A DNA stretch of 64,000 nt, taken from contig JADFFQ010000002.1 in assembly GCA_022568135.1 (NCBI GenBank), forward strand, positions 1 through 64,000, read 5' to 3'. The number at the start of each line of letters is the position of its first letter. Positions within the stretch are counted from its first letter, which is position 1. The notes under the pieces were generated by a model. The model saw nothing but the letters and a program-made list of their open reading frames with translations, ran no database searches and was not told the origin of the DNA. Shown piece by piece: positions 1-64,000 of this stretch. The translations under genes were made by a program, and so were the position numbers. Source of the DNA: Planctomycetota bacterium. Its GTDB lineage: Bacteria; Planctomycetota; Phycisphaerae; Phycisphaerales; SM1A02.

Positions 1-1
1 G

Positions 2-721
2 CGGGACTGGTGGCCGTCGGGTACTTCGTGCCGGGTTCAACTGACGCCGAAGTGGAACGGGGCTGAACCGATCACCGTGGCTCGCAGCCCCGCCCGCCGG
101 GGGGCGCGGCGGTTCCCGATCATCATCGACCCGCCGCCGGAACGATCGCCGCTTCGCTTCGATGTCTCGGTCCAACGGCGCGGACCAGAGCCGGACGCCT
201 CGTGGGAACCGGTCCAGCGCCAGACGATCAGCGTGCCCATCGAGGTCAACGGCGAACTGGCGGACATGCTTCGCTCCGTACGCGATGAGAAGCTCGATCA
301 AGCTGTGATGGACGCGTTCGCGCACGGCGTGGTGAAATGGACCAGCGGGCGGTCGCCGGTACGAGTGCGCTTTGACCATCGCCCGACGTTGGGCATCGCG
401 TTCAACGACATTGCCATCGGGGCGAGCATTGAGCTTTTGTACGATGGCGCGCCCGCCCGACGCCTCGACATCTGGTGGTTGGCGGGCGAAGCCGCGGCCG
501 GCCGCCGGGGTGTCAACTGGCTCGTCGTCCACGAAGATGTGCCGCTGCTGATGCAGGCGAACGAGACCGACGGTCGCTGGCAGATGCGCGTCCGCGGCGA
601 CCCGGCACTCGCGCTGCGAGCCGGCCCGGCGTCCGAGTACTGGGCAGGCCAATTCACCATCCCGCTAGTCGTGAACGATCGTAACACGCCCGCGCCACCC
701 AAGGATTGGTGGCTGGAATGA
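2..721 (+). CDS. Hypothetical protein, 5' end outside window
   Basis: The reading frame is open from base 2 to the TGA at 719-721, so the gene probably starts upstream of the window. A GTG at 77 is the first possible internal start, but the residues before it (RDWWPSGTSCRVQL) look like normal coding sequence. The visible 239 residues are polar and rich in beta-type sequence with no membrane segment. A DWW motif occurs near both visible ends. I do not recognise a family and assign no function. The gene is followed after 70 bp by a DinB-like gene on the opposite strand. Confidence 0.6.
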   Translation, partial: RDWWPSGTSCRVQLTPKWNGAEPITVARSPARRGARRFPIIIDPPPERSPLRFDVSVQRRGPEPDASWEPVQRQTISVPIEVNGELADMLRSVRDEKLDQAVMDAFAHGVVKWTSGRSPVRVRFDHRPTLGIAFNDIAIGASIELLYDGAPARRLDIWWLAGEAAAGRRGVNWLVVHEDVPLLMQANETDGRWQMRVRGDPALALRAGPASEYWAGQFTIPLVVNDRNTPAPPKDWWLE

Positions 722-759
722 ACCGCGTGATCCGTCCGCATCCGATCCGCGAGCGAAGC

Positions 760-776
760 GCCGGCGCAAAGCCGGC
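760..776. repeat. Small GC-rich hairpin (GCCGGC-GCAAA-GCCGGC)
   Basis: A 6-bp perfect stem with loop GCAAA sits between the convergent ends of the first two genes and is followed by CGTGAAAG. It looks like a degenerate member of the hairpin family with loop NCAAG described elsewhere in this window. It could also act as a weak bidirectional terminator, although no T-run is present. Confidence 0.35.
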
Positions 777-791
777 CGTGAAAGACCTGCA

Positions 792-1301
792 TCATTCAAG
801 CGCGCGTGGCAGGCCCAAACTCCGCCGCACCGCCGACAGTTGCCCGGCATGTAACCCTTCGTGCCAGGCGATGGAGCACATCAGAGCGGCAAAGTGCGGC
901 GCAAAGCTGCTCATCTCGTCCGGAAGCGGGGTGAGCAACTGTTGCTCATCCATCGACTGGAACCAAGCCGCGAGCGCCGTTCGCGCCTTGGCCAGCCCTG
1001 CCTTCACTTCGCCCAGCGACGGATAACTCTGCGGATCATCGGTCGGCTCCGATCCCATGCCGAATAGTTTATTCCACGACTCCTCGATGACCGGCTCGAG
1101 CTTACCCAGCGAGGTCAGGAAGAAGTTGTCGGTGCTGGCCAGATGCCCCAGCACCCACAGGGCGTGGTTGGTGTTCGACGCCGGTTGGTGGGTGAGCTTG
1201 TCGGGCGGGATGTCTTGGACCAGCTTCAGCGTGCTCCGCCGGGCCAGATCGAGCGTCGCCTTGCCGATCTCGAATGCACTGGAGACGGTCATCGATGTCA
1301 T
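792..1301 (-). CDS. DinB superfamily protein
   Basis: The product is about 169 residues and matches the DinB/YfiT four-helix-bundle pattern. It has an N-terminal helix (FEIGKATLDLARRSTLKLV), then NHALWVLGHLAS with a candidate metal-binding His, and near the C-terminus the paired histidines in WHEGLHAGQL. Family members are metal-binding hydrolase-like or thiol-transferase-like proteins, and the substrate cannot be read here. The start at 1301 is chosen because AAGGAGG (complement of 1310-1316) lies 8 nt upstream. A longer frame begins at 1343 but has no such site. The gene stands alone, convergent with the first gene and divergent from gnd. Confidence 0.75.
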   Translation of the reverse strand: MTSMTVSSAFEIGKATLDLARRSTLKLVQDIPPDKLTHQPASNTNHALWVLGHLASTDNFFLTSLGKLEPVIEESWNKLFGMGSEPTDDPQSYPSLGEVKAGLAKARTALAAWFQSMDEQQLLTPLPDEMSSFAPHFAALMCSIAWHEGLHAGQLSAVRRSLGLPRALE

Positions 1302-1542
1302 CTGAGAAACCTCCTTGATTTCTTGTGGTGTGGTCGGCCGCAATCACCCCGGAGAGTGTAGCGTCTTTGTGGCCGATAACCGCGGTCGGACAGCCTGCGG
1401 GCGAATATGGTATTTACGCGGATTCGCAAGCCCACTCCCGCGCCCTGCCCGGCGAGGCTACCCCCGGACTTGCCACACGATCGTTTGACGGTGAAGATGC
1501 GCCCGAGTCGAACGCTCAGCGCACAACATCATGCTATCAGAA

Positions 1543-3051
1543 ATGACAATGTGTGACGTGGGGCTCATCGGGCTGGGGGTGATGGGGCGAAACCTGGTGC
1601 TCAACCTGGCTGATCACGGCTATCGCGCGGCGGTGTACAACCGCACGGGCTCAGTGACGCAGCAGTTTCTCGCCGAGCACGGCGACGATCCCTTCCCCGA
1701 TGACGGCGGGCTGATTGGCTGCGAGACGCTGGAGGAGTTCGTCAGTGCGATCAAGCCGCCGCGGGTGATCGTGGTGCTGGTCAAGGCCGGGCCGGCGGTT
1801 GATGCGGTGTGCGAGCAACTCATCGACGTGGGGATCAGGCCCCACGACATCATCGTGGATGGCGGCAACAGTCTGTGGACCGACACCATCCGAAGGGAGC
1901 GCGACTATCGCGGCCGGCTCACCTTCTTCGGCTCGGGCATCTCCGGCGGCGAAGTCGGGGCCAGGTTCGGCCCGTCGCTGATGCCCGGGGGGGATCAACA
2001 AGCCTGGCAGCGGCTCAAGCCCATTTGGGAGGCGATCGCGGCGAAGGTCGATCCGCAAAGCGGCAAGCCGCTGGAAGGTGGTGAACCGGGAAAGCCTGTT
2101 GCAGGCGGCGAGCCATGCACGGCCTACCTCGGGCCCGACGGGGCCGGGCACTACGTCAAGATGGTCCATAACGGTATCGAATACGCCGACATGCAATTGA
2201 TCGCCGAGGCGTATAGCTTGCTTCGCATCTCGACGGCACTCTCGCCGGTCGAGCTCGGTGAGGTGTTTGCTGAATGGAACCGGCGCGAGCTTGCAAGCTA
2301 CCTGATTGAGATTACCGCGGACATTCTCAAGCAGGCCGATCCCATCACCGGCAAACCGATTGTTGATGTCATCCTCGACCGGGCCGGGATGAAAGGCACG
2401 GGCACATGGACGGCGGTCAACGCCCTGGAGCTGGGGGTGCCGGCGATGAGCATCGCCGAGGCGGTCTTCGCCCGGGCCATGAGCGGGTTGAAAGACGAGC
2501 GTACGGCCGCATCCAGAGTGCTCGCAGGCCCTCATTCCCAGCCTCCCCAGAGCAAGGATGCATTCATCGAAGCGGTGCGCGATGGGTTGTACTGCTCGAA
2601 GATCTGCGCCTACGCCCAGGGGTTCGGGCTCATGCGAGCCGCGCAGGATGAGTATGACTGGGAACTTGACTTGGGCGAGGTCGCGCGAATCTGGCGGGGC
2701 GGGTGCATCATACGGGCGGCTTTCTTGCAGAAGATCACCGAGGCGTATCGGCGCGAGCCGAGCCTGGCGAACCTGCTGCTCGATGGGTATTTCAGCGAGG
2801 AGATCGCGAAGCGGCAAGCCGCCTGGCGCGAAGTCGTGTCACAGGGGGCGCTGCGTGGCATCCCCACGCCGGCCTTCAGCTCCGCCCTGGCATACTACGA
2901 CAGCTACCGAAGTGAAACGCTGCCGGCGAATCTACTGCAAGCGCAGCGCGACTACTTTGGGGCCCATACCTATGAGCGGTTGGATCAACCGGCCGGCAAA
3001 CACTTCCACCTTGACTGGACCGATCCCAAACGGCCGCAGGTGAAGGCGTAG
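1543..3051 (+). CDS. gnd: 6-phosphogluconate dehydrogenase, decarboxylating
   Basis: This cytosolic pentose-phosphate enzyme oxidises and decarboxylates 6-phosphogluconate to ribulose 5-phosphate with NADP+. The frame shows the N-terminal Rossmann motif [19 protein letters not shown], the substrate-site block [26 protein letters not shown] and the C-terminal [10 protein letters not shown]. The ATG at 1543 gives the same N-terminal spacing to the glycine motif as E. coli Gnd; an upstream ATG at 1531 is also in frame. At 502 residues it is longer than the usual 470 or so. Part of the excess is an insertion just before the GAGHYVKM block, containing the imperfect repeat [19 protein letters not shown]. 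Confidence 0.95.
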
Positions 3052-3066
3052 TCGCAGCGATCACCG

Positions 3067-3092
3067 CGCGGGGGCAAGCCCCGCGGCGAAAC
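3067..3092 (+). repeat. Family A hairpin: stem-GCAAG-stem-GCGAAAC
   Basis: Perfect 7-bp stem CGCGGGG / CCCCGCG with loop GCAAG, followed directly by GCGAAAC. The same architecture with different stem sequences (compensatory changes) occurs at 14189-14214, 40168-40193 and, reversed, at 46704-46729. That points to a dispersed repeat rather than a gene-specific terminator. It lies just after gnd and directly before a heptamer array. Confidence 0.7.
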
Positions 3093-3153
3093 TCATCACT
3101 CATCACTCATCACTCATCACTCATCACTCATCACTCAACGCTCAACGCTCATC
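3091..3153 (+). repeat. Nine-unit heptamer array, ACTCATC type
   Basis: Six perfect ACTCATC units (3091-3132) are followed by three variants (ACTCAAC, GCTCAAC, GCTCATC) without gaps. The array overlaps the last bases of the preceding hairpin element and ends 14 bp before the HIT gene start, so it would be in its leader. Such arrays tend to change length by slippage. Confidence 0.9.
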
Positions 3154-3167
3154 GTTACCATACGACC

Positions 3168-3713
3168 ATGAACATTGAGAATCTTTGGGCGCCATGGCGA
3201 ATGGCGTATCTGCGCGAGCTTCAGCGCAGGGCCGATGCGCTGGGGGAACCCGAGCTCGTCGCCGGGCCTTTCCTGACTGATTACTGGCAGAACCCTCAGG
3301 ACGATGACGCGAACCATGTGATCTACCGCAACGAGCACGGTCTGATCCTGCTGAACCGCTACCCCTACGCGAGTGGGCATCTCCTGATGGCCTTGGGCGA
3401 TCCGCGTCCGACCCTGTTGGACTATGAGCCCGATCAACGGGCGGAGCTCTGGAAGCTCCTGGAGCTGGGCACGGATTTGCTCCAACGAACGCTGCACCCG
3501 CAGGGGATCAACATGGGGATCAATCAAGGCCGGGCGGCGGGCGCCGGCGTGCCCGAACACCTCCACGCCCACCTGGTGCCCAGGTGGCATGGCGATACAA
3601 ACTTCATCAGCGTCGTCGGCCAGATCCGGGTCATGCCTGAATCTCTGGACGTGATGGCCGGACAGTTTCGCACGACGCTGGAGCAGATGTCCAAGAGGCG
3701 AGGTAGCGAATGA
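3168..3713 (+). CDS. HIT family nucleotide hydrolase/phosphorylase
   Basis: The 181-residue product has the histidine triad HLHAHLVPRW (about residues 131-140), whose central His is the nucleophile attacking the alpha-phosphate of nucleotide substrates. The N-terminus MNIENLWAPWRMAYL and the segment NRYPYASGHLLM are typical of the Ap4A phosphorylase-like branch. Likely substrates are dinucleoside polyphosphates or AMP derivatives; the exact one cannot be told. It is cytosolic, with no signal peptide. The leader contains the ACTCATC heptamer array. Confidence 0.9.
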   Translation: MNIENLWAPWRMAYLRELQRRADALGEPELVAGPFLTDYWQNPQDDDANHVIYRNEHGLILLNRYPYASGHLLMALGDPRPTLLDYEPDQRAELWKLLELGTDLLQRTLHPQGINMGINQGRAAGAGVPEHLHAHLVPRWHGDTNFISVVGQIRVMPESLDVMAGQFRTTLEQMSKRRGSE

Positions 3714-3765
3714 TGTGCAGGCGCGACCCCGGTCACGAAACGATCAATCCCCCAACGAGAAAACC

Positions 3766-3991
3766 ACGACGGCGCTGGGCCCCTCCGGGTCGCCCAGGGG
3801 GATGGCAACATCCCGCTGCACGGGTTTTGCTCGAACCCCAAGGCTAGGGGGGTTCGCCGTCTGTCGAGCCCGGTCTTCCACTCGAAGGAGGCTTGACCTT
3901 CGTCGCAGATCGGCGATCCCTTGGGATTGATTAGGCTCGAGCAAAACTGCCCGCGACAAAGAGCGATCCCGAGGGGGCCCAACGCCGTCAC
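3766..3991. repeat. Large imperfect palindrome (about 225 bp), possible foldback element
   Basis: The 440-bp space between the HIT gene and the next lipoprotein gene holds two diverged inverted arms. GACGGCGCTGGGCCCC (from 3768) pairs with the complement of the sequence ending at 3989, and TTTTGCTCGA (3825-3834) is the exact complement of TCGAGCAAAA (3937-3946). Inner segments around CCCAAGG...TCGCCG and the centre CTTC-CACTC-GAAG also pair. Short open frames here are arrangement artefacts. It could be a MITE-like foldback element or a structured RNA; I recognise no known RNA family. Confidence 0.6.
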
Positions 3992-4077
3992 CCCCAGCGT
4001 ACCATATCTTGCTTCACAGGTCGAGGATTTTTCACCTCAGAGAGGAATTTTCCGCTCCATTGAATCTTTTCGTTGCA

Positions 4078-4106
4078 TTGACACGAATAATGCGGCACAG
4101 TAGATT
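4078..4106 (+). promoter_or_regulatory. Predicted sigma70-type promoter for small lipoprotein gene
   Basis: TTGACA at 4078-4083, a 17-bp spacer and TAGATT at 4101-4106. It lies 48 bp upstream of the lipoprotein start at 4154, in a locally AT-rich stretch. Confidence 0.7.
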
Positions 4107-4153
4107 CCAATCCGGCAACGCTTACGAACCGCTGGCACATGAGGCATTATTCC

Positions 4154-4441
4154 ATGAGGGTCTTTGCACGACTGTCTCTTGCGGGACTAATGATCGCTGC
4201 CGTGGCCGGCTGCCACGTCAGCAACCCCGATGATGTGAGTTTCGATTCTATCCGGTATGACCCGAGCCCTGAGCTGCGGGGATTACTGGATCGACCTGTT
4301 GACGCCCAGCGCAACCTTGCGGTGACCAATAATCAGAACTGGCGGATGATGATGGACGATCTCGGGCGGATGTTGTACACGGATCATCCCAGCCGACTGA
4401 GCCCCTACCCGATCACCTACACCAGCGGCAACCCTCGATGA
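4154..4441 (+). CDS. Small putative lipoprotein
   Basis: A 95-residue protein begins MRVFARLSLAGLMIAAVAGC, a signal peptide ending in a clear lipobox (AVAGC), so the mature protein should be lipid-anchored at the cell envelope. The ATG at 4154 is preferred over 4139 because GAGG lies 9 nt upstream. The mature part has no catalytic motif I recognise; the C-terminus is rich in Tyr, Pro and Ser. It has its own strong-looking promoter and stands between the HIT gene and rpsA. Function is unknown. Confidence 0.75.
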   Translation: MRVFARLSLAGLMIAAVAGCHVSNPDDVSFDSIRYDPSPELRGLLDRPVDAQRNLAVTNNQNWRMMMDDLGRMLYTDHPSRLSPYPITYTSGNPR

Positions 4442-4546
4442 CCCTGGGCGAACGGCCGTGCTCTTGATGGCGGACGCCCCGGTCGCGGCCGAGGTCCCCT
4501 CACAAGCAGGGTGAAGGTCTTCATCAAAGAGACTCGCCGCCGGGCC

Positions 4547-4575
4547 TTGACGAAACTATACTCAGCGGCTAATTC
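4547..4575 (+). promoter_or_regulatory. Predicted sigma70-type promoter for rpsA
   Basis: TTGACG at 4547-4552, a 17-bp spacer and TAATTC at 4570-4575. The transcript would have a leader of roughly 120 nt before the rpsA start at 4701, long enough for regulation at the leader level. Confidence 0.6.
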
Positions 4576-4700
4576 CACACCCGGCGGATTGTCGATCCGC
4601 TACGGGCGCGACGGCTGCAAGCTGAAACCGGCGCCTATTCACATTCCGCCGCCTGGGCTGTGCAGCCGCCGCCAGGGCCAGTCAAGCAGAGCGTCTTTCT

Positions 4701-6452
4701 ATGGTTGATTACAATTTGATCGAAGAACTCGGCGTAAGCGATCTGGAAGTCGAAGAACTCATCCGCGAAGCGCTGGGCGAGCAGGCCGCCACCGGAGACA
4801 TGGACGGCCTGCTGAAGCAAGACATCGAGAATTTCCAACGGGGCAACATTCTCAACGGCCGGGTCGTCGGCAAGGCTGGTGATGATGTGGTCATTGACGT
4901 CGGCCTGAAGTCTGAAGGCCTGATCAACAAGAGCGAGTTCGATAATTATGACGACCTGGAGATCGGGAGCGTTGTCGAGGTGCTTCTCGAGGAACTCGAG
5001 GACGAAACCGGCACGGTTCGACTTTCCAAGCGCAAGGCGGATCGTATCCGCGGATGGGAGAAGATTCTCGAGACAAAGAGCGAGGACGACGTCGTCGAAG
5101 GCAAATGCATGCGCAAGATCAAAGGGGGGCTTCTCGTCGATATCGGCGTGCCCGTCTTCCTGCCCGCGTCGCAGGTGGATATTCGCCGTCCAAGCGATAT
5201 CGGCGCGTACATCGGCAAGACCATCCAAGCCGTGATCCTCAAGGTCGATGAGGAACGCCGCAACATCGTCATCAGCCGCCGGCGACTCATTGAAAAGCAA
5301 AGGGAGAAGGCGAAAGAGACGCTGTTGGCGACGATCAAGGTGGACGACCTCGTCAAAGGAGTCGTCACCAATACCGCCGATTTCGGCGCCTTTGTGGATC
5401 TCGGCGGGCTCGACGGGCTGCTGCACATCACCGACATGAGCTGGGGACGCATCAACCATCCCAGCGACATGCTCAGGATCGGCGACGAGATCGAGGTCAA
5501 GATCCTCACGATCGACAAGGAAAAGGAGAAAATCGCGCTCGGACTCAAGCAATTGCAGCCTTCGCCCTGGGAGACAATCGAGGAACGATATCCCATCTCC
5601 TGCCGAGTCAAAGGCCGCATCGTCAACCTTGTCTCCTACGGCGCGTTTGTGCAGCTTGAAGAGGGGATCGAAGGCCTGGTCCACATCTCCGAGATGTCAT
5701 GGACCAGACGGATCAATCATCCCAGCGAACTGCTCAACGTGGAGGACGAGGTGGAGGTGGTCGTACTGGATATCAGCAAGGAGAAGCATGAGATCTCGCT
5801 GGGCATCAAACAAACGGAGGTCAATCCCTGGGAGCTTGTCGCTGAGAAGTTCCCCCCGGGCACCATCATCGAAGGCAAGATCCGCAACCTCGCCAACTAC
5901 GGTGCGTTCGTCGAGATCGAACCCGGGATCGACGGATTGCTCCATGTCTCGGACATCTCGTGGACGGAGAAGATTTCGCATCCCAACGAGAAGTTCAAGA
6001 AGGGTGATCCCGTCAGGTGCGTGGTGCTGGATATCGACCAGGAGAAGCAGCGGGTCGGGCTGGGTATCAAGCAGTTGACCGAAGACCCTTGGCTGCACGT
6101 CATCCCCGCGGCGTACAAACCCGGGATGGTCGTTCACGGAAAAGTGACGAAGATCACCAATTTCGGGGTGTTCGTCGAACTGGAGGACGGGCTGGAGGGG
6201 CTGCTGCACATCTCAGAGCTATCAGATCAGAAGGTCGAGAACCCACAGGACATCGTGTCGGCCGGCGAGCAGCTCGATGTGAAGATCCTGCGCGTGGATG
6301 TCGAGGAGCGCAAGATCGGCCTCAGCCTCAAACGCGCCCAACTGAGCGACGAGGAGCCCGCCGATGAGAAGGGTGCTCCGGACGCGGCCAAGCCGATCAA
6401 AGGCGGCGTGGACGAGCATGGCGCTCTGGGAACGGACAAGATCGAGCTGTAG
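4701..6452 (+). CDS. rpsA: 30S ribosomal protein S1
   Basis: A 583-residue protein with six OB-fold S1 repeats, starting near residues 48, 133, 215, 300, 387 and 474. The first two are diverged, as is normal for S1 where they anchor the protein to the ribosome through S2. Repeats 3-6 carry the RNA-binding pattern, for example TADFGAFVDL and LLHITDMSW. S1 brings mRNA to the 30S subunit. Length and number of domains match the family. A short acidic tail follows the last domain. The gene is monocistronic under its own predicted promoter. Confidence 0.95.
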   Translation: MVDYNLIEELGVSDLEVEELIREALGEQAATGDMDGLLKQDIENFQRGNILNGRVVGKAGDDVVIDVGLKSEGLINKSEFDNYDDLEIGSVVEVLLEELEDETGTVRLSKRKADRIRGWEKILETKSEDDVVEGKCMRKIKGGLLVDIGVPVFLPASQVDIRRPSDIGAYIGKTIQAVILKVDEERRNIVISRRRLIEKQREKAKETLLATIKVDDLVKGVVTNTADFGAFVDLGGLDGLLHITDMSWGRINHPSDMLRIGDEIEVKILTIDKEKEKIALGLKQLQPSPWETIEERYPISCRVKGRIVNLVSYGAFVQLEEGIEGLVHISEMSWTRRINHPSELLNVEDEVEVVVLDISKEKHEISLGIKQTEVNPWELVAEKFPPGTIIEGKIRNLANYGAFVEIEPGIDGLLHVSDISWTEKISHPNEKFKKGDPVRCVVLDIDQEKQRVGLGIKQLTEDPWLHVIPAAYKPGMVVHGKVTKITNFGVFVELEDGLEGLLHISELSDQKVENPQDIVSAGEQLDVKILRVDVEERKIGLSLKRAQLSDEEPADEKGAPDAAKPIKGGVDEHGALGTDKIEL

Positions 6453-6776
6453 CAGGACCGCATCGGCCCCAGCGCGACAACATCTGCGCCCAGTGAATGA
6501 TGTTCGGCTCTGAAAAGTTCATCCCCCGTGCATCGCGCGAATCTTGCGGGCTAACACAGGGTCGCAAACGTAAGCAAGGTGAGGATGACCATCCGCTTGC
6601 GGTTATCGGTCATGGTGATCAAACGTCTGAGCAGCATCGTTGCGAACTCCTTGGCTTGGGGTATGCGCAATGATGTGATTCAATCTGCGTGCCGAAATGG
6701 GCCAAATGTGCCACAGTGCGTTTTCGACATCGTGAACGGGGCCGATCGCAGCCCACGGCACGGCGCATCGTTCTTG
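6453..6776. other. Intergenic stretch without recognised feature
   Basis: The 324 bp after rpsA hold no hairpin followed by a T-run, no tRNA and no clear promoter. The frame of the next gene is open upstream to 6579, but those residues are Arg/Asn-rich without a signal-peptide pattern, so the true start is placed at 6777. Confidence 0.4.
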
Positions 6777-8660
6777 ATGTCGTCCGCAAGCAACGCCGGC
6801 CGTGGCGTCGCCGCCACACTCGGACTGCTGGCGGCGATGGGATTTACGGCGTCGGCCGGCCCGGCCACTTCCCCGGAGCCCGCCGTTGCCCACCAAGGCG
6901 AGCCGGCGCTCTTGCCGGATGCGGGTGATGTTGTCACGGCCTATACCACCGCGCGACGGTGGATCAACGCGTTCGATCTACCCGCGCCAACCGAGCCGAC
7001 CGCTGGAGTCACGGTTCGCGGGGCCGAGGGGATTTGTGTGATCCTTCGACACAACGGCCGGGTCGTGGGACGCGGCGCCGACAGCACCGCCGACGACCTG
7101 ATGCTCCGCCGTGCCGTCGGGCGGGCGCTGGGCGAGGTGCTTGGCGATCCCGCGGTCGCCAACCTTCCACCGGCATTGACCGACGGTATCGGCCGGGCAT
7201 TGACGCTTGAGCTGGAGGTTGCCGGCAGACCGCTACCCCTGCTGGGACAAACCTACCAGGAGATCGCCCATCAGCTGGCCCCCGGGCTCGACGGCGTGTC
7301 CATCCGTCGCGGCAAGGCCCGGGCGATGCTGTTTCCAGCGCAAATGCGGGCCAACAACACTGCCGACCGGGTCGAGCGGCTTCTCCCGTCCCTGGCAGTC
7401 GAACTCGGCCTGGCCCTGCTCCCGCTGCCCCAACTGGTGAAGCTCTACGACCTATCGATCTACCGATTCGCCACCACCCACCTGACGCAGGCGAGCCCGG
7501 ATCAATCGCCCTTCGAGACCTATCGAGGCGACACGGTCGTGCTCGAGGCGGACGTGACCCGCCAATCCATCGCAGCTCTCGCTGACGGAATCGCGGCCCA
7601 TCTGATCGCCTCAATCTCGCCGCTGCCCGAGCCTCTGGGCATCATGGGCACCTACCGGCCGACCGCTGATCGCTATGACCCACTGATTGCACCTCCGGTG
7701 GAGCAAGCGTTGGCTGCCCTGGCGCTCGGCCGGTATAGCCAGGCGCCCGATGTGGATCAACGCAAGGCGAGGCTCGCCGCCCAGGCCAGCCGCCAGATTC
7801 TTCGTCACCTTCAGGAATTGGCCCCCGGCGAAGACGATCCGCTGACTAGCAGTGTCGCGTGCGCCGCCATTGTGTTTGCGGCACTTGAGACTGCTGGAGC
7901 CCGGGATGACCCCAGCTGTCAGCGGCTTCTCGCCGCAGCGACGGATCGTGTGCTGACTGCCCACACCCGCGTGAAGGGTCCTGTGGCCGATGACCAAGAG
8001 AGTGCGATCGTCCGACCCATCGGGCCACACGGAAGAGCCATGCTGTGCTCGGCTCTGAGCAGACTCCTTCGCGCCGAATCCGCCTCTATAGATCCCTCGG
8101 TGGTGCGCAGCGCCATCAACGCGGTCTGGGAATCAGTTCCGCAGCACCAGCAGGTGTCGCTGCTGCCGTGGCTCGGCTGGGCGGAGTCGGACTATGCCCT
8201 GGCCACGGGTCAGCCCATCGCCAACGTCGAGCGGTTGCGGGATATTCGCGCGGTTCTCGATGCCAGCCGAATCCGCGACGGCCTCGGGGACCAGCCGGTC
8301 CCACCGGACCTCGCCGGCGGATTCGCATTGGCGACCGGTGGCCGGCTGATCGCCTCCGCCCAGTCGCTGAGGCCGGCGGCTTACCTGGCCGGTATGCTCC
8401 GCGACCCCCACCTCACCCCCCCGGGCGAGGCTCAACTCGCCCTCGGCCGGCACCTCAAGGTCATGCGATTCATCATGCAGTTGGCGGTCCGTGAATCTTC
8501 CGCGTGGGCCTTCCGCAACCCTCCAAGAGCCCTTGGCGGCATCCGGGCCGCACCATGGGACAGCGACCAGCCCCCAGCCGCCCAGGCCCTGGGCCTGATC
8601 GGGGCCGCGGAGACCCTCATGAGCCTTGAGGCCTTGTCCCAGGCTCCCTGCAACCCCTGA
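6777..8660 (+). CDS. Exported protein of unknown function, about 627 residues
   Basis: The chosen ATG opens MSSASNAGRGVAATLGLLAA followed by MGFTASAGPA, which reads as a Sec signal peptide. No strong ribosome site is visible, so the start is uncertain. The N-terminal third contains a GICVILRHNGRVVGRG segment and LRRAVGRALGEVL. The remainder is helical, with a C-terminal segment (NPPRALGGIRAAPWD) recalling the repeats of alpha/alpha-barrel proteins such as prenyltransferase-like domains. No catalytic motif could be assigned. It is followed 120 bp later by another exported protein. Confidence 0.6.
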   Translation: MSSASNAGRGVAATLGLLAAMGFTASAGPATSPEPAVAHQGEPALLPDAGDVVTAYTTARRWINAFDLPAPTEPTAGVTVRGAEGICVILRHNGRVVGRGADSTADDLMLRRAVGRALGEVLGDPAVANLPPALTDGIGRALTLELEVAGRPLPLLGQTYQEIAHQLAPGLDGVSIRRGKARAMLFPAQMRANNTADRVERLLPSLAVELGLALLPLPQLVKLYDLSIYRFATTHLTQASPDQSPFETYRGDTVVLEADVTRQSIAALADGIAAHLIASISPLPEPLGIMGTYRPTADRYDPLIAPPVEQALAALALGRYSQAPDVDQRKARLAAQASRQILRHLQELAPGEDDPLTSSVACAAIVFAALETAGARDDPSCQRLLAAATDRVLTAHTRVKGPVADDQESAIVRPIGPHGRAMLCSALSRLLRAESASIDPSVVRSAINAVWESVPQHQQVSLLPWLGWAESDYALATGQPIANVERLRDIRAVLDASRIRDGLGDQPVPPDLAGGFALATGGRLIASAQSLRPAAYLAGMLRDPHLTPPGEAQLALGRHLKVMRFIMQLAVRESSAWAFRNPPRALGGIRAAPWDSDQPPAAQALGLIGAAETLMSLEALSQAPCNP

Positions 8661-8780
8661 CAAGATCCCGGCGAAAAATGCTATAGGTTCTTGCCTCCAG
8701 CGAATATACTATTGGTCAATCCCGGTTTGACCGGCAGGTACTCGCCCAGCCGCCGGTCACCCAATGCGGAGATCATCGCC

Positions 8781-9824
8781 ATGAGACCCACGGCCTTTGT
8801 CCTTGTCGGCGCTTGTGTGCTCGTCAGCTCGTCAGCGTTCGGCCAGAGTCTTTCCGATCGAATCAACCATGTGATGCAGCAACGGGCCCAGACCCAGGCT
8901 CGCAGCACCGGCAAGGCCCACATGCTCAGCGTGCTGCTCTACACCGATATCACGGTGCAGTTTGAGGAAACACCGGCCCGAGAGGCGATCAGCTACCTCC
9001 AGACGGTGCTCGGCATCAAGATCATTGGCCGATACAACGACGACAAGATCGGCTTCGGCATTGATCCAGAAACACCAATCAGCATCGACGCCGCGGATCA
9101 GCCGGCGTTGACTGTGTTGGAGCTGGTGCTCGATCAGTGCCAGGAGTTCGAAGAGTGCACGTGGCAGCTCCGTAACGGCTTCGTCGAGGTGGGCACGAAG
9201 GAGCGGCTAAGCCTGCCCGGGGCACGACGGATCAAGTACTACCCCATTCGCGATCTGCTGTTCGAGCCCCCTTACTTCGACAACGCTCCGAGCCTCAACC
9301 TTGCTAGCGCGCTAAACCAGGGTGGCGGCGGCGGCGGCGGAGGCGGCGGCGGCTTCGGCGGGGGCGGAGGAGGAGGTTACGGCGGCGGAGGTGGCGGTGG
9401 TGGCAGCCGTGGAGGTGGCGGTGGTGGTGGGGTCCCCTTTACCGACCCCGGCGATGAGCCCGATCGACTCAGTGAACTCGAACGCGCTCAGCAGGTCATG
9501 GACATCATAAGGGAAACTGTCGAGCCCGACGGCTGGGTGGATGCGGGCGGTGACTGGGCGTCCATGCGCTACTACGTGGGCACCCTCATTGTCCGTGCCC
9601 CGGACTACATTCACCGGCAGATCGGCGGCTATCCCTTCGCCGTTCGACCCATCGGCAGAGCCCCAACGGCCGGCGAACGACGCTACCTCACCTTTTCGGG
9701 CGGGCTCTCCAACGTGGAAGTCACTGGCATCCGCTCAATCGAAACGACTGGCGCCGTCGGCGGGTCGGGCGGTGGTATCGGTGCCTCCAGCAACCCACCG
9801 AGCGACTCCGGCGATCCGGACTGA
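8781..9824 (+). CDS. Exported protein with STN-like domain and poly-Gly linker
   Basis: A signal peptide (MRPTAFVLVGACVLVSSSAFGQ) leads into a domain resembling the secretin/TonB short N-terminal (STN) fold: DITVQFEETPAREAISYLQ, then ISIDAADQPALTVLELVL. Residues about 180-217 are almost pure glycine broken by F, Y, S and R, a flexible linker of unusual purity. The C-terminal domain contains YYVGTLIVRAPDYIHRQIGGY, like the end domains of planctomycete STN proteins. No secretin pore domain is present, so it is not a full secretin. The ATG at 8781 is chosen to begin at the signal peptide. The role is unknown, probably envelope-associated. Confidence 0.65.
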   Translation: MRPTAFVLVGACVLVSSSAFGQSLSDRINHVMQQRAQTQARSTGKAHMLSVLLYTDITVQFEETPAREAISYLQTVLGIKIIGRYNDDKIGFGIDPETPISIDAADQPALTVLELVLDQCQEFEECTWQLRNGFVEVGTKERLSLPGARRIKYYPIRDLLFEPPYFDNAPSLNLASALNQGGGGGGGGGGGFGGGGGGGYGGGGGGGGSRGGGGGGGVPFTDPGDEPDRLSELERAQQVMDIIRETVEPDGWVDAGGDWASMRYYVGTLIVRAPDYIHRQIGGYPFAVRPIGRAPTAGERRYLTFSGGLSNVEVTGIRSIETTGAVGGSGGGIGASSNPPSDSGDPD

Positions 9825-9862
9825 TCTTTCGCACGAAGCGCCCGACCCAACGCACGGTTCAC

Positions 9863-9893
9863 GAAGCGACCCTCGCCGGTCGCTTCTTTCTTT
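9863..9893 (+). terminator. Rho-independent terminator
   Basis: A perfect 9-bp stem GAAGCGACC / GGTCGCTTC with a 6-nt loop, followed by TTTCTTT, 38 bp after the stop of the STN-like gene. Confidence 0.85.
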
Positions 9894-9939
9894 GCACCTT
9901 CGTGCATTCCTGCCCCGCATCGGCAGGGATGCTGAACCG

Positions 9940-10395
9940 ATGTTTCAGTATGCTGCATACACCGGTCCGCGCGTGGTCGGGGATCCGCGGTGGCTGCGAG
10001 CCCCCAAGCCCGTCTACGGCAATGACTTCACCCCAGTTCGCCGAGGCGACTTCCCCTGGATACTCGGCGGCTACGATGTCTCGGCACCCAATCGCCGGAC
10101 CCTGACCGCCTATCAGGCGAACGACTATCTGATCGACTTCACGGTCGGCGAGCTGCGAGCGTTGTACGTTGATGAAGGCATCCGCCTCGGCTCGGGCCCG
10201 ACCGGACCACAGGGGCTATCCTCCCGCCACATCCTGGAAGGCGGCTGGGCCCTGTTTACCCCGCAGCGGTTCTCGATGGGGTACAAGAGGCTGATGTTCT
10301 CTCGACATCCAGCCTATCAACCCACGTCCCGGCGGGTGCGTGATCTGGCCAGGCAGTTCGCCGCCCCAGAACATGGAACGCCGAAGGAGCAATGA
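9940..10395 (+). CDS. Hypothetical protein, 151 residues
   Basis: The frame is open upstream to 9541, but that part overlaps the preceding gene and terminator, so the ATG at 9940 is taken as start. The product is rich in aromatic and basic residues (MFQYAAYTGPRVV, GGYDVSAPNRRTLTAYQAND). It has no signal peptide and no recognisable motif. It abuts the next lipoprotein gene; the stop at 10393-10395 is 2 bp before that ATG, suggesting translational coupling and a shared transcript. Confidence 0.55.
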   Translation: MFQYAAYTGPRVVGDPRWLRAPKPVYGNDFTPVRRGDFPWILGGYDVSAPNRRTLTAYQANDYLIDFTVGELRALYVDEGIRLGSGPTGPQGLSSRHILEGGWALFTPQRFSMGYKRLMFSRHPAYQPTSRRVRDLARQFAAPEHGTPKEQ

Positions 10396-10397
10396 CG

Positions 10398-10814
10398 ATG
10401 ATGCGACCAGGTCTATTTGCAAACGTGCTCGGGGTCCTGTTCGTGCTCGGATGTGAAGCGCCCGACATTGCCCCGGTAGCCGGCCTGGGCGATCCCTATT
10501 TGCCGCCGTTCAACGATCCCCAGATCAACCTGCTCTCGCCTGAGCTTCAACCGTGGCTCGGCTTCCACCCCGCCATCATCATTGATGACGGCAAACGGCC
10601 GATGCAGGTGCAGGTGCCCGTGCGCAACCTGACCGATCGCCAATACCTCATCGACTACCGGATTCTATTTTACGACGCCGACGAGATGGAGCTGGCGCCG
10701 GCGATGGGCTGGACGATGGCCGCTCTGCGCCCCAAACAGATTGTCCGTCTCAAAGCCAAGGCGCTCAGCACCGACGCCGCCCGCTATCGCCTCGAAGTCA
10801 AATGGGCCCGCTGA
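10398..10814 (+). CDS. YcfL/DUF1425-like lipoprotein
   Basis: The product has a lipoprotein signal (LFANVLGVLFVLGCEAPD) and a beta-sandwich segment like YcfL/DUF1425 proteins: VQVPVRNLTDRQYLIDYR followed by FYDADEMEL and LRPKQIVRLKAKA. In other bacteria such proteins sit in the outer membrane near LpoB-type lipoproteins. The ATG at 10398 is chosen because AAGGAG at 10384-10389 is 8 nt away; the ATG at 10392 would be only 2 nt away. The gene is coupled to the preceding hypothetical gene. Confidence 0.65.
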   Translation: MMRPGLFANVLGVLFVLGCEAPDIAPVAGLGDPYLPPFNDPQINLLSPELQPWLGFHPAIIIDDGKRPMQVQVPVRNLTDRQYLIDYRILFYDADEMELAPAMGWTMAALRPKQIVRLKAKALSTDAARYRLEVKWAR

Positions 10815-10907
10815 GCCGCGACCACGGAGGCGGCAGGTGGCGCTGGGCGGTCGGTGGACCGATGACATCCGTGCCGGGCAATGGCACCGCCGGTCGAAGC
10901 GGTGACC

Positions 10908-12485
10908 ATGGCGGAGCTATGTGAGGTGAGTGGAAAGGTCATTGCGATACCGCGGGAGAGGATGAGTTCCCGTGAGCTGTGGGGCGTTGCGGCGGTGGTC
11001 GTGGCGGCGTTGCTGATCCGGGCAACACGGCTCGGCGAGAGCTTGTGGTATGACGAGATTGCGGCGTGGTTCTCGTTCGGCCAACATGGACCGGGGTGGA
11101 TCATCAGCCACTTCTGGGAGCCCTCCAATCACATTGCCTACACCTTGTTGAGCTTCTGCTCGGCCAAACTGTTTGAGCAGGCGCTTGGGTTTGAGCTTGC
11201 CTTGCGCCTGCCGGCCTTGCTTTTCTCGCTGGGCGCCGTTGTGGGGACCTACGCCCTGGTCCGGTCCACGGGAGGCAGAGCCCGGCGGCGGGCGGCATTG
11301 ATCGCGGCTGTGCTCATGGCCGTGCTGCCGGTGGCGGTGTTGGAGGGTGTAGAGGCCCGCGGCTACAGCATGATGATCTGCTTCTCAGCCCTGGCCACCT
11401 CGATGTTCTTCGCCGCTCGGGCCGGACAGCGCCCGTGGCAATGGGGTCTATATGCGGCATTGTGCGCCGCCGGCATCTGGGCCCACTTCGTGACGGCGTT
11501 CGTACCTATCGGCCACCTGGCGTGGTTGATTTGGCGAGCCGCGCGGCACGGCGAAGGACGCCAAGCATTCAGCGGCGGCGTGGCGATCGGTTTGGCGGCG
11601 GCGGCCTCGATCGCACTGTATGCGCCTGCACTGTCGGACATGCTCAGCCACATCGGTTTATACCTTGCAGCGCACGGCGACGAGCCGTCTGTGTTTGCAA
11701 CCGAGGGGTCGCACGCGCTGTGGCAACTGGGTGGGTCGTGGTACGCGTGGGCCGCCTGGCCGGGACTGCTCGCGGCGATCATCGGCCTGGTCGTGCTCGT
11801 GCGGAACACACAAACAGTCCCCCGCGAAATCGCGGCGGCGGCGTTACTCGGACTGCCGATCTTCCTGGTGACCGTCGTCGTGGCAGGCTCATGGATGTAT
11901 GCGCGGTTTACGCTGTTCGCCCTGCCGGGAGCAGTGCTGCTGACGGCAGTGGGTGTGGACGCGGTATGGCGATGGAAGCGTGTGGCTGGACTGACGGCTC
12001 TCGCGCTGGTGATTGGATTCTCCGCAGCGGACCTCATCGTCCGGCCGGCCAAGCAGCCGCTACGGGATGCGGCCAACTACGTGCGCAGCAATCGCGCCGA
12101 AGACGAAGCGGTGCTCGTGATCGGGTTAGCGCATCGGGTCATGGATATATACCTGGGTGATCTGCGGCCGCAATACAGTCTGCATCACGGGGCGAATCTC
12201 TTCGAGAAGCTGCGAGACGTCAAACCCGAATGGATCGTTTTGTATTACCCCAAACATGTCAGCCAAGAACGATATGAGATGCTGGAGCAAGTCGGATACG
12301 CGTTGGTAAAGCGCTTCGAGGGTTGGGTGGATTGGGGAAATGGTGATGTCTTGGTGTATCGCAAACAGGAGCCGGGCGAAGCCGCAAGCGGCGCGACGCG
12401 CAGATCCGCAAGGGGCGGTGTGGCGGATCAGTCGTGGCGCAGCGCGACGATCGGGTCCTGGCGGCTGGCGACCACCGCCGGATAG
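10908..12485 (+). CDS. Membrane glycosyltransferase-like protein (GT39/ArnT/PMT type)
   Basis: A polytopic protein of about 525 residues with some ten hydrophobic segments. The first periplasmic loop carries LWYDEIAAW, the acidic motif typical of GT-C transferases of the ArnT/PMT superfamily that use lipid-linked sugars. The C-terminal soluble part contains YLGDLRPQYSLHHGANLFEK. Donor and acceptor are unknown. Starts at 10881 or 10962 are also possible. The last about 19 codons overlap the end of the convergent permease gene; this low-complexity tail (GEAASGATRRSARGG) looks added rather than conserved. Confidence 0.7.
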   Translation: MAELCEVSGKVIAIPRERMSSRELWGVAAVVVAALLIRATRLGESLWYDEIAAWFSFGQHGPGWIISHFWEPSNHIAYTLLSFCSAKLFEQALGFELALRLPALLFSLGAVVGTYALVRSTGGRARRRAALIAAVLMAVLPVAVLEGVEARGYSMMICFSALATSMFFAARAGQRPWQWGLYAALCAAGIWAHFVTAFVPIGHLAWLIWRAARHGEGRQAFSGGVAIGLAAAASIALYAPALSDMLSHIGLYLAAHGDEPSVFATEGSHALWQLGGSWYAWAAWPGLLAAIIGLVVLVRNTQTVPREIAAAALLGLPIFLVTVVVAGSWMYARFTLFALPGAVLLTAVGVDAVWRWKRVAGLTALALVIGFSAADLIVRPAKQPLRDAANYVRSNRAEDEAVLVIGLAHRVMDIYLGDLRPQYSLHHGANLFEKLRDVKPEWIVLYYPKHVSQERYEMLEQVGYALVKRFEGWVDWGNGDVLVYRKQEPGEAASGATRRSARGGVADQSWRSATIGSWRLATTAG

Positions 12486-13759
12486 ATGCCAAAGATCAGT
12501 CCCACCATCGTGGCGACCAGGAACGACACGACGATCGACCAGGTGGTTACCTGGGTCTCCACGGTCACCGTCGTCTCAAAGTAGCTGCGCAGGAGAGGCA
12601 GACCCAGCAGCCAGGGCAGCGCCCGTCCGACACCGATCGAGATGCCCACACCTAGCACGACGCCGAGCACCCCCCCCACCGCGGTCAACGAGCCCGTCTC
12701 CACGAGGAACTGAGCGACGATGTGCCTTCGTGTGGCGCCTAGCGCCCGGCGGATGCCGATCTCTCGGGTACGCTCGGTGACGGAGGCCAGCATGATGTTC
12801 ATGATCCCGATGCCTCCAACGAGAAGGCTGATCGCAGCAATGGAAATGAGCACGATGTTCCAGACCAACTGCGTTTTCTTGAGTTGCTCCAGGAGTTCCC
12901 ACGGCACAATAACTTGGATGTCGTTGAATTCCGGATGGCCGATCTCCAGCAGGCGCCGGACGCGATCGGCGGTGTTGAGAACGGTGTCGGTGGAGCCGGC
13001 GGTGAGATAGATCTCAGACAACTGGACCTCCTCGCCGGAGATCGAGCCGGTCTGCCGGCGCACGACGAGGTCGCCGAACTGGCTTTCAGCGGTGGTCAGC
13101 GGGATGTGCACGTCCTTGTTCCAGTCCCGGCCAACCAAGGCTGAGCCCGCCCCGCCCGCCAGACCAATCGGTCTGAGCACACCGACAACGCGAAAGACCT
13201 GCTGATCGATGCGAAAGGTGGCCCCCAACGGATCGCGCAGCCGGAAGAATTTCTGGGCGATCTCCGACCCGATCACCGCCACGGGCGCCCGCTTGATGAG
13301 ATCCTCCTCGGTGATGTACCGCCCGCGGGGATCGATGCGCAGATTGGCGGCCTTGAGCAATTCGGGCGTGATCCCGAAAACCTGGCTGGCTAGACGCTGT
13401 GAACGGTAGGAGATTTCTCCGCCCACGGACTTGAGCGGCACCACCTGCGCTACGTCGGTCATATTGAACTCAAGCCGGCGCAAGTCCAGGCGAGTGATCC
13501 CATACCGGGCAACAAACGATCGCTCCTGCGAACCCAACGACGCGGCCTCCGGCGGGCGCGACGACCGCACAATAATGTTGGTGGCCCCCAGGGCCGCGAT
13601 GTCGCGCAGGGCAGCCTGCTTGTTCCCCTCGCCGATCGACACCATGACGATCACCGCCCCTACTCCCAGAATAATGCCCAGCGAGGTCAGCACCGATCGC
13701 AACAGGTGCAGACGCAGGTTCTTCAACCCCAATCGAATGGTCTCAAGCAGGAAGCTCAT
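12428..13759 (-). CDS. MacB/FtsX-type ABC transporter permease
   Basis: A roughly 443-residue permease with the MacB layout: TM1 in LRSVLTSLGIILGVGAVIVMV, a long periplasmic core, then three C-terminal membrane helices starting NIVLISIAAISLLVGGIGI, with the coupling-helix sequence RTREIGIRRALGATRRHI. Such permeases act with a cytoplasmic ATPase and often a membrane-fusion partner to move lipoproteins, peptides or drugs by mechanotransmission. No ATPase gene is adjacent. The start at M 13759 (MSFLLETIRLGLKNLRLHLL) fits the family; a TTG at 13777 is alternative. Its 3' end overlaps the convergent glycosyltransferase gene by 58 bp. Confidence 0.85.
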   Translation of the reverse strand: MSFLLETIRLGLKNLRLHLLRSVLTSLGIILGVGAVIVMVSIGEGNKQAALRDIAALGATNIIVRSSRPPEAASLGSQERSFVARYGITRLDLRRLEFNMTDVAQVVPLKSVGGEISYRSQRLASQVFGITPELLKAANLRIDPRGRYITEEDLIKRAPVAVIGSEIAQKFFRLRDPLGATFRIDQQVFRVVGVLRPIGLAGGAGSALVGRDWNKDVHIPLTTAESQFGDLVVRRQTGSISGEEVQLSEIYLTAGSTDTVLNTADRVRRLLEIGHPEFNDIQVIVPWELLEQLKKTQLVWNIVLISIAAISLLVGGIGIMNIMLASVTERTREIGIRRALGATRRHIVAQFLVETGSLTAVGGVLGVVLGVGISIGVGRALPWLLGLPLLRSYFETTVTVETQVTTWSIVVSFLVATMVGLIFGIYPAVVASRQDPIVALRHD

Positions 13760-13869
13760 ACGCGCAAGCAGTCCCAAGTCACAGGAGTATCACCCGTAAG
13801 GGATTTCAGTGCGGCTGCGGCGTGACGCCGGACGCAGGTCGGGCTTGATCCTATGCTGATAAGAGCATC

Positions 13870-14172
13870 GTGGCCGCCTTCGTCGAGATCATCTCGGAGC
13901 GGGAAATCGCCAACGGCTGGTCGTTTGAGGTCCAAACGGCGGACGACCGCGCCGCCCGGCCCCGACGCCTCACCATCGAGCTATCGTGGGCCGATTACAA
14001 CCACTGGTCGGTTGACGGGAGCGACCCTCCGCAGCGCGTCGTCGAGGCGGTGGTGACGTTCCTCCTATCGCGCCTCAAGACACAGGCGCTGCCCAAACGC
14101 TTCGACGCCTCGATTGCCCGCCGGCAGTTTGCGGACGCAGATCAGGAGATCCCGAAGCTGATTCTGCGATAG
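13870..14172 (+). CDS. Small hypothetical protein, 100 residues
   Basis: The frame starts with GTG at 13870. It encodes a compact protein with a WSFEVQTADD beta pattern, LTIELSWADYNHWSVDG and a C-terminal helix RVVEAVVTFLLSRLK. No signal peptide or known catalytic motif is seen. It stands alone between two minus-strand genes. Regular codon usage supports it as real; function is unknown. Confidence 0.6.
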   Translation: MAAFVEIISEREIANGWSFEVQTADDRAARPRRLTIELSWADYNHWSVDGSDPPQRVVEAVVTFLLSRLKTQALPKRFDASIARRQFADADQEIPKLILR

Positions 14173-14188
14173 CACGCAGGCCCGGAGC

Positions 14189-14214
14189 CGGCGGGTCAAG
14201 CCCGCCGGCGAAAC
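14189..14214 (+). repeat. Family A hairpin: stem-TCAAG-stem-GCGAAAC
   Basis: Perfect stem CGGCGGG / CCCGCCG (extendable by GC at the base), loop TCAAG, followed by GCGAAAC. It lies between convergent genes and is followed directly by a heptamer tract. Confidence 0.75.
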
Positions 14215-14215
14215 C

Positions 14216-14243
14216 CAAGCCTCAAGCCCCAAGCCTCAGGCCT
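14216..14243 (+). repeat. Four-unit heptamer tract, CAAGCCT type
   Basis: Units CAAGCCT, CAAGCCC, CAAGCCT, CAGGCCT follow without gaps one base after the family A hairpin and end just before the kinase stop codon. The unit length is the same 7 bp as in the array at 3091-3153, but the sequence differs. Confidence 0.75.
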
Positions 14244-14244
14244 T

Positions 14245-15849
14245 CTATGCCATCAACGGTTGCGGCTCTTGGGGCTGATGGGTCAAGGGCAACTCGACGA
14301 AAAACGTCGCCCCGCGACCGGGCTCGGAGACCAGCGAGACGCCGGCGCCGAGAAGTTCCGCCAGCTCACGGCAGATCGCCAGCCCAAGACCGGTGCCCGC
14401 ATGTTCACGGGTATGGCCGGCGTCGAGCTGGCGAAACTTCTCGAAGATCGCGTCCTGCAAATCGTAGGGAATGCCCGGCCCGGTATCCGTGACGGCCAGT
14501 CGAACCCCGGGACTCTTGTCCTGGCGGGTGAGGCGATTGGCGGAAATGGTCACCGTGCCGCCAGCCGAAGTGTACTTCAACGCGTTGGAGAGGAAGTTGT
14601 ACAGAATCTGCTGCAGCTTGCCCGGGTCCGTTTCGATCATCGGCAGATTCCGTCCAACCTGAGTCTCTAACGTGATCTGCTTGGCCTCCGCCTGGGGTTT
14701 CATAATCGCCACCAACCCCTCGATCAGGTCACTGATACTGGTCGGCTCGATGTTGACCACCATCCGCCCGGCTTCGATCTTCGCCATTTCGAGCAGTTCA
14801 TTGATCATCTCCAGCAGAGATCGCCCGCTGGTAAGGATGTTCTGGACATATCGAAGTCGCTTGGGGTCAGCATGGCGATCGCCCCGCGCCAGCTCGTCCA
14901 GCACGTCGGCAAAGCCGAGGATGGAGTTCAACGGCGTTCTCAGCTCATGGCTGACATTCGCCAGGAACTCGCTCTTGAGCCGGTTGGACTCATACAGCCC
15001 AATGTTCGCTTGGGAGAGTTCCGAGACCTTCAGGTCAAGACTTTCGTTCATCGATCGAAGTTGAGCCTGGCTCTGCTCGACGCGATCGAGCATGGTGTTG
15101 AAGCCCTCGGCCAGTTGTTCGAACTCATCGCCGGTTCGGATCTGCGAGCGAATGGTGAGATCCCCGTCTTGGACCTTCTCAGTCGTTTCGCGGAGCCGGC
15201 GCACCGGCGAGAGAATCAGCTTGGTCAGGATCAGATAGAACACCAGCACGGCCAGGAGCCCCGCGACGATCCACGCAGCGATGGTATAGATGTCGTTGAG
15301 AAGCAACTGGCCTTCTGCAAACTCGCTGGTGCGGCCGATGACCAGCACGGCACGGATCGGGTCGGCCCCGGCCGGATCAGAAGGCTCGCTCGAGAACTGA
15401 ATGCCCAAGGCCCGCAGCTGTGATTCGCGCAGCACCCGGGCATAGCGATACACGGTCTTTCCGGAAACGGTATGGGTGTCTGTATGCTCAGTAACCTGCT
15501 CGTCCTTCTGGAACCGCCGAAGTGCGGCAGCGATGAACGGGTCGCCGTCTTGGGGCGTGTCGATCTCATCGATCTTCACCATTGTCATCCGCAGCAAAGC
15601 GGCGGTGTCGGGATCATCGAACAGCTCGTTGACCCGCAGAGGCGGCCCGTCGGGAAGCTCAACGGGATTGAGTTGAATCTGCTTCGCGAGCCAGGCGTCG
15701 GCCAACTGGCGAGCCGCTTCAAATTGTCCCTCCCGCACCAGCATCCGCGTGCGAACCCATGGCACACTCAGCGCTGCGGCAAGAATCGCCACGACCGCGA
15801 AGCCGAAGACCAACTGGCACTTGTTAGCGAGACTGATTCCGGCAGCCAT
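14245..15849 (-). CDS. Membrane sensor histidine kinase
   Basis: A 534-residue kinase with an N-terminal TM helix, a periplasmic sensor region of about 160 residues and a second TM near residues 190-212. These are followed by a HAMP domain (LSPVRRLRETTEKVQDGDL), a short coiled coil, HisKA with SHELRTPLNSILGFADVL carrying the phospho-accepting His, and HATPase_c with N-box NFLSNALKYT, DTGPGIP and GTGLGLAI. All catalytic boxes look intact. No response regulator lies beside it, so it is an orphan whose partner and signal are unknown. Probable site: inner membrane. Confidence 0.92.
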   Translation of the reverse strand: MAAGISLANKCQLVFGFAVVAILAAALSVPWVRTRMLVREGQFEAARQLADAWLAKQIQLNPVELPDGPPLRVNELFDDPDTAALLRMTMVKIDEIDTPQDGDPFIAAALRRFQKDEQVTEHTDTHTVSGKTVYRYARVLRESQLRALGIQFSSEPSDPAGADPIRAVLVIGRTSEFAEGQLLLNDIYTIAAWIVAGLLAVLVFYLILTKLILSPVRRLRETTEKVQDGDLTIRSQIRTGDEFEQLAEGFNTMLDRVEQSQAQLRSMNESLDLKVSELSQANIGLYESNRLKSEFLANVSHELRTPLNSILGFADVLDELARGDRHADPKRLRYVQNILTSGRSLLEMINELLEMAKIEAGRMVVNIEPTSISDLIEGLVAIMKPQAEAKQITLETQVGRNLPMIETDPGKLQQILYNFLSNALKYTSAGGTVTISANRLTRQDKSPGVRLAVTDTGPGIPYDLQDAIFEKFRQLDAGHTREHAGTGLGLAICRELAELLGAGVSLVSEPGRGATFFVELPLTHQPQEPQPLMA

Positions 15850-15929
15850 CGGTCTACCCAGGGTTGAGCAAGGACATCGGCACCATAGTCAAGACACGCC
15901 TCGCTCACCACTTCCTTCAGCCGCAGCGG

Positions 15930-16316
15930 TCAAATCTCACGCGGCGATCCCTTTCGGGGGGCGGCCCATTCCCAGGCTCGATCCTTGTCCAGGGATCGTG
16001 CGGCCAACTCGATGCAGCGTTTACAGATCACGGCATCATCATGGAGCGGACTCTGCCAACCGCCCTCGCCCGCCCTCTCCAGAGCTTCGCGGTCCCCAGC
16101 TTCCTCCAGGCACATTGGGCACTTGTACTCAGCAGGCGCGGTGCTGCGGGCGTTGAGGATGACCTCCGTGTACGCGACCGTCAGGCACTCGCCGCAAAGG
16201 CAACTGCCATGGTGCCCCTCGATCATCGGCTCGTCGTCGGTCCATTGACGATGGCAGAAGTCACACAGGACATCGGTCATCTGGACGTTGTTCGGATCAA
16301 TGCCTGGCTTACGCAT
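15930..16316 (-). CDS. Small zinc-binding protein with several CxxC motifs
   Basis: The 128-residue product contains CDFCHRQW, CLCGECL, CPMC and CKRC: four cysteine pairs able to build two zinc sites. The C-terminus is basic and Trp-rich. The first CxxC part recalls ClpX-type zinc fingers, but no AAA domain follows. No signal peptide. Function unknown; protein or nucleic-acid binding is possible. It lies between the sensor kinase and trmB on the same strand, with about 80-90 bp gaps. Confidence 0.7.
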   Translation of the reverse strand: MRKPGIDPNNVQMTDVLCDFCHRQWTDDEPMIEGHHGSCLCGECLTVAYTEVILNARSTAPAEYKCPMCLEEAGDREALERAGEGGWQSPLHDDAVICKRCIELAARSLDKDRAWEWAAPRKGSPREI

Positions 16317-16349
16317 CGCAGAAGTATAAACGCCGAAAGGGGCGGAGAA

Positions 16350-16377
16350 TAGCCGCGGGTGGAAGCCCGCGGGGTTT
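16350..16377 (+). repeat. Family B hairpin: TAGC-stem-GGTTT
   Basis: Stem CCGCGGG / CCCGCGG with loop TGGAAG, flanked by TAG before and GGTTT after. Similar elements with loop CTTG occur at 47834-47858 and 60989-61012. It lies in the short gap between trmB and the zinc protein gene. Confidence 0.6.
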
Positions 16378-16403
16378 GCTTTGCGATGCGCATCCGCGTA
16401 GCT

Positions 16404-17057
16404 CTACTTCTTCTGGAGCGTCATGGCATAGAACGGCCGGGCCTCACGGCGATACTTGCGCTCGAAATTGGTGCCGACGATCTCGTCTGGGCCGGCCGAT
16501 TCGGGGGGGTTGAACGGCTGGCGGCCGAACAGATCGGCGTGGCGCTGGGCGTGCTCTTCATACCACGCCCACAGCTCATCGTGATCGGTGACCAGCCGCA
16601 GCTCGCCGCCGACGTGCAGCACACGATGAAGCTCGCGAAGCGATGAATCCTGGATCAGGCGGCGCTTGTGGTGGCGCTTCTTCGGCCAGGGATCGGAGAA
16701 ATACAGGTGAATCACCGACGCCACGTCGTCGGCACACCAGAAGCGAATGAACTGAGCACCGTCGGCCCGCAGGATCATCACGTTCTCCAACCGGCGGCGG
16801 CGCATACGGTTGGCCGCGTACCGGTAATACGCCAACGACCGCTCGATGCCCAGATAGTTGACCTGCGGGCGAAGCGGCGATTGTTGAACCAGGAACGTTC
16901 CCTTACCGGAGCCGATCTCGATCTCCAAGCGGCGGTCGGGATGCGTGAACCAACGGCGAGGATCAAGTGGACCCTGCTCAAACGGCGGCAGGTCCGACGA
17001 CTCGATCCCGTAGCCTTCGGTGATGAGTTGCTTGCCACGGGAGACGCTCGGGTGCAT
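16404..17057 (-). CDS. trmB: tRNA (guanine-N7)-methyltransferase
   Basis: A SAM-dependent enzyme that makes m7G46 in the variable loop of tRNAs. The 217-residue product shows the SAM-binding motif EIGSGKGTFLV, the acidic LGIERS motif, the TrmB signature FSDPWPKKRHHKRRL and a C-terminal GTNFERKYR. Length fits the family. The ATG at 17057 lies inside the 3' part of the upstream hydrolase frame, which overlaps trmB by 280 bp. Confidence 0.93.
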   Translation of the reverse strand: MHPSVSRGKQLITEGYGIESSDLPPFEQGPLDPRRWFTHPDRRLEIEIGSGKGTFLVQQSPLRPQVNYLGIERSLAYYRYAANRMRRRRLENVMILRADGAQFIRFWCADDVASVIHLYFSDPWPKKRHHKRRLIQDSSLRELHRVLHVGGELRLVTDHDELWAWYEEHAQRHADLFGRQPFNPPESAGPDEIVGTNFERKYRREARPFYAMTLQKK

Positions 17058-18028
17058 GGACGCATTGTAGAGGCAGTGCGCTCATCGCTTCGTGAGCGAG
17101 GCCTACCCGGACCTTCGTCGCGGACCCGGACCTTCGTCGCGGACTCCTCAGGTCCGGCTTCGGGGGGGCGGGTATTTGTCCGCGGCTTTGAATCCGTCAC
17201 CTTCCGTTTGATCCATTGCACGATGTCGCGCAGGACGGTTTCGTCGAACGTGATCTCGATCGTGGCGTACTCGGCGACGGACCCGGTGGTCGCCGGCTGG
17301 AAGAGGTGATTGAGCCCTTCATACCGCTTCGCCGTCACGTCGCCGCCTGCTTCGGTGATTGTCTGTTCGATCACCTCCAAGTTCTGCTCGTGCCAGACTT
17401 GCAGATCGAGTGTGCCGTTGCAGGCCAGGACCGGGCACTTGATCCCAGCCAAGGCAGGGCGCGGATCAGAGGTCAGGAAGTACCGCATCCAGGGGGAGGT
17501 AAGCTGGTTCAACTGGACTTCGATCAACTGCCCAGGCAGTTCTTCATCGTCGCGGACTCCCATGGCCCCTTCGCTGTGGCCAATCAGACCAATACGCTCG
17601 GGATCGACACCATCTTGCGTCATGATGGAGTTGACTGCGGCCAATGCATCGGTGGCAAAGTCTTGCGTGGTTGCGGTGGAGAACTCACCCGTGGACTGGC
17701 CCGTGCCGCGATCGTCGTAACGAAGCACGGCGATGTCGTGGCGGGTCAGGTAGTCGGCGATCACCAGGAACGGCTTGTGGCCCAAGAGAGTCTCGTCACG
17801 GTCCTGCGGGCCCGAACCTGAGATCAGCACCGCGGCTGGATGGGGCCCTTGTCCGGCAGGAACGGTCAGTGTACCGGCGAGTCGGTGGCCGGCGGGATGC
17901 TCGATCGATACCTCGCGCACCTCATAGGGATACGGCGGCTTCGGATGCTGCGGGCGCTTGAGCTCGGAACCGATGTAGCCGTCGTTCCGGGCAAAGGCGA
18001 TATCCATCACGATTCCGGCTTGCTTCAT
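16778..18028 (-). CDS. Damaged alpha/beta hydrolase overlapping trmB
   Basis: The frame matches a family of serine hydrolases related to YqkD: ISGSGPQDRDETLLGHKPF, YDDRGTGQS, nucleophile motif GHSEG, acid in NGTLDLQV and histidine in GLNHLFQ, so the catalytic triad is present. Between GHSEGAMG and MRYFLTSDPRPALAG roughly 80-100 residues typical of the family (the cap region) are missing, and the usual N-terminal domain is absent. The frame also lacks a stop where homologues end (about QWIKRKV). It runs on for about 130 basic residues across a 19-bp tandem duplication and into trmB in another frame. GAGG upstream of the ATG at 18028 suggests it is still translated. It may be a decaying gene. 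Confidence 0.65.
   Translation of the reverse strand: MKQAGIVMDIAFARNDGYIGSELKRPQHPKPPYPYEVREVSIEHPAGHRLAGTLTVPAGQGPHPAAVLISGSGPQDRDETLLGHKPFLVIADYLTRHDIAVLRYDDRGTGQSTGEFSTATTQDFATDALAAVNSIMTQDGVDPERIGLIGHSEGAMGVRDDEELPGQLIEVQLNQLTSPWMRYFLTSDPRPALAGIKCPVLACNGTLDLQVWHEQNLEVIEQTITEAGGDVTAKRYEGLNHLFQPATTGSVAEYATIEITFDETVLRDIVQWIKRKVTDSKPRTNTRPPEAGPEESATKVRVRDEGPGRPRSRSDERTASTMRPCTRASPVASNSSPKATGSSRRTCRRLSRVHLILAVGSRIPTAAWRSRSAPVRERSWFNNRRFARRSTIWASSGRWRITGTRPTVCAAAGWRT
17107..17144. repeat. Perfect 19-bp tandem duplication
   Basis: The 19-bp unit occurs twice head to tail at 17107-17125 and 17126-17144, inside the 3' extension of the hydrolase and just upstream of trmB. Because 19 is not a multiple of 3, the duplication changes the reading frame and probably contributed to the abnormal C-terminus. 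Confidence 0.9.
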
Positions 18029-18128
18029 CGTGCACCTCATCAGGTGTCAGGAGAATGAAATGCGCGGCCACGCCTCGCCTGCGGGGTTGTTGGGATCCAG
18101 CAGCGGGCTCTGTTATCTCCGATCGCGG

Positions 18129-18527
18129 TCAGGGGGACACGTCGATTGCAGCCGCTTCCGCGGGCGAGTATTCGACCAGCTCGGCGATGCCGTTGTGGGC
18201 GTCGCAGATAACGACCTTGGGACGGTGGCTCTTCATTTCCTGGGCGGTCATCTGTGCGAACGACATGATCAGGAGGCGGTGGCCTACTGCGGTCAGCAGC
18301 GCCGCCGCCCCGTTGACTCTGATCTCGCCGGAGCCACGATCACCCTGGAAGATGTAGCTCTCGAAGCGGTTGCCGTTGGTGCAGTCCGCGATGAGAACCT
18401 TCTCGTTGACGGCCATGCCGGTGGCCTCCAGCAGCACCGGGTCGATGGTGATGGACCCCATGTATTCGGGATCACTGTGCGTCACTACGGCGTGATGAAT
18501 CTTGGCAAAGAGTACTTCGCGAAGCAT
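18129..18527 (-). CDS. panD: Aspartate 1-decarboxylase precursor
   Basis: Makes beta-alanine from L-aspartate for pantothenate and CoA. The 132-residue proenzyme starts MLREVLFAKIHHAVVTHSD and has the self-cleavage site in YMGSITID, where cleavage between Gly and Ser creates the pyruvoyl group. The conserved NGAAALLTAVGHRLLIMSF block follows. Length agrees with the family. It is the last of a run of minus-strand genes (rpsU, hppA, rsfS, panD). panB, the other pantothenate gene here, is at 57.7 kb. Confidence 0.93.
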   Translation of the reverse strand: MLREVLFAKIHHAVVTHSDPEYMGSITIDPVLLEATGMAVNEKVLIADCTNGNRFESYIFQGDRGSGEIRVNGAAALLTAVGHRLLIMSFAQMTAQEMKSHRPKVVICDAHNGIAELVEYSPAEAAAIDVSP

Positions 18528-18563
18528 GGTTGAATTCGGGTAAGGCGTCAGAACATCAAGGGA

Positions 18564-18968
18564 TCAAGGCCTTGAGGCCTCGGTGCCATTTTTCTCCTGT
18601 TGCCACTCGACGAGCGGGGCGTCGGACCACAGGCCCTCTAGATCGTAGTACGCCCGCTGGTTTGGTTCGAACAGGTGGGCGACGAGATCAACAAAATCAA
18701 TGACTATCCACGTCAGAGCATTGTCAGCACTGGACCGGAACATTGGATTGTCGCGTTCCTGCCCAAGGTCCGCCAGCTCCTCGGCGATGGACTTCATCTG
18801 CCGATCGCTCGTGCCCGAGCCGATGAGCACGTAGTCGCAGACCTGGCTGAGGCCCGTCACATCGAGCAGCCGCACATCTTCACAATGCCGATCCGCCAGC
18901 AGCTGCGCCGCCTCGATGCAAAAGCCGCGCAGCCGCTGCTGATCGCTCATGGACGAAACGCTCGTCAT
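18564..18968 (-). CDS. rsfS: Ribosome silencing factor RsfS/Iojap
   Basis: Binds uL14 of the 50S subunit and blocks joining with 30S during starvation. The 134-residue product has the family pattern: LLDVTGLSQVCDYVLIGSGTS, DRQMKSIAEEL, WIVIDFVDLVAHLF and YYDLEGLW. The ATG at 18968 follows the hppA stop by 3 nt, suggesting coupling; an ATG at 18950 is alternative. In many bacteria it follows nadD; here it follows a pyrophosphatase gene instead. Confidence 0.9.
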   Translation of the reverse strand: MTSVSSMSDQQRLRGFCIEAAQLLADRHCEDVRLLDVTGLSQVCDYVLIGSGTSDRQMKSIAEELADLGQERDNPMFRSSADNALTWIVIDFVDLVAHLFEPNQRAYYDLEGLWSDAPLVEWQQEKNGTEASRP

Positions 18969-18971
18969 CGG

Positions 18972-21530
18972 TCACCCCAGGCCGATCCACCCTGAGATCA
19001 TTGGCGAGAACTTGACGATCAGGCCGGCGAAGACCACTGAAACGATCGCGATGAGCTTGATGAGGATATTCAGAGACGGGCCTGATGTATCTTTGAAGGG
19101 ATCGCCGACGGTGTCGCCCACGACGCTGGCCTTGTGGGCGTCCGAGCCCTTGCCGCCGAGGTTGCCCTTTTCAATCCACTTCTTGGCGTTGTCCCAGGCC
19201 CCGCCGGCATTGGCCATGAAAATGGCCACGGCAAAGCCGCTGGTCAGCCCGCCGACCAGCAAACCCATCACGCCGCCGACGCCGAGGATCAGACCGACCA
19301 CGATCGGCACAATGATGGCTAGCAGCGACGGGATGATCATCTCCCGCTGGGCCCCGGCGGTCGAGATCTTTACGCACTCGGCGTAGTCCGGGTATTGATG
19401 GCCCTGAACATCGACCTTGATCGGCCAAGTGGTGGGATCGGCAATGTCTGCTTCGCTCATGCCCTGCTTCCTGAAGGCATCGCGCATGATGGCGAATTGA
19501 CGCCTCACCTCGTTCATCATGCGATACGCGGCCCGGCCGACCGCTTGCATCGTCATCGCGCAGAACACGAACGCCAGCAGCACGCCGAGGAATATCCCGC
19601 CGAGCACCCGCGGGTTCATCAGCGAGACGTCGTAGAACGCGAGGACCTGCTCAATTCTCGCCCGATCGGCCGGGGCTATCTGGACGGTGTATCCGCCCAG
19701 TTCGACCGCGAAGGTGTTGGTCATCTCATCGAGCCCGCTGTCAAAGGCGAATGTCTGGCCGACGGGGAGGGATTCGCTCAGCGCTAATCGCATCTTGCCG
19801 GTGGCCAGGAGCAGGCCGCCGAAGAGAGCATGATCTTCGTCTCGGCTGGCGATCGTGAACAGCCCGGAACCGCGGTATTGCGCCACATACGCGCTGGTGT
19901 GTCCGTCCAGCAGCGCCGCGGCGTCAGTCCCATCCTTGAGCTGGCGGTTGAGATTGTATTGCACCACGGAAATATACGCGGCTAACAGCGCCAGAGCGGT
20001 CAGCGCCGCCGAGCCGATGGCGAAGCCTTTGCCGGTGGCGGCGGTGGTGTTGCCCAACGCGTCGAGCATGTCGGTGCGCTCGCGGACGAACGGCGGTTGA
20101 TTGGTCATCTGGGCGTTGCCGCCGGCGTTGTCCGCGATCGGGCCGTAGGCGTCCGTGGCCAGTGTAATGCCGAGTGTGGAGAGCATCCCGACGGCCGCGA
20201 TCCCCACGCCATACAGGCCCAGCAGGAAGTTCTGCCCGCCGCCAGCGAAGTTGAACGCGCAGATGATCGCCACGACGATCGTTGCAATCGGCACCCAGGT
20301 GGAAATCATGCCAACCGAAATGCCGGAGATGATGACCGTTGCCGGTCCGGTCTGGGCCTGCTGGGAGATCAACTGCGTCGGTTTGTGCTCGTAGCTGGTG
20401 TAGTACTCGGTGGACCAGGCGATAACCAGGCCCGCCGCCAGGCCGGTGACGATCGATCCCCACAGGCGCAGACCCGCGATGCCGAATCCCGTCAACGGCC
20501 CAACATCTCTCAGCAGGAGGTAGAACAGCCCGGCGGCGGCAATGGCGATGATGCCCGAGGCGGTCCACACGCCCAGGTGCAGGCTCTTGAGCAGTTGGGT
20601 GAACGAGGCGCCTTCTTTGGCCCGGACGACGCCGATGCCCGCGAGCGAGGCGATGATGCCGACGCCGGCCAGGGCCATTGGCGCCACGGCGAGTTTGACC
20701 GCCAACGAGTCGGCCTGGTCGCCGCTGGCCAGGCTGAATGCCGACGCTGCCCCCAAGGCCATCGAGGCGAGGATCGAGCCGTAATAACTTTCGTACAGGT
20801 CGGCCCCCATCCCCGCGACATCGCCGACGTTGTCGCCCACGTTGTCCGCAATGGTGGCGGGGTTGCGCGGATCGTCTTCAGGAATACCGGCTTCGATCTT
20901 ACCGACGAGGTCCGCTCCCACATCAGCGGCCTTGGTGAAGATGCCGCCGCCGACTCGGGCAAACAGCGCCTGCGTCGAAGCACCCAGGCCATAGCTCAGC
21001 ATGATGGTGGTGATGTCCACCAGCGTCATTGATTCCGGGGCGAAGGCATTCCATAGCCCGAACCACACCGACACATCCAACAGGGCGAAGCCCACCACCA
21101 CCAGGCCCATAACCGCTCCAGCCCGGAAGGCGACGGTCAGCCCTTCGTTGAGCGACTGCTTGGCGGCAAAGGCAGTCCGGGCCGAGGCGTGGGTCGCCAT
21201 CCTCATCCCAAACCACCCGCAGGTGCCCGAGAACAGACAGGCGAAGAGCACACCGACCGGCGTCATCAAACTCTGGATGCCCGTGATTCCCAACAAGATG
21301 AGGATGGCCAGCAGCACCACGAATACCGCAGCAACGACCTTGTACTGTCGCTTCAGATAGGCCATCGCTCCATCGCGGACCGCTTGGGCGATCTCGATCA
21401 TCTCCGGCTCGCCTTCGGAATAGGACATGACCTTTCGGCTGTACCAGAAGGCGGCGGCCAGCGCTGCCAGAGCGCTGGTGGGGGCAATGAAATACAGGCT
21501 GGGCAGGCTGGCGAGCGTAACGGCGTTCAC
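18972..21530 (-). CDS. hppA: Membrane-bound ion-translocating pyrophosphatase
   Basis: Hydrolyses PPi and pumps H+ and/or Na+ across the membrane. The 852-residue product has the signature DVGADLVGKIEAGIPEDDPR, NVGDNVGDVAGMGADLYESY, and the second PPi site near DAYGPIADNAGGNAQM. GNTTAATGKG, with Ala and Gly at the two diagnostic positions, predicts the K+-dependent subclass. The start is GTG at 21530, preceded by GGAGAAGG; the open frame extends to 21749 but without signal. It is much longer than the usual 670-720 residues because residues about 522-633 form an extra hydrophilic domain between two membrane helices. Confidence 0.93.
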   Translation of the reverse strand: MNAVTLASLPSLYFIAPTSALAALAAAFWYSRKVMSYSEGEPEMIEIAQAVRDGAMAYLKRQYKVVAAVFVVLLAILILLGITGIQSLMTPVGVLFACLFSGTCGWFGMRMATHASARTAFAAKQSLNEGLTVAFRAGAVMGLVVVGFALLDVSVWFGLWNAFAPESMTLVDITTIMLSYGLGASTQALFARVGGGIFTKAADVGADLVGKIEAGIPEDDPRNPATIADNVGDNVGDVAGMGADLYESYYGSILASMALGAASAFSLASGDQADSLAVKLAVAPMALAGVGIIASLAGIGVVRAKEGASFTQLLKSLHLGVWTASGIIAIAAAGLFYLLLRDVGPLTGFGIAGLRLWGSIVTGLAAGLVIAWSTEYYTSYEHKPTQLISQQAQTGPATVIISGISVGMISTWVPIATIVVAIICAFNFAGGGQNFLLGLYGVGIAAVGMLSTLGITLATDAYGPIADNAGGNAQMTNQPPFVRERTDMLDALGNTTAATGKGFAIGSAALTALALLAAYISVVQYNLNRQLKDGTDAAALLDGHTSAYVAQYRGSGLFTIASRDEDHALFGGLLLATGKMRLALSESLPVGQTFAFDSGLDEMTNTFAVELGGYTVQIAPADRARIEQVLAFYDVSLMNPRVLGGIFLGVLLAFVFCAMTMQAVGRAAYRMMNEVRRQFAIMRDAFRKQGMSEADIADPTTWPIKVDVQGHQYPDYAECVKISTAGAQREMIIPSLLAIIVPIVVGLILGVGGVMGLLVGGLTSGFAVAIFMANAGGAWDNAKKWIEKGNLGGKGSDAHKASVVGDTVGDPFKDTSGPSLNILIKLIAIVSVVFAGLIVKFSPMISGWIGLG

Positions 21531-21752
21531 GTTGAACCTTCTCCGGGCACACCGCCGGGCCGCGGCGGCAATCAGGGTTTCGGGAGCTTGTGACGATGCT
21601 CGGATCCCCGGCGTGCAACCGAAGAATCCAGGTCGGCCATCAACGACCGCCGGTACGTTAGCGTGAACCCAAGGAGTTTGCAGGCTCGCAAGATGATCTC
21701 GACGGCGGTTCGGGCCCCGCCGCAAGACCGGCAGGCCGGGGCTCGACAATTC

Positions 21753-21980
21753 CTATCTTCTTCCGGACTTTCTGGGCGGCCGGAGCTGCCTGGGCTGTTC
21801 GGCCCGAATCGCGCGTTGGATCGATTTGCGCAGGGCGCGCCGACGGCGCTCCGACGGTTTCTCGAAGTACTGCCGGCGCTTGATCTCTTTGGTCAGGCCC
21901 TCCTTCTCACACAGCTTCTTGAACCGGCGGAGCATCTGCTCCACCGACTCACCTCCGCGGGCCTTGATGCGTATAGGCAT
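21753..21980 (-). CDS. rpsU: 30S ribosomal protein S21
   Basis: A 75-residue basic protein starting MPIRIKARGGESVEQMLRRF, with the typical KRRQYFEKPSERRRRALRK block. It is the small-subunit protein near the anti-Shine-Dalgarno region. It is expressed from a promoter at 22017-22045 and lies upstream of hppA on the same strand. Confidence 0.93.
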   Translation of the reverse strand: MPIRIKARGGESVEQMLRRFKKLCEKEGLTKEIKRRQYFEKPSERRRRALRKSIQRAIRAEQPRQLRPPRKSGRR

Positions 21981-22435
21981 GGGACGGGCGCCTTGCTCCA
22001 GCTAAATGAACGCACCATTAGATCGAAAACTATCCGTCTTGGCAAGCCCCCAGCCAAGGCCCAATCGATCACCTGCCGCCACATCGAGCGGAGGGTTCTC
22101 ACGAGGCGCCCTGATTCAGCGGGTGAAGCACCGTGCATGGCCCGCGGCCGGCGACCCGCTCACGTCGGGGTGGGCGGCGGCGATCATGCAAACATGGCGG
22201 ACCGCCTCGCTCAACGAGACCTGATGGACCACGCGCAGCGATCAGCCTCGAGGCCAGCACGCCCTGGAATATCGGAACCGCCTGACTCACGATCGGCGAG
22301 GGCCCGTCGCCCGCGTAGGCCCACCAGATTCCCCGACTGGTGATTCTTCGCAGATAACTGGGCCAAACCGGCTGATCTCGTGGGCCGCTCCGGGCGATAA
22401 CTATTCCAGGAATCTCAGGCCAAGGAGCCGCTGGT
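21981..22435. other. Divergent intergenic region between rpsU and the PilZ fusion gene
   Basis: The 455 bp contain the rpsU promoter near the left end and AAGGAG (about 22421) near the right end. A minus-strand frame runs through the region and into the next gene, but it shows no recognisable domain, so I do not call it. No RNA gene was seen. Confidence 0.4.
22017..22045 (-). promoter_or_regulatory. Predicted sigma70-type promoter for rpsU
   Basis: On the minus strand: TTGCCA (complement of 22040-22045), a 17-bp spacer and TCTAAT (complement of 22017-22022), 37 bp upstream of the rpsU start. Confidence 0.6.
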
Positions 22436-24919
22436 GTGTCAAAGGGCGACGCGAGCAAAGGTATCAACAACCCGCCGACGACCGAGCAGGAGGCGGCGAA
22501 GGGCCTGACCCAGACGATCCAGTCATTGGTCGAAGAATCCAACCGCTCCGCCAGCCGGCTTGAAGAGATGATCAATCTCACCCGGCGCACCAAGACCCAG
22601 ATCGCCGCCGCTTCAGCGCGTCTCCAGCGGCGCCTCCGCCCCCAGGCAAACCGGCACAAGGCGCCGCAGGATCGGACCGCGGTAAGGAAGCCGGCAAACT
22701 CCGAGCCGCCAGCCCGCCAGCGGGCCTCTCCACCAGCGAAGATCAAGCCACATCATCCGGCCGCTGACTTCACCGCGCTGCTGAGCGCCGGCCTTCGGCA
22801 ATGCGAGGAGTATCTGCGCAAGTTCATCAAAGTGCTCGTCGAGCAGGCGCCGGCCATCACCAGGATTAGCGAAGCCGCCAGAGTGCAGGTATCGCTGGTC
22901 GCTCACCGGGCCGCCCGCGGCGCCAAGCAATTCGCGCCCAAGCTCAGCCTCAAACGGCTCAAGACCCAAGCGATGCAAAGGCGAAGTCGCATCCAGGGCC
23001 TGCTGGCTTCAAAGCGATCGCTCGAATCCAAGGTGTCGGCGTTGACCGTCAAATGTGAGCGACTGAAGAGGGAGCGGTCGGCGGCCAGGGCTGAGGTCCG
23101 CGAGCAGACGATACTGCTGGCGTCAAAGGAGACGCTCGAGGAGCAGGTGGCCGAGCTGACCGCCAAGTGCGAGCATCTCGACGCAGCACGAAATACCGCA
23201 ACCACCTGGCTCACAACGGCGGAAGCCGAGGTCCGCGACCAGAGAAAGCAGTTGGCTTCCAGCGAGGCGCTCCAGGAGCGGTTCGCCAAGCTGACCGCCA
23301 AATGCGGACACTTGGCCAAGGAGCTGGCGGAGGCGAAGGCCCAGCTCAGCGCTCAGAGCGAGCTGTTGGCCGCCAAGGGGGTGCTGGAGGGCCGGTTGAC
23401 CGAGCTGACCGCCGAACGCGAACAACTGAAAAATGAGCGAGCGGCGGCGGAGGCTGAAGTCCAAGCCAAGACCAACCTACTCGCGTCCAAGGAGGGACTC
23501 GAGGAACAGTCGGCCCAGTTGACCTCTGAGTGTGAGCAACTGAGAAATGAGCGGGCGGCTACGGAGGCTGAGGTTCAAGCCAAGACCAACCTGCTCGCGT
23601 CCAAGGAGGGACTCGAGGAACAGTTGGCCCAGTTGACCGCCGAACGCGAACAACTGAAGAATGAGCGGGCGGCGGCGGAGGCTGACGCCCAGACAAACAT
23701 CGAGACGCAGGTGCTCAAAGAGGGACTCGAGCGCCGACTGACCGAGCTGACCGCCGAATGCGAACAACTGAGAACGGCGCAAACGGAAGCGGTGGTGGAG
23801 GCCCAAGCGAAGACCAGCCTGCTTGCGTCCAAGGACGGACTCGAGCGCCGACTGACCGAGCTGACCACCAAGTGCGAACAACTGGAGAAGGAGCGGGCGG
23901 CAGCGAAGGCCAACGTCCACCCCAACGGCCTGGAGGCGATCACCCAGGCATTGTCTGCGCCGGTCGACGCCGTGATCAGCACGATCGATCTCTTGCGAGA
24001 GACAAGACTCGATGACCAGCAACGGCAACACCTCAGGGCAGCCGACTCATCCATCGCCGCCTTGCTCAGCCTGCTCGATTGCGTGGCGAATCTGCCAAGA
24101 ATCCTGGACGGCGGTCTCGAACTTGAAACAACGGAGGTAGACCTTCGACAGACGCTCAAAGACACCGTCAGCATGTTGGCCCCCGTTGCGAACAACCGGG
24201 GACTGGAGCTCACCTGCGAGGTCGAACCCGACGTCTCCGCCTTGGTTCAGAGCGACCCGAAATGGCTTCGGCAAATCCTCCTGTACCTCACGAACCAGTC
24301 AATCCAGTTTGCCTCACAGGGTAAGGTGGTGATTCGCGCTGCGGTGGAGGAGATGACGGATGCTACCAACACGATACGGTTTGCCGTGCACGTCACGAGT
24401 ACAGCGGTTTCGCGGGAGACATTGGATCGAGCGTTCCCCTGGCACCGTCACGCGAACGGGCCGGCAGCCTCCAACCACGACGGGGATCTCGCCTCGGCCA
24501 TGGTGAGGCTTGTAGAGCTGCTGGAAGGCAAAATGGGCGTCGAGCGACAGGACAATGGCACACTAGCAATCTGGTTTACAATTGCGTTTGACACGGCCCA
24601 CAAGCTGGGCGACGCCCGGCGGGCCTCCGGACGGTTGCGGCAGGAAGCGCTGGATTGCAACCTCGGGGCGGTCCTCGACCTTTCGCTGGGAGGGATGCGG
24701 GTACAGTGCAATCGACCCCCGAAAGGCGAGATCGATGTCGAGCTGATGGGCTCGGAGGTCAAGCTCAGACTCCGCGCCCAGGTTGTCTGGACCAGGCGCG
24801 TTGGCTTTCGCAAATATGAGGTCGGGCTGAACTTCCTCCGCGTTCCTGCGGAGACGATCAAGCAACTGACTCGGATCTCACTCAACCACCGGGTACGCCG
24901 CTCCTTCGGCAGCGTCTGA
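22436..24919 (+). CDS. Coiled-coil pseudo-histidine kinase fused to a PilZ domain
   Basis: The 827-residue soluble protein starts with GTG at 22436, with AAGGAG some 10 nt upstream. Residues 1-170 are basic, Ala/Pro-rich linker and helix. Residues about 175-495 are a long coiled coil built from 38-residue units (LLASKEGLEEQ..LT.ECEQL), some nearly identical. Residues about 500-700 follow a HisKA/HATPase_c layout (ALSAPVDAVISTIDLLRETR, SDPKWLRQILLYL), but the phospho-acceptor His is replaced in SAPVD, the N-box reads LTNQSIQF and no DxGxG box is present, so it should be inactive. Residues about 722-825 form a PilZ domain with RxxxR (RASGR) and DLSLGG, the motif for binding c-di-GMP. Likely a c-di-GMP responsive scaffold; output unknown. 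Confidence 0.8.
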   Translation: MSKGDASKGINNPPTTEQEAAKGLTQTIQSLVEESNRSASRLEEMINLTRRTKTQIAAASARLQRRLRPQANRHKAPQDRTAVRKPANSEPPARQRASPPAKIKPHHPAADFTALLSAGLRQCEEYLRKFIKVLVEQAPAITRISEAARVQVSLVAHRAARGAKQFAPKLSLKRLKTQAMQRRSRIQGLLASKRSLESKVSALTVKCERLKRERSAARAEVREQTILLASKETLEEQVAELTAKCEHLDAARNTATTWLTTAEAEVRDQRKQLASSEALQERFAKLTAKCGHLAKELAEAKAQLSAQSELLAAKGVLEGRLTELTAEREQLKNERAAAEAEVQAKTNLLASKEGLEEQSAQLTSECEQLRNERAATEAEVQAKTNLLASKEGLEEQLAQLTAEREQLKNERAAAEADAQTNIETQVLKEGLERRLTELTAECEQLRTAQTEAVVEAQAKTSLLASKDGLERRLTELTTKCEQLEKERAAAKANVHPNGLEAITQALSAPVDAVISTIDLLRETRLDDQQRQHLRAADSSIAALLSLLDCVANLPRILDGGLELETTEVDLRQTLKDTVSMLAPVANNRGLELTCEVEPDVSALVQSDPKWLRQILLYLTNQSIQFASQGKVVIRAAVEEMTDATNTIRFAVHVTSTAVSRETLDRAFPWHRHANGPAASNHDGDLASAMVRLVELLEGKMGVERQDNGTLAIWFTIAFDTAHKLGDARRASGRLRQEALDCNLGAVLDLSLGGMRVQCNRPPKGEIDVELMGSEVKLRLRAQVVWTRRVGFRKYEVGLNFLRVPAETIKQLTRISLNHRVRRSFGSV

Positions 24920-24980
24920 TCCAGAAGCCAGCGGCCCGGGGGTGTCTTGCTCGCAAGAGCGTGGCCGACCCCCGTTCACC

Positions 24981-25577
24981 CTACGGGCACAGCCGCAGGG
25001 TGGTCCACCCGCCTTGATCATCTCGAGTGTACGCCACACGATCGTGGAGGCGATCCGGCCTGCCCTGCCAGAACTCGATGCAATCGAGACTCACCCGGTA
25101 CCCACCCCAGTGCGGTGGGCGGGGTACATCGCGGCCCTCGTACCGCCGCTCGATCTGAGCAACACGGGCCAGCAGCGCCGCGCGGCTCTCGATCGGCTGC
25201 GATTGCAGGCTGGCCCAGGCGCCGATTTGGGCCGAACGGGGTCGAGTGGCGAAATACACGTCACATTGGGCATCCTCCACCACAGACACCCTGCCCTCGA
25301 TGCACACCTGCCGTTGCAACGTGTCCCAGTGAAATAGCAACGCGGCGCTGGGGTTGGACTCCAGTGCCCGGCCTTTGCGGCTGATGCGATTCGTATAGAA
25401 GACCGCGCCCTGCACATCGAGACCTTTCAGCAGCACCACCCGAACCGACGGTCGGCCGTCGGGATCAATCGTCGCCAGGCTCATCGCATGAGGATTGCGC
25501 AGGTCGGTCTGTTTGGCCTCTTCGAGCCACCGGTTCAGTTGGGCGATCGGGTCGGCGGGAGGATGGTCAAAGTCCAT
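24981..25577 (-). CDS. pdxH: Pyridoxamine 5'-phosphate oxidase
   Basis: FMN enzyme that oxidises PNP or PMP to PLP, the last step of de novo and salvage vitamin B6 synthesis. The 198-residue product has RPSVRVVLLKGLD, the FMN-binding FYTNRISRKG, LQSQPIESR, and the signature EFWQGRPDRLHDR followed by WTTLRLCP. The start is placed at MDFDHPPADPIAQLNRWL; the frame is open to 25781 but the extra residues are unlike the family. It is divergent from the next gene. Confidence 0.92.
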   Translation of the reverse strand: MDFDHPPADPIAQLNRWLEEAKQTDLRNPHAMSLATIDPDGRPSVRVVLLKGLDVQGAVFYTNRISRKGRALESNPSAALLFHWDTLQRQVCIEGRVSVVEDAQCDVYFATRPRSAQIGAWASLQSQPIESRAALLARVAQIERRYEGRDVPRPPHWGGYRVSLDCIEFWQGRPDRLHDRVAYTRDDQGGWTTLRLCP

Positions 25578-25775
25578 GGCTACGATCCGCAGGCCTTGCC
25601 CGGCATTGGCGCACCGAGCCGAAAGCTCCGGTGGAGTCTGCAACAAGCCCGATACTATAAGATGCAAGGTGGTGCTGCCCGTCGGGGGGGCGCATACCGT
25701 TGAGGATGCTTGCGCTGCATGAACCGCACGGCTCCAGCAGTCGCGTAGCAAGGGCCTCGAACGAAGGTCTGGCCG

Positions 25776-26510
25776 ATGCACGAGACGCGGAACTTCTGCC
25801 TGGTGATCATGCTCATCGCCTCGGTCATCTGGGCAACTGTGGCCTGGTTCATCCTCGGTTCGGACTCTCCGTTCATCTGGTACCAGCGAGTCGCCTTGCC
25901 GGCGATCATTCTGATCTCAGCGGCATGGCTGATCTACGCCCTGAAGTTCGAGCAAAAACTGCACGACCACCTCAAGGAAGTCGTCGGAGACATCTACTAC
26001 GACGCCGATGGATTATCGTTCATGCCCATGATTCGCGCCCGCGGCACGCAGGCGGAGCTGAGTGTTTACTACCAGAATCGTTTCGAGAACCCGGTGGATG
26101 CGATCGTACACCTTCGGCCACCAGAGGAGTGCTTCATCATTCGGCCGGGGATGCGTGACGTTCACTTTGCGTTCAATGCCAAGGGTGGTGCGTTCGGAGT
26201 GATCCACCAGCCGATCGCGATTCCCGAACATTTGCAGGGTGAGCTGATCAACGTCCTGCTCGCCGCGGCAAGCTGGTACCCGCGCAGCCACGGGTCTCGA
26301 CTGCTGCGGCACGCCGGCTTGCCATGCGGCGCCCTGCTGGTGGACTGGGGCGGCGCCGCGTTCAGGACCGGCGTCCACGAAGTCTCCGGCGAGATCGAGT
26401 TGATCAACCCCGTCACGCTTCATCTGTCCATGCCCGCCGGCGTCAACTCAACCATCACCGGCAACGAAATCTGGACACAGGAGCAACTCGCCGCGGGCAC
26501 GAGTGCCTAG
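25776..26510 (+). CDS. Membrane-anchored protein of unknown function
   Basis: A 244-residue protein with two N-terminal membrane helices (CLVIMLIASVIWATVAWFIL at about 8-27, and ALPAIILISAAWLIYAL). A soluble domain of about 180 residues follows that is mostly beta-strand and includes FIIRPGMRDVHFAFNAKGG and GEIELINPVTLHLSMPAG. No enzymatic motif is seen. Its position next to pdxH appears incidental, since the two are divergent. Confidence 0.65.
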   Translation: MHETRNFCLVIMLIASVIWATVAWFILGSDSPFIWYQRVALPAIILISAAWLIYALKFEQKLHDHLKEVVGDIYYDADGLSFMPMIRARGTQAELSVYYQNRFENPVDAIVHLRPPEECFIIRPGMRDVHFAFNAKGGAFGVIHQPIAIPEHLQGELINVLLAAASWYPRSHGSRLLRHAGLPCGALLVDWGGAAFRTGVHEVSGEIELINPVTLHLSMPAGVNSTITGNEIWTQEQLAAGTSA

Positions 26511-26601
26511 CCGGGAAGATTCACCACCCAGTGCACAGAGGACACCCAGAAGAAGCCGAACCTCTTGAGGGAGCACTTCAGTCTAGGCGTACCTCTGGGC
26601 A

Positions 26602-26625
26602 AGCCCCGCATGGCCATGCGGGGCT
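26602..26625. repeat. Perfect 24-bp palindrome
   Basis: AGCCCCGCATGG followed by its exact complement. It lies between two convergent genes together with the terminator at 26661-26687 and is preceded by GGGCA. It may be another dispersed palindromic element or a second terminator. Confidence 0.7.
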
Positions 26626-26660
26626 CGCAGTCGGTTGCCACGCGGCGCCTTTCGCAAGCG

Positions 26661-26687
26661 AAAAACGGGCCGCCCAAAGGGCGGCCC
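26661..26687 (-). terminator. Rho-independent terminator of the metalloprotease gene
   Basis: Read on the minus strand: stem GGGCCGCCC / GGGCGGCCC with a 3-nt loop, then G and five T. It lies 39 bp after the metalloprotease stop. Confidence 0.85.
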
Positions 26688-26725
26688 GGGTCGCTGGTTG
26701 AATGCCTGAGCAGCGCGCTGAACCG

Positions 26726-29674
26726 TTACTGCCCTGAGCCGGAGTCCGGCTGCGGTTGGCCGAAGAAGAACGGCATCCTGAAGCCGATCCGGATGTCGTC
26801 GAGGTTGTAGATGTATTGAGCGTCCAGCGCCTTGTCAATGCGCACCATCGCCTCGCCCAGATGAGCGTCCGTGTATGGGTCGATCTTCTCGGCGCCTTGC
26901 TCCAGGACCTGATCGATCTTGTCGCGCAGCTCGCGCAGCTTATAGCAGCTGAGATTCGCGATCGGTTTGCCCGAAGCACCGAAGCCCGTGTCGAGCATGC
27001 TCAGGTCGATCAACCGCTCGAGGTGCTCGCGCTGAAGGTTGCGTCGAAGGCTGGAGATCATCGGCTGCCGGGCCGTGTAGGTTCCGTTGAGCGCCTTGTC
27101 ATCGAGTTCCGACCAGATCTCATCGCTGATGCCGAAGAGGATTTCAGGCAGGGTGAGGGCATCTTGGTCCGAGGGCACACGGAATTCGTTGTCGTAGACC
27201 CGATTGAGCGTCGTGGGATTCATCATCATGGTCAGCGTCGCGGCCTGGATGCCCATGATGCGGTCGTGAACCGGCCAGGATGGGTCGGCGAAGATATCGC
27301 GGAATCCGCCCTCGTCCCACCACTTATCAACGGTCATCTTGGCCAGCAGCTCGGGGGTCAGGCCGAATGCCTCGTCCCGCAAGGCGTTCTCGAAAACGAA
27401 CGCAAGCGCCCGGCGCTGCTTGTCGGCGGGCACCACGACGACCGGATCGCGGTCGCCCGGATCACCCTTCTTGTCGCGGTTTACGTAGGCGCCACCCAGC
27501 CAGTTCGTGGCGATGGCCACCGCGCGGAAGTGGACCCGGAGCAGGATCTCATACGCCTGACGGGCCTTGGCCCAACTGTCGCCCTCTTTGACCACCCGAT
27601 CGAGGATCTTCGTCCGCAAGTGTTGGACGAGCCGCAACTGCGACTCCGCGTAATCCAGCGGATCGGAGCCGTAGTCAAAGCGACGGGCCAACGGATCGGG
27701 GCCCCAGGTGTCCTCGTCGGTGGCGTAGGGCAGGTCAGCCTCCGAGACACGGCTGAGGATCGGTTTGAGGTTCTTCTCGAAGCTGTAGCCGTACTCGATG
27801 GCCCAGTGGTCGTAGGGGCCGATGGTGACCATCGTGTAATCACCCTGCACCGGCCCGTCATCAAAGTTGATGTTGATCGGGTTGTAATCCATCACCGAGG
27901 CGGTCTGTGCTTTGCCTCTGAACTGCTCGGTGTTTATTTCCTGAATGCTATGGATGCTGGACGCTTTGAAATTGTGGCGCAGGCCCAGGGTGTGTCCGAC
28001 CTCGTGCATGACGACGTCTTTGAGCAGCGGGCCGATGAACGACTCGGGCACGCCGTCGAGCATCTGCTCTTTCTCCTCTTCCTCATCGTCCTCATCGTCT
28101 TCGTCTTCCTCATCGTCCTCATCGTCGCCGTTCTTCTCGTCATCCTCATCGTCATCGTCATCGTCACCGCGAGCAAGCTCGGCGAATAGATCGGGTCCGA
28201 GGCGGAACAGGGCAACGTCGAGGGACTTGGCCATGGCGTGGGTGCAAGCGCCGTTGATCTGGCTGACCCGCCCGACTAGACCGTCGTACAGATCGTCGCC
28301 GAGCAGGGTCGGATCGGTATTGGCGGCGGGGTGGCCGGCGAAGCGGTTGAGCTGCCGGGTGGCGCGCTGCCAGGCCAGCTCCGCCAGCACGTCAGCGCGC
28401 TCCGCGGGCGGGGCCAATCGCACCCGCGGATCCCAATCCGGGTGGTTTTCGAGCCAGGCCAGCGTCTGAGGCCCAAAGCCCTCCATCGCCGTTTCGGGGA
28501 TCAACTGCTTCCAGGCACGGACCCAACTGGTGATGAACCCCTCGTCCATGACGATGTCAGCGTCGAGGATCTGGCCGGTGTTGGGATCAACGCGGCTGGG
28601 GCCGATGGCGAAGCCCATGCCGGCGTTGGTCCACAGCACGAAGTTGTAGCGGGCATCTTCGGGGTCCTTCTCCATGTGGGCGCCGGTCCGGGCGTCCTGC
28701 TGGTAGACCTCGATGGCGTTGATAAGCCCGACCCTTTCGAAGGCCTTGTTCCACTCCAGCACCCCCTCGCGCACCCACCGGCGATATCGCACCGGCGTCG
28801 TGTGCTCGAGATAGAAAATAATGGGCTCCTTGGGCGGGCTGAGTTTGAGCTTGGCGTCGGCCTTTTCCAGCTTCCAGCGGTTGATGTAGCGGACCCATGG
28901 CGTGTCAGCTCCAGGCTTGCCCACATCACGGTGCGTCGTGGTGAAGTAGCCGATACGAGCATCAGCATCGCGCGGCTTATAGCCGGTGCTCTTGGGCAGC
29001 ACGCTGATCGAATAATGAAGCGTCCCAATGCGCCCCTCTCGCAACGGCAGCGTGAAGGCAAGCTCGACGTTCTTGGGGAACGCCTTCGCCTTAGAAATCT
29101 CGGCCAGTTTGTTCGATGCGCCTTTGACGTATCTACCGAAGAACTTGGACGCCTGCCCGACGAGCAGCGCGTCCATGTCGATCACGGGGCCTCCATTCGG
29201 TCCCATCGTGGTGATGGGCACGCTGAGCAGGACGCGGTCGGTGAAGACACGCTCCCGGCCCTTTTGAGATTCCAGGTCGCCGGATGTGCGGACCGCGACA
29301 TTCGGCTCAATGAGGGCCAACTGCTTGTCGTACCTCTTCCAATACGCGTATCGGTCGCCGTACTGGACGCCGGCCCTGCGGATGCCGCCGGAGATGGTGT
29401 AGGCGATGAACAGGCGCTGCTGCTGGAAGCTGCTCGGCAGCTCGGCCAGCATCTGGTTTTTCTTCTTGTGCACCCAAATCGTGTACATCGACTTGGCGCC
29501 GTCAGCGGTGGAGACCACCTTCTCGTAATCTTTGGAGACCTCCTTGAACGGCGGGAACTCCGGCTTCTCCTTCTCCTTCTTCTTCGACTCCTGCGGCGGG
29601 TCCTGCCCCGCCAGGGCCCCGCCCACCACCGCCATAACGACCAGTCCCAAGATGCTCAGTTCTCGCTTTCTCAT
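26726..29674 (-). CDS. Exported zinc metalloprotease (DUF5117/DUF4953 type)
   Basis: A 982-residue exported protein with signal peptide MRKRELSILGLVVMAVVGG, a Lys/Glu-rich segment, and the zinc motif HEVGHTLGLRHN near residue 557, typical of metzincin-like proteases of the DUF5117/DUF4953 group. Other family segments are SMYTIWVHKKKNQMLAELP, TTPVRYRRWVREGVLEWNKA and ASVMDYNPINI. The ATG at 29674 is supported by AGGAG upstream; the frame is open to 29953. Residues about 498-534, some 20-60 residues before the zinc motif, are an almost pure Asp/Glu stretch not expected in the family. The substrate is unknown. Confidence 0.85.
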   Translation of the reverse strand: MRKRELSILGLVVMAVVGGALAGQDPPQESKKKEKEKPEFPPFKEVSKDYEKVVSTADGAKSMYTIWVHKKKNQMLAELPSSFQQQRLFIAYTISGGIRRAGVQYGDRYAYWKRYDKQLALIEPNVAVRTSGDLESQKGRERVFTDRVLLSVPITTMGPNGGPVIDMDALLVGQASKFFGRYVKGASNKLAEISKAKAFPKNVELAFTLPLREGRIGTLHYSISVLPKSTGYKPRDADARIGYFTTTHRDVGKPGADTPWVRYINRWKLEKADAKLKLSPPKEPIIFYLEHTTPVRYRRWVREGVLEWNKAFERVGLINAIEVYQQDARTGAHMEKDPEDARYNFVLWTNAGMGFAIGPSRVDPNTGQILDADIVMDEGFITSWVRAWKQLIPETAMEGFGPQTLAWLENHPDWDPRVRLAPPAERADVLAELAWQRATRQLNRFAGHPAANTDPTLLGDDLYDGLVGRVSQINGACTHAMAKSLDVALFRLGPDLFAELARGDDDDDDEDDEKNGDDEDDEEDEDDEDDEEEEKEQMLDGVPESFIGPLLKDVVMHEVGHTLGLRHNFKASSIHSIQEINTEQFRGKAQTASVMDYNPININFDDGPVQGDYTMVTIGPYDHWAIEYGYSFEKNLKPILSRVSEADLPYATDEDTWGPDPLARRFDYGSDPLDYAESQLRLVQHLRTKILDRVVKEGDSWAKARQAYEILLRVHFRAVAIATNWLGGAYVNRDKKGDPGDRDPVVVVPADKQRRALAFVFENALRDEAFGLTPELLAKMTVDKWWDEGGFRDIFADPSWPVHDRIMGIQAATLTMMMNPTTLNRVYDNEFRVPSDQDALTLPEILFGISDEIWSELDDKALNGTYTARQPMISSLRRNLQREHLERLIDLSMLDTGFGASGKPIANLSCYKLRELRDKIDQVLEQGAEKIDPYTDAHLGEAMVRIDKALDAQYIYNLDDIRIGFRMPFFFGQPQPDSGSGQ

Positions 29675-29949
29675 GCGAACGCTCCTGATGTTGTCTCTTC
29701 CCGTGTGGTTGAAACGACCGCTGCTAATATAGCCTAGGCACGTCGATAGAGGCTGGCGACGCCACCGGCGACCGGGCCGCCCAAGTGTAGGTCTCATCGG
29801 ACGCCGAGGTGACGCACATGGAAGCAACAACGCGATTTCGCCGGGAAATATTGCCCGTTCCCGCCACATAGGCCCCAACCGCTCGACGCGGGCTCCACCA
29901 GCCGGCCGGGCACCCCCCGCGCCGGCCGCCTCGCCCCGGCACGTCTGGT
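29675..29949. other. Intergenic region between metalloprotease and NADH dehydrogenase genes
   Basis: 275 bp holding the ribosome site and presumably the promoter of the metalloprotease gene, plus GC-rich sequence after the ndh stop. No recognisable gene, RNA or clear terminator is seen. Confidence 0.35.
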
Positions 29950-31245
29950 TCACCGCCGATCAGAGACGCGATGCACACCGAGCTGGACGTAATCCCGGGA
30001 GAACACAAGATCAACGGTCCAGTCCAGCGCGACACGCACCTTGCGCGCAAGCGTCGGCATCTTGAGCAGATACACCGTTCGCCAAAGCCACCACGCCGTG
30101 AACCCGGAGAGCTTGATTCCGTAGACCTTCGCCACACCCGTACGACAGCCCAGCGCCGCCAAGGCGCCTCTGGTCTTGATGTGACATGGTCTGGGCTGCG
30201 CGCCTTTGAGGACCGCCGCCAGATTGCGCGCTAAGTGCGCGCCTTGACGCACAGCATGCTGGGCCGTGGCGGGATAGGCATATCCGTCGGGACCGGGGTT
30301 GACCGCGCAATCGCCGACCGCCCAGACGTTGTCGAACCCCTTGACCCGAAGATTATGCTCGCAGAGGATGTATCCGCGCTCGTCCACCGGCAGCGACCAG
30401 CCTTGCACAATGGGATTCTGCTCAATGCCGGCACACCAGATGACGGTGCGGGCGCTGAGCGCGTCGCCGGTGCTAAGCGAGACGCGATCGCGCTCGATGG
30501 CCGTCACTGTGCTGTTGAGCAAGAGATTGACGCCGCGGTTTCGCAGGTGCGCGGCGGCATACTGCGAAAGATCAGGATCAAGGGCCGTAAGAATGCGGTC
30601 ACCCAGCTCGATGAGCGTGATGGTCACATCCGTTTCGTTGACGTGGAGATACCGGCGACTGCCGTGGCGGAGAAACACGTCGAACTCCCCGGCCACCTCC
30701 ACCCCGGTGAAGTTGCCCCCGACAACCACGAAGTGAAGCAACGCCCGCCGCTGGGCCGTGTCAGCGGTCGCGTCGGCCAACTCGAGCATCGAGATCGCCC
30801 GATCGCGCAGAGCCACCGCGTCGGCCAGGCTTTTCATTTCGTAGCCGAATTCACGAAGTCCCGGCACCTCGGGCAAGCGAGTGACACTGCCGACCGAGAT
30901 CACGAGATGGTCATAGCGAATCTGCTCTTTGCTCTCACCGCCCACCATTTGATAGCTGACCGCCTGCCGCTCGAAATCGATATCGCCCACCTCAGCCATG
31001 CGGAAGTCGGCTGATCTGAGGAACGCCCGCATGGGCACCACCGCGTGCCGCGGTTCGAGGCTGCCGGTTCCAGCCTCGATGAGCAACGGATAGAACACGA
31101 AGTAGTTGTTGCGATCGATCAGCAGGACCTCGGCATCGATACCGCGCAGCGATTTCTTCAGCGCCTGCGCGCAGTACGCTCCGGCGAATCCTCCGCCGAG
31201 GATGACGATGCGCTGGTTGTGGTTGGTCTTCACAGGGTTTCCCAC
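29950..31245 (-). CDS. ndh: Type II NADH dehydrogenase (FAD-dependent)
   Basis: A non-pumping NADH:quinone oxidoreductase of about 431 residues. It has the FAD motif IVILGGGFAGAYCAQAL, the NADH motif FVVVGGNFTGVEVAGE, and the C-terminal flavin motif VWAVGDCA with PATAQHAVRQGAHLA. The last 60 residues (YGIKLSGFTAWWLWRTVYLL) form the amphipathic membrane-attachment region. Start GTG at 31245 is preferred; GTG at 31233 is possible. Nothing in the flanking genes suggests a complex, as expected for a single-subunit enzyme. Confidence 0.9.
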   Translation of the reverse strand: MGNPVKTNHNQRIVILGGGFAGAYCAQALKKSLRGIDAEVLLIDRNNYFVFYPLLIEAGTGSLEPRHAVVPMRAFLRSADFRMAEVGDIDFERQAVSYQMVGGESKEQIRYDHLVISVGSVTRLPEVPGLREFGYEMKSLADAVALRDRAISMLELADATADTAQRRALLHFVVVGGNFTGVEVAGEFDVFLRHGSRRYLHVNETDVTITLIELGDRILTALDPDLSQYAAAHLRNRGVNLLLNSTVTAIERDRVSLSTGDALSARTVIWCAGIEQNPIVQGWSLPVDERGYILCEHNLRVKGFDNVWAVGDCAVNPGPDGYAYPATAQHAVRQGAHLARNLAAVLKGAQPRPCHIKTRGALAALGCRTGVAKVYGIKLSGFTAWWLWRTVYLLKMPTLARKVRVALDWTVDLVFSRDYVQLGVHRVSDRR

Positions 31246-31275
31246 GCTCGTTGTTTTCGAGACGGTCACACAGAT

Positions 31276-31325
31276 GTTTAGCCGTCGCCCCTGGGCGACG
31301 CGGGCCTGGATGCCCGCGGCTAAAC
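31276..31325. repeat. Compound palindromic element with GTTTAGCCG ends
   Basis: Perfect outer inverted repeats GTTTAGCCG (31276-31284) and CGGCTAAAC (31317-31325) enclose two smaller hairpins (CGTCGCCC/GGGCGACG and CGCGGGC/GCCCGCG). The right end supplies the TAG stop codon of the neighbouring oxidoreductase pseudogene. The TAGCC edges resemble the family B hairpins. Confidence 0.75.
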
Positions 31326-32080
31326 ACCGAATGCCGAGCAGTGCGCCAATCGGTCGGCTTCGATAGCCATCTCTAAAGAAGCCCGGCCGTTGTGTTCCGT
31401 TACTTTCCACTGATGGTCGGAATCGCGTATCCAGGCGACCTGATCGCGCATCATTGCCCGCAACAACTCGCCGTAGAGATGATACTTGGCGATTCCTTCG
31501 CCGACCGTCAGGTCCAGCATCTGCCAAACATCGATCGCCTGTTGGCGACCCCGGCATCGGCGCTGCCGGCCGTCGTAGACTTCGGTGACGTCAAGCCTGG
31601 CACCGGGGAACAGATCGCACAACGTGCGGGTTGCGGCTTCATCAGCGATGGCGTGGATTGCCAGCCGCGTCGGCACCCACTCGTATAGCGTTACCTCCCC
31701 GCGCTCAAACAAAAGCCGGAACTTCTGGCGATCCATCCGCAACGGCTGATGGAAGCCGTGATACATGTTGACGAGCACATCGCGGTCGTAGCGTCCGCTT
31801 GCTCAACGGTCAGGGCCAACGGCTTTTCGCATATGACGTGCTTGGACGCCTCCAGGGCGAGCATGGCCTGGGGATGATGGAGGAACGGCGGGGTCGAGAT
31901 GTACACGAGATCGATGTCGGGAATGTTGTAGCGCGCCGCGGCCCGCTTGGCGGCTTCGCGATGCGTGCCCGCCATGCCGACGAGCTCCACGCCCGGCAGT
32001 TGGACAAAGTGTTGCAGCGCAAACAGGCCAAAGCCGCCGCACCCGATGACCCCGAGTCGAATGGCCTGATCGTCACCCAT
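31320..32080 (-). pseudogene. Gfo/Idh/MocA-type oxidoreductase, frameshifted
   Basis: The N-terminal part (32080 downward) is a normal Rossmann domain: LGVIGCGGFGLFALQHF, YISTPPFLHHP and the EKPLA motif. Near 31780-31800 the frame changes. Homology then continues in another frame with VLVNMYHGFHQPLRMDRQKF and runs to the stop at 31320. Some residues between EQADA and the next segment seem lost as well. Either the gene is broken or the assembly has a small error. The intact product would be an NAD(P)-dependent sugar-type dehydrogenase. The stop lies in a palindromic element. Confidence 0.75.
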
Positions 32081-32103
32081 GGCGGTTCAGTGTGTCGGAC
32101 CGC

Positions 32104-32706
32104 CTACGGACCCGCCGCTGCCCGCCGCGCGGATTCGATTATCGTCGGGCTGCGAAGGCCGGCGGTCCGGCCTAGTTCCAACGCCTGGTCCCACTGCATC
32201 CCTCGGGTGCGCGCCAGGTACGCTGCCCACATGCCGCCGACCCGATCGGACGAGCCACAGTGCACCAGCACCGGCTGGTCGGTGGAAGCGACAACCTCCG
32301 CGAACCGATCGACGATCGCGGGCGAGAAGCCGGCCCGCATCACCGGAATGTTGACGTACTTCATTCCGAGCTCAACCACCAGCGCCGGCTCGTCGAACGG
32401 CAGCCCCGCCACTTCCGGCTCCGTCCGGAGATTGATCACCATGGTCACGCCATCGGCGGCAGCTTTTCGAAAGGCGGCTTCGCCGGGCTGACCCGCAAAG
32501 AAGAACCGCCCCGCCCGGCTCACGTTGGAGGTGTCCGGCCAGTCGCCAACGGCCTCGGCCCGCTGTACCGTTGCCGCCTGCCCGGCCGGCTCAGCCCGCG
32601 CGATCGGCTCAGGCTCGGGGGTCGTGTCAGGTTGCTGGCTGCAACTTACCAACCACAGTACTCCAATCATCGCCAGGATTGTCTGCAATCTGGTCGTCCA
32701 CATCAT
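32104..32706 (-). CDS. Lipoprotein with DUF442/tyrosine-phosphatase-like domain
   Basis: The product starts MMWTTRLQTILAMIGVLWLV and has the lipobox LVSCSQ, then a Glu/Pro-rich spacer. The remaining about 150 residues resemble the DUF442 (beta-lactamase-hydrolase-like phosphatase) domain: FFFAGQPGEAAFRKAAADGV, MVINLRTEPE and the loop VLVHCGSSDRVGG with the Cys and Arg of the active-site P-loop. A phosphatase role at the envelope is plausible but unproven. The start at 32706 is supported by GGAG upstream; the longer frame to 32814 lacks a signal peptide. Confidence 0.75.
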   Translation of the reverse strand: MMWTTRLQTILAMIGVLWLVSCSQQPDTTPEPEPIARAEPAGQAATVQRAEAVGDWPDTSNVSRAGRFFFAGQPGEAAFRKAAADGVTMVINLRTEPEVAGLPFDEPALVVELGMKYVNIPVMRAGFSPAIVDRFAEVVASTDQPVLVHCGSSDRVGGMWAAYLARTRGMQWDQALELGRTAGLRSPTIIESARRAAAGP

Positions 32707-32831
32707 GCTCGCTCCGAAAGATCCAACTCCAGTAGAGACGGCAGTATCGCACAATCGCGGGCTTCCTGCGAGCTGATCCGACTCATCACGCATTATCCAG
32801 CGCGGTGACGACAATCCGACCCATGAGCTAC

Positions 32832-32861
32832 TATGGCCACTACGCTTATGGCCACTACGCT
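32832..32861. repeat. 15-bp tandem duplication in DUF3568 gene leader
   Basis: TATGGCCACTACGCT occurs twice head to tail 27 bp upstream of the following start codon. It lies in a divergent promoter region and could affect the leader; no function can be read. Confidence 0.85.
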
Positions 32862-32888
32862 TGAGACCCCTAATACGAGGAACCAGCG

Positions 32889-33278
32889 ATGCACATTGGA
32901 ATACGAGTCCTGGCAGGCGGCATTCTGGGGGTCACGATCATAGCGAGCGGTGGATGTTTGGCGGTGGTGGCGGCGGCCGGCACGGGCCTTGGCGTCGCCT
33001 ACGTGAAGGGCGATCTGGAAGCCGTCGTGGAAGCCACGCCGAGAAAGCTCGTCGCCGAGGCCGAGGCCGCACTGGAGAGCATGGGTATCAGGGTGCTGGC
33101 CGCCAACGCCAACGACGTCCAAGGCACCGTCAACGCCCGCACCGCGGACGACAAGAGGATCATGATCAAGGTGAGCAAGCAGACCGACGCCACCAGCACG
33201 GTCTCGATCCGCGTGGGCACGTTCGGCGACGAGGCAATGAGCCAGGCCATCTACGAGAAGATCAAAGCCAACCTGTAG
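32889..33278 (+). CDS. DUF3568-family lipoprotein
   Basis: The 129-residue product has a signal sequence with a lipobox-like end (ILGVTIIASGGCLAVVAAAG), then the DUF3568 pattern YVKGDLEAVVEATPRKLVAEAEAAL followed by a short beta-rich domain ending SIRVGTFGDEAMSQAIYEKI. Members are small envelope lipoproteins of unknown function. The gene is divergent from the DUF442 lipoprotein gene. Confidence 0.75.
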   Translation: MHIGIRVLAGGILGVTIIASGGCLAVVAAAGTGLGVAYVKGDLEAVVEATPRKLVAEAEAALESMGIRVLAANANDVQGTVNARTADDKRIMIKVSKQTDATSTVSIRVGTFGDEAMSQAIYEKIKANL

Positions 33279-33389
33279 GCGTCCGCGACCCTTGCCCGCG
33301 CGATCCGCGTTCCTGATGTCGAGCCTGGCGGGCCGCCTGGTAGGATGAGATGCACGATTGAGCGAAACGCGCTCGCGTGGAACGCTGCC

Positions 33390-33806
33390 ATGACGCACCA
33401 ACAGCAGATCGCCGTCAAAACCACCGGTCACCGCCACATGACCGACCTTACCGATGAGGTCGCTCGCATCGTCGCTGAATCGGGGATCAACACGGGGACC
33501 GCGAACGTGTTCAACGTCGGCAGCACCGCCGCGGTGGGCATCATTGAATTCGAACCTGGTCTGCAAGGAGACCTGCCTGACATTCTCGACAAGCTGATGC
33601 CGCCCGGCCGCGACTACGGCCACGAAGAAGCCTGGCACGATGGCAATGCGCACTCACATCTTCAGGCCACGGTGCTGGGGGCATCGCTGACGGTTCCGGT
33701 CGCCGACGGCCGGCCGGTGCTGGGCACCTGGCAGCAGATCATCCATCTTGAATGCGATACTCGCCCCCGCACCCGCAGCATCGTCGTCACCGTGCTGGGT
33801 GAGTGA
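33390..33806 (+). CDS. YjbQ family (UPF0047) protein
   Basis: A compact 138-residue protein with the family blocks ITDEVA-like TDLTDEVARIV, ANVFNVGSTAAVGIIEFEPG, the His-rich DGNAHSHLQATVLG and GRPVLGTWQQIIHLECD. Some homologues complement thiamine-phosphate synthase defects when overproduced, so 'secondary thiamine-phosphate synthase' is a common label; the real activity is unclear. The ATG at 33390 starts the conserved part. A copy of its 3' coding sequence reappears 2.2 kb downstream at about 35880-35926. Confidence 0.88.
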   Translation: MTHQQQIAVKTTGHRHMTDLTDEVARIVAESGINTGTANVFNVGSTAAVGIIEFEPGLQGDLPDILDKLMPPGRDYGHEEAWHDGNAHSHLQATVLGASLTVPVADGRPVLGTWQQIIHLECDTRPRTRSIVVTVLGE

Positions 33807-33975
33807 CAGAGCCGCGTCGCCCCGCTGCGGAATCAGACATACGCCTCGGTGAGGAGGGTCCGTCATCATGGCCTCAGCCCTCCAATTTGTGGATTGAGAA
33901 GCCCCGTGGCGAGGCAGGATGGCGTCAAGCAGGATTCATCCGAAAGACAGCGCTGTCAGCAAAGGAGAAACACGG

Positions 33976-34497
33976 GTGACTGAGCAAGCATCAGACGTCG
34001 CGGAGTGTGCCCAGATGGGCGCGCTCCTAGAAGCACATGCGAAGTTCGAGCCGTTCGTCGGCACGTTCACCGCCGAGGTCAAGATGTGGATGGCCCCCGG
34101 TGACCCGCACGTCTCCACGGGCGTGATGACCAACACGCTGGAACTCGGCGGACGCTTCCTGCACCACAGCTACCAGGGCGACCAGGCCGACGGGCCCTTT
34201 CCGAACTTCCAGGGACGCGGCTACTGGGGATACAACACCAACGCCGGAAAGTACGAAGGCGTCTGGATCGACAGCGCTTCGACGCTCATACAGACCGAGA
34301 CCGGTGATGTCGATGCGTCTGGAAAAGTGTGGACGATGATCGGCCAGGTGACCAACCCGCAGACCGGCCAACCGATGCAGAAGCGGTCGGTCATTACGCT
34401 GCAAGACTCCGATCGCCACCGCGTCGAAATGTTCTTCCAGGGCCCCGACGGCAACGAGTTCAAGGCGATGGAGATCAGCTACACGCGCAGGGGCTGA
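33976..34497 (+). CDS. DUF1579 family protein
   Basis: The 173-residue product matches the DUF1579 beta-barrel pattern: LLEAHAKFEPFVGTFTAEVK, VMTNTLELGGRFLHHSYQGD, FQGRGYWGYNTNAGKYEGVW and KRSVITLQDSDRHRVEMFF. The GTG at 33976 is chosen because AAGGAG lies about 9 nt upstream; the frame continues upstream to 33919. No signal peptide. The biochemical role is unknown; the barrel resembles small ligand-binding folds. Confidence 0.85.
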   Translation: MTEQASDVAECAQMGALLEAHAKFEPFVGTFTAEVKMWMAPGDPHVSTGVMTNTLELGGRFLHHSYQGDQADGPFPNFQGRGYWGYNTNAGKYEGVWIDSASTLIQTETGDVDASGKVWTMIGQVTNPQTGQPMQKRSVITLQDSDRHRVEMFFQGPDGNEFKAMEISYTRRG

Positions 34498-34572
34498 GGG
34501 GGAGGGCACTACGGTTTGCCGGTCCGCCGGCCTTGTTTGCGCGCGCAGACCGGACCGTTGGCCCTCCTATGA

Positions 34573-35949
34573 GTGGACACCATCGACCGCAATCTCCTCG
34601 ACGCCTGGCGCCGAATCGGCGACGAGGTCCGTCGAGACCGTGTCGAAGTCCTGCGCCGCTCCTACCGGCGTCTCACACCGACGCTCACCCGCCCCCCGCG
34701 GGCGTGGTGCCTCTGCCTGCGCGCCTGTGACACGCGCATCTCACCTGTGACGTGCGCGATCGAGCTCGACCCCAACGTCGAGCTACCCATCAACGACAGC
34801 CTTGAGTCCGCCCTCGCTCACGGCGCGCCACACACCGTCACCCTCACCGGTGCAGTCATCCACCGGCTGTGCATACCCGTTTCCCTCCCCTGGCCGGGCA
34901 TGGACTGGACCATCGCCGCCCAACGTCTCGGCCGGCACGAGGAAACACTGCGCCGCTGGATCAAGCTTGGCATCCTGCGCGCGCGATACGACAACGCCGT
35001 GTCACACGGCAAGCGCGGCAAACCCGTCCCCATCGTCTGGTCGCCCTCACCTCTGGATCCGAACACGAACCACGGCCAGCCCCCCGATCCCGTCTGGGGG
35101 ACGCTCTGGCAGACGCTCTGGAAGCGCCTCCCCGAGGATTACCAACTCATCGTCCGCAGGGAAGCTCGATTCGTCCACTACCGTGGCGAGCCGCGGCAGC
35201 GCGGCTGGCAATTCGTCTGCCCCGGCCGCCTCCGGTCGCCGCCGATTTCCGCGTCCATGCCGCGGGCTTCTCGCGAGCTCCCCGACGCTGCCTTGGAGCG
35301 CATCGCGTGCAACCGGCGCGTCAAGCGCCTCTACGCCCCGCAATCGACCTGGACCATCGCCCAGCAGCTTGGCGATGATCGCGGGTTCGCAATCTCCCCG
35401 CTCCCGCCCGGAGACGGAGCCGAGGGCAGCGAGGCGGATGACGGCGGACTTTGCCTCGCGGGCGCCTGGCATCCCCGACAGATCGATCCGATCAAAGCCA
35501 TGGGCCCACGGTCATTTGCCTGCCATCACTGCTGGCGCGTGCAGTTCACGAGTCTGCTCAATCACGTTGGTTGGAACACGTTCGTCACCCACGTCTCCGG
35601 CGGTCTGCTATATGGCCACGAGGTCGAGCGCCCGCTCGATGAAGCGCCCAAGCGCCGCAAGAAGCGCTTCGTGCCGCACCCGCGCCCGGCCCCGCGTCGC
35701 CGCGAGGTTTCCCTTGGACTGCTCCAAGGCCTGACCTACCAGCAGATCGCCGACCGCATGGGCATCACCTATAGCACCGTCCACGCCCACGTCAAGAAGA
35801 TCTACAAACAGCACGCGGTCCACAGCCGCGAGGAGTTGATCACATGTCTGGGCAAGCAGCGCACCTCTCCTTCGATGGCGCCGACGGCGGCCGGTGCTGG
35901 GCACCTGGCAGCAGATCGTCCACCAAGAGCAGTTCTACTCAAGGTGTAG
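34573..35949 (+). CDS. LuxR-type DNA-binding protein with internal HTH and Cys-rich region
   Basis: The frame starts with GTG at 34573 and encodes 458 residues. A helix-turn-helix-like segment (DWTIAAQRLGRHEETLRRWI, residues about 110-130) is followed by a GKRGKPVPIVW patch. CNRRVKRLY and ACHHCWRVQF (about 317) suggest a zinc site, and residues about 376-430 form a LuxR/GerE HTH (GLTYQQIADRMGITYSTVHA). There is no receiver domain or signal peptide. The last about 20 codons come from sequence homologous to the 3' end of yjbQ read in a different frame. Probably a transcription factor of an accessory islet; targets unknown. Confidence 0.65.
   Translation: MDTIDRNLLDAWRRIGDEVRRDRVEVLRRSYRRLTPTLTRPPRAWCLCLRACDTRISPVTCAIELDPNVELPINDSLESALAHGAPHTVTLTGAVIHRLCIPVSLPWPGMDWTIAAQRLGRHEETLRRWIKLGILRARYDNAVSHGKRGKPVPIVWSPSPLDPNTNHGQPPDPVWGTLWQTLWKRLPEDYQLIVRREARFVHYRGEPRQRGWQFVCPGRLRSPPISASMPRASRELPDAALERIACNRRVKRLYAPQSTWTIAQQLGDDRGFAISPLPPGDGAEGSEADDGGLCLAGAWHPRQIDPIKAMGPRSFACHHCWRVQFTSLLNHVGWNTFVTHVSGGLLYGHEVERPLDEAPKRRKKRFVPHPRPAPRRREVSLGLLQGLTYQQIADRMGITYSTVHAHVKKIYKQHAVHSREELITCLGKQRTSPSMAPTAAGAGHLAADRPPRAVLLKV
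35876..35926 (+). repeat. Fragment homologous to the 3' end of the yjbQ gene
   Basis: About 50 bp ending in CTGGCAGCAGATCGTCCA closely match yjbQ positions about 33703-33754. In the corresponding frame it would read RPVLGTWQQIVHQEQ, against RPVLGTWQQIIHLEC in the intact gene. It overlaps the end of the LuxR-type gene, which reads it in another frame. Confidence 0.75.
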
Positions 35950-36508
35950 CGTCTGCGGCGGGCCGGCTCTGAGCCGTCCCCGTGCGGTGTCGTGTGATGT
36001 AGTCGAACACGTTCTCGAAGTATCGTTCATCCCACACCCATTTCACGCTACCGCCCTTGGCCCACCACGGACGTCGAGGGGAATCGGATCCGCGCCGCCC
36101 GCTGTGCGGGCGGTCCGCCGACACAGTCGGCGGCTCCGAAGCGAACCGCTTCGTCAACGCTTGTCCCAACCAGGTTTTCAACCATCTCCGCACCGCTTTG
36201 CCATCGCGATCGGTGGTCAAAAGCACGTGCACATGATCAGCTTGAGCTGTGCAGACATACAGTTGCCATCCACCGCGCTTACAGACTCCTCGGATCGCGT
36301 CCTCAGCGAAGCGACGCTGCTGCATGGTGAGCGTCACCGGCGGGAATCTGAGCTGTGATCGCTCAATGCGCTGCCAATCTTCGTTCTTCCCAATGATCGG
36401 ATCACCCGGCTTGTTTATCGAGCGATCGACCGTCCCCCGCGGATCGCCATGCAAGCGTGTGCCGTAGGTTCCGATGGTGATGTGATACGCAAGCGGTCCG
36501 TCCGGCAT
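35939..36508 (-). CDS. REP-associated tyrosine transposase-like protein (Y1/HUH family)
   Basis: The 189-residue product has the Y1 transposase layout: AYHITIGTYGTRLHGD at the N-terminus, RFAEDAIRGVCKRGGW, the HUH metal motif in ADHVHVLL, and a C-terminal WDERYFENVFDYITRHR holding candidate catalytic tyrosines. Such RAYT proteins nick single-stranded palindromic repeats and are domesticated single-copy relatives of IS200/IS605. The start MPDGPLAYH at 36508 is used. The 5' flank and first codons are duplicated at 37218-37347. Its 3' end overlaps the convergent LuxR-type gene by 11 bp. Confidence 0.82.
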   Translation of the reverse strand: MPDGPLAYHITIGTYGTRLHGDPRGTVDRSINKPGDPIIGKNEDWQRIERSQLRFPPVTLTMQQRRFAEDAIRGVCKRGGWQLYVCTAQADHVHVLLTTDRDGKAVRRWLKTWLGQALTKRFASEPPTVSADRPHSGRRGSDSPRRPWWAKGGSVKWVWDERYFENVFDYITRHRTGTAQSRPAADATP

Positions 36509-36560
36509 GCGCGCAGTGTAACGCAGAGTCATCAGAGCCACGGCGCGTCGCCGCGGAGCC
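36479..36560. repeat. Direct repeat, copy 1: 5' flank and start of the RAYT gene
   Basis: The segment spanning the RAYT start and its upstream sequence (CGCAGAGTCATCAGAGCCACGG core) is repeated in the same orientation at about 37264-37347 with high identity. This is consistent with a former second copy of the element. Confidence 0.8.
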
Positions 36561-36619
36561 GAGCGTGAGCCTCAATGGCGAGGATTCGACCGCGTTGCCT
36601 GCCGGAGGGGACGCTGCGA

Positions 36620-37174
36620 TCAGAAACCAACGCGGCCGGCGATGCCTTCACGTTCGGCTGCGCTGTGCTCTGCGTCGGCGGGTATGTAGGGGATCAATCC
36701 GTTCCGGTACGCCGCTTCCTGCGCCTCGCGCGGGGCGTTGCGAATATCCATCGGAAGCCCGTTGATTTCCAGCATCCAGACCAACGGATTGTCACCGATC
36801 CGGCTCGGCAGGCACCAGTCCGGGTCCAGCCGTATCAGGTCGATTCCTTCGCGGATAAGCATGGACTTGGCCGTCATGGTCGCGTTTGAAACGCCGAACG
36901 CTCTTGCCACGTCGCCCAGCTTCATGTAGGGCGTCTGGCTCGGATCGTTGAGGAAATTGACCCACCCCACCGCATTGACGATGCCGCTGGCCCAACTGAC
37001 CGGCTTGCCGCTCTTGACCGGCGATCCTTTCTGACACACCGCGACCGCCATCTCCCGGCAAAGCTGCTTGTACTCGTCGTTGAGATGCTTGTCGCAGAAA
37101 GCATCGGTCAGATCCACGATCGCCGAAAAGACCTGTTGAAACTCCTCAGGCACATATTCGAGTAAGTCTTCCAT
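36620..37174 (-). CDS. DUF6398-type protein with HTH-like segment
   Basis: A 184-residue soluble protein beginning MEDLLEYVPEEFQQVFSAIV. It contains CDKHLNDEYKQLCREMAVAV, WASGIVNAVGWVNFLND and a helix-turn-helix-like stretch LGDVARAFGVSNATMTAKSM, a combination I associate with DUF6398. It may bind nucleic acid, but that is inference. It lies between the full RAYT gene and the RAYT remnant, so it may have travelled with the accessory islet. Confidence 0.7.
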   Translation of the reverse strand: MEDLLEYVPEEFQQVFSAIVDLTDAFCDKHLNDEYKQLCREMAVAVCQKGSPVKSGKPVSWASGIVNAVGWVNFLNDPSQTPYMKLGDVARAFGVSNATMTAKSMLIREGIDLIRLDPDWCLPSRIGDNPLVWMLEINGLPMDIRNAPREAQEAAYRNGLIPYIPADAEHSAAEREGIAGRVGF

Positions 37175-37217
37175 TGTGCAGCCCGTCCGTGTCATCGTCC
37201 CGGAACGCAGAACCTCT

Positions 37218-37295
37218 CCAATTGTTCACTGCGCGATGCGGCCGCGTTCGGGAGGAGCCAAAGATGATGTGGTACGCCGGCGGTCTGTCCGGCAT
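37218..37295 (-). pseudogene. 5' remnant of a second RAYT gene
   Basis: Read on the minus strand it gives MPDRPPAYHIIFGSSRTRPHR, matching the first residues of the intact transposase (MPDGPLAYHITIGTYGTRLHG) before similarity is lost. Its upstream flank matches that of the full gene as well. Confidence 0.7.
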
Positions 37296-37347
37296 GCGCC
37301 CAGTATAACGCAGAGTCATCAGAGCCACGGCGTGTCGCCGCCCGAAT
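37264..37347. repeat. Direct repeat, copy 2: RAYT 5' flank
   Basis: Second copy of the segment at 36479-36560. It joins directly onto the duplicated start of the DUF4258-like frame and thiC 3' end (37345-37441), marking a recombination junction. Confidence 0.8.
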
Positions 37348-37441
37348 GCGATCAAAACGCTCCGCCATCCGGACTCCTCGCTCAAATCACCGAATCATGC
37401 GTCTGAATGTTGTGGGCGGGGACAGCGGTTGATCTTCACCG
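37345..37441. repeat. Duplicated thiC 3' end plus start of following small gene (left copy)
   Basis: About 97 bp match 38064-38155 in the same orientation. They include the last thiC codons (complement of CACCGAATCATGCGT...GTTGTGGGCGGGG) and, after the stop, an ATG reading MAERFDRI against MAELFDRI in the right copy. The two copies flank the segment with the DUF2442 and 74-residue genes. The left copy no longer encodes the correct ThiC frame. Confidence 0.85.
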
Positions 37442-37446
37442 CTCGT

Positions 37447-37707
37447 TTACGCGGCTGATTGTTTCTTGCGGACCGCCTCATAGAGAAACTCCGGAGCGAG
37501 GTCGGCGCCAGTCTCCCAGCAGATGGTGTTCAGCTCGTGGTTCAGTTGGAATCGCTTGAAAACTTCGACATCTCGTAGTGGCTCAAAGACCGGGCCCCAC
37601 AACTCGTCTTTGAGGTCGATCTCGCCTTCCGTGCCGTCGGCGAACGTCAGATGCAGCCGACAGTCGCCAGCATATTCAGCTCCCATCAATTGAGGTGTCA
37701 TAGTCAT
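37447..37707 (-). CDS. DUF2442 domain protein
   Basis: An 86-residue protein starting MTMTPQLMGAEYAGDCRLHL, with the DUF2442 core FADGTEGEIDLKDELWGPVF, FKRFQLNHELNTICWETGAD and LAPEFLYEAV. DUF2442 proteins are typically found in toxin-antitoxin-like pairs. The start at 37707 excludes 46 low-complexity residues of the longer frame. It lies downstream of the 74-residue gene on the same strand. Confidence 0.8.
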   Translation of the reverse strand: MTMTPQLMGAEYAGDCRLHLTFADGTEGEIDLKDELWGPVFEPLRDVEVFKRFQLNHELNTICWETGADLAPEFLYEAVRKKQSAA

Positions 37708-37759
37708 TACTCCAGTGGCGGAATCTGGCGGATAAGCTGCCTCGGCGGCTGGAGGCCGG

Positions 37760-37984
37760 CTACGCCGAGCGGCGGACGTAGACGTGGCCAACTTTGGCAA
37801 GTTCCTCAACCTGTCCGGCTTCTGCCATGCGGTGAAGCTCGTCAAGCCACCGCACCGTCTGCGGTTCCAGACACGGCTCGCTGGGATCGCTGTCGGGAAT
37901 CACCGCCTCCACCTCGACGCGGACAACGCAGGGGCCGCCATGAATCCAACGGGGAACCTTGATCCGCTTACCTTTGATTCTCAT
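37760..37984 (-). CDS. Small antitoxin-like protein, 74 residues
   Basis: The frame starts MRIKGKRIKVPRWIHGGPCV and continues VEVEAVIPDSDPSEPCLEPQ, then a helix TVRWLDELHRMAEAGQVEEL. Small proteins of this pattern commonly follow DUF4258-type genes, and here the ATG is 3 nt after the stop of a 32-codon frame that resembles a shortened DUF4258 protein. Role as an antitoxin is inferred from context only. Confidence 0.65.
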   Translation of the reverse strand: MRIKGKRIKVPRWIHGGPCVVRVEVEAVIPDSDPSEPCLEPQTVRWLDELHRMAEAGQVEELAKVGHVYVRRSA

Positions 37985-37987
37985 CGC

Positions 37988-38086
37988 TCACTCGTCGAAA
38001 AAGTACACCGTTACAAGCTTAGCGACCTCATCCACATAGCGATCCGCCGCGACGGCATTACCGATGCGATCGAACAACTCCGCCAT
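37988..38086 (-). pseudogene. Internally deleted DUF4258-like small gene
   Basis: A 32-codon frame begins 13 bp after the thiC stop. Its N-terminus (MAELFDRIGNAVAADRYV) and its C-terminus (AKLVTVYFFDE) resemble the two ends of DUF4258 proteins, which are about 100 residues. The middle is missing without loss of frame. It may be a toxin remnant inactivated by deletion. Confidence 0.5.
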
Positions 38087-38155
38087 CGTCTGACCCCGCT
38101 CAGATCACCGAATCATGCGTGGGGACGTTGTGGGCGGGGGCGGTATTGAGTTTCA
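38064..38155. repeat. Native thiC 3' end plus start of following small gene (right copy)
   Basis: The in-place copy of the repeat described at 37345-37441. It spans the thiC stop codon (38100-38102) and the first codons of the DUF4258-like frame. Confidence 0.85.
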
Positions 38156-39962
38156 CGATCTCATTTCGAGTCTTGCGTTGCTGGATTCGCTTTGCATCGT
38201 CGGCGTCCGTGTCGCCGCTGTGGCAGGCGGGTTTGGCATTCGCTTTCGAGCCTTCGCCGTTCGACCCCCTGGCAGAGCCAGGGGCTACGGGGCTCTTGGT
38301 GGCGAGATTGTGGATCTGCTGCGGCGAAAGCACGCCGCGCTGTTTGAGAATCTCCTGCTGCTCGGCAGTCAGCGCCTCGGTGCGCTGGGGCTTCTCCCAG
38401 CCGTATTCCTCGGCCTTGCCGCTCATGAACTCCTCGATCTCCTTACTGATGCGCACGCTGCACCAGTCGTGGCCACACATCGCACAGAAGTCGGTGTCCA
38501 CATCCAGGTCTTCATCGTGCAGCGCTCGTGCCGTATCGGGATCGAAGGAAAGTTCGAAATGCTTCTTCCAGTTCAATGCCGCGCGAGCCTTGGTGAGCTC
38601 ATCATCCCAATCGCGAGCCCCCGGAATACCCAAGGCAACGTCCGCGGCGTGCGCGGCGATCTTGTAGGCGATGCAGCCTTGCTTCACGTCATCTTTCTTA
38701 GGCAGACCGAGATGCTCCTTGGGCGTGACATAACACAGCATCGCCGCCCCGTGATAGGCCGCAGCGGTCGCCCCAATGCAGCTGGTAATGTGGTCATAGC
38801 CCGGGAACACGTCAGTGACGAGCGGACCGAGTACGTAGAACGGCGCGCCGTGGCAGAGGCGACGCTCGAGCTTCATGTTGTATTCGATCTGATCGAACGG
38901 GACGTGGCCGGGGCCTTCGACCATGACCTGCACCCCGTGGGCCCAGGCCCGCTCGGTGAGCTCGCCGATGGTCTCAAGCTCAGCCAGCTGCGCATCGTCC
39001 GTGGCGTCGCCCAGTCCACCGGGACGCAATCCATCTCCAATCGAAAACGAAACGTCGTAGCGGCGCATGATCCCGCAGATCTCGTCCCACAGCTCGTACA
39101 TCGGGTTCTGTTGATTCTGGTGCAGCATCCACTTGGCCAGCAACGCCCCCCCGCGGGAGACGATGCCGATGAGCCGACCGCGGACGTACTTGAGATGCTC
39201 GCGCAACACTCCGGCGTGAATCGTGAAGTAATCGACGCCCTGGGCGGCCTGCTTCTCGAGTTCGGCCAGAATGATCTCGTGGGTGAGATCTTCGAGACGG
39301 CGGCCGATGATCATCGAATAAAGCGGCACGGTGCCGATGGGGACGGTCGCGTGACGGATGATCGTCTCGCGGCAATCATCGAGATCGCCCCCGGTGGACA
39401 AATCCATCACGGTGTCCGCGCCCCAACGCTGGGCCCAGTGAAGCTTCTCAAGCTCCTGGGCGGTGCCGGAGGAGACGGGCGAAGCGCCCATGTTGGCGTT
39501 GATCTTGGTTTTCGACGCCCGACCGATGCACATCGGATCAAGCTGATACGACAGATGCACGGTGTTGGCGGGGATGATCATCCGCCCGGCGGCGACCTCG
39601 TCGCGCACCTGTCGGGGCGTCAGATGCCCTTCGCGGTGGGCGACGCGTTTCATTTGCGGGGTGATGATGCCCAGGCGGGCGTGTTCGAGCTGAGTGATGG
39701 CGGAAGGCATCAAGGCATCAAGGCATCGAGGCATCGAGGAAGAAGAATCGAGCTTCGCGCCCGGGGGTAGAAAATCCCAAGCGGTGAGTGGCGACACTTC
39801 CGGCATGCCGGGGGTGTCCGGCGAAGAGAACATCAGCGGCCCGCCGATGTCCGCCGAATTAGCAAAGCACCCGGGTGTCGTACCCTGGCTCTTGGATGAT
39901 GGATCCAACGCGCCACGATACGGACGCTGGAATCGGTCGGTGGTGGTCCTGGGCTGAATCAT
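38100..39962 (-). CDS. thiC: Phosphomethylpyrimidine (HMP-P) synthase
   Basis: Radical-SAM enzyme that rearranges aminoimidazole ribotide to HMP-P in thiamine synthesis. The 620-residue product has [19 protein letters not shown]-like and [13 protein letters not shown] segments, [41 protein letters not shown] and the C-terminal [4Fe-4S] motif CAMCGHDWC (Cx2Cx4C). The ATG at 39962 is preceded by GGAGG and lies about 55 bp downstream of a TPP riboswitch. The first about 95 residues are low-conservation and include a 32-bp tandem repeat (39706-39737). The 3' end is duplicated at 37345-37441. Confidence 0.96.
39706..39737. repeat. Four 8-bp tandem repeats inside the thiC 5' region
   Basis: GGCATCAA, GGCATCAA, GGCATCGA, GGCATCGA without gaps, in the non-conserved N-terminal part of ThiC. 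The unit is not a multiple of three, so slippage would usually shift the frame. Confidence 0.85.
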
Positions 39963-40017
39963 GGGGCGAACCTCCAAGCAAGAGGTTGGGGATCGCCCGG
40001 CTGGGAAAACGGACGTT

Positions 40018-40092
40018 CGCGTTCCCTCCGCCGGTACGAACCGGATCAGGTTCCACGGGTGCCTCTCAGGTCGCCGCGGCGACCGCCCCGAG
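40018..40092 (-). promoter_or_regulatory. TPP riboswitch (THI element) of thiC
   Basis: Minus-strand RNA contains CTGAGA (complement of 40064-40069), GGCACCCGTG, GAACCTGATC (complement of 40044-40053), a GTTCGTACCGGCGGAGGGAA end and GGGGCGG at the 5' side (complement of 40083-40089). Order and spacing match the thiamine pyrophosphate riboswitch. It should lower thiC expression when TPP is abundant. The short distance to the ribosome site suggests translational control, though termination was not excluded. Confidence 0.95.
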
Positions 40093-40167
40093 CGAACGCA
40101 GAAAGTGTATCGCTTTGGCCCACGAGAAGCGAGCGTCAAACCTCGTCCGTCCCGCTCCGGCCGGACC

Positions 40168-40193
40168 CAGCGGGGCAAGCCCGCTGGCCAAAC
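40168..40193 (+). repeat. Family A hairpin: stem-GCAAG-stem-GCCAAAC
   Basis: Stem CAGCGGG / CCCGCTG with loop GCAAG, followed by GCCAAAC. It lies in the divergent thiC / lipoprotein region. This is the only clear family A copy that is not followed by a heptamer tract. Confidence 0.65.
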
Positions 40194-40332
40194 GTCGGAG
40201 AGTCCGGGCACGTGGCGTCAAGTCCTATCATCCAAGGTGACTCAGACGCCGTTGTGGCCACGTTTCCGCATGAGGCCGGCGTATGCGGCCGATACTAACG
40301 ACACTCGCCGTCTCCTTGATAGAGGATCAACC

Positions 40333-41148
40333 ATGGGGCGATATATTCGCACCGTTGTGGCGCTGACGACCCTGGTATTGGTCGCCGGTTGTGACAGCCG
40401 AGGCACATTCTCCCATGTACCGTGGCATCCGGACACCTGGAGCTATCACAAAGCCGAGGACCAACCGATCGTCCTGGAGGTAGCCAGGCCGGTGGCGATC
40501 GATGTGGAGTCGTTCAACGGCGACGTGATCATTACCGCCGACGACCAGCTGACCAACGCGACGGTGTCGATTCTGCGCGAAGCGACCCATGGATACCGGC
40601 GCAAGGAGGAGGCGCAAGCGTCTTTGGCGGAAATCGACTACAGCCTCGCGCTGGTGCCGGGCGAGTTCGGCCAGGTGCTCCAGGTGCGCACCTGGACAAC
40701 CCACGCCGAACCGCACTTTCAGCGGGCCCATATTCTCATCGACGTGCCTGAGGTGGACGGTATCACTGTGCGAGCTCAGCGCGGTAACGTATTTGTAACG
40801 AACATCGAGGGCCCGGTGGATATCTCAACCTCCCAGGGTAATGTGCGGCTGATGACGAATCTGCCCATGCGCCGGGCGGTCACCATCACCATTCGCCAAG
40901 GCAACATCGACTACCGCGTGCGGGGTGAATCTTCCGGGGCATTGGACTGTCAAGCCATTCGCGGCAGGGTTGACCATCGCGTCATGACCGGCCGGCTCAT
41001 CATCGAGCCTGACAGAGACAAAGGCCGACTCCGGGCGACACTCAACGACGGCGACAATCCCATTACGCTGCGCACCGCGGACGGCGACATCCGCATCGCC
41101 GTGGTGGACAACCCCACGGAGGTGGGCTGGCTCATCGTCGAACCGTAA
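40333..41148 (+). CDS. DUF4097-like lipoprotein
   Basis: A 271-residue product with signal and lipobox MGRYIRTVVALTTLVLVAGC, then a right-handed beta-solenoid-like array of short strands of the DUF4097 kind: VESFNGDVIITAD, VRAQRGNVFVTNIEGPVDI, STSQGNVRLMT, TIRQGNIDYRVRGESSG, RTADGDIRIAV. Such repeats look like adhesin or scaffold folds, but the function is unknown. The ATG at 40333 is placed at the signal peptide; the frame is open further upstream. It is divergent from thiC. Confidence 0.78.
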   Translation: MGRYIRTVVALTTLVLVAGCDSRGTFSHVPWHPDTWSYHKAEDQPIVLEVARPVAIDVESFNGDVIITADDQLTNATVSILREATHGYRRKEEAQASLAEIDYSLALVPGEFGQVLQVRTWTTHAEPHFQRAHILIDVPEVDGITVRAQRGNVFVTNIEGPVDISTSQGNVRLMTNLPMRRAVTITIRQGNIDYRVRGESSGALDCQAIRGRVDHRVMTGRLIIEPDRDKGRLRATLNDGDNPITLRTADGDIRIAVVDNPTEVGWLIVEP

Positions 41149-41190
41149 CCCGCCGCAGCATGATCACCTGCGCTTCGGCCTCCCACGCTT

Positions 41191-41799
41191 CTACCCATTT
41201 CGCGCGGTCTGGATACGACGGCGAATCTCATTGCGCAGCAGTGCCGCCTCGCGCTGGGTACCGTCTAAAACAACATCGATATCCCATCCGAGTAGCGGGT
41301 GCCACCTCTTCCGCTTGAGGCGAAGTCGCCACTTACGGTTCGATGTTCGACGGAGCTTGAACCGGCGCCTGACTTTAACCTCAGCAAAACGTGACCAAGG
41401 CTGGCTTTCATTACTCCAGGGATCGTGAAGCAGTGCCACCCCTTCGTCGGTAATGAGAACCCTGGCGTCTCCACCGTGCCTAGCGCGCAACCGTCGGCGA
41501 TACAACCAGCCGAAGAGGGGGACGCCAGCCATTGCGAGCAGGTATAGCGGGATGGCAGGCCCCCAGGCGGGACGCCCCGCCGCCACGGGAAGGACCATCA
41601 ACAACGTCAGCGCGACATACGCAGCTAGCTCGCCCCAGGTCCCCCGAGCGTGCCGGACATTCCCCGTGATGATGAACATTGACGCGTCATACTCGAACCC
41701 ACATTCCGGGCAGCGGTGGTCGCGCGGCAGTGTCGCCAGGTCGTAGCCGCACTCTGGACAATGTTTGAGGCGCAGGATGTCACGGGGATCGCCGGACAC
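41191..41799 (-). CDS. Membrane protein with N-terminal zinc ribbon
   Basis: The 202-residue product starts with a zinc ribbon (HCPECGYDLATL...HRCPECGFEYD) followed by two membrane helices (ELAAYVALTLLMVLPVAAG and AIPLYLLAMAGVPLFGWLY). A basic cytoplasmic domain resembling a PH-like fold ends RREAAL-type. A second gene with the same kind of N-terminus lies at 44820-45809. The role is unknown. Confidence 0.7.
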   Translation of the reverse strand: MSGDPRDILRLKHCPECGYDLATLPRDHRCPECGFEYDASMFIITGNVRHARGTWGELAAYVALTLLMVLPVAAGRPAWGPAIPLYLLAMAGVPLFGWLYRRRLRARHGGDARVLITDEGVALLHDPWSNESQPWSRFAEVKVRRRFKLRRTSNRKWRLRLKRKRWHPLLGWDIDVVLDGTQREAALLRNEIRRRIQTARNG

Positions 41800-41822
41800 G
41801 TCACCGTAAGCGTACCCTCATC

Positions 41823-42521
41823 ATGATGCCCCACGAGGTTCAGGATCATTACTTCCGCCAGGCCAAGCGCGAGGGGTATCTGTCGCGGGCGGCGTACAAG
41901 CTCATCGAGATCGACGACCGTAAGAGGCTGCTGCGGCACGGCGACTGGGTGCTGGATTGCGGCGCGGCGCCGGGCTCGTGGCTGCAGGTGGCCGCCAAAC
42001 GCGTCGGAGCCCGGGGCGTCATCGTCGGCATCGACCGTCAGCCGATCACCCACCATTTCGAGGACGGCAACATCCGCCTGATTGAGGGCGATCTGCAAGA
42101 AACGCCCGCCGAGGCGCTTTTACGCATAGCGCGTGGCGAGATGGGACAGCCCCGCCTGTTTGACGTGGCTCTTTCGGATATGGCTCCCATGACCTCGGGC
42201 GATCGAACGACGGACCACCACCTGTCAGTTCGGTTGTGCCACACGGTGCTCGACCGCTGCGCCGAGGTGTTGCGTCCCGGCGGGCACCTGGTGATGAAGG
42301 TCTTCGAAGGCGAGGCGTATCCGGAGCTGGTGGCGCGAGTCCGCCGGCTCTTTGAGACCCTCAAAGGCTTCGTTCCCAAAGCCTCACGCCCCCAGTCCAC
42401 GGAGATCTACATTGTCGCCCGCAAGTTCCGCGGGCCCGGCGCCGAGCAAGCCACGCTTAGCCACTTCGAGCTTGACCAGCCGCCTCGGCGACGACCCTCT
42501 CGCGGATGGGGTGATGGGTAG
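41823..42521 (+). CDS. rlmE: 23S rRNA 2'-O-ribose U2552 methyltransferase
   Basis: FtsJ/RrmJ-type SAM enzyme that methylates U2552 in the A-loop of 23S rRNA late in 50S assembly. The product has YLSRAAYKLIEID, the SAM motif VLDCGAAPGSWLQVA, LSDMAPMTSG and VMKVFEGEAYPEL, giving the K-D-K-E catalytic set. The usual N-terminal DHY.RQAK start (MPHEVQDHYFRQAKREG) is present. It has a short C-terminal extension relative to E. coli. Start at the first of two adjacent ATGs. Confidence 0.93.
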   Translation: MMPHEVQDHYFRQAKREGYLSRAAYKLIEIDDRKRLLRHGDWVLDCGAAPGSWLQVAAKRVGARGVIVGIDRQPITHHFEDGNIRLIEGDLQETPAEALLRIARGEMGQPRLFDVALSDMAPMTSGDRTTDHHLSVRLCHTVLDRCAEVLRPGGHLVMKVFEGEAYPELVARVRRLFETLKGFVPKASRPQSTEIYIVARKFRGPGAEQATLSHFELDQPPRRRPSRGWGDG

Positions 42522-42696
42522 GGTGCCATCGGCGCCACGGAGCAAGAGCCGCCTAATCGTGCGCAGTTTCTGCCGAACATCTGCAACCGCTGCCATCCGT
42601 GCAACCCGCAACCCGCGGGAGAACCCCCTTTTGCCGGGACCGCCCATGGGCGCGTGATTTGCCCCACAGCCGGACGCAGCACAAGGAGCAGTCCGC

Positions 42697-43680
42697 ATGC
42701 TTACCACCAGCGCATTGGCCGGTCATCTCACTCATGGGCTTTTTGCCGCCAGCCGGTCATCCCCCGCTCGCAAGTCCATCTCGGCGGAGGCGCCCGCCGT
42801 CCCTATCGCATTCAAGAGTAAGGCGGCGCCTACTGCCCGACTCGCCACGGCGCAACCGGCGAAACCGCTGGTGCACACCATCGCCAAGAACACGATCGTC
42901 CCAAGCGGCCCCAAGACGCTTCGGAACATCGCGCAGCCCGCTGTCACAGACAAAGTGGTAACGCCAAACATGCTCACTACGGCAGACCGGGAGTTGCCGG
43001 AACCGCAGGACCCGTGGCAGGCCCGCCTTGACGCCCTGCTCGCCGACTGGCACACGGCCGACTCTCCCTATGATTTCAACGGCGACGGAACCGTTGATCC
43101 GTACGACTTGGCGATCTATCTCAGCGGCAACTTCCCGCAGCAAGATGCACCGCTTGAGAAGCCCGCTGTCACAGCCCGGCCGGCAGAGAGGGTGGCAACC
43201 AGGCTGACCTCAGCCATCTTCGCCGCCCGTGATCGCGACCGCGACGGGACAATCCGAGAAAAGGATTTCGCAGGCGGGCAGCATCTGTTTCGTCGCATTG
43301 ACCGCGACGGTGACGGAGTAATCAGCCGCACGGACCTCCATGACACGATCACGGACAGTCTTCGGGCAACCATGAAACGTGATGAACCGCTGAGACTGGG
43401 CCATTTCACCCGGAGCTGGGCCTCGGCCTTCAACCGGCATGGCAAGGCCGACGGACCTGCGAAGATGTCCGAGCACATCCCATCGATGCGACGACACGTG
43501 CACGTTCGCGCCGCCGCGGAGCACATCGCTCACGCATTGCAACCGCAGTTCTCCAGCAACCCCACCGATATCCGTCAGGTCGTAGACAAATCCAGCCTTG
43601 CCGACGATCAGAAGAAGATGATCCTCGATCGAATCGCCGCCTGGCATCCTCGAGGGCTAAAGGTGAGCCTTGTCGGATGA
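42697..43680 (+). CDS. EF-hand/dockerin-type calcium-binding protein
   Basis: A 327-residue protein with at least three EF-hand loops: DFNGDGTVDPYD (about residue 127), DRDRDGTIREKD (about 179) and DRDGDGVISRTD (about 202). The first resembles a dockerin loop. The N-terminal 100 residues are low-complexity Ala/Lys/Pro and there is no obvious signal peptide. Likely a calcium-binding structural or regulatory protein; partner unknown. A strong terminator follows. Confidence 0.75.
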   Translation: MLTTSALAGHLTHGLFAASRSSPARKSISAEAPAVPIAFKSKAAPTARLATAQPAKPLVHTIAKNTIVPSGPKTLRNIAQPAVTDKVVTPNMLTTADRELPEPQDPWQARLDALLADWHTADSPYDFNGDGTVDPYDLAIYLSGNFPQQDAPLEKPAVTARPAERVATRLTSAIFAARDRDRDGTIREKDFAGGQHLFRRIDRDGDGVISRTDLHDTITDSLRATMKRDEPLRLGHFTRSWASAFNRHGKADGPAKMSEHIPSMRRHVHVRAAAEHIAHALQPQFSSNPTDIRQVVDKSSLADDQKKMILDRIAAWHPRGLKVSLVG

Positions 43681-43715
43681 TCCTGAACCCAGACGGCTAC
43701 GCCCGGTAAGCGCGT

Positions 43716-43750
43716 GTGAACCGCAGCATCCGCTGCGGTTCACTTCGTTT
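43716..43750. terminator. Bidirectional intrinsic terminator between convergent genes
   Basis: Perfect 12-bp stem GTGAACCGCAGC / GCTGCGGTTCAC with loop ATCC, followed by TTCGTTT on the plus strand. It lies 36 bp after the EF-hand gene and 41 bp before the end of the convergent oxidoreductase gene. Confidence 0.8.
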
Positions 43751-43791
43751 GGGGATTGTGCGCGGCTGGCACAAGAGGCGGCCTCACCAAC

Positions 43792-44823
43792 TCATACCAT
43801 CCTGGCGCCGGCTTCCCTCGCGGCCGCAACGATCCGATCTGCGGCGCGGACCGCGGCAAAGCCCGCATGGACATCCACGCTCGCCCGACGTCCGTTGCGC
43901 ACAGCGGAAATGAAATCCTCGATCTGCATTTTCAGCGGCTCACCGTCACTCACCACTAGCGGCTCCACCTTCACCAGACTGAGGTAGTCAACCTGCGAGA
44001 GGTCCTCCCCCGCCGCCAACCGCCGGCGCAGCTCGGCCAGCTGTTGAGCGTTGGCCGTCTTGCGGACCACGGTGCCGGTCCGCTTCACGAAGTCCGCCGA
44101 GACGTACGCATCTTCACTGATCAGCCGAATCTTCCGCTCGGTCTTTAGCGCAAGGCGACTTGCGGTGAGGTTTGCCACACAGCAAATGCCATCGGCACCT
44201 GGGGGAAACGTCAGCCGGGCGTTGCAGACGTCCTCCGCTTCGCCAAACACACTGACCGCGTTGGCCTGCACCTGCTGCGGTTCGCAGCCCAGAAGCATCA
44301 GCAACACGTCGATGTCGTGGATCATCATGTCGAGCACCACACCCACATCGACACTGCGGAACGTCATTGGGCTGACGCGATCGACCTCGACGTAGCGGGG
44401 CGTGATGCCCGAAAGCGAGCGGATGGCCACAGTCACCGGGTCGTAGCGGACGATATGCCCTACCTGCAGCACGGCAACGGAGCGCTCGGCCGCATCGACA
44501 ATGGCCTGCGCCTCCTGCACATTGGGCGCCAAGGGCTTCTCAATCAGGCAAGCCACCTTCGCGCTGAGCAGCGGCTCTGCGACGCACCGGTGAGAAACCG
44601 TAGGGGTCGCGACGCTCGCCGCGTCAACGCCCTGGTCCAGGAGCTGCTCAACGGTTTCAAACGCCTGGACCCCCCATTGATCGTGAGCCTGGCGACGACG
44701 CTGTGGGTCGATGTCAACCACGCCGACCAGCTCAACGGCCTCGGTCTCGGCATACACCCGTGCGTGATGCGATCCCATCCGGCCGACGCCAATCACCCCG
44801 CAACGTATCGGGCGATCAATCAT
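43792..44823 (-). CDS. Gfo/Idh/MocA family oxidoreductase
   Basis: A 343-residue NAD(P)-dependent dehydrogenase with the Rossmann motif GVIGVGRMGSHHARVYAE, the EKPLA motif (LIEKPLAPNVQEAQ) and a catalytic-type segment VVLDMMIHDIDVLLMLLG with a conserved DxxxHDID pattern. It is likely active on a sugar or inositol derivative, possibly a UDP-N-acetylglucosamine type substrate as for other proteins of this branch; this is inference. Its ATG overlaps the stop of the upstream zinc-ribbon membrane protein (ATGA), so the two are translationally coupled. Confidence 0.88.
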   Translation of the reverse strand: MIDRPIRCGVIGVGRMGSHHARVYAETEAVELVGVVDIDPQRRRQAHDQWGVQAFETVEQLLDQGVDAASVATPTVSHRCVAEPLLSAKVACLIEKPLAPNVQEAQAIVDAAERSVAVLQVGHIVRYDPVTVAIRSLSGITPRYVEVDRVSPMTFRSVDVGVVLDMMIHDIDVLLMLLGCEPQQVQANAVSVFGEAEDVCNARLTFPPGADGICCVANLTASRLALKTERKIRLISEDAYVSADFVKRTGTVVRKTANAQQLAELRRRLAAGEDLSQVDYLSLVKVEPLVVSDGEPLKMQIEDFISAVRNGRRASVDVHAGFAAVRAADRIVAAAREAGARMV

Positions 44824-45809
44824 GAGCTGCCCCCATTCACCACAACGTTAGTCGAAGGCACGGGTTGGATCGGCGGCGGGTCGGCGGACGGTTCAGCCAG
44901 CTCGATGGGGTCTGGAGGCGGAGGTATCGGCGCCGGCCTTGGGGCCATTCGCTCGTGCAGCTCCCGGCTGCGCTCGGCCCGGGCTCGAGCGTGAACAACC
45001 GACCAGCCCAGAGCATGATTCAGCGAAAGCAGCCCCACGGGAAACGCAAGGATCGAAGCCGCCAACAGCAGGGCGATTGGCACGACCACAAGCGGGATCA
45101 CAACAAACCTCATCACGCCGAAGGACACGCCTAACAGGGGAACCAGCATGCTGAGCATCACGGCAAATGGAATGCCGAACACGGCCAGGTTGAATGCCTT
45201 GCCTGCAAAGTCGTCGCGAACCCAGCCGGCAAACCGCGCCAAGTGCAGCGCCAAAGCAACGACGCCGACGATACCAAGAACCGCGCCACCGGCGGTCACG
45301 GCGAGCGCGACAGCCGGCGTGGCGGCAGCCAACTTCCCGGCGACCGCGGCCAGGGCCCACCCGCCTTGCAACCAACGGGCGGCCCGGCGTAACCAGCTCC
45401 TCTTTGACAAGCCGTAAATGGCCGCCTGCGGCATATCCAGTGGCTCAGTCAGCCGCCAGACGGCGACGAACCACAGCACGATCAGTGCGATGACGGCAAC
45501 TTCGTACCCCCCCGGCGCGGCCGGCAGCATGTAGCGTGCTACCGGCACGACCAGAACGCCGCCGACCGCCCCCGTCGCCATCCACGTACTCAAGCGAAAC
45601 TTCTTGATCAACGGCAGCGGCAGCTCATCAAACGCAAGATCGGCGTCCCGGCGAAACCTGATCGGAGTGCCGCACTCCGGACACACGCCGCCGTAGCGAA
45701 GCCCTCGCAAGTTATACTCGCACTGGTCGCACGGTTTGTCGGTGTCGATCGCTCGGCCTTGCAATGCGGCCCGGTACTTGAGGTATTTGTCGGTGAAGAA
45801 CTGGGCCAT
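44820..45809 (-). CDS. Polytopic membrane protein with zinc ribbon
   Basis: The 329-residue protein has the zinc ribbon CDQCEYNLRGLRYGGVCPECG near residues 24-48 and five or six hydrophobic segments (for example VAVIALIVLWFVAVW, VVIPLVVVPIALLLAASILA). It ends in a Pro/Ser-rich tail. It is coupled to the downstream oxidoreductase gene by a 4-bp overlap. The ribbon-plus-membrane plan recurs at 41191-41799. Function unknown. Confidence 0.72.
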   Translation of the reverse strand: MAQFFTDKYLKYRAALQGRAIDTDKPCDQCEYNLRGLRYGGVCPECGTPIRFRRDADLAFDELPLPLIKKFRLSTWMATGAVGGVLVVPVARYMLPAAPGGYEVAVIALIVLWFVAVWRLTEPLDMPQAAIYGLSKRSWLRRAARWLQGGWALAAVAGKLAAATPAVALAVTAGGAVLGIVGVVALALHLARFAGWVRDDFAGKAFNLAVFGIPFAVMLSMLVPLLGVSFGVMRFVVIPLVVVPIALLLAASILAFPVGLLSLNHALGWSVVHARARAERSRELHERMAPRPAPIPPPPDPIELAEPSADPPPIQPVPSTNVVVNGGSS

Positions 45810-45860
45810 CGGCGAACCATCGTACCCTCGTCCGTCCGCGCCAGCCGAGGACCGGGCGGC

Positions 45861-46664
45861 TCAGACCGCGGCGGCCTGGGCAGCCCAGGCCACTGCCTGG
45901 CGAAACATCGCAAGACCGAGCGGGTGACCGGCAACAGATGGTCCGTGCAGGCGCGTCCATTGCGGGTGCTGATTCCAGCGGGTGAACCGCTCAGGATGAG
46001 GCATCAACCCCAGCACCAGCCCCGAGGCATCGCAGACCCCAGCCACATCGCCTACGGATCCGTTGGGATTGTCGCCGGGCCGATAGCGCAGCGCAATCTG
46101 TCCAGACCGCTCGAGCCGGCCCAGCGACCCGGGTGAACTGGTGACAAACTTTCCTTCTCCATGGGCGACGGGCAGCATCGCTGATGGATCGTCCGCAGTC
46201 AGGCCGTGCGTCCAAACACAGCGGGTCTCGGGCGGAACCACCACGCCACACCAACGGTCCACGAATCGGCCGGTGTCATTGTGGGCCAGAGCGATCGTCG
46301 GCCGAGGCGGAGTCGATGGCCAGGGCTCGTCCCCCGCCGGTCCGGGCAGAATCCCCATCTGCACCGCGACCTGGAATCCGTTGCAGGGAGCAATGATGGG
46401 GACGCCTCGCTCGATCGCGCAGGCCAACGCCCGGTATAGACGACGGCGCATCAGCACTGCGGCGATCCTCCCTGCGGCGATCGCGTCGCCGTAACTGAAC
46501 CCGCCGGGCAAGCCGATCAGTTCGAAACGGTCGATCAACTGGGGATTGGCGAGAAGCCGGTTCAGGTGAATGAACTCCGCGGAGGCGCCGGCCAGCTCAA
46601 ACGCGTAGGCCAGCTCACGATCGCAATTGATCCCGGCGGTGGTAATGATCAAGGCATTGGGCAT
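45861..46664 (-). CDS. purQ: Phosphoribosylformylglycinamidine synthase subunit PurQ
   Basis: Glutamine amidotransferase subunit that supplies ammonia to PurL for FGAM synthesis. The 267-residue product has the class I nucleophile in IIAPCNGFQVAVQMG, the oxyanion block GLPGGFSYGDAIAAGR, and His-Glu in GLMPHPERF. It lies downstream of purL on the same strand with a 68-bp gap that holds a family A hairpin and a heptamer-like tract, which would be in the purQ leader. Confidence 0.95.
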   Translation of the reverse strand: MPNALIITTAGINCDRELAYAFELAGASAEFIHLNRLLANPQLIDRFELIGLPGGFSYGDAIAAGRIAAVLMRRRLYRALACAIERGVPIIAPCNGFQVAVQMGILPGPAGDEPWPSTPPRPTIALAHNDTGRFVDRWCGVVVPPETRCVWTHGLTADDPSAMLPVAHGEGKFVTSSPGSLGRLERSGQIALRYRPGDNPNGSVGDVAGVCDASGLVLGLMPHPERFTRWNQHPQWTRLHGPSVAGHPLGLAMFRQAVAWAAQAAAV

Positions 46665-46703
46665 GGTGGACAGAGGTTAGGGGTCAGGAGCTATGAGCTA
46701 TTC
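46665..46703 (-). repeat. Heptamer-like tract in the purQ leader
   Basis: After the family A hairpin, minus-strand sequence reads in 7-nt units GAATAGC, TCATAGC, TCCTGAC, CCCTAAC, CTCTGTC, then CACC and the purQ ATG. The units are degenerate but keep a 7-nt period and a final C. Confidence 0.45.
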
Positions 46704-46729
46704 GTTTCGCGGGCGGGCTTGTCCCGCCC
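46704..46729 (-). repeat. Family A hairpin in the purL-purQ gap, reverse orientation
   Basis: On the minus strand: stem GGGCGGG / CCCGCCC with loop ACAAG, followed by GCGAAAC. The conserved 3' GCGAAAC and the loop show the orientation. The purL stop codon lies at its edge. Confidence 0.75.
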
Positions 46730-46732
46730 TCT

Positions 46733-49700
46733 TTACCAATCCAATGTGCCGAGCCACGCCGCTTGCAACTCCTTGACGCTCACATCCAGTTGGTCCTCTG
46801 CCAGCGTTAGCCGAGACGACGAATTGAACCTGCCGATGACGGCCCCGGGCAGATCGTGCAACCGCGAACTGACCTCCGCAAGATCATCGCCGCGTATCTC
46901 AAGCAGATATCGTGCCGGTTGCTCGCAGAAGCAGCGGTGCTCAAGCGGTGGATCATCCTCGGCGGGCAAATCAGCCAGATCAAGTTGCAGGCCGAGACCG
47001 CTGGCGATCGTCATTTCCGCAGCGGCGACGAGCAGACCCCCTTCGCTGCAATCGTGAGCTGAGCTCACAAGACCATCGTTGATCAACCCGGCTACCGACC
47101 GCGCAATACGTGGTGCGACGTTGAGATCCACCGCGGGCAATGGAGACTGCCGAGCCTCACTATCACCAAACAGCATTTCAAAATGCGACCCGCCGATCGT
47201 CGACGTCGTCGGACTTCCGACGACCATCAGGAGATTCCCGGATTCCTTGGCATCCATGGTCACGCAACGGCTCACATCGGGCACGATGCCTATGCCGGAG
47301 ATGAGCAACGTCGGCGGGATTTCGATTGTCTTGCCGTCGGAGGTGGTGAACTGGTTGTTCAACGAGTCCTTGCCGGAGATGAACGGCGCGCGATAGGCCA
47401 AGGCCCCGTCATAGCACGCCTCCGCAGCGCGGACCAGCGCTCCCAGGTTTCGAGGGTCGTCGCAGCTCGGCCAGCAGAAGTTGTCCAGCAGCGCAATGCG
47501 GCTCGGATCGGCCCCGACGCAGACAAGGTTGCGCACGCATTCATCGATCGCTGCGAGGGCCATGAGGTACGGATCATCGCGTAAGCCGGTGGCCAGACCA
47601 TTGGCGATCGCAAGACCTCGCGTCGAGTCGAGCAGAGGCAGGATCACCGCGGCGTCCGACGGCCCTTCACCTTCGGGGCCCACCAACGGCTTGATGATCG
47701 AACCGCCCTGCACTTCATGGTCGTACTGGCGGATAATCCACCGCTTCGACGCGATATTGGGATGAGCGAGCAAGCGAAGCAGCGTGTCGGCGATCGAATG
47801 CGGGCGATCACCCGCCGCAAGCGGCGGGCTAGATAGCCCCCGGCTTGCCGGGGGGTTCCACGTCGCCTCTCGCGTCGATTGCGGTAGCCCTTCGTGAAGA
47901 AAGTTCATCGACAGGCGCCCAACCTCTCGACCCTCGTAGCGCAGGATCAACTCCTGCCCGTCGGTGCCGAACTGGCCCAGCTCGCACATCTCGGCCTCAT
48001 GCAGGTTGCAGATCGCCCGCAGCCGGTCGAGGTTCTTCGACGGCACGGCCAGCACCATCCGCTCCTGCGCTTCTGAAATCCAGATCTCGGTCGGGCTGAG
48101 GCCTTCGTACTTCAGCGGGGCCCGATCAAGATGCACCTCGGCACCGAGATGCCGGCCCATCTCGCCGACGGCACTGGAGAACCCTCCGGCACCACAATCC
48201 GTGATGGCATGGAACAGGCATCCCTGAGGGTGATCACGGGCTTCGAGGATCGCATCGAGCAGCTTCTTCTCGGTGACCGCGTTACCGATCTGTACGGCGT
48301 GGCTGAACTCATCCGCATGCGTGTCAGTTAGCTGGGCGGATGAGAATGTCGCACCGTGGATCCCATCGCGGCCGGTACGCCCCCCGATAACGACAATGCG
48401 ATCACCCGGCTGCGGATCACCGCTGATCTTCTTCCGCTGCATCACCCCGATGCAACCGCAGAACACCAATGGGTTGCCCACGTAATCGTCATCGAACCAC
48501 ACCGCCCCGTTGAGGGTCGGAATCCCCATGCGGTTGCCGTAGTCGCGCACTCCGGCCACGACCTCCGTGAGTATCCGCCTGGGATGCAAACAACCGTTGG
48601 GAAGCTGCCTGACCTGCGCTGAAAGCCCACGCCGTGCACGGCGTGGGCTTTGGGACCAATGATCCGGATAGGCAACGCAGAACACATCGGTAGCCGCGAT
48701 CGGTTTCGCCGCCAGGCCCGTGCCGATGATGTCGCGGATACACCCGCCGATGCCGGTGGCCGCTCCGCCGTACGGTTCGATCGCTGAGGGGTGATTGTGC
48801 GTCTCGACCTTGAAACACACGGCATGATCGTCGTCAAAGGCGATCACCCCGGCATTGTCCACGAACACCGACGGGCACCAATCAACACCATCGGCGATGA
48901 GTTGCTCGGTCGCGGCGACGATGGTGGACTTGAACAGGTTGTGGATGGTGATCGATCCATCGGGGTTGATCTCATGGCCTGGACGCCCACGGATTGGAAT
49001 CCGTGGGCTTTGGGCGTCGGTGATCTGCTCCTGATATCGAATCGTTGACTTGAGCGTTTTGTGTACACAGTGCTCGGACCACGTCTGGGCGATGGTCTCC
49101 AGCTCGATTTCGCGGGGATCGCTACCGAGCCGCCCATACTCCGCCTGGATTGACTTCATTTCGTCCAGACTCAGGAAGAGATGCGCTTTGCGAGAGAGTT
49201 TCACTAGCGCCGCATCATCCAGATCGCTCAGGGGCACTGACACGATGCAGAGCTGATGCGGCGAGCCGGCGACAAAGGCCTCGGGGTGGTACGGCTGCTC
49301 GTAAATGGAGTGAATGACGGTGTTGGCCAGGCATCGCTCGGCGACGAGCCGGGCGGTCAAGGCGTCGGTGCCGTGTAGGTCGTACCGCCGCGCGGTGCGG
49401 ACCTCGACGTGGGCCCCCAACATCGCACGGATCGCCAGCTCGACGGCCTCCGCATCGGGGTCCATCACGCCCGGAAGAGGATGCACCTCGATCAGGGCGT
49501 CTGCCGTCGGCGGGGCCGCCCCGATGGTCGCGGTCTCGAGGACGGGATCGGCCAGGAGCTCCTCGGCCAGTTGCCGGACATGCTGCTCGGTAAGGTCCCC
49601 GTGGATTAGGTACACCGCCGCCGTGTCTATCCTTGACGGGGGACTTGACAAGCCCAGCGAGGCCGCATCGCGGCATGCGGCGGCGCCCCGGGGGTCGGGG

Positions 49701-49747
49701 TGACCGGGTTGAGGGCGAACTTCGATGCGATGAACGCTGTTAGGCAT
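46733..49747 (-). CDS. purL: PurS-PurS-PurL fusion, FGAM synthase large subunit
   Basis: ATP-dependent synthase that converts FGAR to FGAM with PurQ. The product is about 1004 residues, against about 740 for ordinary small PurL. Residues 1-75 (RIEVRPQPGHPDPRGAAAC) and about 85-165 (LIEVHPLPGVMDPDAEAVEL) are two PurS-like repeats fused to the front. The PurL core shows QTWSEHCVHKT, ETHNHPSAIEPYGGAATG and DCGAGGFSSAVGEMG. Three palindromic segments are inserted in frame at about residues 246-256, 365-375 and 630-646. The ATG at 49747 begins the first PurS repeat; the open frame extends further. Confidence 0.94.
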   Translation of the reverse strand: MPNSVHRIEVRPQPGHPDPRGAAACRDAASLGLSSPPSRIDTAAVYLIHGDLTEQHVRQLAEELLADPVLETATIGAAPPTADALIEVHPLPGVMDPDAEAVELAIRAMLGAHVEVRTARRYDLHGTDALTARLVAERCLANTVIHSIYEQPYHPEAFVAGSPHQLCIVSVPLSDLDDAALVKLSRKAHLFLSLDEMKSIQAEYGRLGSDPREIELETIAQTWSEHCVHKTLKSTIRYQEQITDAQSPRIPIRGRPGHEINPDGSITIHNLFKSTIVAATEQLIADGVDWCPSVFVDNAGVIAFDDDHAVCFKVETHNHPSAIEPYGGAATGIGGCIRDIIGTGLAAKPIAATDVFCVAYPDHWSQSPRRARRGLSAQVRQLPNGCLHPRRILTEVVAGVRDYGNRMGIPTLNGAVWFDDDYVGNPLVFCGCIGVMQRKKISGDPQPGDRIVVIGGRTGRDGIHGATFSSAQLTDTHADEFSHAVQIGNAVTEKKLLDAILEARDHPQGCLFHAITDCGAGGFSSAVGEMGRHLGAEVHLDRAPLKYEGLSPTEIWISEAQERMVLAVPSKNLDRLRAICNLHEAEMCELGQFGTDGQELILRYEGREVGRLSMNFLHEGLPQSTREATWNPPASRGLSSPPLAAGDRPHSIADTLLRLLAHPNIASKRWIIRQYDHEVQGGSIIKPLVGPEGEGPSDAAVILPLLDSTRGLAIANGLATGLRDDPYLMALAAIDECVRNLVCVGADPSRIALLDNFCWPSCDDPRNLGALVRAAEACYDGALAYRAPFISGKDSLNNQFTTSDGKTIEIPPTLLISGIGIVPDVSRCVTMDAKESGNLLMVVGSPTTSTIGGSHFEMLFGDSEARQSPLPAVDLNVAPRIARSVAGLINDGLVSSAHDCSEGGLLVAAAEMTIASGLGLQLDLADLPAEDDPPLEHRCFCEQPARYLLEIRGDDLAEVSSRLHDLPGAVIGRFNSSSRLTLAEDQLDVSVKELQAAWLGTLDW
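47811..47858. repeat. Double palindrome inserted in purL
   Basis: Stem CCCGCCG/CGGCGGG with loop CAAG, then CTAGATAGC, then a family B hairpin CCCCGG/CCGGGG with loop CTTG and GGTTCC. On the purL strand it reads in frame NPPASRGLSSPPLAAG, an insert outside the conserved PurL blocks. Confidence 0.8.
48622..48651. repeat. Family C: perfect 30-bp palindrome inside purL
   Basis: AAAGCCCACGCCGTG and its exact complement. On the purL strand it is translated in frame as QSPRRARRGLS, between PDHW and LPNGCLHPRR of the conserved PurL core. Confidence 0.9.
48985..49014. repeat. Family C: second palindrome inside purL
   Basis: Stem GCCCACGGATT / AATCCGTGGGC with a 2-nt centre, followed by TTTGGGCG. 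On the purL strand it reads QSPRIPIRGR in the same phase as the other family C copy, just before INPDGS. Confidence 0.9.
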
Positions 49748-49866
49748 GTCCGGCCGGGATCGCCGCTCGCTGCGAGAGACGTCTTCGGATCGTATCGTCG
49801 CCTTCTCACCGAGACCATCGCGCGCAGGCAAACCCTGCGCCGCCGGGACCTCTACAATCACCGTCG

Positions 49867-50322
49867 ATGCCGCAACCAAAGCCGCATGTCGAGATGTACA
49901 CCGACGGGGCCTGCTCGGGAAACCCCGGCCCAGGCGGCTGGGCTTACATCCTCAAACATCCCAAGAGCCGGCGGGTGCAGGAACGCTCCGGAGGTGAACG
50001 GGCCACCACCAACAACCGCATGGAGCTTATGTCGGTGATCGAGGGCCTCTGGTCGCTGGACGGGGCTTGCCGAATCGACCTGTACTCCGACAGCCAGTAC
50101 GTCTGCCAGGGCTTGAATGAATGGCTCGACGAATGGATCGCCAGGGGGTGGAAGCGTCCCCGGAACGCCTCGATCAGGAACCTCGATCTGTGGAAGCTGC
50201 TTGATGAGCTTCGCCGGCCGCACACCCTCAGCTGCCACTGGGTTCGTGGCCACAACGAGCATCCGGAAAACGAGCGATGCGACCGGCTGGCCGTCGCCGC
50301 CCGCGAGGAGTTCAGCCCCTAG
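49867..50322 (+). CDS. rnhA: Ribonuclease HI
   Basis: Degrades RNA in RNA-DNA hybrids. The 151-residue product has the four acidic active-site residues in the usual contexts: YTDGACSGNPGPGGWA, NRMELMSVIEGL, DLYSDSQYVCQGL and NERCDRLAVAA, plus the basic protrusion RGWKRPRN. Length matches E. coli RnhA. Its start lies 119 bp from the divergent purL start. Confidence 0.95.
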   Translation: MPQPKPHVEMYTDGACSGNPGPGGWAYILKHPKSRRVQERSGGERATTNNRMELMSVIEGLWSLDGACRIDLYSDSQYVCQGLNEWLDEWIARGWKRPRNASIRNLDLWKLLDELRRPHTLSCHWVRGHNEHPENERCDRLAVAAREEFSP

Positions 50323-50439
50323 AGCGCAGCACACCCCACCTATCGGGGCGCGGGGGTCAATCTTCATCCGTGGAGCATCTGTCCGCCGACAACTTGGACT
50401 GCGGCACGCCCACAGTGTGTCCAGTATTCTCGAGGCCCT

Positions 50440-51513
50440 ATGCGATTCGTGTTGCTCTCAAGTGTGTTGATCGTACTGCTCTCCCGGCCGGGCATGCTCA
50501 GCGCCCAGGAGACGGTTATCACGGTGTTCGACTCTGCACGGATCGAGCACGATCCCGATTTGACTGACGGCACGCAGCGGGACGGTTACGTCGTCCGCAA
50601 CTCCGGTCAAACGATCGAGACCGCGATACGGCTGCCGGCTGCGCCGCAGAATCATCGCGACGACCGGCGCATCGTAGCCACGGTAACGATCAAGCCGGTC
50701 AACATCGAGACGCACGGTCGGAGGCGACCCGGCGATGAGTGGACGCGGCTGGGCAGCGTCAGCCTCCTGCTGCCGAGGCCGGGCGACACCCGCACGACAG
50801 AGGTCGAGCTGATGCGGTTTACCACCGGTTACGGCGGCCCGGGCACTTTCCACCAGGACCTCACCGCTCTGGCCCCACTGCTGTCCGGCGCCAGATCGAT
50901 TCGGCTATTCATCAGCACCTTTCAGAAGCCGGCCTGGGAAGCCAGCTTGACGCTGACCTACAGCTCACGAGGGGTCGGGTATCGCCGGCCGGTGTACGCC
51001 CAGCCGCTATTCAACAACCCGCTGGTCACTGCCCAGCGACCACGGCTGCGCGCCTCTGTCCGCATACCCGACGGCCTGGCCAGGCCCCGGTTGCGCATCC
51101 TCACCACCGGCCATGCAACAGACGGGATCGGCGGCGACGAGTTCATCAGCCGAACGCACCTGCTGCGGATCGACGGCGAGGAGATTGCCCGCTGGCGGCC
51201 GTGGTGTGAGTCCGGTGGAACACTGCGGCCGCTGAACCCCACCAGCGGCCGCAGACGGATCGATGGCCGCGAACTGTGGTCCAGCGACCTGGACCGCAGC
51301 GGATGGCATCCGGGCATGGTCGTCCAGCCGCTGGTGATCCCCGTCCCCGAGCTGACCGCCGGGCGGCATGAGATCGAGTTGGAGATCATCAAGATCAGGC
51401 AGAAAGATGAATCCAACGCCCGTGGCTACTGGAGGGTGAGCGCGGTGATCCTCGCCGATGAGCCCTGGCCGGGTACCGAGCAGGGTGGCGACCCCACGCC
51501 GAACCAACCATGA
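50440..51513 (+). CDS. Exported protein related to peptide-N-glycosidase F
   Basis: The 357-residue product has a signal peptide (MRFVLLSSVLIVLLSRPGML) and two domains in the PNGase F arrangement. The C-terminal half shows GHATDGIGGDEFISRTHLL (about residues 224-242), WRPWCESGG and SGWHPGMVVQPLVIP. These align with the GHG...EF...TH..., PW.C and W.PG landmarks of PNGase F. PNGase F releases N-glycans from glycoproteins. One of the usual disulfide cysteines appears replaced by His in GWHPG. Identification is by motif memory, so activity is uncertain. Confidence 0.65.
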   Translation: MRFVLLSSVLIVLLSRPGMLSAQETVITVFDSARIEHDPDLTDGTQRDGYVVRNSGQTIETAIRLPAAPQNHRDDRRIVATVTIKPVNIETHGRRRPGDEWTRLGSVSLLLPRPGDTRTTEVELMRFTTGYGGPGTFHQDLTALAPLLSGARSIRLFISTFQKPAWEASLTLTYSSRGVGYRRPVYAQPLFNNPLVTAQRPRLRASVRIPDGLARPRLRILTTGHATDGIGGDEFISRTHLLRIDGEEIARWRPWCESGGTLRPLNPTSGRRRIDGRELWSSDLDRSGWHPGMVVQPLVIPVPELTAGRHEIELEIIKIRQKDESNARGYWRVSAVILADEPWPGTEQGGDPTPNQP

Positions 51514-51663
51514 GGCGCCCCGGCCAGGACCGCAGATCAGGCGCTCATCCCGACCGGCGCCGGCTCACCGCCGCAATGGGTGATCTCGACGGGGGACTGC
51601 CACCGCCGGATCTTCGAGCCCCAGCGCACCCGCACCTGCCGGTGAGGATCATTCGATCAGCCG

Positions 51664-51692
51664 TTGCCCCAGAGGGCGGTTGCGGCTAGACT
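51664..51692 (+). promoter_or_regulatory. Predicted sigma70-type promoter for rpsL-rpsG
   Basis: TTGCCC at 51664-51669, a 17-bp spacer and TAGACT at 51687-51692, 33 bp before the rpsL ATG. Confidence 0.65.
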
Positions 51693-51725
51693 GGCAGGTC
51701 TGACGTTGAGGGAGTCTGTTTGCCT

Positions 51726-52097
51726 ATGCCGACGATCAACCAACTCGTCCGTCGCCCTCGTCGCACACCGAAGCGCAAGAGCAAGGTACGCGAGCTGGAA
51801 GGCTCTCCACAGAAGCGTGGCGTGTGCCTCCAGGTCCGCACAGTCACCCCCAAGAAGCCCAACTCCGCCCTGCGGAAGGTCACCCGCGTTCGCCTGTCCA
51901 ACGGCAAGGAGGTCTCGGCGTACATCCCCGGTGAAGGCCACAACCTCCAGGAGCACTCGATTGTGCTGGTGCGCGGTGGGCGAGTCCGTGACCTGCCCGG
52001 CGTTCGCTATCACGTCATTCGAGGGACTCTGGACTGCCTGGGCGTTGACGGCCGCAAGCAGGGTCGGTCAAAGTACGGTGTAAAGCGGGGCAAGTAG
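51726..52097 (+). CDS. rpsL: 30S ribosomal protein S12
   Basis: A 123-residue decoding-centre protein: [33 protein letters not shown] (the loop where streptomycin-resistance mutations occur in other bacteria), [15 protein letters not shown] and [13 protein letters not shown]. Wild-type Lys residues are present at the usual sites. The ATG at 51726 is the standard start. First gene of an str-type operon. Confidence 0.97.
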
Positions 52098-52166
52098 GAG
52101 CAGGCTTGAAGCTTGAAGGCTTGAGATCGCACGGTTGACAACGGCGGGTCTCCAGGAACACCAGAT

Positions 52167-52661
52167 ATGGGCGGTCGAATCACAAACTCAGACAAGCAGC
52201 TCCGCCCTGATCCACACTACCAGGACAAGATCCTGGCCAAGTTCATCAACTGCGTGATGCACGACGGGAAAAAGGCCGTCGCCCAACGCCTGGTCTATTC
52301 GGCCCTTGACCAGATTCAGGCCAAACTGGATAAGGACAAGTCCGACGAGCTTCCGAAAACGGCCATCGAACTGTTCCGTAAGGCCGTGGACAACGTTAGA
52401 CCGGCGGTGGAAGTTCGGTCTCGTCGCGTGGGCGGTGCGAACTATCAGGTGCCGATGGCGGTCAGTAATCGCCGGCGCCAGAGTCTTGCCTTCCGATGGA
52501 TTCTCCAAGCCACCCGGGCCGAATCGGGCAAGCCTATGTCCCTCCGCTTGGCCCGCGAGCTGCATGACGCTGCCCGCGGCGAAGGCAAGGCCATGGAGAC
52601 TCGCACGAACACGCACCGCATGGCTGAGGCGAACCGGGCCTTTGCTCACTTCGCGTGGTAG
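52167..52661 (+). CDS. rpsG: 30S ribosomal protein S7
   Basis: The 164-residue product has the S7 core: YQDKILAKFINCVMHDGKK, NVRPAVEVRSRRVGGANYQV and KMETRTNTHRMAEANRAFAH-like C-terminus (KAMETRTNTHRMAEANRA). It is a primary 16S rRNA binding protein. It follows rpsL by 69 bp as in the str operon, but fusA and tuf do not follow; a MoeB/ThiF gene does. Confidence 0.97.
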   Translation: MGGRITNSDKQLRPDPHYQDKILAKFINCVMHDGKKAVAQRLVYSALDQIQAKLDKDKSDELPKTAIELFRKAVDNVRPAVEVRSRRVGGANYQVPMAVSNRRRQSLAFRWILQATRAESGKPMSLRLARELHDAARGEGKAMETRTNTHRMAEANRAFAHFAW

Positions 52662-52805
52662 GTCGCCCAGCCTCACGAATCCGTCAGTTGGGTCGAACAA
52701 GAACCGGTCACCCGCCGACTTCAGTTCTACGATGAACTGATCGCCGTCACCCAGAGGGCGACGGCAAAGCGATCGCCATCTGACACCCAGCACGTGTGAT
52801 CTGCC

Positions 52806-53927
52806 ATGCCTGATCTGGACCGCTACCACCGTCAGATTCTGCTGCCGGGCATCGGCGAAGCCGGCCAACGCCGTTTGCTCGATTCCCATGCCCTGGTCGT
52901 CGGCTGCGGCGCGCTGGGGACTATGATCGTCGATGCGCTCGCCCGAGCGGGGGTCGGCACGCTTTCAATCATCGACCGTGACACCGTCGAGCTGACCAAT
53001 CTCCAGCGGCAGGTGATGTTCGACGAGGCAGATGTCGAACAAGCGATGCCCAAGGCCGAAGCGGCCAAGTCGAAGATCGCGCGCATCAACTCTCAGATCG
53101 TCGTTCACGCCCGCGTTGACGATTTCAATCACCGCAACGCTGAACGGCATATCAAAGACGTCGATGTCATCCTTGACGGGCTGGACAACTTCGAGACGCG
53201 ATATCTGCTCAACGATCTGGCTGTGAAATTCGGGCTTCCGTATATTTATGGCGGGGCGGTGGCCACCGGTGGCATGTCAATGCCGATCCTGCCTCATCCC
53301 CGGAAGCGCGCTAGCGGCATCCGTTCGTCCGTCACTTGGACGCAAGAGCAATCAACACCGTGCCTGCGATGTGTGTTTCCCCATGCGCCTCCGCCGGGTG
53401 CGAGTCAGACCTGCGACACCGCGGGCGTGCTCGGATCTGCTGCGGCCGTCATCGCCGCTCACCAGGTCACCCAAGCGATCAAGCTCCTCACGGGCAACCT
53501 GGACGCCCTGGATCGATCGCTGCTGTCGATCGACGTGTGGGCCAATCAGACACGGCGATTCGATATCAGCGGTGCCCGGAGCTTGAGCGGCTGTCCCTGT
53601 TGTGCCGAGGGCCGGTTCGACTTCCTTGACGCTCGGGCCGGCAGCGCCGCCGCTACGCTGTGCGGACGCAACGCGGTGCAGATCACGCTACCCGACGAGG
53701 CGACTGAACCTGTGACGTTGGACCTGAACACGCTTGCCCAACGCCTGTGCCCGCACGGATCATTCACCTACAACGGTTATCTGCTGCACGGCCGTTTCAT
53801 CAACGAAACGACCAGTCAGGGGGAGCCGATCGAGCTGACGCTGTTTCCCGACGGGCGCGCCATCGTCAAGGGCGTCACCGAGCCCGACGCCGCCCGCTCA
53901 ATCTATGCAAAATACATCGGTGCGTAA
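52806..53927 (+). CDS. MoeB/ThiF/HesA family adenylyltransferase
   Basis: A 373-residue E1-like enzyme that adenylates the C-terminus of a ubiquitin-like sulfur carrier (ThiS or MoaD type). It has RYHRQILLPGIGEAGQRRL, the nucleotide motif VVGCGALGTMIVDALARAG, DRDTVELTNLQRQ, DGLDNFETRYLLND, and two zinc-binding pairs CLRC and CPCC. A C-terminal domain (IELTLFPDGRAIVKG) replaces the rhodanese domain of eukaryotic-type homologues. Carrier specificity cannot be decided; thiC in the window makes a thiamine role conceivable. Confidence 0.88.
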   Translation: MPDLDRYHRQILLPGIGEAGQRRLLDSHALVVGCGALGTMIVDALARAGVGTLSIIDRDTVELTNLQRQVMFDEADVEQAMPKAEAAKSKIARINSQIVVHARVDDFNHRNAERHIKDVDVILDGLDNFETRYLLNDLAVKFGLPYIYGGAVATGGMSMPILPHPRKRASGIRSSVTWTQEQSTPCLRCVFPHAPPPGASQTCDTAGVLGSAAAVIAAHQVTQAIKLLTGNLDALDRSLLSIDVWANQTRRFDISGARSLSGCPCCAEGRFDFLDARAGSAAATLCGRNAVQITLPDEATEPVTLDLNTLAQRLCPHGSFTYNGYLLHGRFINETTSQGEPIELTLFPDGRAIVKGVTEPDAARSIYAKYIGA

Positions 53928-54155
53928 CGATCGGGCGCTCCGGCTGCGGGTGTTGATGCGGTTTGGGCGGTGATGGAATCGCGGGAAGACAGCACGGGCC
54001 GAGCGAGCGTACACAGGGGATTCCGCCGGATCGGCTGGCACAACCGCCCCTCGGGCGCATCCAATCGTATAATTGCACCATCGAGCCCACCTAGGGCACT
54101 CCCACGGCCGGTTGACCCCAATCAGGCGCAGCCCACGGAAATGAGGATCAATGCA

Positions 54156-56768
54156 ATGATTCACCCGCTATCGATCGTCCGTCGCGATATCGCCCGGACC
54201 TGCGTTGGGGCGTTCATTGTGGCCATGCCGGTTGCGATCATTTCCTCTGCGGCCCATGGGCAGGGAACCAGCGGCGCCGTGCCGGACCCGATTTCCAGCC
54301 GTGACCTGGCCGGATACGCCCATCGGCTCGACCTCAGCGACGAACAACGGCGCGACATCGAGCCGTTCCATGAGCGCTACCGCGCCCAGTTCAGGCAACT
54401 GCGCCAAGGCGAGATCGAGGAGTTGATGCAACAAACCGGCCGGCGGTGGTTCGGCGGCTTCCGCACGCTGGACCGGGCGGCAATCGAGGACTCCGTCAAG
54501 AAGCTAAAGCAGGTGATGGCCAGGATCACGATGCTCGACGATCGCCTGTTCAGTGATCTTCAATCCGTGCTGAGTGACGATCAGGAGGCGGCGCTGCCTC
54601 GAGTGATGCAGACCCGCCAGCGGCAACGGTACAGCAGCGGAGCGACGAGATTTATCGGGTATGCCAATCGTTCAGCCCGTGTCGATCTGAGTCTGTTCTA
54701 TGACGAGCTCGAGCTCACGGCGCAACAGCGCGAGGCGACCGAGCCATTTATTGTCCAGTACGAAGGCCGGCTCACGGCCGCGGCCAAGCGGTTGTACGAC
54801 GCAACGACGGCAGTATTCCTGGATGTCTTCGACGCCTTGGAAGAGCAAGGCGTCAGCTTCGACTCGCCCCCGGACGGCGCAGCTCGCGGGCAGATGATGC
54901 AGACGATGATGACAGTCTGGGCGGAAGTCTCCAAGAAGCCGCGTGATAGGGCCTCGGCGATCAGTGACCTGAATCGCCGAACACTTCGTGAAGTCACCCA
55001 GCTGCTGGAAGGGGACGCGGCGACGACGCTGCGCGATCGATTCCTCACCCGAGCGTATCCCGAGGTCCCCCGATCCGGACAGGGGGCCGCCGAGCACAGC
55101 TACCGGGCGGCGCTACGGCTCGAAGGACTCTCCAAGGCGATGCGAGAGGACACGGAAGCCGCGGCCGGCGAGTTTCGCGGCAACCGAGACAAGCTGATCG
55201 ATAAGATGCTCGACTATATTGACGAGTATCGCGGAAGTTTCTCGGCGTTTGATTTTCGCCGTGGCAACCGCGGGGAGCATCAGGACAAGCTCAAGGCATT
55301 CCGGCAGCAACTGGCCGAACTGGACCAATCCGCCGTCGAAGCCTTGCACGCCTTGCTCGGCCCGGACCTGGCTGGACGTGTGAAGACCGCGGTCGCCAGA
55401 CGTCAGACCCTCGAGATTGACCACGCGAGCGGACCCGTGGCTGCAATGGCGGGTGGAGGCGGCCCGGTGGCGGAGAGGTTCGCCAAGTCGGGTAATGCGA
55501 ATGACGCGGGGTTCGGCCCCGACCCCTATCTGCCTCAACCCATCAGCCGTCGAGACGTCGCCCTTTACAGCCAGCGTCTGGAACTGGCCGAGAATGACCG
55601 CTTCATTCTGGAATCAATGCACGCGGACTATCTGACGAGCTACTCCCAGATCAGTAACACTGACGTGCGGGCACTCCAACAGGCCCGGGCGGACCTTCGA
55701 CGCCCCGAATCCCCCCAAGACGCCGCCAACCGCCCGACCGCTGAGCAGATTGACGAGGTCTACAACCTGCGGACGCGGGCGCTCAACGCGATCCGCGACC
55801 TGGAGCAAGTGTTCTTCGATGACATCGAGACCCTCATTGCCTCTCAAGAGCAGTTGCCGACGGTGAGGCGGCTGCGCCTCGCCCGCGAACGGGCGGTCTT
55901 CAATCGGGGGATCAGTGCCGGCGACGGCGGATTCACACCATTCACCGGTCGCCGCAGCCGGCGCGGCTGGCGCGGCAGATCTTTCATGCCGGACTTCGGC
56001 CGTCAATCCCGGGAGGCCAGAGTTGATCTGACCACTGTGGTCGATGCGCTCGAACTTTCCGACGATGACCGCGCCAAGCTGGACCAGCCTCTGCTGGATT
56101 ATGAAACCAACGTGACCGATGCGTTCCGCCAATATTACGAGCACACGATTCGGCTGAACCGGGAGCGGGAGAAGATGACCGTCCAGATGCCTCGGCCGCG
56201 GAGCGAGGGCGGGGACGGCGCCGCCAGAAGGAGTGCGTGGCAGAGTTTTCGCCTGGTCATGGAGGACTATGGCGGCAAAGCGCGCCAGGCCGGCGCCGCG
56301 ATCGTCGAGTTGAACCGCGCCACGCTCAGCTCCCTCTCTGAAGCCTTGGACGGCGAACACGCAGCGGCTCTGCACAGCGCATACAACCGCAAGGCCTTTC
56401 CCAGCGTCTATGTTGATTCGCAGGCGGCCGAGCGGTACTTGACGACCGCGCTGAAGCTTCCCAACCTCCAGGACGACCAAGGGACCAAGATCAGCGCGAT
56501 CATCCAGGAATTCCGGCCGGCGTACGAAGATCTCTCGAATCAGATGGCTCATATCCACGCGGAGTCGCAGCTTGGCGAAACCGGCTTCGACCGCTCTCGA
56601 TGGCGCGACTACCAGCAGCGCCGCAACCAGCTCGACGTGCTGAGGTTCGATCGCGACGAGGTGAACGCCAAGGCGCTTCGCCGGCTTGCAGAGGTGTTGA
56701 CCGAGCCACAAGAGGCGGTGATCGGCCTTCCCGATGAACAGGTCCTGGCAAAGGACCGAGAGGTGTAG
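54156..56768 (+). CDS. Large exported helical protein with tandem internal duplication
   Basis: An exported protein of about 870 residues (signal MIHPLSIVRRDIARTCVGAF followed by IVAMPVAIISSAAHG). The ATG at 54156 has AGGA 8 nt upstream; 54141 is possible. The mature part is two homologous halves of about 430 residues: ISSRDLAGYAHRLDLSDEQR and ISRRDVALYSQRLELAENDR open them, ARVDLSLFYDELELTAQQRE and ARVDLTTVVDALELSDDDRA follow, then DLNRRTLREVTQLLEGD and ELNRATLSSLSEALDGE. The units resemble the LTxxQ/CpxP-type helical hairpins of periplasmic sensors. Function unknown. Confidence 0.7.
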   Translation: MIHPLSIVRRDIARTCVGAFIVAMPVAIISSAAHGQGTSGAVPDPISSRDLAGYAHRLDLSDEQRRDIEPFHERYRAQFRQLRQGEIEELMQQTGRRWFGGFRTLDRAAIEDSVKKLKQVMARITMLDDRLFSDLQSVLSDDQEAALPRVMQTRQRQRYSSGATRFIGYANRSARVDLSLFYDELELTAQQREATEPFIVQYEGRLTAAAKRLYDATTAVFLDVFDALEEQGVSFDSPPDGAARGQMMQTMMTVWAEVSKKPRDRASAISDLNRRTLREVTQLLEGDAATTLRDRFLTRAYPEVPRSGQGAAEHSYRAALRLEGLSKAMREDTEAAAGEFRGNRDKLIDKMLDYIDEYRGSFSAFDFRRGNRGEHQDKLKAFRQQLAELDQSAVEALHALLGPDLAGRVKTAVARRQTLEIDHASGPVAAMAGGGGPVAERFAKSGNANDAGFGPDPYLPQPISRRDVALYSQRLELAENDRFILESMHADYLTSYSQISNTDVRALQQARADLRRPESPQDAANRPTAEQIDEVYNLRTRALNAIRDLEQVFFDDIETLIASQEQLPTVRRLRLARERAVFNRGISAGDGGFTPFTGRRSRRGWRGRSFMPDFGRQSREARVDLTTVVDALELSDDDRAKLDQPLLDYETNVTDAFRQYYEHTIRLNREREKMTVQMPRPRSEGGDGAARRSAWQSFRLVMEDYGGKARQAGAAIVELNRATLSSLSEALDGEHAAALHSAYNRKAFPSVYVDSQAAERYLTTALKLPNLQDDQGTKISAIIQEFRPAYEDLSNQMAHIHAESQLGETGFDRSRWRDYQQRRNQLDVLRFDRDEVNAKALRRLAEVLTEPQEAVIGLPDEQVLAKDREV

Positions 56769-56807
56769 AAACTCTCACGTCCCTGGGGGCCGCGGCGAAA
56801 CAGCGAG

Positions 56808-57512
56808 TTACGCCTTGCAGCTCACGAGCGTAAATCGGCCGAAGAGATGATGGCGGTAGGCGATCCGTGGCAGACCGACGCGTCCGGCCAGATCAATCGC
56901 CTCGCGCTTTGTGAAGCCGGCGTTGACGCTCACGATGGCGTCATGACGGGCCACCGGCCCAGCGGCCAGTGTGAGCAGCCGCACCGCGACCTTTTCCACC
57001 GCCCCGCGCACGAGGTCATTCCAGATGATCCCCCGCGAACTCAAACGATCCATGATGCGCAGCACCGTCATCACCTCCAGGTCGTCAAGGTGATGGAGGA
57101 ACATGCCGGCGTGGGCGTAGTCGAACTCGCCCGGCTCGAATCGGTCCATCAGCCGAAGCGCATCGGCCTGCACCAGGTCGATGTCGGTGCATCCACCCAC
57201 GTGCGCACGAGCCAGCGCCAGCGTGGTCGGATGCGAATCAACGGCTGTGATCCGAACGCGCTTGCCCACCCGCGCTGCCCACCCGGCAATCGCCAGCGGG
57301 ATGTCCGCCGAGCCCGTGCCGATATCGATGATGCGGATCGGGCCCTCGCCCGACCAGTTTCCGGACCAGCGCTTCAGATGCCCCAGCGCGGCGCTGGTTC
57401 CGCCCAATCGCCGGTTGACCGTCCGAATGAATCGGAGCGATCGTTTGAGTTGGGCCGGATCGACGTCGGAATCGTCCATCAGCTCCGGGGCGCAGCGGCG
57501 ACGGGTCAACAT
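56808..57512 (-). CDS. Class I SAM-dependent methyltransferase
   Basis: The product has the SAM motif IRIIDIGTGSADIPLAIAG, the acidic ITAVDSHPTTLALAR, and YAHAGMFLHHLDDLEV in place of motif IV. The N-terminal RRRCAPELMDDSDVDPAQLK is typical of a branch next to polyketide-type genes in some bacteria; no such genes are here. The start at 57512 begins this conserved part; the ATG at 57557 is alternative. Substrate unknown. It is divergent from panB. Confidence 0.8.
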   Translation of the reverse strand: MLTRRRCAPELMDDSDVDPAQLKRSLRFIRTVNRRLGGTSAALGHLKRWSGNWSGEGPIRIIDIGTGSADIPLAIAGWAARVGKRVRITAVDSHPTTLALARAHVGGCTDIDLVQADALRLMDRFEPGEFDYAHAGMFLHHLDDLEVMTVLRIMDRLSSRGIIWNDLVRGAVEKVAVRLLTLAAGPVARHDAIVSVNAGFTKREAIDLAGRVGLPRIAYRHHLFGRFTLVSCKA

Positions 57513-57673
57513 CGCTCTGTCATACCGATCGCAGACCAAATCTGCCAGGAGAGGCATCGGGTGAAGCCGGGTCTGATCCGCCTCGGCGGACCGTGGCGGA
57601 CGAGGAAGACCCGGGTCAGCGGCAGGCGAATCGGGGCTGTGCGGGCGCTTCGAGCACCCGGCACCGATACACT

Positions 57674-58576
57674 ATGGGCATGACCAGCATCTCGACGGGG
57701 CCAGCCGAGCGGACGAGTTCGACCGGGCCGGCCGAGCCGGCGGCGCCGGGCAAGTCGCGCCGGGCGGTGACGCTGCGCACGATCCGCAAATTCGTCGAGC
57801 GTGGGGAGAAGTTTGCGTGTCTGACCTGCTACGACGCCACCACGGCTCGCTGGCTTCAGCGGGCGGGGGTGCCCATATTGCTCGTGGGGGACACGGCAGC
57901 CGAAGTGATCCTCGGCCACTCAAGCACTATCCATGCTCCGCTGGACTTCCTGATCGCCCTAACCGCCGCGGTCAAGCGAGGAGCGCCCGACACGATGGTG
58001 ATGGCCGACATGCCGTTCATGAGCTACCAGGTGGACGATGTCGAGGCGATTCGCAATGCAGGGCGGTTCATGACCGAAGGCCTGGCCGACGTAGTCAAGA
58101 TCGAGGCAGATCGCTCCTTCGCTCCACTTGTTGAGAAGATGGCTCGAGCTGGCGTGCCGGTCGTCGGCCACATCGGCTCACTTCCCCAGCAGTCGAAGCG
58201 CCGAGGCGGATACCGGTCGGTTGGTCGTACGGCGGCCGAAGCCCGGGCGCTTACCGCAGATGCGACAGCTCTGGAAGCAGCGGGCGCCTCCATGCTGCTG
58301 ATCGAAGCCGCACCGAACGAGGTCTCGCAGCGCATTGTCGAGAAGACGACGATTCCAGTGATCGGGTGCGGGGCCGGGGTCGCCTGTCATGGCCAGATCG
58401 TCGTCCTTCAGGATCTGCTGGGACTGACCGATTGGCAGCCCAGCTTCGCGAAGCCGATCACCGCGATGGGTGAACAGCTCATCGGCGCCGCCACCCGCTG
58501 GATTGAGATGGTGCGGGCATCCGATCTGGGTGTGCACCCGTACAGGATGTCCGAGGGCGAATCGAACAAGTTGTAG
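57674..58576 (+). CDS. panB: Ketopantoate hydroxymethyltransferase
   Basis: Adds a hydroxymethyl group from methylene-THF to alpha-ketoisovalerate, the first pantothenate-pathway step. The product of about 300 residues shows LTCYDATTARWLQRAGVPIL, VGDTAAEVILGH, DMPFMSYQV, ADVVKIEADRS, VVGHIGSLPQQ, LLIEAAPNEV and IGCGAGVACHGQIVVLQDLL. The N-terminus is Ser/Pro-rich and longer than usual; ATGs at 57674 and 57680 are both possible. The htrA-like gene starts 8 bp after its stop, so the two may be cotranscribed. Confidence 0.93.
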   Translation: MGMTSISTGPAERTSSTGPAEPAAPGKSRRAVTLRTIRKFVERGEKFACLTCYDATTARWLQRAGVPILLVGDTAAEVILGHSSTIHAPLDFLIALTAAVKRGAPDTMVMADMPFMSYQVDDVEAIRNAGRFMTEGLADVVKIEADRSFAPLVEKMARAGVPVVGHIGSLPQQSKRRGGYRSVGRTAAEARALTADATALEAAGASMLLIEAAPNEVSQRIVEKTTIPVIGCGAGVACHGQIVVLQDLLGLTDWQPSFAKPITAMGEQLIGAATRWIEMVRASDLGVHPYRMSEGESNKL

Positions 58577-58583
58577 GGGAGCG

Positions 58584-60038
58584 ATGAGCAGGCTGAACCG
58601 GTATGGCCCAAGTTTGATCGTGCTCGGCACCGCCCTCGTGGTGCTGCTGGCCGGCCCCGCTGCCATTCGCCGGCTGACCTATGCTCAAACCCAAGCCCGC
58701 ATCATCCAGGCCAGCGATCGTCTGGAGAACGCCTCGGTCCTTCGGCAGCTCAACCAGGCGTACCGCGACATCGCCGCGCTTGTCGAGCCCTCGGTCGTGC
58801 ATATCAGCACCGAGCGCCTAGTGCGCGATCGATCCGGCAATGACCGGGTGGACCGCTCGGCTGGGTCAGGGTGGATCTACAGCGATCAAGGCTACATCGT
58901 GACCAACGAGCACGTCATCAGGGGGGCCGATCGCATCCAGGTGCAGCTGTACGACGGTAGGCTTCGAGAGGCCCAGCTCGTCGGTGCGGATCAGTTCACG
59001 GACGTCGCGGTGATCAAGATTCCGCCCGGCCAGCTTCATCCTGCCGTCCTCGGTGATCCCGACGATCCGGTCCGGCAAGGCGATATCGTGTTCGCGTTCG
59101 GATCGCCGTTCGACTTCCGATTCTCCCTGTCGTCGGGCGTCGTCTCCGGAATGGGGCGCTCCGTGGGCATCATCCGCGGTGACCGCGGGCGGTGGATGGG
59201 GTACGAGAACTTCATCCAGGTCGATGCGGCGATCAACCCCGGGAACTCCGGCGGCCCACTGACCAACGCTCGGGGACGCGTGATCGGTATGAATACGGCG
59301 ATCGCCACGGGGGAGCGAAGAAGCAGTTTCGATGATGGTCAGTTCGCAAGCATCGGCTTGGCGATCCCCATGTCGATGATCGAATCGGTGGTGGAACAGC
59401 TCATCGAAGGGCGCGCTCCCGAGCGCGGCTACATGGGCGTCACCATGGCCAGTCCCCAGAATGCCAGCGCGATCGCGTTTAGGGGGAAGGGCGTATTCAT
59501 CTCAGCCGTGGTCCGCGATGGACCTGCGGAGAAAGCGGGCATACGGCCGGGAGACATCATCACTCACGTCGAGGGCCAGCCTGTGGACAGACGCAGACAG
59601 ATCCGGGCGTTGGTCCAGACGAAGGCTCCGGGCGATCCACTCCGCGTGACGATCCGGCGGTACGACCCCGATCGGTCAAGCAACGAGTCACTCGACCTCG
59701 TATTCGCCCTGGACCGATACGATTCGCTGCGCATGTGGTGGCGAGGCCAGCTGATGCGGCGCGGACTCCAGCAGCTGGCCACCAACACCCCGAAACGGTC
59801 GGCGGATCTGGCCGTGGCGTATCGTCAGGGTGTTCTGGTGGAAGTCGTCGATACCAGGTTACCGTGGGGCAAACGCCTTCCAACAGGCTCGATAATCGTC
59901 GAGGTGGACGGACGCCCGGTCACGGACATCGACTCGTTTTACAAGCTGCTTCGCGACCTACACTCCCAGGAGTCGGTCGAGCTGACCTTTGCCACACCAG
60001 AAGGCGAGATCCAAGGCATGGTCATCGCCATGCCATGA
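58584..60038 (+). CDS. HtrA/DegP-type serine protease with two PDZ domains
   Basis: A 484-residue envelope protease. An N-terminal hydrophobic segment (YGPSLIVLGTALVVLLAG) anchors or exports it. The trypsin-like domain has the triad in VTNEHVI, FTDVAVIK and NPGNSGGPL. PDZ1 (about residues 285-380, DGPAEKAGIRPGDIITHVEG) and a shorter PDZ2 (about 400-480, TGSIIVEVDGRPVTD) follow. It likely takes part in quality control of exported proteins. GGGGAG precedes the ATG at 58584, 8 bp after the panB stop. Confidence 0.9.
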   Translation: MSRLNRYGPSLIVLGTALVVLLAGPAAIRRLTYAQTQARIIQASDRLENASVLRQLNQAYRDIAALVEPSVVHISTERLVRDRSGNDRVDRSAGSGWIYSDQGYIVTNEHVIRGADRIQVQLYDGRLREAQLVGADQFTDVAVIKIPPGQLHPAVLGDPDDPVRQGDIVFAFGSPFDFRFSLSSGVVSGMGRSVGIIRGDRGRWMGYENFIQVDAAINPGNSGGPLTNARGRVIGMNTAIATGERRSSFDDGQFASIGLAIPMSMIESVVEQLIEGRAPERGYMGVTMASPQNASAIAFRGKGVFISAVVRDGPAEKAGIRPGDIITHVEGQPVDRRRQIRALVQTKAPGDPLRVTIRRYDPDRSSNESLDLVFALDRYDSLRMWWRGQLMRRGLQQLATNTPKRSADLAVAYRQGVLVEVVDTRLPWGKRLPTGSIIVEVDGRPVTDIDSFYKLLRDLHSQESVELTFATPEGEIQGMVIAMP

Positions 60039-60091
60039 GGATTCCAATCAGCCGATGGAATCCTGCGATCGATCGGATACGATCGCCGACG

Positions 60092-60955
60092 ATGATCACA
60101 TCGCCCCAGCAGTCCGCCCAGCCGCGTAAGGCGCCTCTGCTGCACGTCGAGCACCTTCGCACGTACTTCCCCATCCGCAGCGGGATTCTCCAGCGAGTTA
60201 CCGACCATGTGAAAGCCGTTGACGACGTGAGCTTCCACATCAATGAGGGGGAGACCCTCGGTCTGGTGGGAGAATCCGGATGCGGCAAGACGACCGTCGG
60301 CCGAACGATCCTGCGGCTGATCCCGGCCACGAGCGGTCGCGTCCTGTACAAGGGTCGCAACATCTTCGAGCTGTCCGCGAAGCAGATGCGCCCATTGCGC
60401 CGCCAGATGCAGATTATCTTCCAGGACCCCGTCGGTTCGCTGAACCCGCGTATGCGGGTGGGGAAGATCGTGGGCGAGCCGTTGCAGGTTCACGGCCTGG
60501 CCCAGGGGAACCGACTGCGATCTCAGGTCGAGGATGTGCTGCAGCGCTGCGGCCTCTGGCCGGCGGCGGCCGACCGCTATCCGCATGAGTTTTCCGGCGG
60601 CCAGCGCCAGCGCATCGGCATCGCTCGGGCACTCGCGCTGAACCCCAAGCTCATCATCTGCGACGAACCCACCAGCGCCCTGGATGTCTCCATTCAGTCG
60701 CAGATTCTCAACCTCTTGGCCGACTTGCAGGACGAGTTCGGGCTGTCCTACCTGTTCATCAGCCACGACATGGCGGTCATCCACCACCTCTGCGATCGGA
60801 TCGCAGTGATGCTCGACGGCCGGATCGTCGAGCAAGGCGACCGCGATCAGATCATCAACGACCCGCAGCACCCATACACCAAGGCGCTGTTGTCAGCGGT
60901 CCCCGAGCCCGATCCGCGCCGAAGGAAGACCCGCATCGCCTACGAAGGCATGTGA
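60092..60955 (+). CDS. Oligopeptide/dipeptide-type ABC transporter ATP-binding protein (OppF/DppF)
   Basis: A 287-residue ATPase with Walker A GESGCGKTT, Q-loop FQDPVGSLNPR, signature FSGGQRQRIGIARAL, Walker B LIICDEPTSALD and H-loop ISHD. The C-terminal peptide-transporter zone HPYTKALLSAVPEPDP is present but ends early. Permease, binding-protein and OppD genes are not nearby, so it must work with subunits encoded elsewhere. It follows the HtrA gene by 53 bp. Confidence 0.88.
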   Translation: MITSPQQSAQPRKAPLLHVEHLRTYFPIRSGILQRVTDHVKAVDDVSFHINEGETLGLVGESGCGKTTVGRTILRLIPATSGRVLYKGRNIFELSAKQMRPLRRQMQIIFQDPVGSLNPRMRVGKIVGEPLQVHGLAQGNRLRSQVEDVLQRCGLWPAAADRYPHEFSGGQRQRIGIARALALNPKLIICDEPTSALDVSIQSQILNLLADLQDEFGLSYLFISHDMAVIHHLCDRIAVMLDGRIVEQGDRDQIINDPQHPYTKALLSAVPEPDPRRRKTRIAYEGM

Positions 60956-60988
60956 ATGTAGGTGAGCTATCAGCTTTCAGCCGCCATA

Positions 60989-61012
60989 TAGCCCCGGGCT
61001 TGCCCGGGGTTC
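60989..61012 (+). repeat. Family B hairpin: TAGC-stem-CTTG-stem-GGTTC
   Basis: Stem CCCCGGG / CCCGGGG around CTTGC-type loop with TAG before and TTC after, in the gap after the OppF gene. Same plan as the element in purL at 47834-47858. It lacks a T-run, so it is not a classical terminator. Confidence 0.7.
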
Positions 61013-61065
61013 TCCGCTTTGGTTCGATCGTTGACCAATGTCGCTGCTCGTGCAACACTCCGGTC

Positions 61066-61569
61066 ATGGCGGGATCGACGACCTACATGGTCCGACTCAC
61101 CAACGGGACCGAGTACGGGCCGGCCGGGATGGATGTCCTCATGCTGTGGGCGCGAGAAGGTCGGATTCCCAGCGATGCGGTGCTCATTCCCAGCGATGGC
61201 GGGCCCACCCGAGCCGTCGTGGATGAACCGGCGCTGGCCGCGATCGTCCAAGCTCCGCCGACGGTGTCCACCGGAGTGGCGCCGCCAGCCGACGATGCCC
61301 CGTTGTCAGGTGTCATTCCCTATCGAAACCCGGCAGCGCTGATCGGCTACTACCTGGCCGTGTTCTCGTTGATTCCCATATTTGGGCTCCTTCTCGGCAT
61401 CCCCGCCTTCGTGCTCGGCATCGTTGGCTTGAGGAAACGCCTCAAGAACCCGCGACTCAAGGGCCTGGCCCATGCGTGGATCGCGATCATCGGCGGAGCC
61501 CTGACCACGCTCATTTGGCTAGGCCTGCTCGTGACCGCGATTGTCGGATTCAATGCCGCCCGGCCGTAA
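61066..61569 (+). CDS. GYF-like/DUF4190 membrane protein
   Basis: The 167-residue product opens with a GYF_2-like domain (YMVRLTNGTEYGPAGMDVL, then LWAREGRIPSDAVLIP) and a Pro-rich linker. A DUF4190-type pair of membrane helices follows (GYYLAVFSLIPIFGLLLGIP and AWIAIIGGALTTLIWLGLL). Such proteins are common small membrane proteins in Planctomycetota with unknown function. The ATG at 61066 begins the GYF part; the frame is open upstream without matching the family. Confidence 0.78.
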   Translation: MAGSTTYMVRLTNGTEYGPAGMDVLMLWAREGRIPSDAVLIPSDGGPTRAVVDEPALAAIVQAPPTVSTGVAPPADDAPLSGVIPYRNPAALIGYYLAVFSLIPIFGLLLGIPAFVLGIVGLRKRLKNPRLKGLAHAWIAIIGGALTTLIWLGLLVTAIVGFNAARP

Positions 61570-61653
61570 GCAACCCGGCGCGTGTTGCGAAACGATCTGC
61601 GATAGGCTTAGCGGCGTCGAATACCTCGTGTCCGTTCCCGATGGTGACCGATC

Positions 61654-62931
61654 ATGGCGGCGCCGCCCACTCCATATGCGCTTGAGCGCAACGTCAAGCT
61701 CTACCCGCTCTATGAGGGCCTGGTCAACGCCTACTTCTGGATGCCGGTGTTCTTTCTGTACTTCAGCGAGCACCTGCCGCTGCGTCAAGTACTTCTACTG
61801 GAAGCGATTTATTACGCCACAGTCGTGCTGTTGGAGCTTCCCTCCGGGTACTTTTCCGACAGGGTCGGCCGGCGCCGGACGCTGCTGATCTCCGCGGCGG
61901 GGTTGACCCTCTCCTATGCCCTGTTTTTCGTCGGGCGAGGCTTTGGAGTATTCGCCATTGCTCAAATCTTCCTGGCGGTAGGTCTCTCGTTCAAGTCGGG
62001 CACGGATACGGCTCTGCATTTCGATTCATTGAACGGGCTGGGCCGAGCTGACGAATACGCGGCCCGCGAGGCCAAGGCAAACCGGAACGCCATGCTTGGC
62101 CGGGCGGTCGCGGCGCTGGGCGGCGGGCTGGCGGCAACGTGGCAACTGCACTTCGCCTACGGGCTGTCCCTGCTGGCTGCGCTGGGGACGCTGGCAATAA
62201 CCCTGAGTTTCGTGGAGCCGGCATCTCCTTTCCAGGAATCGATGCTCAGGCGCGGCTTTGTCCGCCAGCTCGGTGCTTGTATCGGCCAACTGACCAACCG
62301 ATCGTTGGCCTGGTTGTTTGGATTCGCGGTGATCATGATCGTCATCAATCACGTTCCCTACGAGTTCTATCAGCCATACATCGATCTGCTGGTGAGACAT
62401 CGTGGCTTGAAGCTGCCCGGCCAGGGTACGCCGCTGCTCACGGGGGTAATCACGGCGGTGATGATGCTGCTGGCCGCGTGGGCCACGGCCCATAGCATCC
62501 GCCTGCGCGACCGCATCGGGCTCGCCGCGACACTGCTGCTGACCACGGGAATGCAAGTCGTGATCATGGCGGCGATGGGGCTGTGGTTGCATGAGGTCGT
62601 CGTCTTGCTGATCTTGCTGCGAAGTGTCCCGGCGGGGATGATGAAGCCGCCGCTTCATGCCGCGATCACGCCGCAGGTGCCGCAATCATTGCGAGCTACA
62701 TACTTGTCCATGCAGAGTCTGGCCGGGCGACTGTCGTTTGCCGGCGTGCTGGCGGCGCTGTCGCTGGCGGCCGACCCGGGCGGTGGCACGGATTGGCCGG
62801 CAATCTCGTTCATGAGCCTGATCTGCGCCGGGTTGGGAGCGACCGGGTTCATCCTTCTTGTGACCACGGCCAGGTTCAGTCTGGCTCGGCTACGGCCATC
62901 GCCTGCAAAGAACGACCATGAGGTACGATGA
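61654..62931 (+). CDS. Major facilitator superfamily transporter
   Basis: A 425-residue polytopic protein with about 12 membrane helices. It has the MFS loop 2-3 motif LPSGYFSDRVGRRRTLLI and a central cytoplasmic loop near residue 200. Short first-helix sequence YPLYEGLVNAYFWMPVFFLY resembles the DHA-like or unclassified families. The substrate is unknown. Its stop overlaps the thyX ATG by 4 bp, so the two genes are coupled. Confidence 0.85.
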   Translation: MAAPPTPYALERNVKLYPLYEGLVNAYFWMPVFFLYFSEHLPLRQVLLLEAIYYATVVLLELPSGYFSDRVGRRRTLLISAAGLTLSYALFFVGRGFGVFAIAQIFLAVGLSFKSGTDTALHFDSLNGLGRADEYAAREAKANRNAMLGRAVAALGGGLAATWQLHFAYGLSLLAALGTLAITLSFVEPASPFQESMLRRGFVRQLGACIGQLTNRSLAWLFGFAVIMIVINHVPYEFYQPYIDLLVRHRGLKLPGQGTPLLTGVITAVMMLLAAWATAHSIRLRDRIGLAATLLLTTGMQVVIMAAMGLWLHEVVVLLILLRSVPAGMMKPPLHAAITPQVPQSLRATYLSMQSLAGRLSFAGVLAALSLAADPGGGTDWPAISFMSLICAGLGATGFILLVTTARFSLARLRPSPAKNDHEVR

Positions 62932-63827
62932 CGCCGACCATGCCTCCGACCAAGACCGAGCACGTCATCAACCACATCGAACCCGAAGCGCCATTGATCG
63001 ACGTGATGGGCGGGTCGGCTCGCTGGGAGATCCCTCTCCATAAGCACGGTCTTGTCGCGCTGGTCGATGTCATGCCGAGGATGGCGCCGCAGGGTCAGAC
63101 CGCTGACTTCGCCATTGTTCAAGCCGCCCGCGTCTCATACGGTGCGGGGACAAAGAAGGTCCACGAAGATCGCGGATTGATTCGCTATCTGATGCGGCAC
63201 CGTCACACGACGCCGTTTGAGATGGTGGAGTTCAAGTTTCACGTGTCGATGCCGATCTTTGTCGCCCGCCAATGGATCCGCCACCGCACCGCCAACGTCA
63301 ACGAGTACTCCGCCCGCTACTCAATTGTTCCGGATCGGTTCTACCGGCCAACCGTCGAGGAGGTCCGCAAACAGTCGAAAGGTAATCGCCAAGGCGGAAC
63401 CGAGCCGGTCGATGTCGCATCGGCCCAGGAATTCCTGACGTATCTGGAGCGCGCGGAGAAACACTATCACGACTATGAGCATCTGCTTGAGAAGGGCGTG
63501 ACGCGCGAGCTGGCTCGTATCGGCCTTCCGGTCAGCGTCTTCACGCAGTGGTATTGGAAGTGCGACCTGCACAATATCTTTCACTTCCTGTCGCTGCGGT
63601 TGGACGACCACGCCCAGCAGGAAATCCGGGATTACGCTCGCGCGATGTTTCAGTTGATTCGCCCGATCTGCCCCGTCGCCTGCGAAGCCTTCGAGGACTA
63701 TAGCCTCCACGGGATTCACCTCAGCGGACTGGAGATCGAGGCAATCAGGACCGGCCAACCGCTGGGCACCGACAACAAGCGCGAAACCGCCGAATGGGAG
63801 GCGAAGAAGCCGCGCCTGGGCCTCTAG
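62928..63827 (+). CDS. thyX: FAD-dependent thymidylate synthase
   Basis: Makes dTMP from dUMP with methylene-THF and reduced flavin. The 299-residue product has the ThyX signature RHRTANVNEYS (RHRx7S), YLMRHRHTTPFEMVEFKFHV and NIFHFLSLRLDDHAQQEIR. It is longer than the roughly 220-residue Thermotoga enzyme, with extra residues at the N-terminus and a C-terminal tail. GAGG lies 4 nt before the ATG at 62928; an ATG at 62940 is possible. No thyA was seen in the window. Confidence 0.95.
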   Translation: MTPTMPPTKTEHVINHIEPEAPLIDVMGGSARWEIPLHKHGLVALVDVMPRMAPQGQTADFAIVQAARVSYGAGTKKVHEDRGLIRYLMRHRHTTPFEMVEFKFHVSMPIFVARQWIRHRTANVNEYSARYSIVPDRFYRPTVEEVRKQSKGNRQGGTEPVDVASAQEFLTYLERAEKHYHDYEHLLEKGVTRELARIGLPVSVFTQWYWKCDLHNIFHFLSLRLDDHAQQEIRDYARAMFQLIRPICPVACEAFEDYSLHGIHLSGLEIEAIRTGQPLGTDNKRETAEWEAKKPRLGL

Positions 63828-63914
63828 GTACAAGACCGCGGATGCCATCTGCGGATATCTCTCTCGTTGCGCCAACTCGGCCTAGGCCGCGCGTGGTACG
63901 GCTACTTCCGCGAC

Positions 63915-64000
63915 CTACAGCAGTTTCAGCCGCTTCGCAGTCCTGATGATTGCCCTTGCCGTTTCCTCATCGATGCGAAGCTGACGGGCAAGCTGATTGA
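63915..64000 (-). CDS. C-terminal end of a gene continuing beyond the window
   Basis: On the minus strand a frame is open from the window edge to a TAG at 63915-63917 and reads NQLARQLRIDEETARAIIRT, then AKRLKLL. It is helical and basic, like the end of a helix-hairpin or HTH domain. Too little is visible to name the protein. It converges on thyX. Confidence 0.5.
   Translation of the reverse strand, partial: NQLARQLRIDEETARAIIRTAKRLKLL

Follow-up and report, generated by a model that had tools for sequence, protein, structure and literature searches.

The window, that is the whole stretch of 64,000 nucleotides analysed here, carries at 22436..24919 (+) a complete open reading frame, as a first-pass annotation had placed it, which encodes a protein of 827 aa with a GTG start and a Shine-Dalgarno sequence, AAGGAG (22422..22427, +; read from the printed sequence), 8 nt 5' of the start codon. 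Orthologues with 91% identity in the core are found in two species of the genus (L030 and L031), the start context GVSKGD is kept in two other species of the genus, and an artefactual reading frame is ruled out by open frames of 847, 885 and 923 aa retained in three species, the step being exactly one 38-aa unit each. Upstream lies the gene of an H+-translocating pyrophosphatase (hppA; 18972..21749, -) and downstream the gene of a pyridoxamine 5'-phosphate oxidase (pdxH; 24981..25781, -; start codon uncertain), an order conserved across several genera in the ortholog group of the window gene, termed G1. Adjoining pdxH in the G1 genomes is a conserved hypothetical gene (25776-26510, + in the window) for about 244 aa with two apparent transmembrane helices and a weak HisKA_7TM match. 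Further neighbours are presumably a DUF5117-type metalloprotease and a NADH dehydrogenase. No response regulator or other partner is encoded next to the window gene, the neighbours being housekeeping genes, and an operon partner has been ruled out, with hppA, pdxH and the two-helix hypothetical as neighbours and equally uninformative surroundings in the two other ortholog groups, G2 and G3. An ordinary intact HAMP-HisKA-HATPase_c sensor kinase is encoded about 7 kb from the gene (14248-15888, -). Elsewhere in the same genome (L003 and C72:11682-12320), the intact kinase closest in relationship to the core, a hybrid kinase (PAS-HisKA-HATPase-REC-REC-Hpt), and a gene whose product has two PilZ domains are about 1.5 kb apart.

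The protein, soluble by a hydropathy test, begins with a weakly constrained segment (residues 1-184; 22436..22987, +) comprising a weakly conserved amphipathic helix at residues ~20-70 and a subsequent basic, proline-rich linker. A coiled coil follows (residues 185-492; 22988..23911, +), 308 aa with zero prolines, built from eight units starting at residues ~189, 227, 272, 310, 348, 386, 424 and 462, and visible in the DNA as a tandem period of 114 bp with 76-85% match (TRF). Its hydrophobic period is 3.46 (~38/11) rather than 3.5 because 11 core positions occur per 38 residues; there is thus one stammer per 38-residue unit. The coil had initially been described as about 320 residues in 38-residue units; one of the eight units has 45 aa, the other seven being of 38 aa. 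Copy number is 8 in the window and 9 and 10 in the sister species, and in other genera the coil is shorter or nearly absent. With such variation between species and genera, the coil looks like a spacer of variable length and not like a defining part of the architecture. Equally, a rigid coupling of the coil to the kinase core is doubtful, since the Pro/Gly-bearing stretch NVHPNG sits between the coil and the dimerisation and histidine phosphotransfer (DHp) helices.

The core of the protein has the fold of a histidine kinase (HK) with its motifs gone. A DHp-like two-helix segment (residues 499-563; 23930..24124, +), with helices predicted at core residues 2-23 and 29-53, is followed by a degenerate, HATPase_c-like catalytic (CA) fold (residues 564-720; 24125..24595, +) indicated by Pfam, structural model and Foldseek. 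As scored on a 60-row alignment, the H-box is reduced to TQALSAP (23942..23962, +; canonical SHELRTP) with Gln504 in place of the phospho-His, the N-box to LTNQSIQF (24287..24310, +) with Gln in place of the catalytic Asn, the G1/D-box to VTSTAVS (24392..24412, +; canonical SDTGIGI) with V/S/A for D/G/G, and the G2-box to DGDLASA (24479..24499, +; canonical GGTGLGL) with G/D/A for G/G/G, while the F-box Phe has become His. The earlier claim that phospho-His, N-box Asn and DxGxG had been lost is thus borne out, and neither profile nor alignment shows an intact His/N/G1 set. A DivL-type configuration is equally absent, as the His position holds Gln rather than Tyr and the other boxes are lost. 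The sequence strongly supports a catalytically dead kinase core.

Matches to HisKA (E 0.012, 16.1 bits) and HATPase_c (E 0.0066, 17.3 bits) remain below the Pfam gathering cut-offs of 26.9 and 26.4 bits in the window, and are above them in the closer relatives L032 and L067 (HATPase_c 5.9e-17, HisKA 1.5e-13). TorS and BarA are the best NCBIfam kinase models for the core; all kinase models score far under their cut-offs and no model spans the architecture. A phmmer search against the PDB finds GacS (7z8n; E 6e-23). AlphaFold2 predicts for the core, at pLDDT 85.6, two DHp helices, the CA fold, a flexible linker (residues ~722-731) and a PilZ barrel with C-terminal helix. In a Foldseek search this model retrieves at the top GacS (8.9e-18), RetS (1.6e-15) and the RetS-GacS DHp complex (1.0e-13), with plant phytochromes (2.2e-13) and ShkA (5.1e-12) as further matches.

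The C-terminal PilZ domain with its helix (24599..24904, +) exceeds the Pfam cut-off (PF07238; E 1.3e-9, 38.7 bits vs 22.5), and the RxxxR motif RASGR (R729, R733; 24620..24634, +) and the DxSxxG motif DLSLGG (D748, S750, G753; 24677..24694, +) are both intact, as had been proposed. PilZ domains with RxxxR and [DN]xSxxG motifs bind c-di-GMP (PMC7288161), and the window PilZ probably does so as well. A relative of known structure was not found by sequence for this PilZ at E <= 0.01. The nearest standalone PilZ proteins carry the same subfamily signature as the fused domain. With 9 GGDEF and 17 PilZ matches in the genome, c-di-GMP can be expected to be present. The same PilZ subfamily also occupies the N-terminal end of proteins that, judged by eye, look like PAS-GGDEF-EAL proteins (L073, L077, L078, L079 and L083) in another family of the order, f6.

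A search for the architecture in other planctomycetes identified a family of three ortholog groups. The best relatives of the window protein are the 91% orthologues in two species of the genus, followed by proteins with 48%, 46% and 35% identity in other genera. G2 proteins have the architecture TM-PAS-pseudoHK-PilZ and a conserved neighbourhood of their own, and G3 proteins TM-PAS-coil-pseudoHK-PilZ-like, with the window genome encoding one G1 and one G3 member. The G3 paralogues (L066:7252-10242 on contig C1 of the own genome, L074, L075, L076 and L081) are degenerate in both signalling modules and reach, with L081, a second family within the order. Their PilZ lacks RxxxR and DxSxxG, with mostly P (else R, S or H) at the first Arg position, E for Asp and G for Ser; for a G3 core the same fold including the PilZ barrel is predicted nevertheless (pLDDT 85.1). 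Of the joint order of coil, kinase core and PilZ, said by the first-pass annotation to match no known named family, the union of kinase core and PilZ stands and is covered by no NCBIfam model; the coil, absent or different in other genera, does not define it.

Members occur in 15/181 genomes and 9/45 genera of the planctomycete family; 400 genomes from the order yielded one more outside that family (G149, type G3); the order's best kinase-only match, G145, turned out to be an intact hybrid kinase and not a dead fused member. Across the phylum, a core profile run against 392 genomes, with few candidates scored per genome, gave a full-length match in the window's own genome only and kinase domains alone elsewhere; to that extent, PilZ joined to an intact kinase elsewhere in the phylum was ruled out. 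Long PilZ reading frames of other planctomycete genomes contain T2SSE, HD-GYP, GGDEF or Ser/Thr kinase-like domains, and no HK core. Individual cases are a type II/IV secretion ATPase (T2SSE) with C-terminal PilZ (L151:2117-4072) and, in another planctomycete, a by-eye Ser/Thr protein kinase-like N-terminal part followed by PilZ (L149:929-2473). In the planctomycete genome G419, strong PilZ matches number at least 21 (34 candidates), far above the other genomes sampled.

In a maximum-likelihood tree built from HK cores, a single branch with support 100/99.9 separates all 17 fused ones from the rest, a grouping to be read with the long branches and their possible attraction in mind; G2 and G3 each form one clade, and G1 is not resolved as one. 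Together with the PilZ subfamily common to the members, the tree indicates that the whole family probably goes back to one fusion event with a kinase of the BarA/GacS/TorS type. H, N and G1 motifs are absent from all 18 PilZ-fused relatives examined, and all 24 kinase-only homologues examined are canonical at the H, N, G1, F and G2 sites. In place of the His, fused members variously have Q, S, R, T, G, D or K, so there is no favoured replacement. On the other hand, the c-di-GMP motif (R, R, [DN], S, G) is kept in 11/11 G1 and G2 members, although the remainder has diverged to ~31% identity. These counts lend support to the original suggestion of a kinase scaffold turned into a putative c-di-GMP sensor, as far as ligand binding can be predicted from motifs. 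With every PilZ-fused kinase examined dead and every kinase-only homologue intact, the gain of PilZ seems to accompany the loss of phosphotransfer.

What is preserved is the DHp/CA fold, stripped of its phospho-His, its N-box Asn, G1 and the greater part of G2, and the PilZ fold with both ligand motifs. The favoured explanation, with a probability of roughly 0.6, is a dead dimerising HK core fused to a c-di-GMP-responsive PilZ, with output by protein contact and not by phosphotransfer. The DHp helices and the N-terminal coil would form a dimer, the coil acting as a spacer or additional dimerisation segment of variable length; c-di-GMP on the C-terminal PilZ would shift this domain relative to the CA/DHp body; and the protein would deliver its output by touching a partner protein, the likeliest target being the DHp of an active kinase or a receiver domain, possibly resembling the control of another kinase by RetS or DivL. 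RetS blocks GacS via a heterodimeric DHp interface (PMC12148439), and the pseudo-HK DivL binds DivK~P without acting as a kinase (PMC4211667), so that both are examples of HK cores able to function in this manner. Against the favoured explanation speak the lack of a partner gene in the immediate surroundings and the larger number of HK motifs surviving in RetS and DivL compared with the window protein. As G3 is devoid of the c-di-GMP motif, PilZ need not bind the ligand in every member. A more far-reaching proposal, which can be put forward tentatively at best, is a phosphorylation-free two-component branch in planctomycetes, in which a dead HK family would read c-di-GMP via PilZ and rewire active kinases by DHp exchange, G3 being a pure PAS-gated scaffold.

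The pattern of selection bears on the alternatives. The dN/dS ratio is 0.40-0.49 for the core, 0.24-0.35 for DHp, 0.49-0.67 for CA, ~0.3 for PilZ and 1.13 for residues 1-185, compared to 0.11 for hppA and 0.35 for pdxH. CA holds 33 of 51.5 nonsynonymous changes, an excess that is insignificant alone (Fisher p 0.14) and has the same direction in genus g38. PilZ is the best-conserved part also by variable residues (9/107 vs 28/157 in CA), as would be expected of a plain dimeric platform in which the dead core merely pairs two PilZ domains that themselves make the output contact, YcgR-type, without a kinase partner. The unconstrained His position and the subfamily signature shared with standalone PilZ proteins fit such a platform as well; however, a bare scaffold could dispense with the CA fold, which all members have, and the DHp, too, ranks with the more constrained segments, which leaves this explanation on the unlikely side. 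That the gene is a decaying, functionless ex-kinase, in line with the complete loss of kinase motifs, the relaxed CA and the dN/dS ratio of ~1 at the N-terminus, is hardly tenable in view of the intact frames in three species, synteny across several genera, dN/dS ratios of ~0.4 in the core and ~0.3 in PilZ and a PilZ motif that does not vary within G1 and G2.

Two further alternatives concern the ligand. The c-di-GMP motif of PilZ might be a relict with G3 as the end state, where E-L-G stands for D-x-S on a predicted PilZ barrel that is kept, and a degenerate PilZ adaptor is known from the FimX-PilZ-PilB complex (PMC7288161); the retention of the motif in every G1 and G2 member from several genera despite divergence elsewhere makes this improbable. 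Equally, a remodelled CA pocket might still bind a ligand, c-di-GMP or another nucleotide, and integrate two signals, given that the CA fold is confidently predicted and that CckA and RavS bind c-di-GMP through their CA domains (PMC6707612, PMC7288161). However, the substitutions at N, at G1 and at most G2 positions differ between members with no common new motif, and a binding pocket of this kind is very improbable.

Pseudo-histidine kinases are few and have been studied chiefly in proteobacteria, and PilZ fusions described hitherto are mostly with enzymes or transporters. Both modules and dead kinases as such are known, while a search of an open-access library brought up neither their combination nor its lineage restriction nor the strict link between PilZ fusion and loss of catalysis. 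Equally, neither PilZ-HK fusions nor PilZ in Planctomycetota were found there, which is not proof of absence. The family enables a direct test of whether conformation alone is enough for an HK core to pass on a second-messenger signal.

Among known systems, the Pseudomonas hybrid kinase RetS is like the window protein in HK subtype and fold, and an output by contact is plausible for both; it differs in having no PilZ and far more surviving HK motifs. RetS furthermore has receiver domains and another input domain. The HK-related domain of plant phytochromes, a degenerate HK module retained in a structural, dimerising role, matches in fold but belongs to a eukaryotic photoreceptor without PilZ. 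In Caulobacter, DivL has likewise lost the phospho-His with its HK core preserved and functions without kinase activity, but keeps the N, G1, F and G2 boxes and a conserved Tyr and has no PilZ, whereas the window protein has lost those boxes and its His position is unconstrained. ShkA equally has an HK core under control of c-di-GMP through an adjoining domain (PMC7010744), yet is an active kinase with the ligand on a pseudo-receiver rather than on PilZ. In CckA and RavS, c-di-GMP meets an HK core within one protein, as predicted here, but these are active kinases with the ligand on CA. PilZ fused to GGDEF, EAL, HD-GYP or BcsA, finally, represents the same ligand module, with a cyclic-di-GMP enzyme or a synthase as the partner instead of a dead kinase.
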